DNA from: a virus
DNA length: 42,617 nucleotides
Strand: one strand, 5' to 3'
IMG/VR virus record: IMGVR_UViG_3300022851_000031
Location: 1-42,617 of that record
The position numbers and the translations under genes are program-made. The notes under the pieces are model-generated. The model was not told the DNA's origin, made no database searches, and saw nothing but the letters and a program-made list of their open reading frames with translations. This document shows, one piece after another, positions 1 through 42,617 of the stretch (positions are counted from its first letter, which is position 1; each line of letters starts with the position of its first letter).

Positions 1-2
1 TT

Positions 3-707
3 TTCTACACTGATTGGATAGACTATACAGAAGAAATGACAAACGAAGAAAAATGAATATTATTTCAAGCTATTTTAGACCACGAAAATTGAAAACCTAT
101 AACTAATGATAACATTGTTATAAGAATGATATTTCCGAGAATAAAAAAACAATTAGATGAAGATAAGAAGAAATGGCAAGAAGAAAAGAAAAAAAGAAGT
201 GAAGCTGGTAAGAAATGAATGAAGTCTAGGTGGTGAGTAGACAAAACCAATAATAACACTGTTATAACAAATAATAAGAGTGTTATAAAAGACATAACAA
301 AAATAACTGATAATGATAATGTTAATGTTAATGATAATGTTAATGATATTAATAATAATAATACTATCGTATTAGAGCAAGCTCCTGTTTACTGAAATAA
401 TGACATAAATGATATTTTAGAAAGAATAAAGATATATAATAATTGAATAATTGACTGAACCGTAAAAGAACAGCGTAGATATTGAAAATTACTTCTGAAT
501 AAGGTAAATAAAATAGAGAGTGTCGAAAATTGAAAATATAGTGCTACCAATTTATTAGACATAATATTAAATATTGTAAGCAAAAGCGAATACCATAGTC
601 ATAAGATAGTCTGACCGAAGAAGATATATTATGAATTAGCTTGATTGATGCAAATATGTAAACAAGATATACAAAAAGAAAAATGAAAAGAAGCAAAAGA
701 ATTTTAA
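3..707 (+). CDS. Replisome-organiser-like protein, DUF6291-like (5' partial)
   Basis: The frame is open from the left edge, so the start is missing. It reads through ten or more in-frame TGA (Gly) codons and ends at TAA 705-707. The N-terminal ~75 residues (FYTDWIDYTEEMTNEEKG, then an IFPRIKKQ segment and SEAGKKGMKSRWG) resemble phage DUF6291-type replication proteins, in which a short helical domain is followed by a basic GxKGGR-like stretch. A low-complexity Asn/Val/Asp linker coded by repeats of gttaatgataat follows (about 300-360). A second helical domain ends in a lysine/glutamate-rich tail. Position at the head of replication and recombination genes fits a replication-initiation role. 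Family assignment is by motif only. Confidence 0.6.
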
Positions 708-722
708 TTTATCTTTATAAAA

Positions 723-1055
723 ATGGAAATTAAAAAACGAAAACAGCTTACGCATATCTTATTGAAAGATGGAAGAATACTTGTTTCTGAAAGCTCCCCA
801 AAGGAAATAAATGATTGGATAAATAACAATTCTCATATTCTTATAGAGTGAGAGTTGCACTCAAAGTATGATATTATAAGTGCTTTACCTGCTAAGATTG
901 ATGATGTAGAGTGACTTATACTAAATCAGCAAAAAGAAATACAAACTAAAATCAGAGAAAAACAAAAACGGCTAAAATCAGAGATGAATAAAGATATGTC
1001 GTTTGATTATGCTGTAAATTATATAAAAAATTTACAATCTAAACAAGAAAAATAA
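723..1055 (+). CDS. Hypothetical coiled-coil protein
   Basis: 110 residues from ATG 723 to TAA 1053-1055. The start is the first ATG after the previous stop, 15 bases downstream. The N-terminal half mixes hydrophobic and charged residues (QLTHILLKDGRILVSE); the C-terminal half is a strongly charged helix (KEIQTKIREKQKRLKSEMNK), probably a coiled coil. The stop overlaps the next start as TAATG, suggesting translational coupling. I do not recognise the family. Confidence 0.6.
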
Positions 1056-1231
1056 TGGAGATAGGAGATCTCGTATATATACCAGTAAAAATAATATCAA
1101 AAGCTGTAGTAGAGGATATAACTTGAACTTATATAGATGAAAGATGAGATCTGGAGGATATATATTTTGTTGCTTGAGCTTGGAGATTATGAAGTGAATT
1201 AGTATTAACAAAAGAAGACTTGATTTTGTAG
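1055..1231 (+). CDS. Hypothetical small beta-rich protein
   Basis: 58 residues, starting at the ATG of a TAATG overlap and ending at TAG 1229-1231. It begins MEIGDLVYIPVKI and ends SELVLTKEDLIL, with short alternating hydrophobic stretches and 'VGxYxDERGDLEDIYFVAG'-like turns. This is the pattern of small SH3-like barrels that are common in phage early regions. Four of its five glycines are TGA codons. No specific function can be given. Confidence 0.5.
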
Positions 1232-1295
1232 TACGAAACTGTATAATTACAATGTTTAGTCTTGTGGTTAATAAAAATATATCTTTTTATCTGTT

Positions 1296-1715
1296 ATGGT
1301 CGTTTTGATTAAAATAGTAGCTCCAATACATTACACTATAGAATATAAGACCAAGAAGGATAAAACTATCCTATTATGAATGAACTGGTATAGGGACGCT
1401 CACTATATGCTAAAAAATAAAGTTAAGCGTTGGTTTAAGAGAATTTTAACAGAACAGATAGTAGAATTAAAACCATTTAAGAAAAAGATATCTATACACT
1501 ATGTTTATTATCTCAAAAGAAAGTGAACAGACTTGAATAATGTCCATAGTGTAATATCCAAGTTCTTCCCTGATGCTATAGTTGAGCTATGAAGGATACG
1601 AGACGATACAGTAGAGTATATTCCAGATTCTAGAGAAACATTTTGAGGATATGATAAGGAGAATCCAAGAGCAGAAATATTTATTAGTGTTTATGATGAT
1701 GACAAACAGACGTAA
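1296..1715 (+). CDS. rusA: RusA-like Holliday junction resolvase
   Basis: 139 residues. The N-terminal part has the RusA-like pattern (APIHYTIEYKTKKDKTILLGMNWYRDAH). The core carries the acidic metal-binding signature of the family: GTDLNNVHSVISKFFPDAI, then GRIRDDTVEYIPD, matching the D-x-DN...K...D.L...G...DD pattern. C-terminal RAEIFISVYDD fits the final strand. RusA enzymes are dimeric endonucleases that cut Holliday junctions; in phages they resolve recombination or replication intermediates before packaging. The neighbouring SSB and RecB-like nuclease genes support a recombination role. The start is chosen as the first ATG giving the complete N-terminal strand. Confidence 0.8.
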
Positions 1716-1755
1716 TAATGTTTATAAGGTAGATTGAAATAGATTACATTGATAT

Positions 1756-1974
1756 ATGAAAATGCAATCATTTATGGAGTGAAGACCATTTATGGAGTAT
1801 GTGAAGGAGGTAGTATGAATCAATTACAGTACACTATTTCCTATTAAGAGGAATAACTCTATGTATAGCAAAACAAAGCGTATATTAGATAGTTTATATG
1901 GTTGAGACCCTCTCTATGAGAGATTATATAAATGAATAGATAGACCAAAACCAAATAAGACAAAAAAAGTCTAA
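1756..1974 (+). CDS. Hypothetical basic protein
   Basis: 72 residues (MKMQSFMEGRPFMEYVKEVV...), ending at TAA 1972-1974. The frame is open further upstream but has no earlier ATG; ATG 1756 and 1762 are both usable. A motif SLYGGDPLYERLYKGIDRPK and a lysine-rich end (KPNKTKKV) are visible. The stop codon is the first triplet of the 47-bp promoter repeat. Function unknown. Confidence 0.5.
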
Positions 1975-2018
1975 AAAAGACTTGATTTTGATATAATAAC
2001 CCGTATAATAAGAATGTA
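1972..2018 (+). promoter_or_regulatory. Promoter P1 within a 47-bp repeated sequence
   Basis: A sigma70-type pair is visible: TTGATT (1982-1987), a 16-base spacer, TATAAT (2004-2009). The whole 47 bp is repeated without mismatch at 5131-5177, and both copies begin with the TAA stop of the upstream gene. A related copy (TTGATT/TATACT, also 16-base spacing) lies at 9159. The duplicated, strongly conserved sequence suggests an early phage promoter used more than once. Confidence 0.75.
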
Positions 2019-2025
2019 TTTGGGA

Positions 2026-2085
2026 ATGAAAACGAAAGACCAGTCGTACTGGGTATTAAATCAAAACGCATTGCCAGAACAGTAA
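2026..2085 (+). CDS. Possible leader peptide after P1
   Basis: A 19-codon ORF (MKTKDQSYWVLNQNALPEQ) sits about 10 bases after the -10 box of P1 and ends at TAA 2083-2085. It may be a leader peptide or simply chance; there is no homology or coupling evidence. Confidence 0.2.
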   Translation: MKTKDQSYWVLNQNALPEQ

Positions 2086-2116
2086 CAAATCTTTTTATCT
2101 AGTTATACAAGTATCT

Positions 2117-2416
2117 ATGTTTAATTCTACAAAAACAGAGTATCTCACAAATGTTAAGAAGTTTATGAACCCGTCTTCTCATATCAGAAGGCTAAAATCT
2201 TATTGACGAGATGAGAGGAAGTCATTGCTTGTATTTATTGTATTTGCTTATATTCCTACATATGGGGATATAGATGTGGACTTCATAAACTACACAAAAG
2301 ATGAGTATGCAGAATTATGTGGATTTAGTTCACGAGAGGTTGCACAGGAAGCAGTAGAGAGATACAAAGCTCTACAAGAAGAATGTGATTACGAAAAAAG
2401 GGTATCTCATATATAG
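2117..2416 (+). CDS. Hypothetical protein, first large gene after P1
   Basis: 99 residues from ATG 2117 (after the leader TTATACAAGTATCTATG) to TAG. One in-frame TGA (Gly) separates a basic N-terminus (MFNSTKTEYLTNVKKFMNP) from the rest. The middle has a hydrophobic strand (LLVFIVFAYIP), and the C-terminus is a helix rich in Glu and Arg (SSREVAQEAVERYKALQEE) following YTKDEYAELCGF, which could be a small helix-turn-helix. A DNA-binding early regulator is one possibility, not shown. A weak terminator hairpin overlaps the end. Confidence 0.55.
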
Positions 2417-2436
2417 TACCCTCTATTTTATTATTT
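2400..2436 (+). terminator. Weak intrinsic terminator
   Basis: GGGTA (2400-2404) pairs with TACCC (2417-2421) across a 12-base loop, followed by a T-rich tract (tctattttattattttg). The stem is short, so termination may be partial. Confidence 0.35.
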
Positions 2437-2449
2437 TGATTAAATTATT

Positions 2450-2974
2450 ATGTGATTCTTACCAAACAATTACGAAGCACCTGAAACAGGAAACGAATTT
2501 TACAAACTAAAAAAATGAAAAAACAAATTTAGAGTAGTATCTGAATGTTTAGTTGGTTACGAGCATTGGAGTGAAGAAGAAGTAAATTGAGAGATTAAAA
2601 GGAAACCAAACAGAACAGAAAAACCAACTGGAGAAGAGAACGAGAAGCATTTTTGGGCTTTCTGTATTTATGATTACGAAGAAGAGAGAATAAAGATTCT
2701 TGTCGTTACTCAAAAATCTATACAAGAGAATATAGCAAATATATTACAAATAGAATGAAAGGAAGATATAACTAAATATGATTTGTATGTAAACAGAACA
2801 GGAGACTGATTAGAAACAAAGTACACAGTATCTAACTGAGATACAGAACAGGAACTTAGTGATGAAATTAAAGAAGCAACCAACTTAGCTTGAAAGGTAG
2901 ATTTAGATATTCTATATAAGTGAGGTTATCCTATCGCTGAATCTATTAAATCAGATGAGGTAGAAGAGTTTTAA
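2450..2974 (+). CDS. Single-stranded DNA-binding protein (phage type)
   Basis: 174 residues, ATG 2450 to TAA 2972-2974. It resembles the phage SSB family in which a short N-terminus (FYKLKKGKNKFRVVSE) leads into an OB fold: GYEHWSEEE, an Arg/Lys-rich loop with RTEKPTGEENEKHFWAF, then IYDYEEERIKILVVTQKSI and a TKYDLYVNRTGDGLETKYTV strand. The tail is acidic (SDEVEEF), as in proteins that recruit replication partners through an acidic C-terminus. It would coat ssDNA during replication or recombination. It is followed 15 bases later by a RecB-like nuclease. The assignment rests on the sequence pattern, without a search. Confidence 0.7.
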
Positions 2975-2989
2975 TCTTATTGTCTTATT

Positions 2990-3658
2990 ATGATATATTT
3001 TTCTCCTTGGTCTATATCTATGTTAAAGAAAGATAACCTCGCTTGGTATAAATGATATGTCAAAAATGTTTGGGAGTTTTGATTTAACCCATATATGAAA
3101 GTATGAGTATATCTTCATAAATCTTTAGAGAATCGAGCAATAGACGGTGTGTATAATAAAGAACTATACTTACATGAAATGAAAAGAGATTTTGAAAAAG
3201 AAAATTGTAGTTTGATATATGATGATATAGACTTTGAGAAAAGATTTAATAATGCACTAGATAAATTTATTGCATTAGATTATCCTAAACCAAATGTTGC
3301 AGAAAAGACCATAAAATACAGTTTATCAGACTATAGATGATATTGATTAAAGATTAAGGTTGATTGAATACGAGAAAATTGATGATGAGATTATAAGTTT
3401 GTTTCTAAGATAACACCAAAGGATAGGGTAAAAGAAAAGTATTGAGAATCTATTAGATTCTATCAATATGTTATGTATAAAACAACATTACAGAAACTAG
3501 ATTGGAAAGTTATAGAGATACCAGTAGACGAATGAGATGTAAATATAATTAAGTTTGAGCGATCTGATGATATAATAACAGAGAACGAAGAGACAATAAG
3601 AAAATGTGTAATAAAGGCTGACTGGCTACAATCATTACCTTTAAATTCTATTTTGTAG
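2990..3658 (+). CDS. RecB/Cas4-like PD-(D/E)XK exonuclease
   Basis: 222 residues. The N-terminus MIYFSPWSISML is the opening helix typical of RecB-family phage exonucleases. The nuclease core is KIKVDGIRENGGGDYKFVSK with Asp125, Asp134 and Lys136, matching the D...DxK metal site of the PD-(D/E)XK fold. Downstream a helix with QYVMYKTTLQK is the place where the family has its Q/Y motif. Together with the adjacent SSB and RusA genes this suggests double-strand-end processing for phage recombination. No four-Cys iron-sulphur set is evident. Several glycines, including three consecutive TGA codons in the active-site loop, are recoded. Confidence 0.72.
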
Positions 3659-3663
3659 ATTTG

Positions 3664-3855
3664 ATGAATTATAGATATTGTGTAATGTTTCAAGATATTA
3701 AAGATAAATGAAATATTGTTTACTATTATTTTAATTCAAGCACAAGAGATAATAGGGTATTGGAGAGTAAAGCTATGGATATGTTGTTATGGGATTGAAT
3801 AACTTTTGAGAGGATAAATAAAGCAAAAAAACATTGATTATTTTTAGTTATGTAA
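3664..3855 (+). CDS. Hypothetical small protein
   Basis: 63 residues, ATG 3664 to TAA 3853-3855; it starts 5 bases after the nuclease gene's stop, with a second in-frame ATG at 3685. Sequence MNYRYCVMFQDIKDKGNIVYYYF then a helical second half ending KKHGLFLVM. The pattern of a strand pair plus a helix is compatible with a small DNA-processing accessory, but the family is not recognised. Confidence 0.55.
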
Positions 3856-3867
3856 AATTATACAAGT

Positions 3868-4452
3868 ATGAATAAAGAGATTAAGGAACTGGCACAGTTA
3901 AATATATATATGAATCCTACTATAGAAGAAGCTATTGAAAAAAGTGGTATGAATATAGAGGATAGGCAAGACGCTATGCAATCTGAAATACTAAAGAATA
4001 TATTGAGTAAGTGCAGAATAGATATAGAGAAAACAAGAAAAGACTTAGTAAAACCATACAACGATATAGTTAAACAGATAAATGCAAAAGCTAAAATATT
4101 GATAGAACCTGTGGAGCGATCTGAAAAATTATTAAACAAAAAGCAGATAGCTTATAATGAAGCTATTGAAGAAGAGAAAAGAAAACAACAGGCTGAAATG
4201 GATAAGTTAGCAATAGAGAATGATTGACAGGAGGAAGCTGAAGTCGAGAAAATGACTATTGCACAAGAAGCAAATATCCAAAAAGTGCAGAGATGAGTAA
4301 ATTACAACAAAAAGATTATAAAGGTAGACTGGGAGTTGTTACCAAAACAGTATCGAAACATAAAAGATATGGAGATAACGCCAAAACAAAAAGAGATAAA
4401 GAATAGTTTGAAAATATGAATAGATATACCATGACTAATATTTGAAGAATAA
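3868..4452 (+). CDS. Coiled-coil protein, DUF1351-like, possible recombination accessory
   Basis: 194 residues, ATG 3868 preceded by TTATACAAGT, TAA 4450-4452. Long charged helices dominate: CRIDIEKTRKDLVKPYNDIV, then PVERSEKLLNKKQIAYNEAI and a Glu/Lys-rich segment. This is the helical-hairpin organisation seen in phage DUF1351-like proteins that sit beside SSB and single-strand annealing genes. The C-terminal third is globular (VNYNKKIIKVDWELLPKQYR). Its place directly after the RecB-like nuclease supports a recombination role. The family match is tentative. Confidence 0.55.
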
Positions 4453-4474
4453 TTTATTTTCTAATGATTTTTGT

Positions 4475-4897
4475 ATGTGAAATTCTTTAAGGCTCACAGA
4501 AATAGATATAACAGAAACTAAAGAATTGGTAAATGAAATAGATAAATATGTAGAGGAGCTAGATAAAGAAATAACCCAAGAGGGTATATGAGAATTAGAA
4601 GTTAATATATATCATTTAGCAAATGAAGTGTGGAGGCTAAAACTCTTATTGAATAGTAACGAAAGATTGCTTGCTATAGAAAAAGACAGGTTATTTAATC
4701 AATTAAGGCAACAAATGAATAGTGATTTAGCGACCACAAAACTAATAAATACAGATCTAAGATTGAGTATAACAGAAGTTGAACTACAAAAGAATCTTAT
4801 TGACTGAATAAACGATAAGTTGTGGAGTGCTAGAAGATATTGAGATTATGCAAATAGTGCTAGGATTGGTATGTTAGCAGATGCAAAAAGACTTTAA
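4475..4897 (+). CDS. Hypothetical helical protein
   Basis: 140 residues, ATG 4475 to TAA 4895-4897. Almost entirely amphipathic helix: TKELVNEIDKYVEELDKE, then HLANEVWRLKLLLNSNERLL and a third helix around LRLSITEVELQKNLIDG. It ends with RRYGDYANSARIGMLADAKRL. It is probably a coiled-coil or four-helix protein working with the preceding gene. No enzymatic motif is visible. Confidence 0.6.
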
Positions 4898-4914
4898 TAT
4901 ATAGATGATAAATT

Positions 4915-5133
4915 ATGGTAGTGAGAAACAAAGTGTATATTGGTAGTTGAAAAGAGAGTAGCACCAATAAAGATATAGTTATATGTCAGATTTGTCTTGA
5001 TGATATACCAAGAGAATCGATAAAAAGAAGCAGGAATTGAAAAGATTATGTAAATTTTGTTGTTTGAACAAGAAGAGAGCTTTGATTGAACCAAGAAACT
5101 CATTGATTATATCTAAAATTAGATAAAAGATAA
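4915..5133 (+). CDS. Hypothetical small protein with a CxxC pair
   Basis: 72 residues, ATG 4915 to TAA 5131-5133. Sequence MVVRNKVYIGSGKESSTNKD then ICQICLDDIPRE: the single CxxC may bind zinc, but no second pair follows. The C-terminus (FVVGTRRELGLNQETHGLYLKLDKR) looks like a strand-rich end. Its stop codon starts the second copy of the 47-bp promoter repeat. Confidence 0.5.
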
Positions 5134-5177
5134 AAAAGACTTGATTTTGATATAATAACCCGTATAATAAGAATGTA
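5131..5177 (+). promoter_or_regulatory. Promoter P2, exact second copy of the 47-bp repeat
   Basis: TTGATT (5141-5146), 16-base spacer, TATAAT (5163-5168); identical over 47 bp to 1972-2018. It is the only strong promoter visible ahead of the ubiquitin-like module, so it probably drives 5267-9153 as an operon. Confidence 0.75.
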
Positions 5178-5179
5178 GT

Positions 5180-5237
5180 TGAGATAAGAGATTGATAGCC
5201 TTACAATCCAAAAAAACACAAGGAGCAAGTTATCTCA
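5180..5237 (+). promoter_or_regulatory. Structured 5' leader after P2
   Basis: An 8-bp perfect outer stem, TGAGATAA (5180-5187) with TTATCTCA (5230-5237), encloses an inner GATTG (5190-5194)/CAATC (5204-5208) hairpin and an A-rich single strand. It starts about 12 bases after the P2 -10 box, so it lies at the 5' end of the transcript. It may stabilise the mRNA or regulate it. There is no T-tract, so a terminator is unlikely. Confidence 0.4.
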
Positions 5238-5266
5238 TAAACAAGTTTTATCTGTAATGTATAAGT

Positions 5267-5410
5267 ATGAATATTCTTATTTTAGTACTATGAATAAAGC
5301 TTCTTCACAAGTTATATCAGTTTATTTATACGGAGAAGTTATCTTATGGTATTGGTGCTATAATTCGATTATCTCTATATTTATATGTTACAACTGTATT
5401 GGCAGTATAA
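5267..5410 (+). CDS. Putative small membrane protein upstream of the Ubl gene
   Basis: 47 residues from ATG 5267 (leader ...ATAAGTATG) to TAA 5408-5410, with one TGA (Gly). Sequence MNILILVLGIKLLHKLYQF, a basic turn, then a second hydrophobic stretch (LYLYVTTVLAV), giving one or two membrane segments. An alternative frame from ATG 5257 is also hydrophobic but runs into the A/T leader of the next gene, so I prefer 5267. The remainder of 5134-5441 holds the promoter, the leader hairpin and the leader ttatattattattattattATG. Confidence 0.4.
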
Positions 5411-5441
5411 AAACAATTTATTTTATATTATTATTATTATT

Positions 5442-5936
5442 ATGACAACTGTAAACATTGTAAAATTAGGTAGTTCTCCAGTATCTGTAGTATTGGAAAA
5501 TTGAGGTACTGCGTTAGATGCACTCGTAGAAGGTGGGTTTAATGTAGATTCTATCACAGATGTAAAGAGAAATGGCTCTATTATATCTCTTGACACACAA
5601 GTAGATGATTGAGATATGTTATTAATTTCTACAGAAAAAATTAAGTGAGGTACGGAAGAAGTAAAAGAAAAAGATGTGTATTTTGCTTCTTTTGATCTGC
5701 AGGAAGCCAATAAAGAAATTAATGTAAATGATTGAAAGATAGCTTTTTCTGAAGGTTCTCTATTGCAAGACTTAGTTAAATGTGAATTACATAAAAAGAA
5801 TGTATCTATGAGTCGTTTTGCTTGAATTATAGATTCAGAATGAGAGAAAGTTAGTTTATGAGATGTCGCATTAAATTGAGAATCTTATAAGATATTTTAT
5901 AAAGGTATTAGTGAAAGAATAGAAGAAGATTACTAG
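5442..5936 (+). CDS. Ubiquitin-like protein with two beta-grasp-like parts and an internal Gly-Gly
   Basis: 164 residues. Residues 1-70 read as a ThiS/MoaD/ubiquitin-type beta-grasp domain: strands VNIVKL and VSVVLEN, a helix with TALDALVEGG, a VKRNGSIISLDTQV segment and the hallmark DDGDMLLIST leading to KIKGG (Gly69-Gly70). In related proteins the C-terminal GG is the residue activated by the E1. Residues ~78-157 form a second strand-rich part (NVNDGKIAFSEGSLLQDLV...NGESYKIFYKG), possibly another beta-grasp unit. The GG is internal, so a protease, plausibly the JAB encoded two genes on, would have to cut after Gly70 to expose it. A strong terminator overlaps the stop codon. Eight of 15 glycines are TGA. 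The beta-grasp assignment is by pattern; the context of E2, JAB and E1 genes makes it convincing. Confidence 0.72.
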
Positions 5937-5960
5937 AGGTGTAACCACACCTCTTTTTTA
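5935..5960 (+). terminator. Intrinsic terminator overlapping the Ubl stop codon
   Basis: AGAGGTGT (5935-5942) pairs perfectly with ACACCTCT (5947-5954) around AACC, followed by six T. The stem begins inside the TAG stop. Transcripts from P2 would mostly end here, leaving read-through for the E2, JAB and E1 genes; this would give an excess of modifier over enzymes. Confidence 0.85.
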
Positions 5961-5980
5961 CAAGTTAATATTTTGCAAGT

Positions 5981-7501
5981 ATGGCACATATTCACATATC
6001 CCCAAAATTCAAAGATACCTTATTATCTATAGAATGATTTATTAAAAATCATTTATGAATAGAAGATTTTGATAATGCTAGGAATGAAAGTTTAGCTGTT
6101 GCTATATCATGATTCATTATTAGAAACAATATTATTCTTTACACCAAAGATTGAAATAGAATACGTTGAAGTTTCTTATGAACTATAAGATGAATAGATA
6201 TAGATTATATATGGACAGATACAGAACTATATTTACGAGAACCATTATTACAAAAAATAAAAACTATATATGTACACGAAGACCCATTGTTTGATAAATG
6301 AGAGATATTGAAATTTAAGAGTGGAGAGGAAATATGTAGATTAATTGGGAATGTTGCTATTGATATGAGTAAATTTGCGTCTGAATATGTAGAATGTATA
6401 TGATATGAAGGTCAATATGCTGTAATGTTTAGCTGATGAAAGACGGTTTATGTTAAAAATATTGAATGAACTATTGTTTGAGTTCCACAATCATTATTGA
6501 CTGGGTCTGATGTAGTTAGTCTTGAAGAGGTTATAGATATGAAGATAAAGAATACCATTAGATTAAGGATAGAAGATAATAGAAAATACAAAGAAGAAGA
6601 AATCAATAATCTATATAGATTATCATTAAGAGAGTTTATGGAGAACGCTAAAAAATTATGAGATTTTTTGTCTGAAGATTTGGAGACAGAGGTAGATAAA
6701 CAATATGAGAATATCAGAAACCTATCAAGTATTTTAGAAAAACATAATTTAGTTGATAAAGTTATTTTCATACCTAACAAATCTATAACTATATATACAC
6801 GAAATATATATAGTGAATGAGATTCTAAATACCCATTATGAAGATATAAAATATATATTGATCTAATTAATTATTCCTTGAATATTAAGAATACTGTAGT
6901 TGATGTAGGTGGAGTATACCACCACCCTCATATAAATATTTCTTGAGATTGTTGTCTTTGAGAATACGCAACAATATTATCTAAGTTATATAAAGCACAA
7001 GACTATATAGCATATTGATATGCAATATTAGAATATTTACAAAGTTATTATGCAGATAGTGTCTACCAGAGTAGAGATTCTTTCGTGTCTAATCATAAAC
7101 CAAAATTAGATCAATCTATACAAGATGAGCTTAGTGCTAAAATAAAAGAAACAGAAATTATTGTTGATTGAGTTAGTATCGTTTGAATCGAATTAAATAA
7201 TCTTACCTATATAGAATTAGATATAGAAAAATTAAGAAACGAGTACCAATTACTTTGAAATTCTACCCCTGAAAGAGTAGCAAGAAGCGTACCATCAAAA
7301 AAAGCAGATGACTATATGTGGATTATGGGTAAAGTACAAGAAAGAGCAAAATGAAAATCAATATGGGATAAGTATATGATATATAATGATGTATTATATA
7401 AGCAGTATGTAGCTCCTAAAAACGATACAAACGCCATTACAGATAGTTTTATAAAAGCTATAGATCATAAAGTAACTGCACAGCAATTACTTACAGCATA
7501 A
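5981..7501 (+). CDS. E2-like ubiquitin-conjugating protein with N- and C-terminal extensions
   Basis: 506 residues, leader TTGCAAGTATG, TAA 7499-7501. The core signature is VYHHPHINISGDCCLGEY: His315-Pro-His317 followed by Cys324-Cys325. In eukaryotic E2s the HPN motif precedes the catalytic cysteine by the same spacing (HPN...G..ICL, His to Cys = 10 residues), so Cys325 aligns with the active site. Helices after it (ATILSKLYKAQDYIAYGYAIL...LQSYYADS) match the E2 C-terminal helices. The ~300 residues before it and ~150 after it are of unknown fold; a strand pair near 50-90 and a long helix at ~215-245 are visible. It resembles the E2-like B protein of PRTRC cassettes in context (next to Ubl, JAB and ThiF) but is about twice as long. 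Expected role: accept Ubl from the E1 and transfer it to a target. Confidence 0.7.
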
Positions 7502-7531
7502 ATATCCTTTAATTTAATAAATTATACAAGT

Positions 7532-8479
7532 ATGTGAAAGAAAAAAAACACATGAGCAATAAAAGAAATAGATGTATCAGTAACTATGAAGGTTAGTTGA
7601 TATATGAATGAATTAATAGCTAGATTACACGAAGACCACCCAAACAAAGAATGGAGTGGTATTGCAAAAGTAGAGAAAAAAGATTGATATTATCTACTAA
7701 GCGATATATTGTTTTGTGAACAGGAGAATTCTGCAAGCAATACAGAGATGACAAAAGAGGGGTTAGATTCTATAGCTGAAAAGATTATGGAAGTAGACCC
7801 ACTAAATATGCACGAATGGAATTGCCGATTACACAGCCATCACAATATGGCGGTATTTTGGAGTGAAACAGATTGGGAAGCAAGAAATTGATTTAATGAT
7901 TGAAATACAAAGCATTGGTGGTCTGTTGTTACTTCTTATCAATGAGGTAAGATGAATTATAAATGTTGATTAGATGTGTTTATACCAACAAGATTAGCGT
8001 TTAATGTTCGAATAGAGGTAGAACAATATAGTCCTGATGAGATTATGAGAGATAGGGTTGAAGATTATTCGTCCTTAGAAACTGCTTTAGAATCGTTGAA
8101 AGAAGTACATCTACAAGAAGAGCAGTCATTAGACATTTGAAGTATAGATTTCTCTGATGTTAATGATTATCTATGAGATTTACTTATGTGATTAGATTCT
8201 ACAGAGGTGGAGGATATAGTAGAAGATAGTAAGGTTTCTTTATTATCTAAAAAAAGAGAATCGCTTACTAAAAAGTATGATAGAGATAGATACGAGATTA
8301 TATCTGCTTTTTGATGAAATATTTATGACACAAAAATCAAAGAATTAAAAGATAATGAGATTGAGAAATCAGAATATATAGTTTGAGGATATTATTGAAA
8401 TACAAATCATAATAAAGAATGATGATTTACAAAAAGCAAAAAGAAATATTGGGATAAATATAACAACCTATTTGATTAA
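7532..8479 (+). CDS. JAB/JAMM metalloprotease, putative Ubl-processing or deconjugating enzyme
   Basis: 315 residues, ATG 7532 after ATTATACAAGT, TAA 8477-8479. The complete JAMM zinc signature is present: Glu40 (NKEWSGIAK), His101-x-His103 in LHSHHNMAVFWSETDWE, seven residues, Ser111, two residues, Asp114. The preceding strand (YYLLSDILFCEQENSASNTEM) fits the Mov34/JAB fold. Residues ~190-315 are an acidic and then Lys/Gly-rich extension not seen in minimal JABs. JAMM enzymes hydrolyse isopeptide or peptide bonds after ubiquitin-like Gly-Gly ends; here it could mature the Ubl after Gly70 and/or remove it from targets. Located 30 bases after the E2 gene and 20 before the E1 gene. Confidence 0.85.
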
Positions 8480-8499
8480 TTTTATTATTTATTGTTGAG

Positions 8500-9153
8500 A
8501 TGACACAAAGACACCGTAACCAGTTAGATATATACGACCCTGAAATAGATTGACAAAAGAGTGTACTGATAGTATGAGCTTGATGAATATGAAGCACGAC
8601 TACATATGCTTTAGCACAGATGGGTATAATAGATATAACAGTAATAGATTTTGATGAATTAGAGAATCATAATATAGCTACCCAATTCTATAGGGAAGAC
8701 CAGTTATGAAAATGAAAGTTGGAATCATTAAAAGAGAATGTTAAGCAATTTACTTGAGTTGAGATAAAAACTATAGAATGATTATTCAAAGCAGAGTATG
8801 TAGAGTGAATGGATATAGTGATAATGTGAGTAGATAATATGAAAACAAGAAAGGAGATAGCAGAAGCCTGTGAGAGTAGCAATGTATCTAGACTTATAGA
8901 TTGTCGCATGAAGGCAGAGTTCTTTGTCATATACAACTTTATACCACAGTACGAACTGGACTTATACTTACAAAAACGATACTCTGATGATGAAGCAGAT
9001 GAAGAAAAATGTACATTGAAGTGAGTAAGTTATAATTGTTTATGAATAGCTAGTATATTAGCAAGAATTGTTAAATGAATAATAAAGGAAGAAAAACATA
9101 TATTAGATAAGTTTGAGTTATGGGTAGATTTACATAATCTACAAATCACATAA
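8500..9153 (+). CDS. E1/ThiF-family adenylating enzyme
   Basis: 217 residues, ATG 8500 to TAA 9151-9153. It starts with RHRNQLDIYDPEIDGQKSV and the nucleotide-binding glycine-rich loop VLIVGAGGIGSTT (residues ~23-35), then VIDFDELENHNIATQFYRED, which contains the conserved Asp and the Asn/Arg-type contacts of ThiF/MoeB/E1 enzymes. MGVDNMKTRKEI and LIDCRMKAEFF are the usual central strands. Cys171 and Cys180 (EEKCTLKGVSYNC) are candidates for a thioester or crossover-loop cysteine; no CxxC zinc pairs are seen. It is the last gene of the module. Fourteen of 15 glycines are TGA, including four in the ATP loop, so the enzyme cannot be made under the standard code. Confidence 0.88.
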
Positions 9154-9158
9154 AACAC

Positions 9159-9186
9159 TTGATTTTGAACCATATAAAAGTATACT
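9159..9186 (+). promoter_or_regulatory. Promoter P3
   Basis: TTGATT (9159-9164), 16-base spacer, TATACT (9181-9186), right after the E1 stop codon. The -35 region (ACTTGATTTTGA) matches P1 and P2. It begins a new unit covering the small genes from 9223. The leader ACAATTTATTTTATATTA after it also precedes the Ubl gene (5413). Confidence 0.7.
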
Positions 9187-9222
9187 ATAGTTACAATTTA
9201 TTTTATATTATTATTATATATT

Positions 9223-9441
9223 ATGAAAAAAGAACAATTAGAAGAATCATCATCAGAATGTGAATGACCATATGGTATAGATGATGTTTTTCGTTGTACT
9301 ACTAAGATAATCGATAAATACATAGAGAACCACGATATCATGGGTTTTATAGGTTGTCTATTAGATGTAGAAATAAATATGTTAATTTCCTTACTTGAGA
9401 ATGAAAGATGAAAGAAGGGAAGAAAAACGCAGGAAGGATAG
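9223..9441 (+). CDS. Hypothetical acidic protein
   Basis: 72 residues, ATG 9223 after a long A/T leader, TAG 9439-9441. Starts MKKEQLEESSSECEGPYGIDD, followed by a helix pair (TTKIIDKYIENHDIMGFIG, LLDVEINMLISLLENERGKK). The last 41 bases overlap the next ORF. No known family. Confidence 0.55.
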
Positions 9442-9520
9442 ATATATACTAGATAGACCAGTAAAGAAAAAAGAAAAACCTATAGAAACATGGGAAGAAT
9501 TAGAAGAAAAAATAGATTAG
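9401..9520 (+). CDS. Hypothetical small highly charged protein
   Basis: 39 residues in the next frame, overlapping 9223-9441 by 41 bases: MKDERREEKRRKDRYILDRP, a lysine stretch and IETWEELEEKID. Overlap with an upstream end is common here, but the length makes this only probable. Confidence 0.4.
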   Translation: MKDERREEKRRKDRYILDRPVKKKEKPIETWEELEEKID

Positions 9521-9545
9521 CTTTATATTATTATTATATATTATT

Positions 9546-9833
9546 ATGTTATTACTATGAATAATTATTTTAACAGCACCATTCGTCTTTTTCATACGAT
9601 TTAAGATGAGATGACAGACTCGACAATTCGTAGCTTGATTATTTGCCTATTTGTTTGTCCTTCTTGCAATCTTTTGAATGAGTATGCAGAAAGATGAGCA
9701 AATAAGACAGGCAGAAGCTATTATATACGATTTCACAAGTTGTGTAGAGGCTTCAGTAGATTTTGAACAAATATCTCTATGTCATGCACTACTAGATAGT
9801 GATATTGTATTATACAATAGAGCTAATTATTAA
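9546..9833 (+). CDS. Small membrane protein, possible holin
   Basis: 95 residues, ATG 9546 after TTATATATTATT, TAA 9831-9833. Two hydrophobic segments: LLLGIIILTAPFVFFIR and FVAGLFAYLFVLLAIFGM, separated by a basic loop (FKMRGQTRQ). A soluble tail follows with Cys residues (FTSCVEASVDFEQISLCHALL). Two segments, small size and an early position fit a holin or a superinfection/defence membrane protein, but the lysozyme gene lies 5 kb away, so the holin idea is weak. Confidence 0.55.
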
Positions 9834-9839
9834 CCGTCT

Positions 9840-9860
9840 GGCAGGAACGATATACCTGCC
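9840..9860 (+). other. GC-rich hairpin
   Basis: GGCAGG (9840-9845) and CCTGCC (9855-9860) pair perfectly around a 9-base loop, seven bases after the stop of the membrane protein gene. No T-tract follows. A similar hairpin (GCAGGAT/ATCTTGC, about 10042-10058) follows the next gene; both are preceded by TAACCGT. Confidence 0.4.
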
Positions 9861-9883
9861 TATTTACTTTGTAATGTAGAGAG

Positions 9884-10030
9884 ATGGAATTACAGTATCG
9901 AATAGTAACTAGCAGAAGTATAAAATATGATAATATATCATCAGACGAAATGACTAATGATGAGCTAATAGAGGAGCTAATGCATGGTGGTGTAAACTAT
10001 ATATCAATAATTCCAATATACGATTATTAA
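9884..10030 (+). CDS. Hypothetical small protein
   Basis: 48 residues: MELQYRIVTSRSIKYDN, a helix with DEMTNDELIEELMHGG, and a strand VNYISIIPIYDY. ATG 9884, TAA 10028-10030. All three glycine positions seen use GGT. A small alpha/beta protein of unknown role between two hairpins. Confidence 0.45.
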   Translation: MELQYRIVTSRSIKYDNISSDEMTNDELIEELMHGGVNYISIIPIYDY

Positions 10031-10068
10031 TAACCGTAGGAGCAGGATAGCATCTTGCCTTTAAATAA

Positions 10069-10166
10069 GGACAGTCAGACCAGACTACTTTGGAGGAAGA
10101 AGCTAGCAAACATCTCCATTAACTTCGAGGTACTGTAAGGCATGGAGAGGTGGGATTTGACTGTCC
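10069..10166 (+). ncRNA. Candidate structured RNA or 5' leader element
   Basis: A perfect 9-bp closing stem, GGACAGTCA (10069-10077) with TGACTGTCC (10158-10166), encloses a hairpin CCAGA/TTTGG (about 10083-10096) and a longer arm CATCTCCAT (10111-10119) with ATGGAGAGG (10142-10150, one mismatch). No good ORF crosses it and its base composition is richer in G+C than the flanks. A tRNA was tested for and not found (no T arm). It ends 33 bases before the ATG of the Cys-repeat gene, so it could be a 5' UTR element of that gene or a separate RNA. Confidence 0.5.
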
Positions 10167-10199
10167 CTATATAAACCTTTTACAACTAACTTATAGATT

Positions 10200-10778
10200 A
10201 TGTCGAATAAAAACTGTAACAACTGTTACAACTGTAACAACTGTAAAAACTGTCACAACTGTAAAAACTGTCACAACTGTAACAACTGTAACAACTGTAA
10301 AAACTGTCACAACTGTTACAACTGTTACAACTGTAACTACTGTTACAACAGTAACTGCTGTTACAACTGTTACAACTGTAACTACTGTTACAACTGTCAC
10401 TACTGTAAAAACCTAAGGATGACAGAGCTAAACTACTTTTGTTGGGCTGAAAATAGTGAGGTAGATTGATATCAACAACCGAAATACAGAGTATTCAATG
10501 TACAATTAACTGAGGAAGAATATCATAAGATACCTAAGTTATATCACAGACTAGAGTTTGATAGTGGAGAAGACCCTTCTACAAGATACCAAACAGCGTT
10601 CAAGAAGATGCGAGATTGATTGACGACATCACAAAAACAAGAATATCTAAACATCCCTCACTTCAATGCTGAATGATTTAAGTTTATCACTGGTATAGAT
10701 GTATCGAAGGAAGTAGAAGAATATACACTAGAAGAAGTATGTAAGATGTTATGAAAAGATATTAAGATTAAGAAGTAA
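10200..10778 (+). CDS. Cys-rich tripeptide-repeat protein with C-terminal domain
   Basis: 192 residues. Residues ~6-72 consist of about 22 Cys-x-x units, mostly NC preceded by N, K, H or Y (for example NCNNCYNCNNCKNC). The unit is broken once (YNSNCCYNC). Three-residue periodicity with Asn and Cys suggests a tight beta-helix or a metal-binding ladder. Residues ~73-192 are an ordinary domain: TELNYFCWAENSEVDGYQQP, then VFNVQLTEEEYHKIPKLYHR and FNAEGFKFITGID. The start is the ATG just before the repeats; parallel frames (VTTVTT) are open only because of the repeat and lack the second domain. TAA 10776-10778. I recall similar repeat proteins in phages but cannot name a function. Confidence 0.7.
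10212..10410 (+). repeat. 9-base tandem repeat AACTGTNAC
   Basis: About 22 tandem units of AACTGTAAC, AACTGTTAC, AACTGTCAC or AACTGTAAA. It codes for the Cys-x-x repeat above. The variation among units is mostly in one codon, so the array has been kept as protein code and is not a recent pure duplication. No spacers, so not CRISPR. Confidence 0.9.
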
Positions 10779-11026
10779 ACCTTTTACCCTTTGTTTATGC
10801 GAGTATGAAAGCCACAGCTAGACAAAAGATATCTATAAAAAATCTATTGTCTTATATAAGAACTTTGGATAAGCACTATCATAAGTGTATAACAAAAGAA
10901 GAAAATGATATTATAGAGAATATGAGTTTTGAGTTAGCTAGTAAACAAATAGATAACTTGATAGAAAGAACAAAAGAGAAAGACTAAGAATTAGCTTGGT
11001 CTTGAGAATAACCTTTTACCCTTTGT
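10778..11026 (+). repeat. 17-bp intergenic direct repeat AACCTTTTACCCTTTGT (two copies)
   Basis: Copies at 10778-10794 and 11010-11026 directly follow or closely trail stop codons. A looser version (AAC(C)TTTTATATT) is found after many stops in the window (14727, 14946, 19741, 26932, 30821). It may be part of a recurrent intergenic leader. Confidence 0.6.
10805..10987 (+). CDS. Hypothetical helical protein
   Basis: 60 residues: MKATARQKISIKNLLSYIRT, DKHYHKCITKEENDIIEN, FELASKQIDNLIERTKEKD. Leader TGCGAGTATG. A small alpha-helical protein, with the 'ATxKQ...I..L' look of small phage proteins that end in a short helix pair (the family is often near replication genes). Function unknown. Confidence 0.5.
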   Translation: MKATARQKISIKNLLSYIRTLDKHYHKCITKEENDIIENMSFELASKQIDNLIERTKEKD

Positions 11027-11040
11027 AAAGTAAAGCAGTG

Positions 11041-11065
11041 TTTACCTATCATAGGAATAGGTAAA
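11041..11065 (+). other. Perfect 9-bp hairpin
   Basis: TTTACCTAT (11041-11049) and ATAGGTAAA (11057-11065) pair perfectly around CATAGGA. It immediately precedes the 27-bp direct repeat copy at 11066 and may mark a junction or regulate the YopX gene. Confidence 0.45.
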
Positions 11066-11103
11066 GAAAAGTAGAGTATATTTTACCTCCAACCAACCAA
11101 TAG

Positions 11104-11457
11104 ATGACTAGAGAAATTAAATTCAAATTCCGAAGTGTATGATGAATGCATACTGTAGAAGAAATATACTTCATAGAGTGATTTGTATGGCTATCTGATG
11201 GAGACCAAAGAGATATATCTAGTGGAGTATTATTACAATACACCTGACTAAAAGATAAGAATTGAAAAGATGTGTATGAGTGAGATTTGATGGAAACATG
11301 AAATAGTAATATTATGTGAGTTGTATTCCAAAAATGAATGTTTGTGCTGGCTTATGATTTTTGAAATGCTGAGATAAGCATGGATTATAAAATAGAAGAT
11401 TATATAGTTGTTGGGAACATATACGAAAATTATGATTTATTTTCTAATGCCAAATAG
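11104..11457 (+). CDS. YopX family protein
   Basis: 117 residues from ATG 11104 to TAG 11455-11457. YopX-family features are clear: N-terminal MTREIKFKFRS, the core [20 protein letters not shown] (residues ~45-65), a strand-turn-strand with VVFQKGMFVLAY and the C-terminal VVGNIYENYDL. YopX proteins are common in phages of Firmicutes and other hosts; the fold is an all-beta, SH3-like pair and the function is not established. The next gene starts directly at 11458. Confidence 0.85.
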
Positions 11458-11757
11458 ATGACTACACCAACACAAGAAGACAAGATAAAAGCGATCTACG
11501 AGAAGATACCTACAGAAAGTACAATGGTATATTGCATAAAATCAAAGTGAGGTACTAAGCAAGAGATAGAACCTATAAGGATATGAGATGCTTTGGAGTA
11601 TATATACAGAGTCTATGTAGATTATGAGGAGAGAGAAGAAATAGTATTAGAACTATTTGCACTATGGTTCGAGAACTGATTACATAAACCACTCCCTCTT
11701 GAGTGATGAACTGAACGAGAAGACATAGTAGAATATCTTTATAATCTAATTAAGTAA
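11458..11757 (+). CDS. Hypothetical acidic helical protein
   Basis: 99 residues, ATG directly abutting the YopX stop, TAA 11755-11757. MTTPTQEDKIKAIYEKIPTE starts it and the middle is helical (YEEREEIVLELFALWFENGL). The C-terminal EREDIVEYLYNLIK completes a helix bundle. Phage proteins with the pattern 'DKIKAIYEKI...FxLWxEN..KPL' are frequent near modification genes, but I cannot name a function. Confidence 0.6.
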
Positions 11758-11760
11758 GAT

Positions 11761-12012
11761 ATGAACAAATCACATATCATAGTGTTTAGCTTCTTGTTAT
11801 GAATGATAGCCACTGTTGTTATGATAGTAGTTGTGTGACCAGAAGATATGTTGCCTAAGAAGATTGACAATTGTGATATGTCTTTTGAAGAGTATTGCGA
11901 AGGTAAGTGATGATTCATATTCAATCACGAGTACAATTGAACTTGATGTTATGATAATATATCAAGCAAAGTGGATAAGGAAATACCAATATATTGATGG
12001 GAGGTATGGTAA
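11761..12012 (+). CDS. Membrane-anchored small Cys protein
   Basis: 83 residues. One N-terminal membrane segment (SHIIVFSFLLGMIATVVMIV) followed by a soluble domain with three Cys residues (NCDMSFEEYCEGKGG... GTGCYDN), which would be outside the membrane. TAA 12010-12012. It may modify the cell envelope, for instance in superinfection exclusion; this is inference from topology. Confidence 0.55.
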
Positions 12013-12040
12013 CAACATCTTTATAATTTATACAAGCAGC

Positions 12041-12220
12041 ATGGATAATGGAAAATGTATAAGACAATATTATTGTTTTAAGTGTGAGGGAATTGTAAAT
12101 CCTTTGAGATTAGGAGGAGCAACATTCCAATGTTCTAAATGTGGTGTTGATATGACTTTGTCCGTGGTATCCCAATACGAAGCTATAATAGAAGAGCGGT
12201 CTGATTGTCTGGAAAAGTAG
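12041..12220 (+). CDS. Zinc-ribbon protein
   Basis: 59 residues. Two CxxC pairs, CFKC and CSKC, 18 residues apart, form a zinc ribbon. ATG 12041 comes after a TTATACAAGCAGC leader. All five glycines are GGN codons and none is TGA, unlike its upstream neighbours, which with the adjacent methyltransferase suggests a different origin. The stop TAG lies within the 27-bp repeat. Confidence 0.6.
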   Translation: MDNGKCIRQYYCFKCEGIVNPLRLGGATFQCSKCGVDMTLSVVSQYEAIIEERSDCLEK

Positions 12221-12245
12221 AGTATATTTTACCTCCAAGTTTCAT

Positions 12246-14729
12246 ATGAAAAATAGCAGAGATTTAGTAGAAATCTTTTTGAAAGATAATGATATTAATA
12301 TTAATATTAGTGAATATATAAATATTTTGAAATGATGTTGTGATGTGGATGTTAATATATCTATTTTTGATGCTATAATTGTTGATGCATATAATGGTTT
12401 CTCAGAAGATGTAAAAGATATATCAAACTATATACACGCTACTACAGGAGTCTTTTTGGGAAGACAAGAAAAAATAGTTCTTAAAAAATCTCTTGATTAT
12501 GGCTATAAAAATGATTTAGATGCCATTATAGATCCAAAAATAAAGAAGATAAATTTAAAACAATTGGTTATAGATCATAGAAAGGATAATTTCCAAAAAA
12601 TAGTTGATTGTAAAAATATATTCTTTGAAAACTTGCAGGATGCAATAAAAAATAACAATAAGAAAAGAGTTTCTGACTATATTAATTTCCTTTATTCTAA
12701 GGTTCTTAAATATGTTGAATATAAAAATAGAAGTATTTATGATATATTCCAAGATAATAAGGTTATTTTAGAAAAGAATAATTCATTAGAATTGTTGGGA
12801 AGGTTTGAGTCTATTTGTATAGGTTATAAAAAGAAACTTCCATATATGGAAGCCGTCAATTTGTTTAATAAGTTATATAATGATGAGATACTGAATGATT
12901 GAAACAGTTTAAGTGATGTTGTAATATTTAAGTTAGACCAGAAGTTATTCAATAAGTTTTGATCTAAGAGTGAATTTATTTCATATTGTTTTTGATTGTT
13001 TGGTAAAATTTATTCAGATCTTAATAACCATAGAAGTTTAGTGGTTAAGATAGACAATATTATAGATAATAACATAAATATAAAATGGGAATTATATTCT
13101 TATTTGACTATTTATGCAGAAAACTTTATTTCATATGGTGAAAAATGACAATATTATAAATCTGAGGAAATCTGTATTGATTATTTAGAACATAGATATT
13201 GATTATGAAATACAGCTGAAAATAAAAATAAGTTGAAAGGATATTTTGAATGAAATCTAAATATTTGAGAATTGAATAGTTTTTGCGGTTTGAGTTTACT
13301 AAAGGGTGAAATAGATTATTTTAAATATATGTATAATGGCTTTCAATTCGTTGATTGTATTATTCTAAAATCTGATAATTGTTTTGAAAATACTAAGGAA
13401 ATAGCTTTTATTGAAAATAAAAATGAACTTTTATTGATTTTTGTTAAACATCAAGTTGATGATAGAATGATCCCTTGTCCTGTATGTGCTTCTTTAAAGA
13501 TATCTGGTAATTCTTATACATCTATAGGTATAAAAAGTTGGGAATGTAAAAATAATTTATGTTCTGATCGTAGTAAGACTAATAGATGAAAACGTTATTC
13601 AGCTAGGAGTAATGATATGCAGATGTGAGCTGCTAGTAATTTAAGATCTAATATTATATCAAAAGATTTAATCTCTAAATGGAGAAGGGATATCGTTTCG
13701 GAATCATCATACAACTCTTTATATGAAATGCTTATAAGATATTATTCGTATGATTGATGAAATGTTTTGTTTTTAAATTTTGAGAAATCCAATGTTTGTT
13801 CAGATTTAAATATAAGTCGTAATATTATATTTGATAGTGTTTTTGGGGTATTGCCAATTGATGCTTACCAACCTAACTTATTTATAGATTTTATAGATGG
13901 AGCATTAGTAAATAAGTTTATTTATGATAATGAATGATCACAAAAATTAAAAACAATCAAAATAGATGATTTAAGTTCATTTAGAATAGAAAATTCAGAC
14001 TGTTTATCTTATTTAAAACAGTTGCCTAAGAGCTCAATTGATGGTATGGTCACCTCTCCTCCATATTATAATGCTAGAGAGTATTCTCAATGGAAGAATT
14101 TGTATAATTATTTAAATGATATGTATAAAATATGTAAATCTTCATTTGATGTAATGGTTGATGGAGGTGTGTTTTTTTATAATATTTGAGATATTTTTGA
14201 TAATCCAAATACATTTGTTAAGTCTAAAATGGGTGAAAAAAGAATTGCTCTGTGAGCTTATATGATCCTTGCTTTTAAAAAAGCAGGTTTTGAATTGTTG
14301 GATAATGTTATTTGGGATAAGTGAGAAACACAAAGTAATAGACATAAGAATGATGGAAATTTTACGCCATATTATCAAAAGCCAGCAAATTGTTATGAAC
14401 ATATGTTTATATTTAAAAAACCGTGAAAACTAAGATTGTCTATAACTCCAATGATAAAAAACAATATACAAAAATTTTGACCTGTGATTAAAATAAATAG
14501 TAAGTGAGAGAATTTATTTGGTCACACGGCTCCTTATCCTGTGGTTTTGCCCTCACTTTCTATTAAGACTTTTACTAAAAAAGGTGATATTGTTTTTGAT
14601 CCGTTTTTGTGAAGTTGAACTTCTGTTTATGTTGCTGTAAATAATGGTCGTAAGGGGTTATGAACAGAATTGGATAGCCTATATTTTGATTTGGCTGCTG
14701 AACATATTAAAAAAAATATTAAAAACTAA
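12246..14729 (+). CDS. Large DNA methyltransferase with N-terminal helical region and zinc motif
   Basis: 827 residues, ATG 12246 to TAA 14727-14729. The C-terminal ~230 residues are an amino-methyltransferase: catalytic TSPPYY (residues 603-608, N4-cytosine or N6-adenine type) followed by the SAM-binding DPFLGSGT at 785-792, the beta-class order. FFYNIGDIF and AAEHIKKN are further conserved parts. Residues ~411-436 hold a CPVC...C...C zinc-finger-like motif ending in SDRSKTNRGKRYS. The first ~400 residues are helical and not recognised; they may be the recognition part. It probably protects phage DNA from restriction or marks it. Glycines are TGA in about 23 of 49 cases and the gene is very T-rich, unlike its neighbours. 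Confidence 0.82.
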
Positions 14730-14751
14730 CTTTTATATTCTATATACTATT

Positions 14752-14946
14752 ATGAAGAAATCGAAGAGCATATATTATAAGAACATCTGAGATTGAGATA
14801 GTCGAGATACTATCCACATAGAAGTAAACGAGGAAGCCACAAACCACATACTTGTAAAGTGACGAAGTGAAAGGTGGAAATCTAAAGAGGAGCATATATT
14901 ATTTTTCAAGAAGATAATAAAAGAGCTAGAGAAGTTTAAGTGATAA
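14752..14946 (+). CDS. Hypothetical small basic protein
   Basis: 64 residues: MKKSKSIYYKNIGDGDSRDT, strand IHIEVNEEATNHILVKG, and a helix ILFFKKIIKELEKFK, ending with a Gly (TGA) directly before TAA (14941-14946). The leader CTTTTATATTCTATATACTATTATG is the common A/T type. Function unknown. Confidence 0.5.
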
Positions 14947-14973
14947 CCTTTATATTATCTAAACAATAATGTA

Positions 14974-15002
14974 TTGATTGTTGTATATTATATACTTATA
15001 TT
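14974..15002 (+). promoter_or_regulatory. Putative promoter ahead of the lysis genes
   Basis: TTGATT (14974-14979), 17-base spacer, TATATT (14997-15002), 66 bases before the lysozyme-like ATG. The -35 is the same hexamer as in P1-P3. The rest of 14947-15067 shows no ORF. Confidence 0.5.
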
Positions 15003-15067
15003 ATAGTCCTTGCAGTAATACTATGGTAGCCAAACAGCTCGATTAGTTTTTGTATCTTAATAGACCT

Positions 15068-15517
15068 ATGAGATTAGTCATCATATGATTATTACTCTTA
15101 TTGATACTATGACAGACTAACGCTGTCACACACACACAAGAACAGATAGAACAGCTAGAAGAATGGTATAACGACCCTATACCATATTACATCCATTGAG
15201 ATGTATACACAAATTCTCTAGTAGCATACGCACGAGCGATCTCACAAGACTTTGATTTTGTTTTGACTATCAGAGCAGAGAGTGGATTTAGACCATGAGC
15301 AGAATGAGATAATGGTCATGCGTTCTGAGTATGCCAACGAAACGATTTACATTGACGAAACCGACTAATAGATGACCCAAATTTTAAAGACGCTAAACGA
15401 CAGATTGACCAATGCTGGAGATCGTACCAAATACGGTATGAGCGTGGTATTATTGGTAATCGCCTTTATGGTTATAATGTTCGTAATAAATATAAGAACG
15501 AGTTCGTACGAAAATAG
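15068..15517 (+). CDS. Secreted lysozyme/transglycosylase-like endolysin
   Basis: 149 residues. An N-terminal signal peptide is evident: MRLVIIGLLLLILLGQTNA, with a probable cleavage after the last Ala. The mature protein has the lytic-transglycosylase pattern: TIRAESGFRPGAEGDNGHAF (catalytic Glu in the AESGF motif) and GVCQRNDLHGRNRL, with a C-terminal WRSYQIRYERG. SLT-type enzymes cleave the glycan strand of peptidoglycan. Signal-peptide export means it may not need a holin (SAR-like or sec-dependent lysis). It overlaps the next ORF by 80 bases. Confidence 0.75.
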
Positions 15518-15644
15518 TTGTTATTGAATATACGATTGAGTATTGTATGAGTATGTATGTAGATATGATTGAGTGTATCCGGATGGGAGTAAATGTAGAT
15601 GTCAAAAAACTGAAATAAGATATGTCAAGCCATTATGTGAGTAA
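15438..15644 (+). CDS. Overlapping membrane-anchored Cys protein, Rz1-like in position
   Basis: 68 residues starting inside the lysozyme gene in another frame. MSVVLLVIAFMVIMFVINI is a membrane anchor; the exposed part has five Cys and ends CRCQKTEIRYVKPLCE. Its TAA (15642-15644) lies inside a terminator stem, like the Ubl gene. Spanin genes often overlap the endolysin gene in this way, but no lipobox is present and the role is inference. Confidence 0.5.
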
Positions 15645-15661
15645 CGGCTTGATTATTTTTT
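15625..15661 (+). terminator. Intrinsic terminator after the lysis genes
   Basis: TCAAGCC (15625-15631) pairs with GGCTTGA (15646-15652), followed by a run with eight T. It overlaps the end of 15438-15644. Confidence 0.8.
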
Positions 15662-15664
15662 TTG

Positions 15665-15729
15665 TATATATAAAGTATGTTTAGTGTTATAGTGTATATA
15701 TGTAAACTTTGCTTTATACTTTATATATA
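15665..15729 (+). promoter_or_regulatory. 14-bp inverted repeat, operator-like
   Basis: TATATATAAAGTAT (about 15665-15678) is the reverse complement of ATACTTTATATATA (about 15716-15729); the 37-base interval is A/T-rich and has TATATATG/TAAACTTTGC promoter-like sequence. It stands just before the ATG of a winged-helix protein, so autoregulation is likely. Confidence 0.5.
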
Positions 15730-15731
15730 TA

Positions 15732-16025
15732 ATGACAAAAGAAAAAAGAGTGCTTACTTTGTTAAGGTTATCTAATGTAGGGATAGCAAAGAAGTTATTA
15801 AAACACACCTATTGAGATTATGGTAGGATTTGTATACAGAGGTTAATAAAAAAGGGTCACGATATAAGAACATGAGTTAATAGTTCTTGACAAAAAACTT
15901 ACTACATACAAAGCAAGAATATTTACCTAGAGATTTTCTTAGTGATAGCGTATGTACTAATATCTTATGTTATGATATACCTATCATATTTATTTATCGT
16001 TCACGTTATATGAAAGAGTATGTAA
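15732..16025 (+). CDS. Winged-helix-like protein with C-terminal membrane segments
   Basis: 97 residues, ATG 15732 to TAA 16023-16025. The first ~65 residues (LLRLSNVGIAKKLLKHTYGD, ICIQRLIKKGHDIRTG, GQKTYYIQSK) look like a winged helix-turn-helix with a wing hairpin. The last third is hydrophobic (YLEIFLVIAYVLISYVMIYL, LFIVHVIG), giving one or two membrane segments. A membrane-tethered regulator is suggested; the 14-bp inverted repeat upstream would be its natural site. It overlaps the HNH gene by 16 bases. Confidence 0.55.
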
Positions 16026-16291
16026 GGATAGCTTTTGAGAGCAGATGAATAACACCTAGTGTATTCAATATCCCTATATGTGAATGGTGTAATAAAGTAA
16101 AGGCACAAGATACAGACCACATTTTTTGAAGAGGTGGCAAACATAACACAGAGAATAGAATGTACGACCCTGCGAATCTTATCCTATTATGTAGGAAGTG
16201 TCATCAGGACAAATGAGGCTGGGAATGGAAACAGAAGGCAAAGGAGATAGTAAAGAATAAAATAATTTGCTTTTATAAACAAAATCATTAA
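16010..16291 (+). CDS. HNH endonuclease
   Basis: 93 residues. Zinc-type HNH: CEWC, then DTDHIFGRGGKHNTE with the catalytic His, NRMYDPANLILLCRKCHQDKGG with the final His and Cys pair. Phages encode free-standing HNH enzymes as packaging partners or mobile homing nucleases; the adjacent cos-packaging genes are 6 kb away, so a homing role is possible. The start overlaps the upstream end by 16 bases. Confidence 0.85.
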
Positions 16292-16322
16292 GTATAATAT
16301 ATTTATATATTAATTCCTATAT

Positions 16323-16772
16323 ATGTTAATATCAAAAGAAATTCAACGAGATATGTGACACAGAGTACCAAACCATAAAAGCAAGTGTAGAAATCTCCAT
16401 TGACATAGATACAAAGCAGAAATTATTATGAAATGAGATATTATAGAAGAAAAAGGTAAATCAGAAGAGTGAATGGTTATAGATTTTTCTGATATAAAAA
16501 ATATAGCTAATGGTTATGTAGATGAAAACCGAGACCATTGATATATGTATTATGTTTGAGATGCTATATGAGAATTAGCAGAAAATATGTGAATGAAAGC
16601 TATTGAGGTTTCTTTTATTCCCACAGCAGAGAATATAGCAAAACATCTGTTTGATATATTAAATCCTATGTTTGATGATGTATATAAATCTAATCTAAGG
16701 TTGCAAGGTATTAAATTACGAGAGACTCCGACAAGTTATGTTTTATATTCTCCTAACGATAATGTGAGATAA
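16323..16772 (+). CDS. queD: QueD, 6-carboxy-tetrahydropterin synthase
   Basis: 149 residues. The zinc and catalytic motifs of the PTPS/QueD family are visible: MGHRVPNHKSKCRNLHGH (zinc His, catalytic Cys before HGH), VIDFSDIK, PTAENIAKHLF and LRETPTSYVLY (Glu). It converts dihydroneopterin triphosphate, the FolE product, into 6-carboxytetrahydropterin. The FolE start lies 11 bases inside its end. Confidence 0.9.
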
Positions 16773-17325
16773 AAGCAAATTAGAGAATATATTTTCACAA
16801 TTTATGAAAGAATTGAATTTAGATTTAACTGATGCTTCATTAAAAGATACTCCAAAAAGAGTAGCTAAAATGTTTATTGATGAAACTTGTAATTGATTAT
16901 TTACTGAACCACCTAGAATAACAGTATTTCCAAATGACTGAAGTTATGACCAAATGGTGTTAGTTAGAGATATTCAAGTACAAAGTTTATGTGAACATCA
17001 TTTTCAACCTTTTATTTGAAAAGCATATATAGCATATATCCCAAAAGATAAGGTTGTATGATTATCTAAATTTGCAAGAGTAATCGATTATTTTGCTCGT
17101 AGACCACAAGTACAAGAAAGATTAACTATGCAGATACATAATTTCTTAGTAGATGTATTAGAGACTGAAGATGTAGCTGTTATTATTAAAGCAGAACATT
17201 TCTGTATGAAGCTGAGATGAGTAAAAGACCCTTGTAGTGATACAGTAACAAGTAATCTCTCTTGAGTTTTTAGAGATGATAGTAGTCAATCAAGACAAGA
17301 GTTTTTAGCTTTACTTAAAATATAA
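16762..17325 (+). CDS. folE: FolE, GTP cyclohydrolase I
   Basis: 187 residues, overlapping queD. The start at 16762 ([17 protein letters not shown]) gives the full N-terminal helix leading into [12 protein letters not shown]. Zinc ligands are conserved: CEHHFQPF, and [40 protein letters not shown] is the conserved active-site helix. It opens GTP to dihydroneopterin triphosphate and starts the 7-deazaguanine pathway. The stop overlaps the XapX gene as TAATG. Confidence 0.93.
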
Positions 17326-17483
17326 TGCAAACTTTATTGTCTTTAGTTGCTTGAACTGTTCTATGATTGATTTTTGCCTTATTAAAACTTCCATTACCAG
17401 CTCCTTGACATATAAATTGAGTGGTTTGAATATTATGAGTTTTTATTTGATATATGTTTATTAAAAAATGGCTGTGATATTAA
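17325..17483 (+). CDS. XapX-domain small membrane protein
   Basis: 52 residues: [40 protein letters not shown] and IGYMFIKKW. Two hydrophobic segments around a P-x-P-A-P turn match the XapX domain (DUF1427). All ten or so glycines here are TGA. It overlaps queE by 16 bases. The reason for a XapX protein inside a queuosine-type cluster is unclear; it may be a small permease or an accessory. Confidence 0.75.
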
Positions 17484-19207
17484 AAGCAAGTGATACAAAG
17501 TGAGGATATATCCCAACTGAAGAGGAGAAGAAAAATAAGATGTTTGTTCCTTGAAAATTTAAGTTAAGTTGAGATTGAGTTTTTCATACAATACAATGAG
17601 AATGAACTTTTATATGAAAGCCAACTACTTTTATTAGACTCAATAATTGCAATCTTGCTTGTAGTCGATGCTTTGTGGGAAGTACTCCCGTAATGTTATC
17701 AGATGGAGGTTGGAAAAACATTGAGGAACTCCAAATAGGAGATAAGGTTCTTTCTCATAAAGACCAAAAAATAACAGAGAGCTGAGTAGAAAAAGGTTTT
17801 GTTCGTAAAAGTAAAACAGTTACTATAGTGACTGAGAATGGCGACAAGATTGAATGTACTCCAGATCATATGTTCTATACTAACAGACGTACAGGTAAAA
17901 AGCGAACGCAGAGATGTATGGCTAAGGATTTAAAGGGAGAGCATATAAAATATTTCCATTGATATCATTCTAAAATTAAGTTGGATGAACAATTTGCTCG
18001 TGGTTATCTTAAATGAGCTTATGTATGAGATGGTAATATAAGTAATAGTCATTTGTATTTTCAAGTATGTGACTTAGAGTTTGCCGAAGCTATTCAGTAC
18101 TGTATCAATCTTTTATGAGGCAATGTAAGTATAACAGAGAGTAGTAGAAAAACTATTGTCGGAAAAACGATTTATAGAGTAACTACCTGAAAAAAATCAG
18201 TTATAAATCAAGTCTTAGAACCTATAGAGACAAGAGAAAGTGCTATAGGGTATATAGCTTGATTTTATGATGCGGAATGACATACGTGAAGAAATCAGAT
18301 ATCTTTTTCACAGAAAGACCAGAATATACTAAAAAGATTAAAATGAATGCTTTTTGAGTTTTGAATAGTTACAAGTGACATAAAACCAGTAACAAGAGCA
18401 TCAGAGTTTTATATAACAGGTAAGAATAATATTAACACTTTCTTTGATATTATACCTATACAAATTACTAGAAAAATACCTAAAGATAAAAGGAATGTAC
18501 TTAGTAATGTTTTAGTTACTGAGGTAATAGAAAATATTAAGGAGAAAGATGTCTATGATATCCAGACAACTACTTGAAATTTCTTTGCTAAGAACTACTT
18601 AGTAGAAAATTGCGATGCTTGGTACACACGAAAACAAGATGAAAAGGAATATTATGAAAGCGAAAATATAGATTGATTAGAATTATATACTCGTATAATA
18701 GAATCTCAAAGAGAAAAAGGACTCACTAATATCTGTAAAAGTCTAACCTTTACTTGATGAGAGCCATTACTCCAACAAAGAACTATATGACAATTTATAG
18801 AAGAATATTGAGATGAATTTACGAATATACAAATAGAAACAAATTGAACTATTCCTGTATTAGATAAAAGATTGAAATGATGTTATTATAATTGTAGTCC
18901 TAAAATACCTAGTTCTGATAATGAAACAAAGATAGCATTTAATCCTGTTGTTTTGAAACAATTAGTCGCAACAAATAAAGCTATATTTAAGTTTGTATTT
19001 TTAACAAAAGAAGATGTTGATTATGTATTAGAGACATATAAAGACATTATCCCATTGGATATGATTTGGTTTATGCCTGAATGAGTGACGAAAGAAGAGA
19101 ACACTAAAGTGTTTGAAAATACGATTGATTATATTCTATCTAAAGGAGTTAATGTAACGATTAGAGCTCAAAATATAATGTGGGATTGAGCTAAAAGAGG
19201 TGTTTAA
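17468..19207 (+). CDS. queE: QueE, 7-carboxy-7-deazaguanine synthase, interrupted by an intein
   Basis: 579 residues including a 314-residue intein. N-extein: FHTIQGEGTFIGKPTTFIRL and the radical-SAM cysteines NNCNLACSR. The intein begins at the third cluster cysteine position and after splicing the motif becomes CNLACSRCDAWYT (CxxxCxxC). C-extein: TGGEPLLQ (SAM binding) and ETNGT. QueE makes 7-carboxy-7-deazaguanine (CDG) from the QueD product. Without splicing the iron-sulphur cluster cannot form, so the intein gates activity. Glycine codons: 16 of 20 are TGA in the exteins but only 12 of 26 in the intein, suggesting later arrival. Confidence 0.92.
17669..18610 (+). mobile_element. Intein with LAGLIDADG homing endonuclease in QueE
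   Basis: Starts with Cys (CFVGSTPVMLSDG, block A) and ends NFFAKNYLVEN, followed by extein Cys (blocks F/G with the terminal Asn). Block B-like TVTIVTENGDKIECTPDHMF. The two LAGLIDADG helices are ARGYLKGAYVGDG and AIGYIAGFYDAEG. Splicing would follow the class 1 path with Cys1, terminal Asn and Cys+1; the penultimate residue is Glu, not the usual His. Confidence 0.9.
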
Positions 19208-19227
19208 TTTTATAATCTATTTATAAT

Positions 19228-19290
19228 ATGCATATATTACATAAAAAACAAAAACTCTGATCTCGCTTATCTTATTTATCTAAAATATAA
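19228..19290 (+). CDS. Possible leader peptide coupled to the phosphoribosyltransferase gene
   Basis: 20 codons (MHILHKKQKLGSRLSYLSKI) ending as TAATG with the next start. It could couple translation; length makes it uncertain. Confidence 0.25.
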
Positions 19291-19721
19291 TGAAAAAATT
19301 ATTTGTATCAGCTAAAGAACTGAAATATTTATGTAAAGAATTTTGTGAAAAAGTAAAAAAGATGTGAAAAGAATATAAAACTCTTATACTTATAACTAAA
19401 TGAGCATTAATCCCTTGATATTATATTGCTGATATGCTTTGAATAAAAGATATTAGAACTATATGTGTAAATAGTTATATAGGGAAAAATCAAAGCTCAT
19501 TACAAATACATTATATGCCTGATATAGATACAGACAATATTCTTGTTTTTGATGAATTGACTGATACTTGAGAGACTTTATCTTGGGTAAAAAGTAAAAT
19601 GCCTATTGATAGAGAAATAGATTATTGAATATTATTTAAGTTTAAGCAATCATCATTTACTCCTGATATATATTGTAGAGAGAAATGAGATGAATGGATA
19701 GACTTCTATTATGAGAATTAA
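19290..19721 (+). CDS. Phosphoribosyltransferase (PRT) in the 7-deazaguanine cluster
   Basis: 143 residues. The PRPP loop ILVFDELTDTGETLSW (VFDELTDTGET-type, residues ~90-105) is the type I PRT signature. ILITKGALIPGYYIADMLGI is the conserved early strand-helix. The closest general family is xanthine-guanine PRT (Gpt-like). In this cluster it could act on guanine or a 7-deazaguanine base (preQ0), making a nucleotide; that substrate is inference. It is the one gene of the block that is not part of the usual FolE-QueD-QueE-QueC set. Confidence 0.75.
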
Positions 19722-19767
19722 GTCGATATAGTGACTATAAACCTACTTTTATATTTTATACATTATT

Positions 19768-20478
19768 ATGAAAAGCGTAATCGTATTATCTTGATGAATG
19801 GATAGCACAACATTGCTATACAAACTGAAAGCCGAATGAAAAGAAGTTTTTGCTGTATCTTTTGATTACTGACAAAAACACAAAAAAGAATTGTCGTATG
19901 CAGCTAAATCTTGTGAGAAATTATGAGTACCTCATAGGATTGTAGACCTTACAAGCATAACCGAACTTATATCAAACTCAGCATTGACGAGTGATATAGC
20001 TATGCCTGAATGACATTATGCTGACGACAATATGAAGAAGACTGTTGTTCCTAATCGTAATATGATTATGGCGAGTATAGCTATCTGATATGCTGTTAAT
20101 ATTTGAGCTGAAGAAGTAGCTTTATGAGTACACGATTGAGATCATGATGTATATCCTGATTGTAGACCAGTATTTATAGAAGCATTAAATAGAATAGCTT
20201 GATTAGCTAATTATGAAAAAGTAGCTATTTATGCTCCATTCTTATGAGGAGATAAGAATACTATCTTAAAAGAATGAATAGAGCTATGAGTAGATTACGC
20301 ATTAACTTGGACAGATTACGATTGAGGAGAAGTACCTAATTATAAAACAGGTAGTTCTGTAGAAAGAAATCTAGCGTTTATAGGACAATGAGTTAAAGAC
20401 CCATTGTATTCAGATGAATTATGGGAAGAAGCAAAAGGATATGCTTTATCACAAGAAAATGTTTACAAAAATAAATAA
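19768..20478 (+). CDS. queC: QueC, 7-cyano-7-deazaguanine synthase, zinc cysteines missing
   Basis: 236 residues. PP-loop ATPase motif VIVLSGGMDSTTLLYKL (residues 4-20, both motif glycines TGA), FDYGQKHKKELS, VVPNRNMIMASIA and ALGVHDGDHDVYPDCRPVF. QueC converts CDG to preQ0. In typical QueC the C-terminal part carries four zinc cysteines around CxxGxxxHCGxCGTCVER; here the corresponding stretch is TDYDGGEVPNYKTGSSVER with no cysteine. The fold without zinc may be stabilised differently, or the enzyme has drifted. The stop overlaps the next possible start as TAATG. Confidence 0.9.
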
Positions 20479-20555
20479 TGAAATTATATTTGGCTTGAGA
20501 AAAAAGAAGTAATTTATGATTTAATAAAGCAAATATGAAATTATACTTAGCTTGA
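20478..20555 (+). repeat. Duplicated gene start ahead of the DpdA-like gene
   Basis: ATGAAATTATATTTGGCTTGA at 20478 and ATGAAATTATACTTAGCTTGA at 20535 both code MKLYLAG, in the same frame 57 bases apart. The region between is EKRSNLGFNKAN. This looks like a local duplication of the start region and makes two alternative starts. Confidence 0.75.
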
Positions 20556-21329
20556 TATAGTACAGGAAAGAAGGCATATCCACTATTACCTAGTGCTACA
20601 TTAGCTCAATGTAATTTTCTTGAAACCTATCTTGCCGTTAAAAATAAATGATTAGCTCACGACTATAAGTTATTCAATAAAAAGTTCTTTCTTGATAGTT
20701 GAGCTTTCTCTGCGGCGACGCAATGAACCTCTATCTCTATAGATGATTACGAGAAATTCATTAAAGAGAATAAGCAATATCTTGAGTTATATGCAAATCT
20801 TGATGTTATCTGAGATTGAGACTCTACATTAAAGAACCAAGAAGAGTTAGAAAGAAGAGGATTATCTCCCTTACCTACTTACCATTTATGAAGTGATAAA
20901 AAATTCTTTGAGCATTATGTTCATAATTATGATTATATAGGGTTATGATGAATGGTTCCTTATGCAAACAAACCAAAGAAAATTAAACAATTCTTGGATT
21001 ATTGTTTTTGGTATATTAATAAACATAACTTAAAAACTAAATGCCATTGACGAGGAATGACAAATCCAAAGCTAATGGCTAAATATCCATTCTATTCTAT
21101 AGATAGCACTTGATGGTTAGCTTGATGAAAGTTTAATAGATTATATAGATTCCAATCTCCATATTTAACTGGATATTGAGCCAAAGAATATAGGGATAAA
21201 TATGGGATTGATTTTTGAGTTAAACACTACTCAGAGAAGAATAACTCTAATATTATAGAGCTGTATAAGTATATGACATACCTTAGCGCATTACATAAAG
21301 CAAAGAAGATGGATTATTTTAATCATTAA
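20535..21329 (+). CDS. dpdA: DpdA-like DNA guanine transglycosylase
   Basis: 264 residues from ATG 20535; ATG 20478 (coupled to the queC stop) would add 19. TGT-related motifs: MKLYLAGYSTG, FLDSGAFSA (Asp), YANLDVIGDG, GLSPLPTYHLGS, YIGLGGMV, KCHGRGMT and SIDSTGW (second active-site Asp). This is the small phage TGT-like family (DpdA) that exchanges guanine in DNA for preQ0 or a derivative. C-terminal VKHYSEKNNSNIIELYKYM completes the barrel. With FolE, QueD, QueE and QueC beside it this indicates 7-deazaguanine in the phage DNA. TAA 21327-21329. Confidence 0.82.
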
Positions 21330-21337
21330 TTATTACT

Positions 21338-21910
21338 ATGGCAGAAAGAAAAGTAGCACAAATGACTTTAGAAAAAAAGATTCTTTCAATAGATAAACTT
21401 ATTCCGTATGAACTGAATAACAAAATACATTGAGAGAAGAAAGTGGATTTATTGGCAAATATAATAGATAAGTTCTCTTATACTGATGAAGTGATTGTAG
21501 ATAAGAACAATATAGTAATAGCTGGACACGGAAGATTAAAATCTCTAGCTAAAATGGGATATGATGATGTAGAGGTAAAAGTAATGGATATAGACACCGA
21601 AGACGCTATAGCTCTTAGATATTTACATAACGAAATATCAAGATACGATACAGAAGATAATCTTGAAGCTATAGCTATAGAGATACCTTGAATGAGTGTT
21701 ATACTAGAACAATTAGATACAAGTATAACAGAACTAGCACCTTACTTAGATGCTCCAACTTATAATCCTGATGATTATCAATCTGATCAAGAATGAGATA
21801 CTAATATAGACGGAGAGTCTGTATATATAATTAAACCATCAGCAGATGATTGTATTCTACTAGAACAATACTTAGACGAAAATTCTATTTCTTATACTAA
21901 AAAATGATAA
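21338..21910 (+). CDS. ParB/sulfiredoxin-domain protein
   Basis: 190 residues. ParB-like N domain: EKKILSIDKLIPYELNNKIH, IDKFSYTDEVIVDKNNIVIA and GHGRLKSLAKMGYDDVEVKV (GHGRxxA/L motif), LRYLHNEIS. In phages such ParB-like proteins lie near terminases and DNA-modification genes; they may be nucleases or CTP-binding DNA clamps. C-terminal ~70 residues are unrelated and acidic. The gene ends with a Gly TGA directly before TAA (21905-21910). The next gene starts four bases inside its end. Confidence 0.8.
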
Positions 21911-22056
21911 TCTACACAACTATACAATCTATAGCAGATAGGTATCAAGTATCTAAATATATTGCAAATAAGCGATATGCTCAATGATGGATAAAAAAAA
22001 TAGATAACCAACGCTGAGTAAAGGTATGATATGTGGTTACTAAAGAATTGTTGTAA
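21904..22056 (+). CDS. Small helix-turn-helix protein
   Basis: 50 residues: MIIYTTIQSIADRYQVSKYI, ANKRYAQGWIKKID, VKVGYVVTKELL. The pattern of a helix-turn-helix followed by a strand (QSIADRYQVSKYIANKRYA) resembles excisionase/MerR-type HTH or small-terminase DNA-binding heads. It overlaps the ParB-like gene by 7 bases and precedes the terminase genes. Confidence 0.55.
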
Positions 22057-22088
22057 TATCATTATTTTAGTATAAGTCAAACAACGAT

Positions 22089-22670
22089 ATGGCTAATAAA
22101 ACTGAGTATAAGAAAATGAAGCAAAACGAGAGGGTAACACTAAAGAAGCAGTTCTTTGCCTCAGATATTCCTGTTGTTAAGGATTTTATGAATGCACGAG
22201 GCTACAGCTGGGATAAGACTACCGAAACCTATACTAATTGATGGTTTACAGAGAAACAAGAGATGTTGGATAAGATTACAGAGTTAGCTAAAGACAAGAT
22301 AATAAAAGACGGCGTAGACGAATATATTGTTCCAGTTGAGGATTTATACGCCATGAAGAAGAATACCGTTGAATTGCTCAAAGCTAAGCTAAACGAACTG
22401 GGGTTTAGGGCTAAAGAATGGGTAGAGTATATTAAATGGAAGAGGGATAAGAACCCAAAGAAATGAAAGCGAGAGTGATATAAACCTGATGAGGTAAAGA
22501 GTAGCGAGGTTATAGAGATAATGAATGCAGTAAAGCGTGAGTTATGAGAGCCGTTGACTATAAGTAAGATACATTCTACTATAGATATGAACGAGAAGTT
22601 GTCGGATGAAGAGGCTGAGATAATAGAGATGATAGATACTATGGAAGCACTGGAAGATTGAAAAGAGTAA
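22089..22670 (+). CDS. Putative terminase small subunit
   Basis: 193 residues directly upstream of the large terminase. Helical, with a basic central part: AKLNELGFRAKEWVEYIKWK, RDKNPKKGKRERGYK, then IMNAVKRELGEPLTISKIHS. Position and composition fit a DNA-recognition small subunit; no family motif is diagnostic. It uses several GGN codons (ARGYSW, LGF) as well as TGA. Confidence 0.55.
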
Positions 22671-22721
22671 AAGTATAGTATACTTGATACTCTGCCGATC
22701 TAAAAGGTAACTATACTTTAC
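22667..22721 (+). other. Inverted repeat between small and large terminase genes
   Basis: GTAAAAGTATAGTA (22667-22680) can pair with TAACTATACTTTAC (22708-22721), with one bulged A. It begins in the small-subunit stop. No T-tract beyond CTTTTGG, so an attenuator or operator is more likely than a terminator. Confidence 0.4.
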
Positions 22722-22738
22722 TTTTGGTACTAACAATT

Positions 22739-24199
22739 ATGATTGGAGATATAAAGAAAGAGATACTGAATAACAGGAAGTTGCGTAGGGCTTATATGAA
22801 TAAGAACCTATACCGTTATTGTAGATACTATTTTTCCAATTATTATACATTCCCTACGCCTGAGTTTATTCTGCCTGTTTACAAAGCACTCGAAGAATGA
22901 AAGAATGTTTTTTTTGAGGCGTTTAGATATTCTGCAAAAACTACATTAGCTCAGATGTATCTAAATAATGTCGTAGCGAATAGGAAGCGTAGACATATAA
23001 TGTGGTATTCTGATACAGGAGAGGGTAGTACAGATAATCTTATGTATGTTGCGAATAGTTTTATCGAGAATGATAGATTTATTAGAGATTACTGACATCT
23101 ATATTATGATGAGAATCCTACTAAGTTTAAGAGTAAGACGATAAAAGGTAAGAGTAAGTATATAACAGAGAACGAATGTTTGTTGTCTGGTATGTCTTTG
23201 GGTATGTCTCCTAGATGAAAGAACTATACTGCTACTGACTGAAAGTATAGACCAGATCTCATTGTGTTTGATGATATAGATACCAGTAAATCAGCAAGAA
23301 GCAAAAAGATTATAGATAAGAATCGAGATTTCCTTACACAGGAAATCTTTGGTGGTATAAATCCTAGCACACAGCTTATAGTTCTTGGTAACACGATTTA
23401 TGAAGACTGACTTATCCCAAGACTTAGACAACATTTTGAGAACGATGAAGATTGGCTTATTATTAGACAACCAATATACGACCAAGATTGAAAGATAGTA
23501 TGGGATAGGTTTGTTGAGACTAACGCTGAAGCAGAGGAGAAGAACCAATGAATTAAGAACCCTCATTTTATGTATGTTTCGTTAGAGAAAGAGCGTGAGA
23601 GGTTGGGTAGTATATCGTTTGGACAGAACTATCTATTGCAACCATATGTGAGATGAATGGTTATTGTTCCATTACATTTAATAAATAAGGTAAATGTAGA
23701 CGGCTTCTATTTCGATAAGATAAGGATAGGTATAGATACAGCAATATCGAAGAAGACAGAGAGCGATAGAGTTGGTATGACAGTTACTTGATGGGACGAA
23801 TGAAAGAAGTATGTGTTAGAATCTATTAAGCTTGAATGACAAGCTAAAAGAATGAGGAATCAGATTAAGGTAGCAAAAGAGTTGTACAATAAACGAGGCT
23901 CTCATACAGATAACATATCGTTGAATGTTGAGACCGTAGCGTTCCAAGAAGTGTTGGCTGATTATCTAAAAGAAGAACACATGGCAGTCAATCCAATAAA
24001 AACTAATAGAGATAAGGTTACGAGGTTGTTGGAGTATCAATGAGAGTTTGAGAGTGGCAATATATTCTTCAACACCAAATGATGTGAAGACTTGATAGAG
24101 GAGTTGTTGGCTTTCCCTAATTGAGAATTTGATGATATGGTGGATTCACTTATGCTAAGTTTCTGGGAAGAAGAGAACGAATGGGTAATTGTAGCATAA
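22739..24199 (+). CDS. terL: Terminase large subunit
   Basis: 486 residues, ATG 22739 to TAA 24197-24199. ATPase: FRYSAKTTL (residues 62-70, variant Walker A with Lys67), LIVFDDID (Walker B, Asp178/179) and QLIVLGNTIYEDG (coupling motif). Nuclease (RNase H fold): IRIGIDTAIS (Asp333), SLNVETVAF (Glu398) and NGEFDDMVDSLML (Asp465/466/469). It pumps DNA into proheads and cuts concatemers. Glycine codons are a mixture of TGA and GGN. Confidence 0.92.
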
Positions 24200-24211
24200 A
24201 CATAAAATCTC

Positions 24212-24239
24212 TTGCATATCAATCTACAAAAGTTATTTA
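24212..24239 (+). promoter_or_regulatory. Putative late promoter ahead of portal
   Basis: TTGCAT (24212-24217), 16-base spacer, TATTTA (24234-24239). The ten bases TCTTGCATAT recur at 30551-30560 with the same spacing, suggesting a second promoter class for structural genes. Confidence 0.4.
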
Positions 24240-24271
24240 CAATATGAGCTTTTATTTCCTTGTTATGAGTT

Positions 24272-25567
24272 ATGCAATTCAATTTCTTAGGGAAGACATT
24301 CACTATATGAGATAATAAACAAGTAAAGACTGAAGATAATTTTATCACTAATGTATCGAATAGAGGATACCAATATGTATGACAGGATATAACCTCTTGT
24401 GGTAGAATCAATATAGATAGACATACAATGTATAGAGTACATAAGACAAACAAGATGGCGTTCTCTTACACACAAAAGATTTCGCAGATGGTTGGAGCTA
24501 AATGATTTTCTGTTATAGATTATGAAGAGAACGAGATTTCTGAATCAGAGCAGAGGAAAGTATTAGAAACATTATATTCTTATGTGTGAAGGAAACACGA
24601 GATGAATGAGTTTATCAAACAGTTCTTTGATCAAGCGTTTGCTAATGGGCAGGTATTTGCTGTACCTACAAAGATAAACTGATTTTGATTATTGGCTAGC
24701 ACAGATGATTGGATAAAGTTGTTAGATGGTAGGGGTATGTCAATTAAGACAGATAAGTATGACAACCCTGTATCGTATGAATATCAATCTAAATACTGAA
24801 TGGAGACTATATTTCCTACACAGATTGTAGATTACATAGCATATAGAGATATAGATTGTGTATATAGAGGAGAGAGTTTGTATCGTTCTGTAGTTATGGA
24901 CGCTATAACTAATGATGAAGCGAGTAGAACCCAGATGTATTTCTTTAAGAATAATGCACAACCAAATTTGTTTATTATGTTGAATCCTGAAGCGTTCAAG
25001 TGACAAGATTGACCTGAGAAAAAGAAACAGTTTGATACTGAATGGGATAAGAAGTATAGCTGACCTGACAATACAGGTAAATATCACTCTTCTTATGTAG
25101 CTAACGATATAAAGACCCTGGATTTATCTAATGTGGATTTAGACCTTATCAATTTAAGGAAAGATAACGACGCTAGTTTGTCTACAGTATTTATGTTAGA
25201 CTCTAGATTGATCGGTTTACAAAAAGATAGTGGCTCTTACGGAGAGGTTGAGGTAACGACAATCACACAAGGTAACGAACAGATAGATGCATACGGTTAT
25301 ATGTTCTCTGATTTCATAACAGCGATATACAAGAAGTTTATTGACCCAACATTTCAATATTATATAAAGCTAAAGAACGCAGAATTTAAGAATATATATA
25401 AAGATAAGGAACTATGAATAAAAGAGAGGGAGAAATGATTGATAACTCCTAACGAATATAGACAGAAATTTGATATGGTAGAAGCTACTGAAGAGGATAT
25501 GAATATGTTTTCTATTATAGGTTGAGTATCTAACAGCACAAAGAAAGAGGAGGAGACGGTAGAATAA
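24272..25567 (+). CDS. Portal protein
   Basis: 431 residues from ATG 24272 to TAA 25565-25567. An upstream frame from ATG 24244 closes after 24 codons, so 24272 is the real start. HK97-like portal features: RVHKTNKMAFSYTQKISQMVG, QMYFFKNNAQPNLFIMLNPE, and LSTVFMLDSRLIGLQKDSGS YGE-like end of the core with VTTITQGNEQIDAYGYMFSD. The dodecameric portal forms the DNA channel. It stands directly after the large terminase and before the protease, the classic order. Confidence 0.82.
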
Positions 25568-25633
25568 AAAAGTATTGTAATATCGTTTGGATTAGTTAAT
25601 AAGAAGATAGGCTTTATATATTTATACCTGCTT

Positions 25634-26932
25634 ATGGATAAAAAATTAGAGGACTTTTGAGATAAAAAAGAGCTAAAGGACTTTGTTAATGACAATGGAT
25701 TTTTCTTTAATATGGTTGCTAACTCAATCAGTAAAGAGAATATGGAAGAAGCGTTAGATGATTTCACAAAGAACGCTATAGAGACTAAGATAGATGTACC
25801 AACAGGAGAGAACATAATGATATTTAAGTGATTGGCTTCACAAGCATACAAGAAAGGTGGTAAGAATAGGAACGGCTATAAGATAGACCCAAACGGTTGG
25901 GATTTCACAAACTACATGAACAACCCTATAATCTTGTTGCAACATAACGCTTCAACAGGAGGTATAGGTAAGGCTATCAAGTTTGATATTAATAATGATG
26001 GTTTGAATATACTGTTCTTTGTCGATCTGAACACATTAGACGACAAGACAAGATACCAAGTAGAGAATGGATATATTAGTGCTATAAGTACTGGACATAT
26101 TACTGAAGAAGACGGAATCGAAGACAACAAAACAGGTAAAGTATATTCTATAGAAGACGCTATGGAGAAGTTTTGATGGGAGAATGTATGGTCTGCTTTT
26201 ATGTGAGGAAGTGATCTATATACATATATAGTTACTAAGGCACAAGCTATCGAGAATAGTTTGGTTACTATTGGTTCTAACGAAAAAGCTATTGCATTAC
26301 CAAATGCGATAGGTAAATATGCGTTAAACAGACACGCACCTTTAATTAATAAATTAGAAGAGATGAAAAAAAATGCTGAAGACAAAAAGTTAGAAGATGT
26401 TAAAGTTAATGAAGAAGACAAAGTAGAAGACAAAGTAGAAGAAAAAGAAACTGAAGAGAAAATTACTGAAGAAAAGACAGATGAGAAAGTGGAAGACAAA
26501 GTAGAATCTGTTGAAACTAATGATGAAGATAAAGTAGAGGAAGTAGAGGAAGAAGTTACTGAAGAAGTTACTGAAGAAGAAGCAGAAGAAGAAACTAAGG
26601 AAGAAACAACTGAAGAAGAAGACCAGACTCCCGAAGATACTTCTGAAAACAAGGCTGAAATTGCCAAGGGGGAAGAGGTAAAAGATAATAACATATCTGA
26701 AAATGATATGGTTACTCAACTAACAAACGAGTTAGAAGAGCATAAGTCTTTGCTGAAAAAAGCAGAGGAAACAATAGTAAACATGTCTAACGCTATGGAG
26801 GATAAGGACAAACTTATCAAGATGGCTAACGATTATGTAATATCTCTATGACTTTCTTTTGACGCTGAGGCTAACGCTAACGGTGATAAAAAGAAAACGA
26901 TTCTTGAGAATAGAATCAAAAGAGCAGAATAA
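25634..26932 (+). CDS. Prohead protease fused to an acidic scaffold
   Basis: 432 residues. The N-terminal ~210 residues are an HK97-type protease: IMIFKGLASQAYKKGG, GWDFTNYMNNPIILLQHNAS (catalytic His in LLQH) and GYISAISTGHI (nucleophile Ser in the ISAISTG motif). Residues ~245-345 are a very acidic Glu/Lys/Thr-rich repeat (VEDKVEEKETEEK-like), followed by a coiled coil (MVTQLTNELEEHKSLLKKAE). Fusion of protease and scaffold is known in phages. It would cleave scaffold and capsid delta domains during maturation. Glycines are largely GGN. Confidence 0.82.
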
Positions 26933-26957
26933 ACTTTTATATTAAAATTAAATTATT

Positions 26958-28166
26958 ATGAGTAAAGTAAATCAATCAATGTTAAATGCTATTGAAAAGG
27001 CTGCTAAGTTAATGAATACTGATTCGGTTGAAGCAATAGAGTCTTTCAAGAACGCAGTAGAAAAATCAAAAGCTAACAGAGAAGCTAACGGTGGTCTTGT
27101 TAATGTAAAGACAAACTCTTGACCAGACGAAACTATGTCTACAGGTAATGTAGGATATGGTGCTGAAGCAGTTGTTGGACAAGTACGAACTGATGAAATG
27201 TATTCTATGATTTCACAGATGCCAGGACTTCTTCCATTGCTTCCGTCTAATCATGGACAGAAACAAGGAGATACTGTTAATGTAGCTATCTACGGAGAAG
27301 CTGGACTAATGAATACAGCTACTGAACCTACAGGTTCACAAACTCTTGTTGATGTTACTACTGATAACGCAGTAGCTACTGGTAATGTTGCCGTTAAGAT
27401 TAAATCTTTCAGAACTAAGGTAGGTATAACTAAAAAGGAAATGCACGATGCTATTATGGGAGGACAAAACTTCTATAGTTTCGTACAGAACAGAATCCTT
27501 TTGGCTGCACAAAGAACACTTGAAGCATATATTATCAACGCTGATGATAGATTGACTAAAGATGTTGAAGCTACAGCTAATGTAAACTTCTACGATATTC
27601 CAACTACTGGAACTATCCCTGCTGACGCTTACTACTTAGGTGGTGATCAAGGTATTAGATACAACGGTATCGAAGATGTTGACGGAATCGTTGGAGGTAA
27701 TGTTGCATTCACAAGAGGAACGCTTCTATCTACTATGGATAGATTGTCTGACTATCTTGATGACTATAACAATCTTCTTTGGATCGGTAATGGTAAGACT
27801 GCTACTAAGATTAGAGGACTTGCTGAATACTCTACTATGGAGAAATTCAACGACCCAACTAATACAATAGGAGGACAAGTAATGGCTCCTGAAGGAATCA
27901 GATTCTACACAGCTAAACATAACCCATCATTTGTTGGTGTTAGTGGTAAGGTAGAGCAAGGAGTTGGAGCTGCTAATGACTTCAATCAATTATCTCTTAT
28001 CCACAGAGCTGCACCACAGATTGTGTTTGGTAGAGATATGGAAATAGTAATGCACGAAGATTCACAACAAATCATATTTGATGTATCAATGCGAGCAGGT
28101 TGTAATGTTGCTTCAAGAGAAGCAGGATTTGGACCGTCTGTTGCTACAGCAGTAGTACAAAGATAG
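26958..28166 (+). CDS. Major capsid protein
   Basis: 402 residues, ATG 26958 after AATTATTATG. Residues ~1-60 (NAIEKAAKLMNTDSVEAIES) are likely a cleavable delta-like region, ended by the only in-frame TGA of the gene (NSGPDETMS). The rest has the MCP pattern (MPGLLPLLPSNHGQKQGDTV, FRTKVGITKKEMHDAIMGGQ, FYTAKHNPSFVGVSGKVE, IVFGRDMEIVMHED). About 39 of 40 glycines are GGT or GGA, unlike the UGA-rich early genes. It follows the protease and is terminated by a strong hairpin. Confidence 0.85.
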
Positions 28167-28173
28167 TTACCAT

Positions 28174-28214
28174 AAGGGGGTAGGTGGGTTACGCCTACCT
28201 TACCTCCTTTTTTT
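28174..28214 (+). terminator. Strong intrinsic terminator after the capsid gene
   Basis: GGTAGG (28179-28184) pairs with CCTACC (28194-28199); neighbouring GGGG and CCTCC extend the stem, followed by seven T. It would reduce transcription into the tail genes. Confidence 0.85.
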
Positions 28215-28226
28215 AATCTTAAATAT

Positions 28227-28745
28227 ATGAGAATGATATTAAAGAACCGTACACAAGAACAGCATATATGAGTTGAAGTACTGGGTCGCAATGTCCAAGT
28301 ATGACCTTGAAAGAGTATTGAAGTTAATGAATTGGTAGGTAAATGATTATTGTCTAATTACTGACATATCTTTATGAAAGTAGAGAGTGATAGTGATAAG
28401 ATAGAATGAGTAAATAAAGATAAAGAATCTTTAAGAAACCAATTATCCGTAGTTCAAGAAGAGAATAAGATATTAGCTTGAAATATAAACACTCTTAGCG
28501 AAAAGAATAGTGCTTTAGAGGATATTATAAATACAAATAAAGAAACTATCATAAAGCTAAAGAACGCACTTGCTGAAAAATGAGAATCAAAAGAGGAAGA
28601 AGAAGCTGAAGTAGAACTTAGCGATTTAGAGAAAGTGCAGATAGAGTATAAAGAAATTACAGGCGATGATGTGCCAAACAATAAGAAGAACGATATAGAA
28701 CGATTACAAAAGAAAATAAAGGAAGAGCAGAAAGATAAAAAATAG
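28227..28745 (+). CDS. Hypothetical structural protein with coiled coil
   Basis: 172 residues. N-terminal ~45 residues form strands (EQHIGVEVLGRNVQVGPGKS), the rest is a long coiled coil (ESLRNQLSVVQEENKILAG, NTLSEKNSALEDIINTNKE) and a Glu/Lys-rich tail. After the capsid gene such proteins are often head-decoration or head-tail accessory proteins; the identification is by position. Confidence 0.6.
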
Positions 28746-28771
28746 TTATTTATATATAACACATAGAAGAG

Positions 28772-29365
28772 ATGTACACAACTCTAGCTGATGTTAAAAT
28801 ATTCTTAGGCATAACGGATAACAATAGCGACACAAGAATAGATATGTATCTTGCACAGACTAAAGCTATCTTAGATGTTTATTTATGAGATTTGACACAA
28901 GGTGCTAGAGTTTTTTATATCTCTTTTTGTGATTTCTATGACGGCTATTTTATAAGAATTTTGGCTCGTAATATCACAGCTATCACAAATATAAACAATA
29001 TAGCATACACAGGTGTATTAGATACAGACTACCAAATACTTCCACCATACAATAGTGTATTGTATATCAAAGATTTTTGAGACTACAACACTAACCCTAA
29101 TAGCTTCCCAAAGTTTCCTATAGAGGTTATTTGTGGGTATGTTAGTTGAAGTTCTGAGTATGAGTTCTTATGATTCTTACAGACTCTTATGGTAGAATGA
29201 TTATACGCAAAAGAGAATGGCTTTGATGTCAAGAGTTACAAACTGTGAGATAGGTCATTTACATTTGCTGATAGAGATTGAATGGCAAATGATATAACTT
29301 CGTTACAATGACTTATGGAAACAACTTGACTGTTCAATGTATTGTCTATTTTACCACCTGTGTAG
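28772..29365 (+). CDS. Head-tail connector (gp6-like)
   Basis: 197 residues. TLADVKIFLGITDNNSDTRI, then MYLAQTKAILDVYLG, YTGVLDTDYQILPPYNSVLY: the pattern of HK97 gp6-like connector (adaptor) proteins, which start with a helical domain. C-terminal LQTLMVEGLYAKENGFDV and VLSILPPV. It would attach below the portal. Confidence 0.7.
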
Positions 29366-29374
29366 TATCATATA

Positions 29375-29731
29375 ATGATGGATTATTTCTACGATAAGAC
29401 TTGTACGATAAATAGAGTATCACAATCAATAGTTGATTGAGGAACCAAAGCTACACAATCTGTAATCTATACAGAAATACCTTGTGCTTTTTGGAGAGTA
29501 AAGCAAAGCAACTTCAAAGAATGAATATGAGCATTAGAAGAAGACGCAAGGAGTTACACAGCGAATGTAAAATGACAGTATGTGGACATAATACCCTGAG
29601 ATTATCTTAAGCTCTTTGAACGCAACGGCTCTCCAATGGGAAGCTACATTATCCTTGATACTATCCAATATCCCAACTTACATTGAGACATAGATAACAT
29701 AGCTTTAACAATAAAGGTATGGAATGGTTAA
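29375..29731 (+). CDS. Head-tail joining protein (head-closure type)
   Basis: 118 residues from ATG 29375 (a second ATG at 29378). MMDYFYDKTCTINRVSQSIV, CAFWRVKQSNFKEGIG, YVDIIPGDYLKLFERNGS: a small beta-barrel like gp16/head-closure proteins of siphoviruses. It overlaps the next gene by 8 bases, as typical of this cluster. Confidence 0.6.
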
Positions 29732-30122
29732 AATATTATTATCCAATACATCTATATCTAACTTCTATCTTAGAAATGTTAAGTCTTGAATAGATAAGGC
29801 ATTGAAACTAAGAAACGAAACAATGAAAGTGATAAGTCCTACAGATACTGGCGATTACATAAGGTCACATAAGACTAAGCAGGCTACTATATCTTGAAAC
29901 AGCGTTAAGTGAGCAAATATAAATGATAGCGAGCATGCGTTTGGAGTAGAGTTCTGATTTAGAAAGACACCTGTTAATCGACATAAGTGACCACCTAGAA
30001 ATAGCTCTACTGTTATATATAGTGGTGTAGGTGCTAGGGTTATGAACCGTACTGTGGAAGATACTAAGCAACAGACTATAGACCTTATTGTTAATTCTTT
30101 GAATAGATGATTAAACAAATAA
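29724..30122 (+). CDS. HK97 gp10-like neck/tail protein
   Basis: 132 residues, overlapping the previous gene by 8. LRNVKSGIDKALKLRNETMK, SPTDTGDYIRSHKTKQATIS and HAFGVEFGFRKTPVNRHKGP are the features of the gp10/HK97-type neck proteins (TGxxxRSI/H strand motif). TAA 30120-30122. Confidence 0.72.
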
Positions 30123-30145
30123 CACCCAAGAATATATATACATAT

Positions 30146-30544
30146 ATGTCTACGCTTGTTCCTGTGACGAATGTAGCTACTATTTTCTCGTATAAACCCA
30201 ACGAGGATTGAGTACCTGATACAGCGTATATGTATTTTGATTGCACAAATAGCAATAATACTGAGTTTGATAATTATTGAGAGGCGATCCGTAAATGTGA
30301 ACTAAATATATATGTTGTTTGACCGTCCAACGACCCAACAAGATTAGATGAAAGCGTTGTAGATGATGTAATTAATATCATTGACGAGGAACTAATAACA
30401 TATATATGTGATAGTATAGACCAAATAGATGATGTAAGAATACAAAACATAACATCTAGGAGAGATAGCCCTATGTGATATACGAATAAGAACAGACCAA
30501 TTAAGGTTAAAACATACGATATATTATATTCGGCTAGACAATAA
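30146..30544 (+). CDS. Tail terminator-like protein
   Basis: 132 residues. Strand/helix arrangement typical of small tail-terminator (gpU-like) proteins: AYMYFDCTNSNNTEFDNYGE, RKCELNIYVVGPSNDPTRLD, VVDDVINIIDEELI, with YDILYSARQ at the end. Identified by order between gp10-like and major tail genes. Confidence 0.6.
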
Positions 30545-30551
30545 AAAGGTC

Positions 30552-30579
30552 TTGCATATAGTATTACTATGTATATATA
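30552..30579 (+). promoter_or_regulatory. Putative late promoter ahead of tail tube genes
   Basis: TTGCAT (30552-30557), 16-base spacer, TATATA (30574-30579). The -35 block TCTTGCATAT is shared with the site at 24211. Confidence 0.45.
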
Positions 30580-30611
30580 GAAAGTAGGCTATTTATTATT
30601 TAATAGACCGT

Positions 30612-30821
30612 ATGAAACTAAAAGTTATATGTCAGAATTTAAACTACAAAGGTAAAACTTATCAAAACGGATCTACTATGGAGATACCTGATTGAGATTA
30701 CACATCATCATTAGCTAAGTTTACTGCTCCTTGTGATTGTTGTAAAGACAAGGAAGAGAACACAACTACAACAAAGAAGAAAAGAAGAAGAAGAAAGAAA
30801 AAAGATTGCAAAGATTGTTAA
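30612..30821 (+). CDS. Small basic Cys protein before the tail tube
   Basis: 69 residues. MKLKVICQNLNYKGKTYQNG starts like a small beta domain, followed by CDCCKDKEENTTTT and a polybasic stretch (KKKRRRRKKK) ending DCKDC. The N-terminal half resembles the small N-terminal strand domain of head-completion proteins (ViCQxLxYxGxTYxxG). The Lys/Arg tail may touch DNA or the tail tube. Confidence 0.5.
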
Positions 30822-30848
30822 ACCCTTTATCTATTATATATTATAAAC

Positions 30849-31703
30849 ATGGCTTTTACAGAAAACCAACTAACTAGAGCAGGAGATTTCTATTATTTCC
30901 CTTGAGGATTATCTGCCGCACCTACTATCCCTGTACAAAACGCTGCAGGTTCTAATCAATTAGCGATCAGGAATGTATTGGATTGACTAACATTTACATC
31001 TGTATGATTTATCAAGAATTGGGTAGCGACTCATACTCTTGAAAATGAAACAGTAACTATCGTAGATAACTGTTGAGCAGGAGAGATCGATAGAAGTGCT
31101 GAGAAATTAGCTACTGTTACATTTGATTGGGTGGATACGGGTAACCTAACAGCTTTTGCTGATATGTTTGGTATTATACTTAGTAATGTAGTAGCTTCTA
31201 CTGTAAATATAACAGGAGAAACTGTTGCGTCTTGGGATCTGTGAGTACCTCTTTTGTTAGCTAACCCTAACAATGTAGATACATGAACTATCGTGGTTAC
31301 AGAAACAGCATGACCTAGTACATTGGTATTAGACACAGATTACTCTATTTACCAAGAAGGTGGATTAACTTATATAATCCCTATCACAGCACAAACATTC
31401 GGAGATATTGAAATAGCATACGACTATGATGTTATGGAAGGTCAGATTACTTGATACAATTATGAGAAGACTTCTATACCTTACGGATTATATAAATTCG
31501 TATCTTGTCCTATCCCGTTTATGGATTGATCTACAGCAATGACAAGAACATACACATACTACTTTGTAAAACATTACCCTAACGCTGAACTAACACAAGC
31601 GTTCATAAACCTATCGACTTCAGAACTAACAGGAAGTCCTGTATCACTACAAGGAGCATTAGGAGGACAAGTTATATTCTCTTATGAAGATGTAGCTGTT
31701 TAA
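30849..31703 (+). CDS. Major tail (tube) protein
   Basis: 284 residues. TENQLTRAGDFYYFPGGLSA and AIRNVLDGLTFTSVGFIKNW, ATHTLENETVTIVDNCGAGE show the beta-rich pattern of tail tube proteins; a second part YSIYQEGGLTYIIPITAQTF may be an inserted Ig-like domain. The order (terminator, tube, chaperone, tape measure) supports it. Confidence 0.72.
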
Positions 31704-31720
31704 TATATAAATTATAGCGT

Positions 31721-32383
31721 ATGTACTATGATTATCCAGTCACACGCAAATTTAGTACACCTATCCATACTCCAATGGGTGGGTGTATTTTGAAATATGA
31801 ACAAAATACAATCAAAGATACTATGATTATGATGAACAATTATAGCGTAAAATGATATTTAGAGCAACGACTAGAATGATTTTTGATAGATAGTTTAGAG
31901 GTACTATTAGAAAAAGAGAGTAAACAAAAATACATTGCATTTCTTATGGATAATCCTACTTTGGTATTTGATAGGGTATGGAATAATCTAAACAGAAACC
32001 ACGAAACTATATACAAGAATGTAAGGATAAGAGACGAGGATTCGTCAGATGACAAGATGTTGCTTAGCTCTACTATGATGTATGTCTGTAAAGAATACGG
32101 TATAAGCTGACCTAAGGACTTATTAGATTGATATACGCTAGAGCAGTATGAACGAATGGTGGAATGAATAAGGTTTAGTAATTATAGGTTGAATCCTAAA
32201 ACCACAATATACAATAGACAAGCGATGGTAGATAAGTATAACGAGAGAGAGGAAAACAGGAAGTTGATGGATTACGCAAGGAAGTGACCTACAAAAGAAT
32301 TTTTAGATGAATACTTTGCAAAAAATGGTAGTACAAATAGAGGAACTGGAAGCACCAATTGAAGTAACGGTAAAAACAAATAA
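31721..32383 (+). CDS. Tail assembly chaperone-like protein
   Basis: 220 residues between tube and tape measure. Long helical core: YLEQRLEGFLIDSLEVLLEK, LVFDRVWNNLNRNHETIYKN, with a Gly/Asn/Ser-rich C-terminus. The tape measure gene starts 59 bases inside its end in another frame. No obvious slippery heptamer was recognised in the overlap. Confidence 0.6.
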
Positions 32384-35147
32384 TGCTGAAGGTAATATTA
32401 AAAAGTTTGCTAGAGATGTTCAAAAAGAGCTTGACCCTGTTTTATTACAAAAACTAGAATTAGATGTTGCTTGACTACAACTATCGCTATCTAAATCAAG
32501 AAAATTACTTAGGGATGCAAAGAAGTCTTGAGATAGAGACGCTACATTAGAGGCACAGTTAAAAACGAATAGACTTTCAAGCGATCTGACTGAGGCAAAA
32601 AGACAGCTAAGAAATTATGTAAATACTTGAGATAAAGATTTGAGTAGACTACAAACAAAATTTAACCAACTATGAGATTGAGCAAAAAAAATGTGAGAGC
32701 AGTTAAAGAAAGCATTAGTTGCTGTTTGAGCTATTGCAGGAATACAAGCTGTTGCTAAATGAGTTATTACTTTGGCAGGAAATCTTGAGCAAGCTAGGAT
32801 AGCATTTACCACTATGTTAGGTAGTGCTGAACAAGCTGATATAAAACTAAAAGAACTTTCTGCTTTCGCAGCAAAAACTCCATTTGAGTTGACTGGGATT
32901 AGACAAAACGCTAAACAATTATTAGCGATGGGTATTGCGTCTGATGATTTATTGCCAACTCTAAAATCTTTATGAGATGTATCTGCTTGATTATCTGTAC
33001 CTCTTGAAAGATTAGCACTTAATTATGGACAAGTAATAGCACAGGGGAAGTTAACGGGAAGAGAGCTAAGAGACTTCACTGTTGCATGAGTACCTATACT
33101 AGCTGAGTTGGCTAAAAATTTAGGTAAAACTAAACAAGAGATACAAGGTTTAATTTCTTCTTGAGAGATAAGTTCAAACGATGTGGTTAAAGCTTTCCAA
33201 ACAATGTCAGATGAATGAGGAAGGTTTGCAAACCTTATGGATAAACAAGCTAACACACTACAAGGAGCGTTTAGTAATCTCCAAGATAGTGTTAATATAT
33301 TATGAGAAGAGGTTGGAATGATATTTATACCATTTCTTACAAAGATTGTAAAAGCTATGTGACCTGTTATAGAAGCTATCTGAAATTTTGCAAAACAGAA
33401 TCCTAAATTATCTGCGTCTTTGTTTGCTGTTGCTGTAGCTTGATGAGCAGTAGCTGCTGCTATATCTTTAATATGATGACCCATAACTGCTGTCGTGGCT
33501 TGAATATGATTATTAGCAGGTGCAACTGGTTGATTTATTTCTGTTGTTAATTGATGAAGGAAGGAAGTAAATGGATTTAGAGACGACCTAGGAGAATTAA
33601 AAGAAGAGATTGAAAAAAATAAAAAAGCTCAAGATGATTTAGAGAAAGCATTTAAGAATTGAACTATGAGCCTTGTAGAATATAACAATAAATTGAATGA
33701 ACTCCAAGAAGAGCAAGCTAGACTCACAGAGGAAGCTGATAAGGCTGTATTGTCATTAGAAGATATAAAAGAATCCTATGATAACATAAATAAAACATGA
33801 ATAACTACCGAGAATGAAAGAGCAGAACTTGCTCTTCTTAGAGAAGAAGCATTAAGGACTAGGAATGAATTAAATAAACTCATTAAGACAATACAAGATA
33901 ATTTCAAAAAATCAAAAAAAGAGTTTGAAAATCAAAAAGCTGAAACTGAGAGTTGAGTCCGTTCGTTAGTTTGAGTAGGTGCTGATGCTTGATTTGCTTG
34001 ACAACAATTTCTATCTGATATTGCTGCTTTGAATCAAGCACAATGAGAATTACAATGAGTTGAAGATGTTATAAATTGAATATGAATTTCTTTATGAGAT
34101 ACTTCGGAAGAAGCTAAAGATACAGAAGATTCGTTAGAAGATTTATGATGATGAGCAAGCAAATCTATTGAGAAACTACAAGATAAATATAAAAGATTGA
34201 AATGAGAGTTAGATGAAACTATTATTTGAAGTCAAGAATTTTATGATAAACAGCTAGAGATAGTCGAGGTGGAGGAAGAGATTTCAAAGTTAGGTAAAAC
34301 ATATTGAGAGTTACAGGAAGAAATAAAAGAGACAACAGAGGAAACAGCCAAATTAAAAGAAGAAGCTAAAGATACTTTTGAGAAATGAATAAACGAACAG
34401 ATAGCTAATACTGAAGATAAGATAAAGAGTTTGATCTGAGAGATACAAGACTTGAATGATGAGCTAGGTAAGATAGGAGAAGAGAAAGACCAAGATATAG
34501 CAGATAGGGTTGTATCTATAGATGTTGAGTTAGAGGAAGCAAGGAAAAAGATAGAAGAGTTTAACCAAGCAATAGCGTCTAGCGATTGAAGTGATTATCA
34601 AGATATAGTAGACTTACAAAAAGATATAGCAGAACAGCAACAGATAATAAACGATTTAACAACAGAGAAATGAGAGGCGTTTGCTTGATTGTCTTCTGAA
34701 GAAGCTGATTGACTAAGAGAACTTATAGAAGAGCAACAGAAATATAACGACCTTACAGAAATTGGCAAGATTAAAGAGGATTATGCAACACAAAAAGCAG
34801 AGATAGAAGCAGATTTGGTAGTAAAACAAGATGCTTTACTAGCAGAGCAAGAAGCTATAATACAATTTCAAACGATAAAAAACACATTATTAGAGCAAGG
34901 TAAGATAAAAGAGTTTAAGATAGCTAACGAACTTATTGCAAAATGGAATGCAGTAGCTAGAGCTAGAGAGTTATGATTATGAGGTAGCTTTGGTTGAGTT
35001 AGTTGAGGTTGATGAGGTTGAGGTTGATGAGACAACATAGGAGGCGATTCTATAAATACATATAATATAAATGTAAACTGAAGCTGACTTAGTCAATCGG
35101 AACTAACACAAGCGATACAAGACGCATTAAATTGATTTAACCCTTAA
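32325..35147 (+). CDS. Tape measure protein
   Basis: 940 residues, the longest gene. The tape-measure domain is at ~150-290 (NLEQARIAFTTMLGSAEQAD, FAAKTPFELTGIRQNAKQLL, ALNYGQVIAQGKLTGRELRD). Hydrophobic Gly/Ala segments at ~365-410 (LFAVAVAGGAVAAAISLIGG) fit a membrane-insertion part. Long coiled coils run from ~430 to 870 and a Gly-rich stretch near 890 is coded mainly by TGA. Predicted tail length is given by this protein. TAA 35145-35147. Confidence 0.9.
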
Positions 35148-35156
35148 TAAAAGATA

Positions 35157-35984
35157 ATGTCTGGATTATTAGTAGCATGATATACAGTAGCTTGATGACC
35201 GATACCTGTTATAGCAGGAGCTTCTACTTTTATGATAGACGGTATATCTATACAAGATTGTGTTTGAGTATTTATCCAAGAGATAAACTATAACGATATA
35301 AACGAAATATCTTTTGGGAGTTTTGATTCTCCACAGAGTGACGGTTGAGGTGTTGTTGGGTATTATGTCCATTGAAAGACTTTGGATCTCTCTATGGTCG
35401 TGAAGTGACAATCAGAAGCTGAATTAAACACATATATATCAAATATAAAGCAAACATTTTACGGTAAAAACAAAACGCTATCTATTCTTGTTGATTGAGA
35501 GCAAAGAAATGCACAAGTGAATCTTCTTAGTTTAGAGTTTAATCAAAAACAGGGAGACAAGACACTACTCACAGAAGTTAGAGCTACATTTAGAGCTATG
35601 AATGATTTTTATGATAGTGCTGTGCAGAGTGACGCATTTTTGTGAATCGTTGGAGACTGGACAGAGGATATATTGAATTATTGAGAGAAAACTGCACACG
35701 CTAAAGTGTATATGGTGTTTGGTGCTTGAATAGTTGCACTTAATGAAGTTAAGCTATTATTGTGATGATATACAACAACAGTAAGTGAAACGATAGCTGA
35801 TTGAGATGTATTGATATTCGATTGACAGGAGAAAGAGGTCACGCTGAATGGGGATATAATTGATTATGTTTGACCTATAGATTTGTTGCTTGAGAATTGA
35901 AGTAATCTTATGACTTGGGAGTTTGAATGATGAAGTACGGTCTTAGTAGATATAACGGTAGTATATAACAAGAACTATTTATAA
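35157..35984 (+). CDS. Distal tail (Dit)-like protein
   Basis: 275 residues right after the tape measure. MSGLLVAGYTVAGGPIPVIA, MIDGISIQDCVGVFIQEINY and GGGVVGYYVHGKTLDLSMVV fit the N-terminal Dit belt domain (strand with hydrophobic turn), then EAELNTYISNIKQTFYGKNK as in distal-tail domain proteins. The C-terminal half is a galectin-like beta domain by pattern. Confidence 0.65.
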
Positions 35985-35995
35985 TGTAAATCATT

Positions 35996-37030
35996 ATGTA
36001 TAACTTAAAACTATATGATTATGATTGAACACTAAAACAGACTATATCGCCAAAACTGATGAAGAGTGATATAAAGTTTTATGGTAATATAAACGCTTCA
36101 CAGGGTAATCTGAGTATGGCTTTGAACTTACCTATCACGAACAACAACTTTACTATATGAAATGTAGTAGAGATATGGTTATATAATGACGATAATAAGG
36201 ATTGAAGACTGATATATACTGGTTGAATTACTGACATTAAGAGAATAGCAGACACGAATAAAGAAGAGGTAGAGATAAATTGTCTATGAATGATGTGGTT
36301 TTTGGGTAGGAAACGGTATAGAGATAGTTGAAATGCTATAACATTTACGGAGAATATAGACCCTGGAGATGCTATTATAGCTATAATAGACCAGATAAAC
36401 GCTCAATATCCATGAAACTGGTTATCTTATAGCGAATGATTGGTACAAAATTATGGTACGAATCTTGATCTGTCTTATGATAAAACTAAGTGTACTTGAG
36501 CAATAGGCGTTATAACAGAAACAACTCAATGGGATTTCTATATAAGACCCGATTGACAGGTAATATTCAGACCTACTCCAACCATACCTACCCATATTTT
36601 GACATATAAGAAGCATATAGAGAGCATAGACATAGAGGAGACTAGCGATGATATGGTAAATAGATTGTTCTTGTATAGTGACAATGTAGCTTGAAGCTAC
36701 AATGACGCTACAAGTCAGACTGATTATGGGTTATTTGAAGATAATGAGACAGATAGTAAATGGAATAACCAACCAACTATAGATCTAGCAGGAGATAATG
36801 GTATAGAAGAAAGGAAGAACCCACTAAGGAATATTACTATCGTTGTGAACCAAGAATATGATATATTCTCTATATATCCATGAGATACAATAAGTATTGT
36901 GAATACGGATTATCCAATAAAGAACGCTAAGGTAATAAAGACTAGCTTCAATAATAATAAGCTAACTATAAATCTTGAGCGTTATGTTGGGATAGGTAAA
37001 AGATTATTATCTCTTGTAAATAAACAATAG
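35996..37030 (+). CDS. Tail tip / baseplate hub protein (gp37-like)
   Basis: 344 residues. MYNLKLYDYDGTLKQTISPK, YGNINASQGNLSMALNLPIT, VVEIWLYNDDNKDGRLIYTG and the end KTSFNNNKLTINLERYVG match siphovirus hub proteins of the ReqiPepy6 gp37 type. It would form the tail tip that carries fibres. Family assignment is by pattern. Confidence 0.65.
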
Positions 37031-37069
37031 AATAATACCATAATTTTAGTTTATCACATAAAAACTACT

Positions 37070-39193
37070 ATGGCACTACAAAAATATTCTAACACAAACT
37101 TAGCAAGCTGTATATTATTGGCATCTGCTTGAGCTTCGGCTACAACCTTGATAGTAGATACTGGTAAATGATGATTATTTCCTGCGAGCAACTTTCGGGT
37201 AAAATTCTATGTACTAGATAGTGAGGAAAGAATCATAAAACAAGAAATAATTTATGTAGATAGTAGAACAGGAGATTCATTTATAAATTGTACGAGATGA
37301 GCAGATGACTGTCCTGCTGATTATACAGCGACAGCACAAACAAATACACAATTTGCTTACGATACATCACAAGAGACTGTATATGTACAACAAGTGTTCC
37401 CTAACGCACAGATTGAGGATATACAAAACGAGGTGGAAGATATAGTTGTTACGAAGTTACCATTGAAAGCTAATGATGCAGATGTTGTCCATAAGACTTG
37501 AGCAGAGAGTATTAGTTGAGTAAAAACATTTACAAGTAAACCACAAGTACCAACAGGAACTACTGGACTAGACGCTGTAAATAAAGCACAGTTAGACGCT
37601 GATATATTAGCTGCTTGAGCTGTAGAGGCATTGGTAGACAAAGACACCTATATACTATGAGAAGATGTAGTAGCTGGAGATAGTCTGTTTGTAGAAGATA
37701 TGGTCGATTACAACGATTCTGTTATTGATTACGCTAGTTGATTTTTAGAGCTCGATAGTACTTCAACTAATCAATGAGCTGGTTATAGAATATTATCTAA
37801 TGCAGTTCAAACAATAGTTACAGTAACAAAAATCAATAGTTGTACTGCTACGAGGGCTGTTTTGCGTAATGATGCTTGAACAATATTAGATACAGCAACA
37901 TTTTCTTGAAATGTAGCTACATTTTCATCTCCTTATGAGCTATCTGATTGAGTACAATATAGAGTACACCTCGATAGTAATTGATGAAATTATAGTAGAA
38001 GAAGAGGCCTTATTATTGCTTTTCCTGCTTATGATTTTATTGAATATGTTTGATGAAGTAGAGATACATCAACAAATGATGTTAGTCCTTATAATATAAC
38101 TTCAATAGGAATAATATATATCCAGAATATCGGAGATGTAACAGCAAACACTAGAGTAAGTATCCCTGCTCTATGAAGTGGAGTTACAGCTAGTACATTG
38201 AAACTAGCATTAAAGAAGTTTGTATCTCCTTGAGTTGATTTATGAATAAGAATAGAAACAGATAATGCAGGAGAACCTAGTGGAACATTGGTAGATGCGA
38301 ATGCTACAGCTACAGTAACAGCTGCGAGTTTGACTACAGGTTTGGTAGATACTACAGTTACATTAGCAGGAAGCATTACTGTAGCTGAATGAACAAGAGT
38401 ACACATAGTACTATATGCTTGAATATATTGATCTGAAACAGTGAATGGTACTAACTACTTTGGTATAGGATATGTGCCAAAAAATACAACAACTAGACCA
38501 CTAAATACTTATAATTGAAGTATCTATGGTACAGCAGACAACGATATATTTTCTTATGTTGATAGTGATTTATTCACACCAAAACTACTATCAAAAACAA
38601 ACGCTACATATAGCTATAAACTACCAAACGATTTACCAAGAATAGCGACAGAAGCTAAGAGTTCTTGAGAGAATGTAGTAGCTACGATACTAGGATTAAA
38701 TGATAATTTTAGTGGATTGACACCATTGGCTACTTATTATATATCAGACACTCCTTGAGTTATTGGGGCAGTTTCTTGAACATATATATATAAAGTGTGA
38801 GAGGCAGTAGATGATGTTACAATAAATATATCAAAGACTGCTATAATTAGAAAATCTACATTCACTACAATAAATTCTTCAAGAGTTAGTTGAGGGTGAT
38901 CAGGAACTACTACATCTAGCATCTATCAGTCAGATGCAAACTATCGTGTAGTGTTTTCCCTGAACGCATACGCACCAACTTCACAAGAAACATACTTAAG
39001 AATACAAGAGTCTGATGATGGTTCTACTTGACGAATTACGATTAATCGTCAAAATGCTGAAGATAGCGAAGAAATGAATAGTTCTATGGAGGTATTTTTA
39101 TTAAAAGGCAAATACTATCGTACTCAAATAGAAGCAACCAGTGGCGGTGGTTATTGAAGTATAACTATGCTATCAAATATTTTATTCTCATAG
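37070..39193 (+). CDS. Tail fibre protein
   Basis: 707 residues. The N-terminal ~100 residues resemble the hub-binding part of fibres (KQEIIYVDSRTGDSFINCTR). At ~139-180 there is a conserved fibre signature: DADVVHKTGAESISGVKTFT followed by VPTGTTGLDAVNKAQLD. The rest is beta-rich with repeats of TGA-coded Gly. The C-terminus (KYYRTQIEATSGGGY) is a typical trimeric end. It should bind the host surface. Confidence 0.78.
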
Positions 39194-39200
39194 AAAACAG

Positions 39201-39626
39201 ATGCCTAAATTATCTATACTAAACTGACAACCAATATTATCAATAGATCTCTCACACAAATGAGCAGAGGTATTCGACATAGATGATAGCTATCTATGAA
39301 AGCTAAAATCTAAGACTCACTACTTTGATGTCGAAAGCAAAGAGGTAGTTGCTTATCCTATCCCTGAACCAGTAGAACCGACAGAGGAGGAACTAGCTGA
39401 ACAGGAGGCTGAACAGAAATCGTCAGCAATAAGAAGCAAGAAAGAAGAACTAAAACAGCTGATATTAGACAAACAAACAGCTGAGTTGTTATGAGAAACA
39501 CTAGATGACACCATAACAAAAATTCAGCAGACAGCTGAAGAGGTTATAGATCTAGGGGAATGAACGAAGGGACAAAAAACAACGCTTAAAAATGCAGTAA
39601 AATCAAAACTTTTAGTAAACAAATAA
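39201..39626 (+). CDS. Tail fibre assembly-like protein
   Basis: 141 residues. ILNGQPILSIDLSHKGAEVF and the helix-rich second half (AIRSKKEELKQLILDKQTAE, GETLDDTITKIQQTAEEVID). Small proteins with an N-terminal strand segment and a long C-terminal helix commonly follow fibre genes as assembly chaperones. Identification is by position. Confidence 0.5.
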
Positions 39627-39632
39627 CACAAT

Positions 39633-41813
39633 ATGATTATAAGATATTTATGACAAGAACCGTCTAATATCAAAAACTCTGTAAATAAGACTATAGAGTT
39701 ATTTACTTGATCTACTGTAGATTTGTTAGATAGTACAGGAGAGAGATTGGTTACCGCTTATCCTAATTTGTATGAGGAGCTTAATCAGGTATGATTATAT
39801 ATTTGTAGTAACCCACAAACAAAGAATCTAATCTCTTTTAGTTATTCTGTAGAACAAGTATTGTCGCTATCTCGTAGATATGTAGAAGGTACTGCTATAT
39901 TAGATTGAGTTTCTGTTATTGTAAAAGCTGTAATAAATATAGATAACGGTACTGTTATAGATAATTTAGAAGCAGTATCGTTGTATGGTAGAGAAAGTGT
40001 ATTAGAACATTCTAGTTGAATAGAAGCAACTATCCAAAGTGGTAGCCTTGTTGGTTGAGATCTAGAGGTAGTTATATGTGCTGATTTCCAACCACCTGCA
40101 ATAGCAGCACAGACACTTACATTCTTTTGACCTAGTGCAGTAAACAAAGACGCTAACGGAGTATATACTTTATCCTTTAGTAACGCTTGACCTGATACAT
40201 CTACAGATACAGTGATAACATTACCATTGCCTGCTTGAGTAGATTATGTAAGCGATAATTGAGGTTGAGTAGAAAATGCTTGAGTTGTTACTTGGGATTT
40301 ATGAGATTATAATGCAGGACAAGATATAACAATATCTTTGACTCTCAATTTCACAACAGCTTGAAGTAAATCATTACAAGCTACATTGACTGATAGTTTA
40401 ATCGCAAGTAACGATATAGTAAGAACAATAAATACCAATGTATTGTTTGCCGATTTAGAATTAGGTATATCTTGAAGCACTACTCCTGAATATAGTGATA
40501 GTTTTTCACAAACAGTATTAGTCACAAATAACTGACCTACACTCGCAAACGGTACAGAAGTTACTATAGTATTACCTATATGAATTGATTGGGTTAGTGG
40601 TAGTGGTTGGAGTTATAACGCTTGAACAAGGACAGCGACTAAAACTATATGAACTCTAACAAATGGTTGAACAGATAGTAGTACAATAAATCTTATATGA
40701 GCAGATATATGAACATTTCAAATAGAATGAGAAGTTACTGCAACAACACCTGAATGAAATCCATTAGATAATACAGTAGATAGAAATATAACGGTAGAAA
40801 ACAAAAATATTGATAGCAGCTTAACTGGGTGGGTCGACGAGAATGATATACTTACTCAGTTTGCTGTAAACTTCAATACCCAGTTACCGTTTCCAAATCC
40901 GACATATTACACTTCTTGAGATTATAAAGTTTCTATAGAATTCCCATTATGAACACAATATTCTGATCTAATACAAAACAACGAGGTTGAGTATCCGTTA
41001 TGAGATATAGATAACGAAGTCCGAAACGCTTGAACAAGTACGGCAACTTGGGATATGACGCCAAAATCTGCAAGTCTTTGGCTTGGTAGTCCTTATCTTA
41101 ATTGACCATTAAATTATTATGCTTGAGATGTTATATTTACTTTATTAGTAAATATCCCTTTCAATGATATTAACTTAGTTAATAATGTATCTATTACTAA
41201 TATACCAGCAACTGGTTCTCTAAATACAACAGTAATAACTGACGATACATATGACTTATCTACTATAATAGATACTAATTTATGAGGTACTTTAGTATAT
41301 ACTTTAGATTGAACAAACACCATAGCTTGAGTAAGTATAGTATGAGATATATTGACTGTTACTGCTTGAGATAAGACAGGATTATTGGCTATAAATGTAA
41401 GTAACTGAGTGGATAGTGTAGTAGTTAATCAGACAGATATAACTAATCTTTATGAAATTCGTATGGATATTTTAAATCCCACAAGTGTTACTAATATAAG
41501 TAATGTGTCTATTGTTTTGAATAACCAAAGCGAGTCACCTAATCTAACACTAAACTATGCTTCTTTATGATGAACTTTATATAGAGTTGGTTATATAAAT
41601 ACAGCAAATGAGTATTGACCTTGAGTTATAGCTTGACCTAACGGGTTAACTTGAACTCTAATAACAGACCAATGAAATACCACTTTTCAATTATCTTGAA
41701 GTCCATCAGAAAATTCTGGAGTAATAAGTATGAATGTTATATATGGAACATTAGGTGAACCATCAGGTGAACCATCAGGTGAACCATCAGGTGAACCATC
41801 AGGTGAACCATAA
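39633..41813 (+). CDS. DUF11-like repeat adhesin / receptor-binding tail protein
   Basis: 726 residues. The N-terminal ~150 residues are a beta domain. From ~175 there are DUF11-like (prealbumin-like) Ig repeats: LSFSNAGPDTSTDTVITLPL, PAGVDYVSDN, VVTWDLGDYNAGQDITIS, repeated twice more with the same LP-GVDWVSG pattern. The end is (SGEP)n, coded by 12-base repeats, before TAA 41811-41813. DUF11 repeats are usual in surface adhesins of bacteria, so the phage may have taken one as a host-binding fibre. Confidence 0.7.
41754..41810 (+). repeat. 12-base tandem repeat GGTGAACCATCA (4.75 units)
   Basis: Near-identical units code (GEPS)4GEP at the C-terminus of the adhesin. Exact identity implies recent slippage expansion. 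The 12-base unit keeps the frame. Confidence 0.9.
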
Positions 41814-41903
41814 GATATCTACACTATAGTTTCTTGATTGCAAAAATCAGGGATATTTGTTAAGCAAGCCGAATATGAAGTAATGAAAAAAGGAAGAGGG
41901 TAA
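41814..41903 (+). other. Open frame continuing after the adhesin stop, ending inside a terminator
   Basis: In the adhesin frame, after TAA 41811-41813, 29 codons (DIYTIVSGLQKSGIFVKQAE then YEVMKKGRG) are open to TAA 41901-41903, which overlaps a terminator stem, as with the Ubl and lysis genes. There is no ATG until near the end; TTG 41838 or ATA 41826 are possible starts. It may be a small gene with a non-ATG start or the end of the adhesin before a recent tca-to-taa change in the repeat. Confidence 0.35.
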
Positions 41904-41917
41904 TCCCTCTTTTTTTG
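41895..41917 (+). terminator. Intrinsic terminator
   Basis: AGAGGG (41895-41900) pairs with CCCTCT (41905-41910) around TAAT, followed by seven T. Confidence 0.85.
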
Positions 41918-41980
41918 TTTGCAAATAGAAATTAAAATGTTATATATACAATATATCCTTTATGTTTTTATAAAACTGAT

Positions 41981-42292
41981 ATGCTTGCTACTGCGACAAC
42001 TACACCTACATCTATTGATGAACTTATGTCTGCATTTAACCTAGAACTACTAGAACAGAAAGTATTAGACGCGAATATGGCTTGACCACAACCGGCTTAT
42101 GTTAGTGTTACAATAAGAAACGAAGAAAACGGACAAACAATTTACGCTGAATTATATAAAGACGCTGATGATAGTTATTCTTTACCTATCGCATACCAAG
42201 AAGAAAGAACTTTTATAACAAACTCTTTGAACTATCTTAGTTTAGTTGGTAGTACAGATGCAGAGTTTATATTTTCTGTACAACTTGTATAA
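41981..42292 (+). CDS. Hypothetical tail-region protein
   Basis: 103 residues. ATATTTPTSIDELMSAFNLE then a strand-rich middle AYVSVTIRNEENGQTIYAEL, and FIFSVQLV at the end. Probably a small structural or receptor-accessory protein of the tail module. No family recognised. Confidence 0.5.
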
Positions 42293-42319
42293 TTTTTTTA
42301 TATCTAACTGTCATTATAG

Positions 42320-42617
42320 ATGATTATTAAATACATTTGAATTGGAACGACGAAACTTGCTGACTTCACAAATATTATCAGAACTCTCATTAATTGAGAT
42401 AGTATACAGGTAGAAGACCCAATAGGAGAACAATTAACACAAATGTATCCTAATAGTTGGATAAATAACCCAACTATAGATGCTATTACTCCTGACCAAC
42501 AAGCGTCATTAAGACCAAGCCAACAGCGAGCATTCCCAAACATGACTCTCCTTGATGATTTGAAATCGGTTGGTATATCAGGAGAACAAGTGTTTTTGTC
42601 GAAAGGATTGATGACTT
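42320..42617 (+). CDS. Hypothetical tail-region protein (3' partial)
   Basis: 99 residues to the window edge without a stop. MIIKYIGIGTTKLADFTNII, a GDSIQVEDPIGEQLTQMYP segment and LDDLKSVGISGEQVFLSKGL. Gly codons are a mixture of TGA and GGN. Probably a minor tail or assembly protein; truncated at the window edge. Confidence 0.5.

Follow-up and report, generated by a model that had tools for sequence, protein, structure and literature searches.

A probable E2-type conjugating enzyme in a ubiquitin-like protein cassette of a phage that appears to read TGA as glycine

For phages, the one source that we consulted on this mentions only a ubiquitin-like protein (Ubl) gene together with a JAB gene in tail clusters, and the TAPI/TAPK tail genes of lambdoid phages are such a pair of Ubl and JAB peptidase (Iyer 2006). 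Complete cassettes of Ubl, E1, E2 and protease are already known from bacteria, where they form operons, and several of these have an antiviral role. In CBASS, a Cys-based E2 acts together with an E1 of ThiF type and with a JAB protease, and the C-terminus of the modifier is Gly or Ala (PMC10097602). In the Bil system (BilA-BilB-BilC-BilD), BilC trims BilA, a protein with two Ubl domains, and BilB carries a CEHH arrangement in which Cys138 is followed by Glu at +6, His at +8 and His at +13 (His151) (PMC11354881). In addition, the operons in row 6d of an earlier survey bring together genes for a Ub-like protein, JAB, E1 and E2, and their E2s have no His before the Cys and an invariant His after it (Iyer 2006). 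Meanwhile, HPH replaces HPN in the E2s of the UBE2W family, and one of these, UbcA1, has H83-P-H85...C93 (PMC4630614).

Here, we analysed the whole of an IMG/VR record of 42,617 bases (the window), in which the genes have open frames only if TGA codes for an amino acid. We found that the ORF at 5981-7501 (+ strand), whose sequence contains HPHINISGDCCLG, encodes an E2-like protein of 506 aa, named P0001; its frame is open across the 506 codons only with TGA as an amino acid (23 in-frame TGA). The gene is the second of a four-gene cassette in the order Ubl, E2, JAMM protease and ThiF-type E1, all on the + strand. We propose that P0001 is very probably an E2-type conjugating enzyme of a phage cassette for Ubl conjugation and deconjugation, no activity having been measured. 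As read from the sequence, its layout is that of a classical HPx...C E2, and both its activity and its acceptance of a thioester from E1 are inferred.

In the alignment columns of the four cassette proteins that are TGA-encoded in the window, homologues had Gly in 18-58% of cells, compared with 3-7% elsewhere, and this enrichment supports the reading of TGA as Gly in the window genes. The glycines of the GxGGxG motif in the window E1 are themselves TGA-encoded. A reading as Trp was rejected because homologues had Trp in only 0-2% of these cells. In addition, no tRNA gene was found in the whole window by ARAGORN. Thus, such a phage would depend on a host glycine tRNA that reads TGA.

Of the systems that come close, one is the eukaryotic UBE2W family. 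P0001 is like UbcA1 (PDB 3we5) in having HPH in place of HPN and 10 residues from His to Cys (PMC4630614), and UbcA1 is the best-scoring E2 fold for the model of the P0001 core (TM 0.46/0.50). However, UbcA1 is a stand-alone UBC domain, whereas P0001 has about 230 extra residues at the N-terminal side and 120 at the C-terminal side, and their sequences are hardly alike (19% identity in the Foldseek alignment). Furthermore, P0001, unlike UbcA1, is encoded in a phage alongside genes for a dedicated Ubl, an E1 and a JAMM protease.

Among the bacterial systems, the CBASS Cap2 and the PADLOC E1-E2 and E2 families are matched by relatives of P0001 at E 1e-3 to 1e-4. For instance, the E2 of L099, a close relative of the window, matches the PADLOC E1-E2 family PDLC00833 (E 1.4e-4) and the E2 family PDLC00872 (E 0.002), and in a PADLOC scan of 18 cores only E2 or E1-E2 families were matched (5/5). 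A Gly or Ala at the C-terminus of the modifier is also common to CBASS and the phage Ubls. However, Cap2 is a fused E2-E1, whereas the phage E2 (5981-7501) and E1 (8500-9153) are separate genes, and the phage modifier is a dedicated Ubl rather than a CD-NTase. No CD-NTase was recognised among the cassette and neighbouring genes tested.

The Bil system has the same components (Ubl, E2, JAB and E1), and the window Ubl may have two domains like BilA. However, the His pair of P0001 stands before Cys325 with no His in residues 326-370, whereas the His residues of BilB follow the Cys, and BilD is a large two-domain E1 with a Cys domain, whereas the window E1 (P0004) is a ThiF-type protein of 217 aa. 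Membership in BilB was rejected because P0001 has no His at +8 or +13 of Cys325. PRTRC-B was rejected too, since in P0001 HPH precedes Cys325 and residues 326-370 contain no His. We take the PRTRC operons to be those of row 6d. There was no match to the NCBIfam PRTRC-B and PRTRC-C models, and PRTRC_A reached only E 0.12 with the JAMM protein (P0003). The earlier note on this DNA had measured the protein against PRTRC B-type proteins, and this was the wrong yardstick: in PRTRC-type E2s the His follows the Cys, and in P0001 it precedes it. For the same reason, P0001 is not filed under PRTRC or BilB.

The lambdoid TAPI/TAPK genes have no E1 or E2 and lie in a tail cluster, whereas the phage cassette lies in a replication cluster. 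A likeness over the whole cassette was found in annotated phages reached through the E1, which were crAss-like Steigviridae (cr85_1, cr128_1, crAss001 and others) and Flavobacterium phage FpV4. In these phages, the ThiF gene is preceded by a 'metalloprotease' or hypothetical JAB gene, the JAB gene is preceded by a hypothetical protein with Y-[ML]-H-S-H...C-[LIT]-G, and a Ubl-like protein precedes the E2-like gene in nearly all of them. The Ubl-E2-JAB-E1 order and the strand are shared by the window, crAss001 and FpV4, and the Y-[ML]-H-S-H...C-L-G core aligns with the core of P0001. However, the crAss-type E2s have HSH rather than HPH and a longer, variable loop between His and Cys (mostly 11-16 residues between), and their phages use the standard genetic code, whereas the window phage has TGA as the putative Gly codon. 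In the records read, their cassette is annotated merely as a metalloprotease domain and ThiF. The cassette of the window is best called a phage variant of the prokaryotic Ubl-E1-E2-JAB systems, of the same kind as that of the crAss-like phages.

In a profile-profile comparison, the P0001 group and the crAss-type E2s aligned over the whole core, motif on motif (P 1.3e-6, probability 81-90%). However, hhalign was positive only when five members of P0001's own group were included, and P0001 as a single sequence gave no match to the crAss E2 alignment. The IMG/VR scans yielded 80 loci by crAss E2 and 62 by E1, the latter including L099, which has all four genes. Further loci came from the HPH pattern, from the E2-core alignment, and then from an E1 query taken from large-phage contigs (24 loci). 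The cassette order was conserved on one strand in most of about 150 IMG/VR loci. Duplicates and truncated loci are among these, and the window's own proteins were part of the profiles for Ubl, JAB and E1 used in the survey. Related cassettes are present in well over a hundred phage contigs and were missed by the family databases searched. In the cassette members scanned, no Pfam model matched the E2s. Moreover, a scan of GTDB genomes with the E2 core gave no bacterial relative (9 pattern matches, none confirmed). We did not find these cassettes described for crAss-like or code-25 phages in the open-access literature. The novelty of the phage cassette is provisional, because the coverage was limited to open-access papers.

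Two side observations concern these loci. Large phages have HPH-type E2s with long C-terminal CxxC arrays (for example, L164:5572-6870, L166-L171, L173 and others), which by eye look zinc-finger or RING-like and suggest E2-E3-like fusions; the E2s of L164 and L167 had no Pfam match at E 0.001. In addition, the JAB or E1 is split into two matches in L025, L044, L052, L063, L064, L071, L073, L105, L122, L139 and L158, with gaps of roughly 0.3-1.2 kb that are possibly introns, inteins or homing endonuclease insertions.

The surroundings of the cassette may hint at what it modifies. By PHROGs, the genes upstream in the window encode a primosomal-type protein, a RusA-like resolvase, an SSB-like protein and an exonuclease-family protein, and in the crAss-like phages and FpV4 the cassette is surrounded by primase, uracil-DNA glycosylase, resolvase and exonuclease. 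Because the cassette sits among replication and recombination genes, a first guess, tentative and resting on position only, is that its targets belong to the machinery with which the phage replicates, or are host factors that act on this machinery. Neither an E3 nor a target of the cassette could be identified. It is also conceivable, but unlikely, that the cassette is aimed at the host, either by tagging or blocking a defence factor or through a JAMM protein that strips CBASS-, Bil- or Bub-type Ubl modifications. The arms race with the host makes this plausible, and relatives do match E2 and JAB models of defence systems. However, the position among replication and recombination genes recurs in unrelated phages, and the cassette includes a Ubl gene, for which a simple antagonist would have no use. 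This alternative concerns the target, and it is compatible with P0001 as an E2.

Of the partners of P0001, the Ubl gene (5442-5936, + strand) encodes 164 aa from the Met at 5442, and its ORF extends to 5385. Residues 1-70 have the look of a ThiS/SAMP2-type beta-grasp and end in KIKGG (about 5637-5651), followed by T and then by a second segment of similar pattern; that this second segment is a beta-grasp was judged by eye. Against the PDB, the 70-aa segment gave weak best matches to SAMP2 (5lda_B, E 0.12) and PF1061 (0.18). Against Pfam, the aligned relatives matched ThiS (best 1.6e-4), TGS, Ub-Mut7C and SAMP2. The window and L099 Ubls are 39% identical (E 2e-30). The motif K-[IV]-x-[GS]-[GA] stands at the end of the phage Ubls or within them, and because several extend past it, trimming by the JAMM protein is plausible.

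The JAB/JAMM metalloprotease-like protein P0003 (7532-8479, + strand, 315 aa) has a complete JAMM signature, namely E40 and H101-S-H103-x7-S111-x2-D114, which is conserved in alignment A4. The A4 profile matched CSN5 best in the PDB (0.0063), followed by archaeal JAMM1 (0.06); the JAMM1 and SAMP2 matches stem from one entry, 5lda. P0003 and the L099 JAB share 36% identity (E 5e-57). The E1/ThiF-like activating enzyme P0004 (8500-9153, + strand, 217 aa) matches Pfam ThiF at E 2.3e-24 and is 51% identical to the L099 E1. It has GxGGxG at 26-31, D50/D52, K73, D112-N113 and a conserved Cys171, and Cys171 and the adenylation residues are invariant or nearly so in alignments A6 and A11.

These partners could also be read as a sulfur-carrier system, in which a ThiS/MoaD-like protein is activated by the ThiF-like E1 to a thiocarboxylate and sulfur passes to a nucleotide, tRNA or cofactor, with P0001 as a scaffold or as a sulfur acceptor via Cys325. 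The likeness of the Ubl to ThiS and SAMP2, the short ThiF-type E1 and the presence of other nucleotide-modification genes in the window (QueD, FolE, QueE and QueC) would fit it. However, we recognised neither a rhodanese nor a cysteine synthase among the cassette genes, and an E2-like protein with an invariant HP...C lies between the Ubl and JAMM genes. Moreover, JAB and E1 neighbourhoods outside the metabolic types have no links to metabolic enzymes (Iyer 2006). We therefore consider a sulfur-carrier role improbable.

One line of evidence for an E2 is the active site. The motif H315-P-H317-INISGDC-C325-L-G327 lies at 6923-6961 (+ strand), with the codons of His315 at 6923, His317 at 6929, Cys324 at 6950 and Cys325 at 6953. 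It is HPH, the signature of the UBE2W family, and not HPN, and its spacing matches that of UbcA1. The earlier note had placed the His-Pro-His and Cys325 at the spacing of eukaryotic E2s, with a second Cys adjacent. Our recount in the ORF agreed (10 residues from His315 to Cys325, and 8 from His317), and Cys324 is present in the 506-aa translation, whose cysteines are 119, 139, 324 and 325. In the core alignment of 18 members (A13), H315, P316, H317, C325 and G327 are invariant (18/18), whereas position 324 is C, L, I or P. Cys324 was rejected as the catalytic residue because it varies among relatives.

It should be noted that members of the 18-member alignment were picked partly via the HPH motif. 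Thus, the count from the 24 loci fetched by E1 sequence alone is the important one. An E2-core protein was found upstream of the E1 in all 24, and all 24 retained His-Pro, the Cys and Cys-x-Gly; HPH...C.G was kept in 22 of them, and the remaining two had HP[YF]...C.G. Some of these loci are near-duplicates, and most also served in the profile. Among the crAss-type E2s, all 125 have the second His and the Cys (125/125). However, some of the conservation counts are partly circular. It was an E2 pattern that retrieved loci L015-L094, and the survey profiles for Ubl, JAB and E1 contained window proteins. The conservation of ES..G.PY in the crAss group, too, partly reflects selection by the search pattern.

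The second line of evidence is the predicted fold. The UBC-like core comprises residues 232-385 (6674-7135, + strand), and its AF2 model from the 18 sequences has pLDDT 83.3 and pTM 0.79. The elements, which include a four-stranded meander and an active-site loop, follow the order alpha-b-b-b-b-[active site]-alpha-alpha-alpha, as in UBC domains. In a Foldseek search of the PDB with this model, the best TM-scores belonged to E2-type folds, UbcA1 being followed by UbcH7 (0.43) and Cap2 (0.43), and RWD domains were among the structural neighbours. However, no E-value was significant (best E2 0.91), and several unrelated folds outranked the E2s by E-value, but with TM of about 0.2. In a viral structure library, an entry named as an E2, from Bodo saltans virus, came fourth (probability 0.60), whilst probability 1.00 was reached by two proteins without a name. 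The full-length AF2 model, from five sequences, was poor (pLDDT 44.5), and its Foldseek list was noise. Because the fold comparison stays below significance, membership of P0001 in the UBC superfamily, which rests on a model, is likely but not proven. According to the earlier note, the E2 reading would fail if Cys325 varied in close homologues or was predicted to be buried in a non-UBC fold. It withstood both, with Cys325 invariant in the alignable relatives and, for the fold, with a model in UBC order but no significant Foldseek E-value.

Sequence searches gave a similar picture. P0001 alone had no match naming an E2 in Pfam, NCBIfam, PHROGs, PADLOC, the PDB or annotated phages. The profile of four E2 cores (A8) matched 46 PDB sequences at E<=10, 44 of them eukaryotic E2s aligned on the motif, and the top match was UBE2W (2mt6), with a best E of only 0.33. 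A sequence relationship specifically to the UBE2W family, which is also marked by N-terminal alpha-amino specificity, has no more than this weak match behind it. The deeper A13 profile found no E2 in the PDB below E 1, only three irrelevant weak matches. P0001 and the L099 E2 are 36% identical over residues 154-372 (224 aa, E 1e-35). The long N-terminal extension of unknown fold reported earlier is present, with about 230 residues before the core; it is partly shared with L099, and long N- and C-terminal extensions are common among these phage E2s.

Another possibility is that P0001 has the E2 fold but no activity and serves as an adaptor, as RWD/UEV proteins do, and the RWD domains among its structural neighbours would agree with this. 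However, RWD/UEV proteins lack the Cys, and among the phage proteins even highly divergent relatives retain the Cys and the His-Pro, which leaves this possibility with very little weight. A chance match of the motif in an unrelated phage protein, for which only the lack of a direct database match to P0001 speaks, can practically be dismissed, because motif conservation, fold prediction and cassette context agree and the relatives retrieved independently of the motif contradict it.

With P0001 as an E2, the cassette might work as follows. The JAMM protease would trim the Ubl precursor after KIKGG and expose the glycine carboxylate. Next, the ThiF-type E1 would adenylate the Ubl with ATP and form a thioester on Cys171, as inferred from its conserved residues. 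The Ubl would then be handed to Cys325 of P0001, where His317 may stand in for the Asn of HPN as the oxyanion stabiliser, as proposed for UBE2W, and His315-Pro may shape the loop. Finally, the Ubl would be put on an amino group of the target, from which the JAMM protease could remove it. Of this mechanism, the gene order and the conserved catalytic residues are observed directly, together with a UBC-like core that is predicted, and nothing else.

In the present loci, the full set recurs in phage replication regions, including those of the cultured crAss001 and FpV4, whose E2 and Ubl are recorded as hypothetical proteins. Because these cultured phages carry the cassette, what a phage tags, and why, can be tested in laboratory phage-host pairs. 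In addition, the HPH...C layout common to P0001 and UBE2W is informative for E2 evolution. Somewhat more speculatively than for the targets, several unrelated tailed-phage lineages (crAss-like phages, Flavobacterium phages, the TGA=Gly phages, and large phages with CxxC-array E2s resembling E2-E3 fusions) might share an old system for Ubl conjugation. It would have the classical HPx...C layout, would be tied to genome replication, and could be related to the stock that gave rise to eukaryotic-type E2s.

Elsewhere in the window, a 7-deazaguanine set (PTPS/QueD, GTP cyclohydrolase I, QueE and QueC) lies at 16323-21329, which suggests modified phage DNA. A possible DpdA/TGT-like gene at 20478 had no Pfam match, and the QueE-like radical SAM gene (17468-19207) is split by an intein with Hint and LAGLIDADG domains. 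A short tandem repeat of AACTGT-like units at 10200-10420 encodes, in frame, a segment largely of Cys and Asn. The ORF at 12246-14729 (827 aa) ends in an N6/N4 DNA methylase domain (E 1.5e-29), which is preceded by a long unassigned part. Finally, the late region encodes, at 39633-41813, a protein of 726 aa that contains DUF11 repeats (E 1.8e-16), ends in a GEPSGEPSGEP tail and is probably a virion surface protein.
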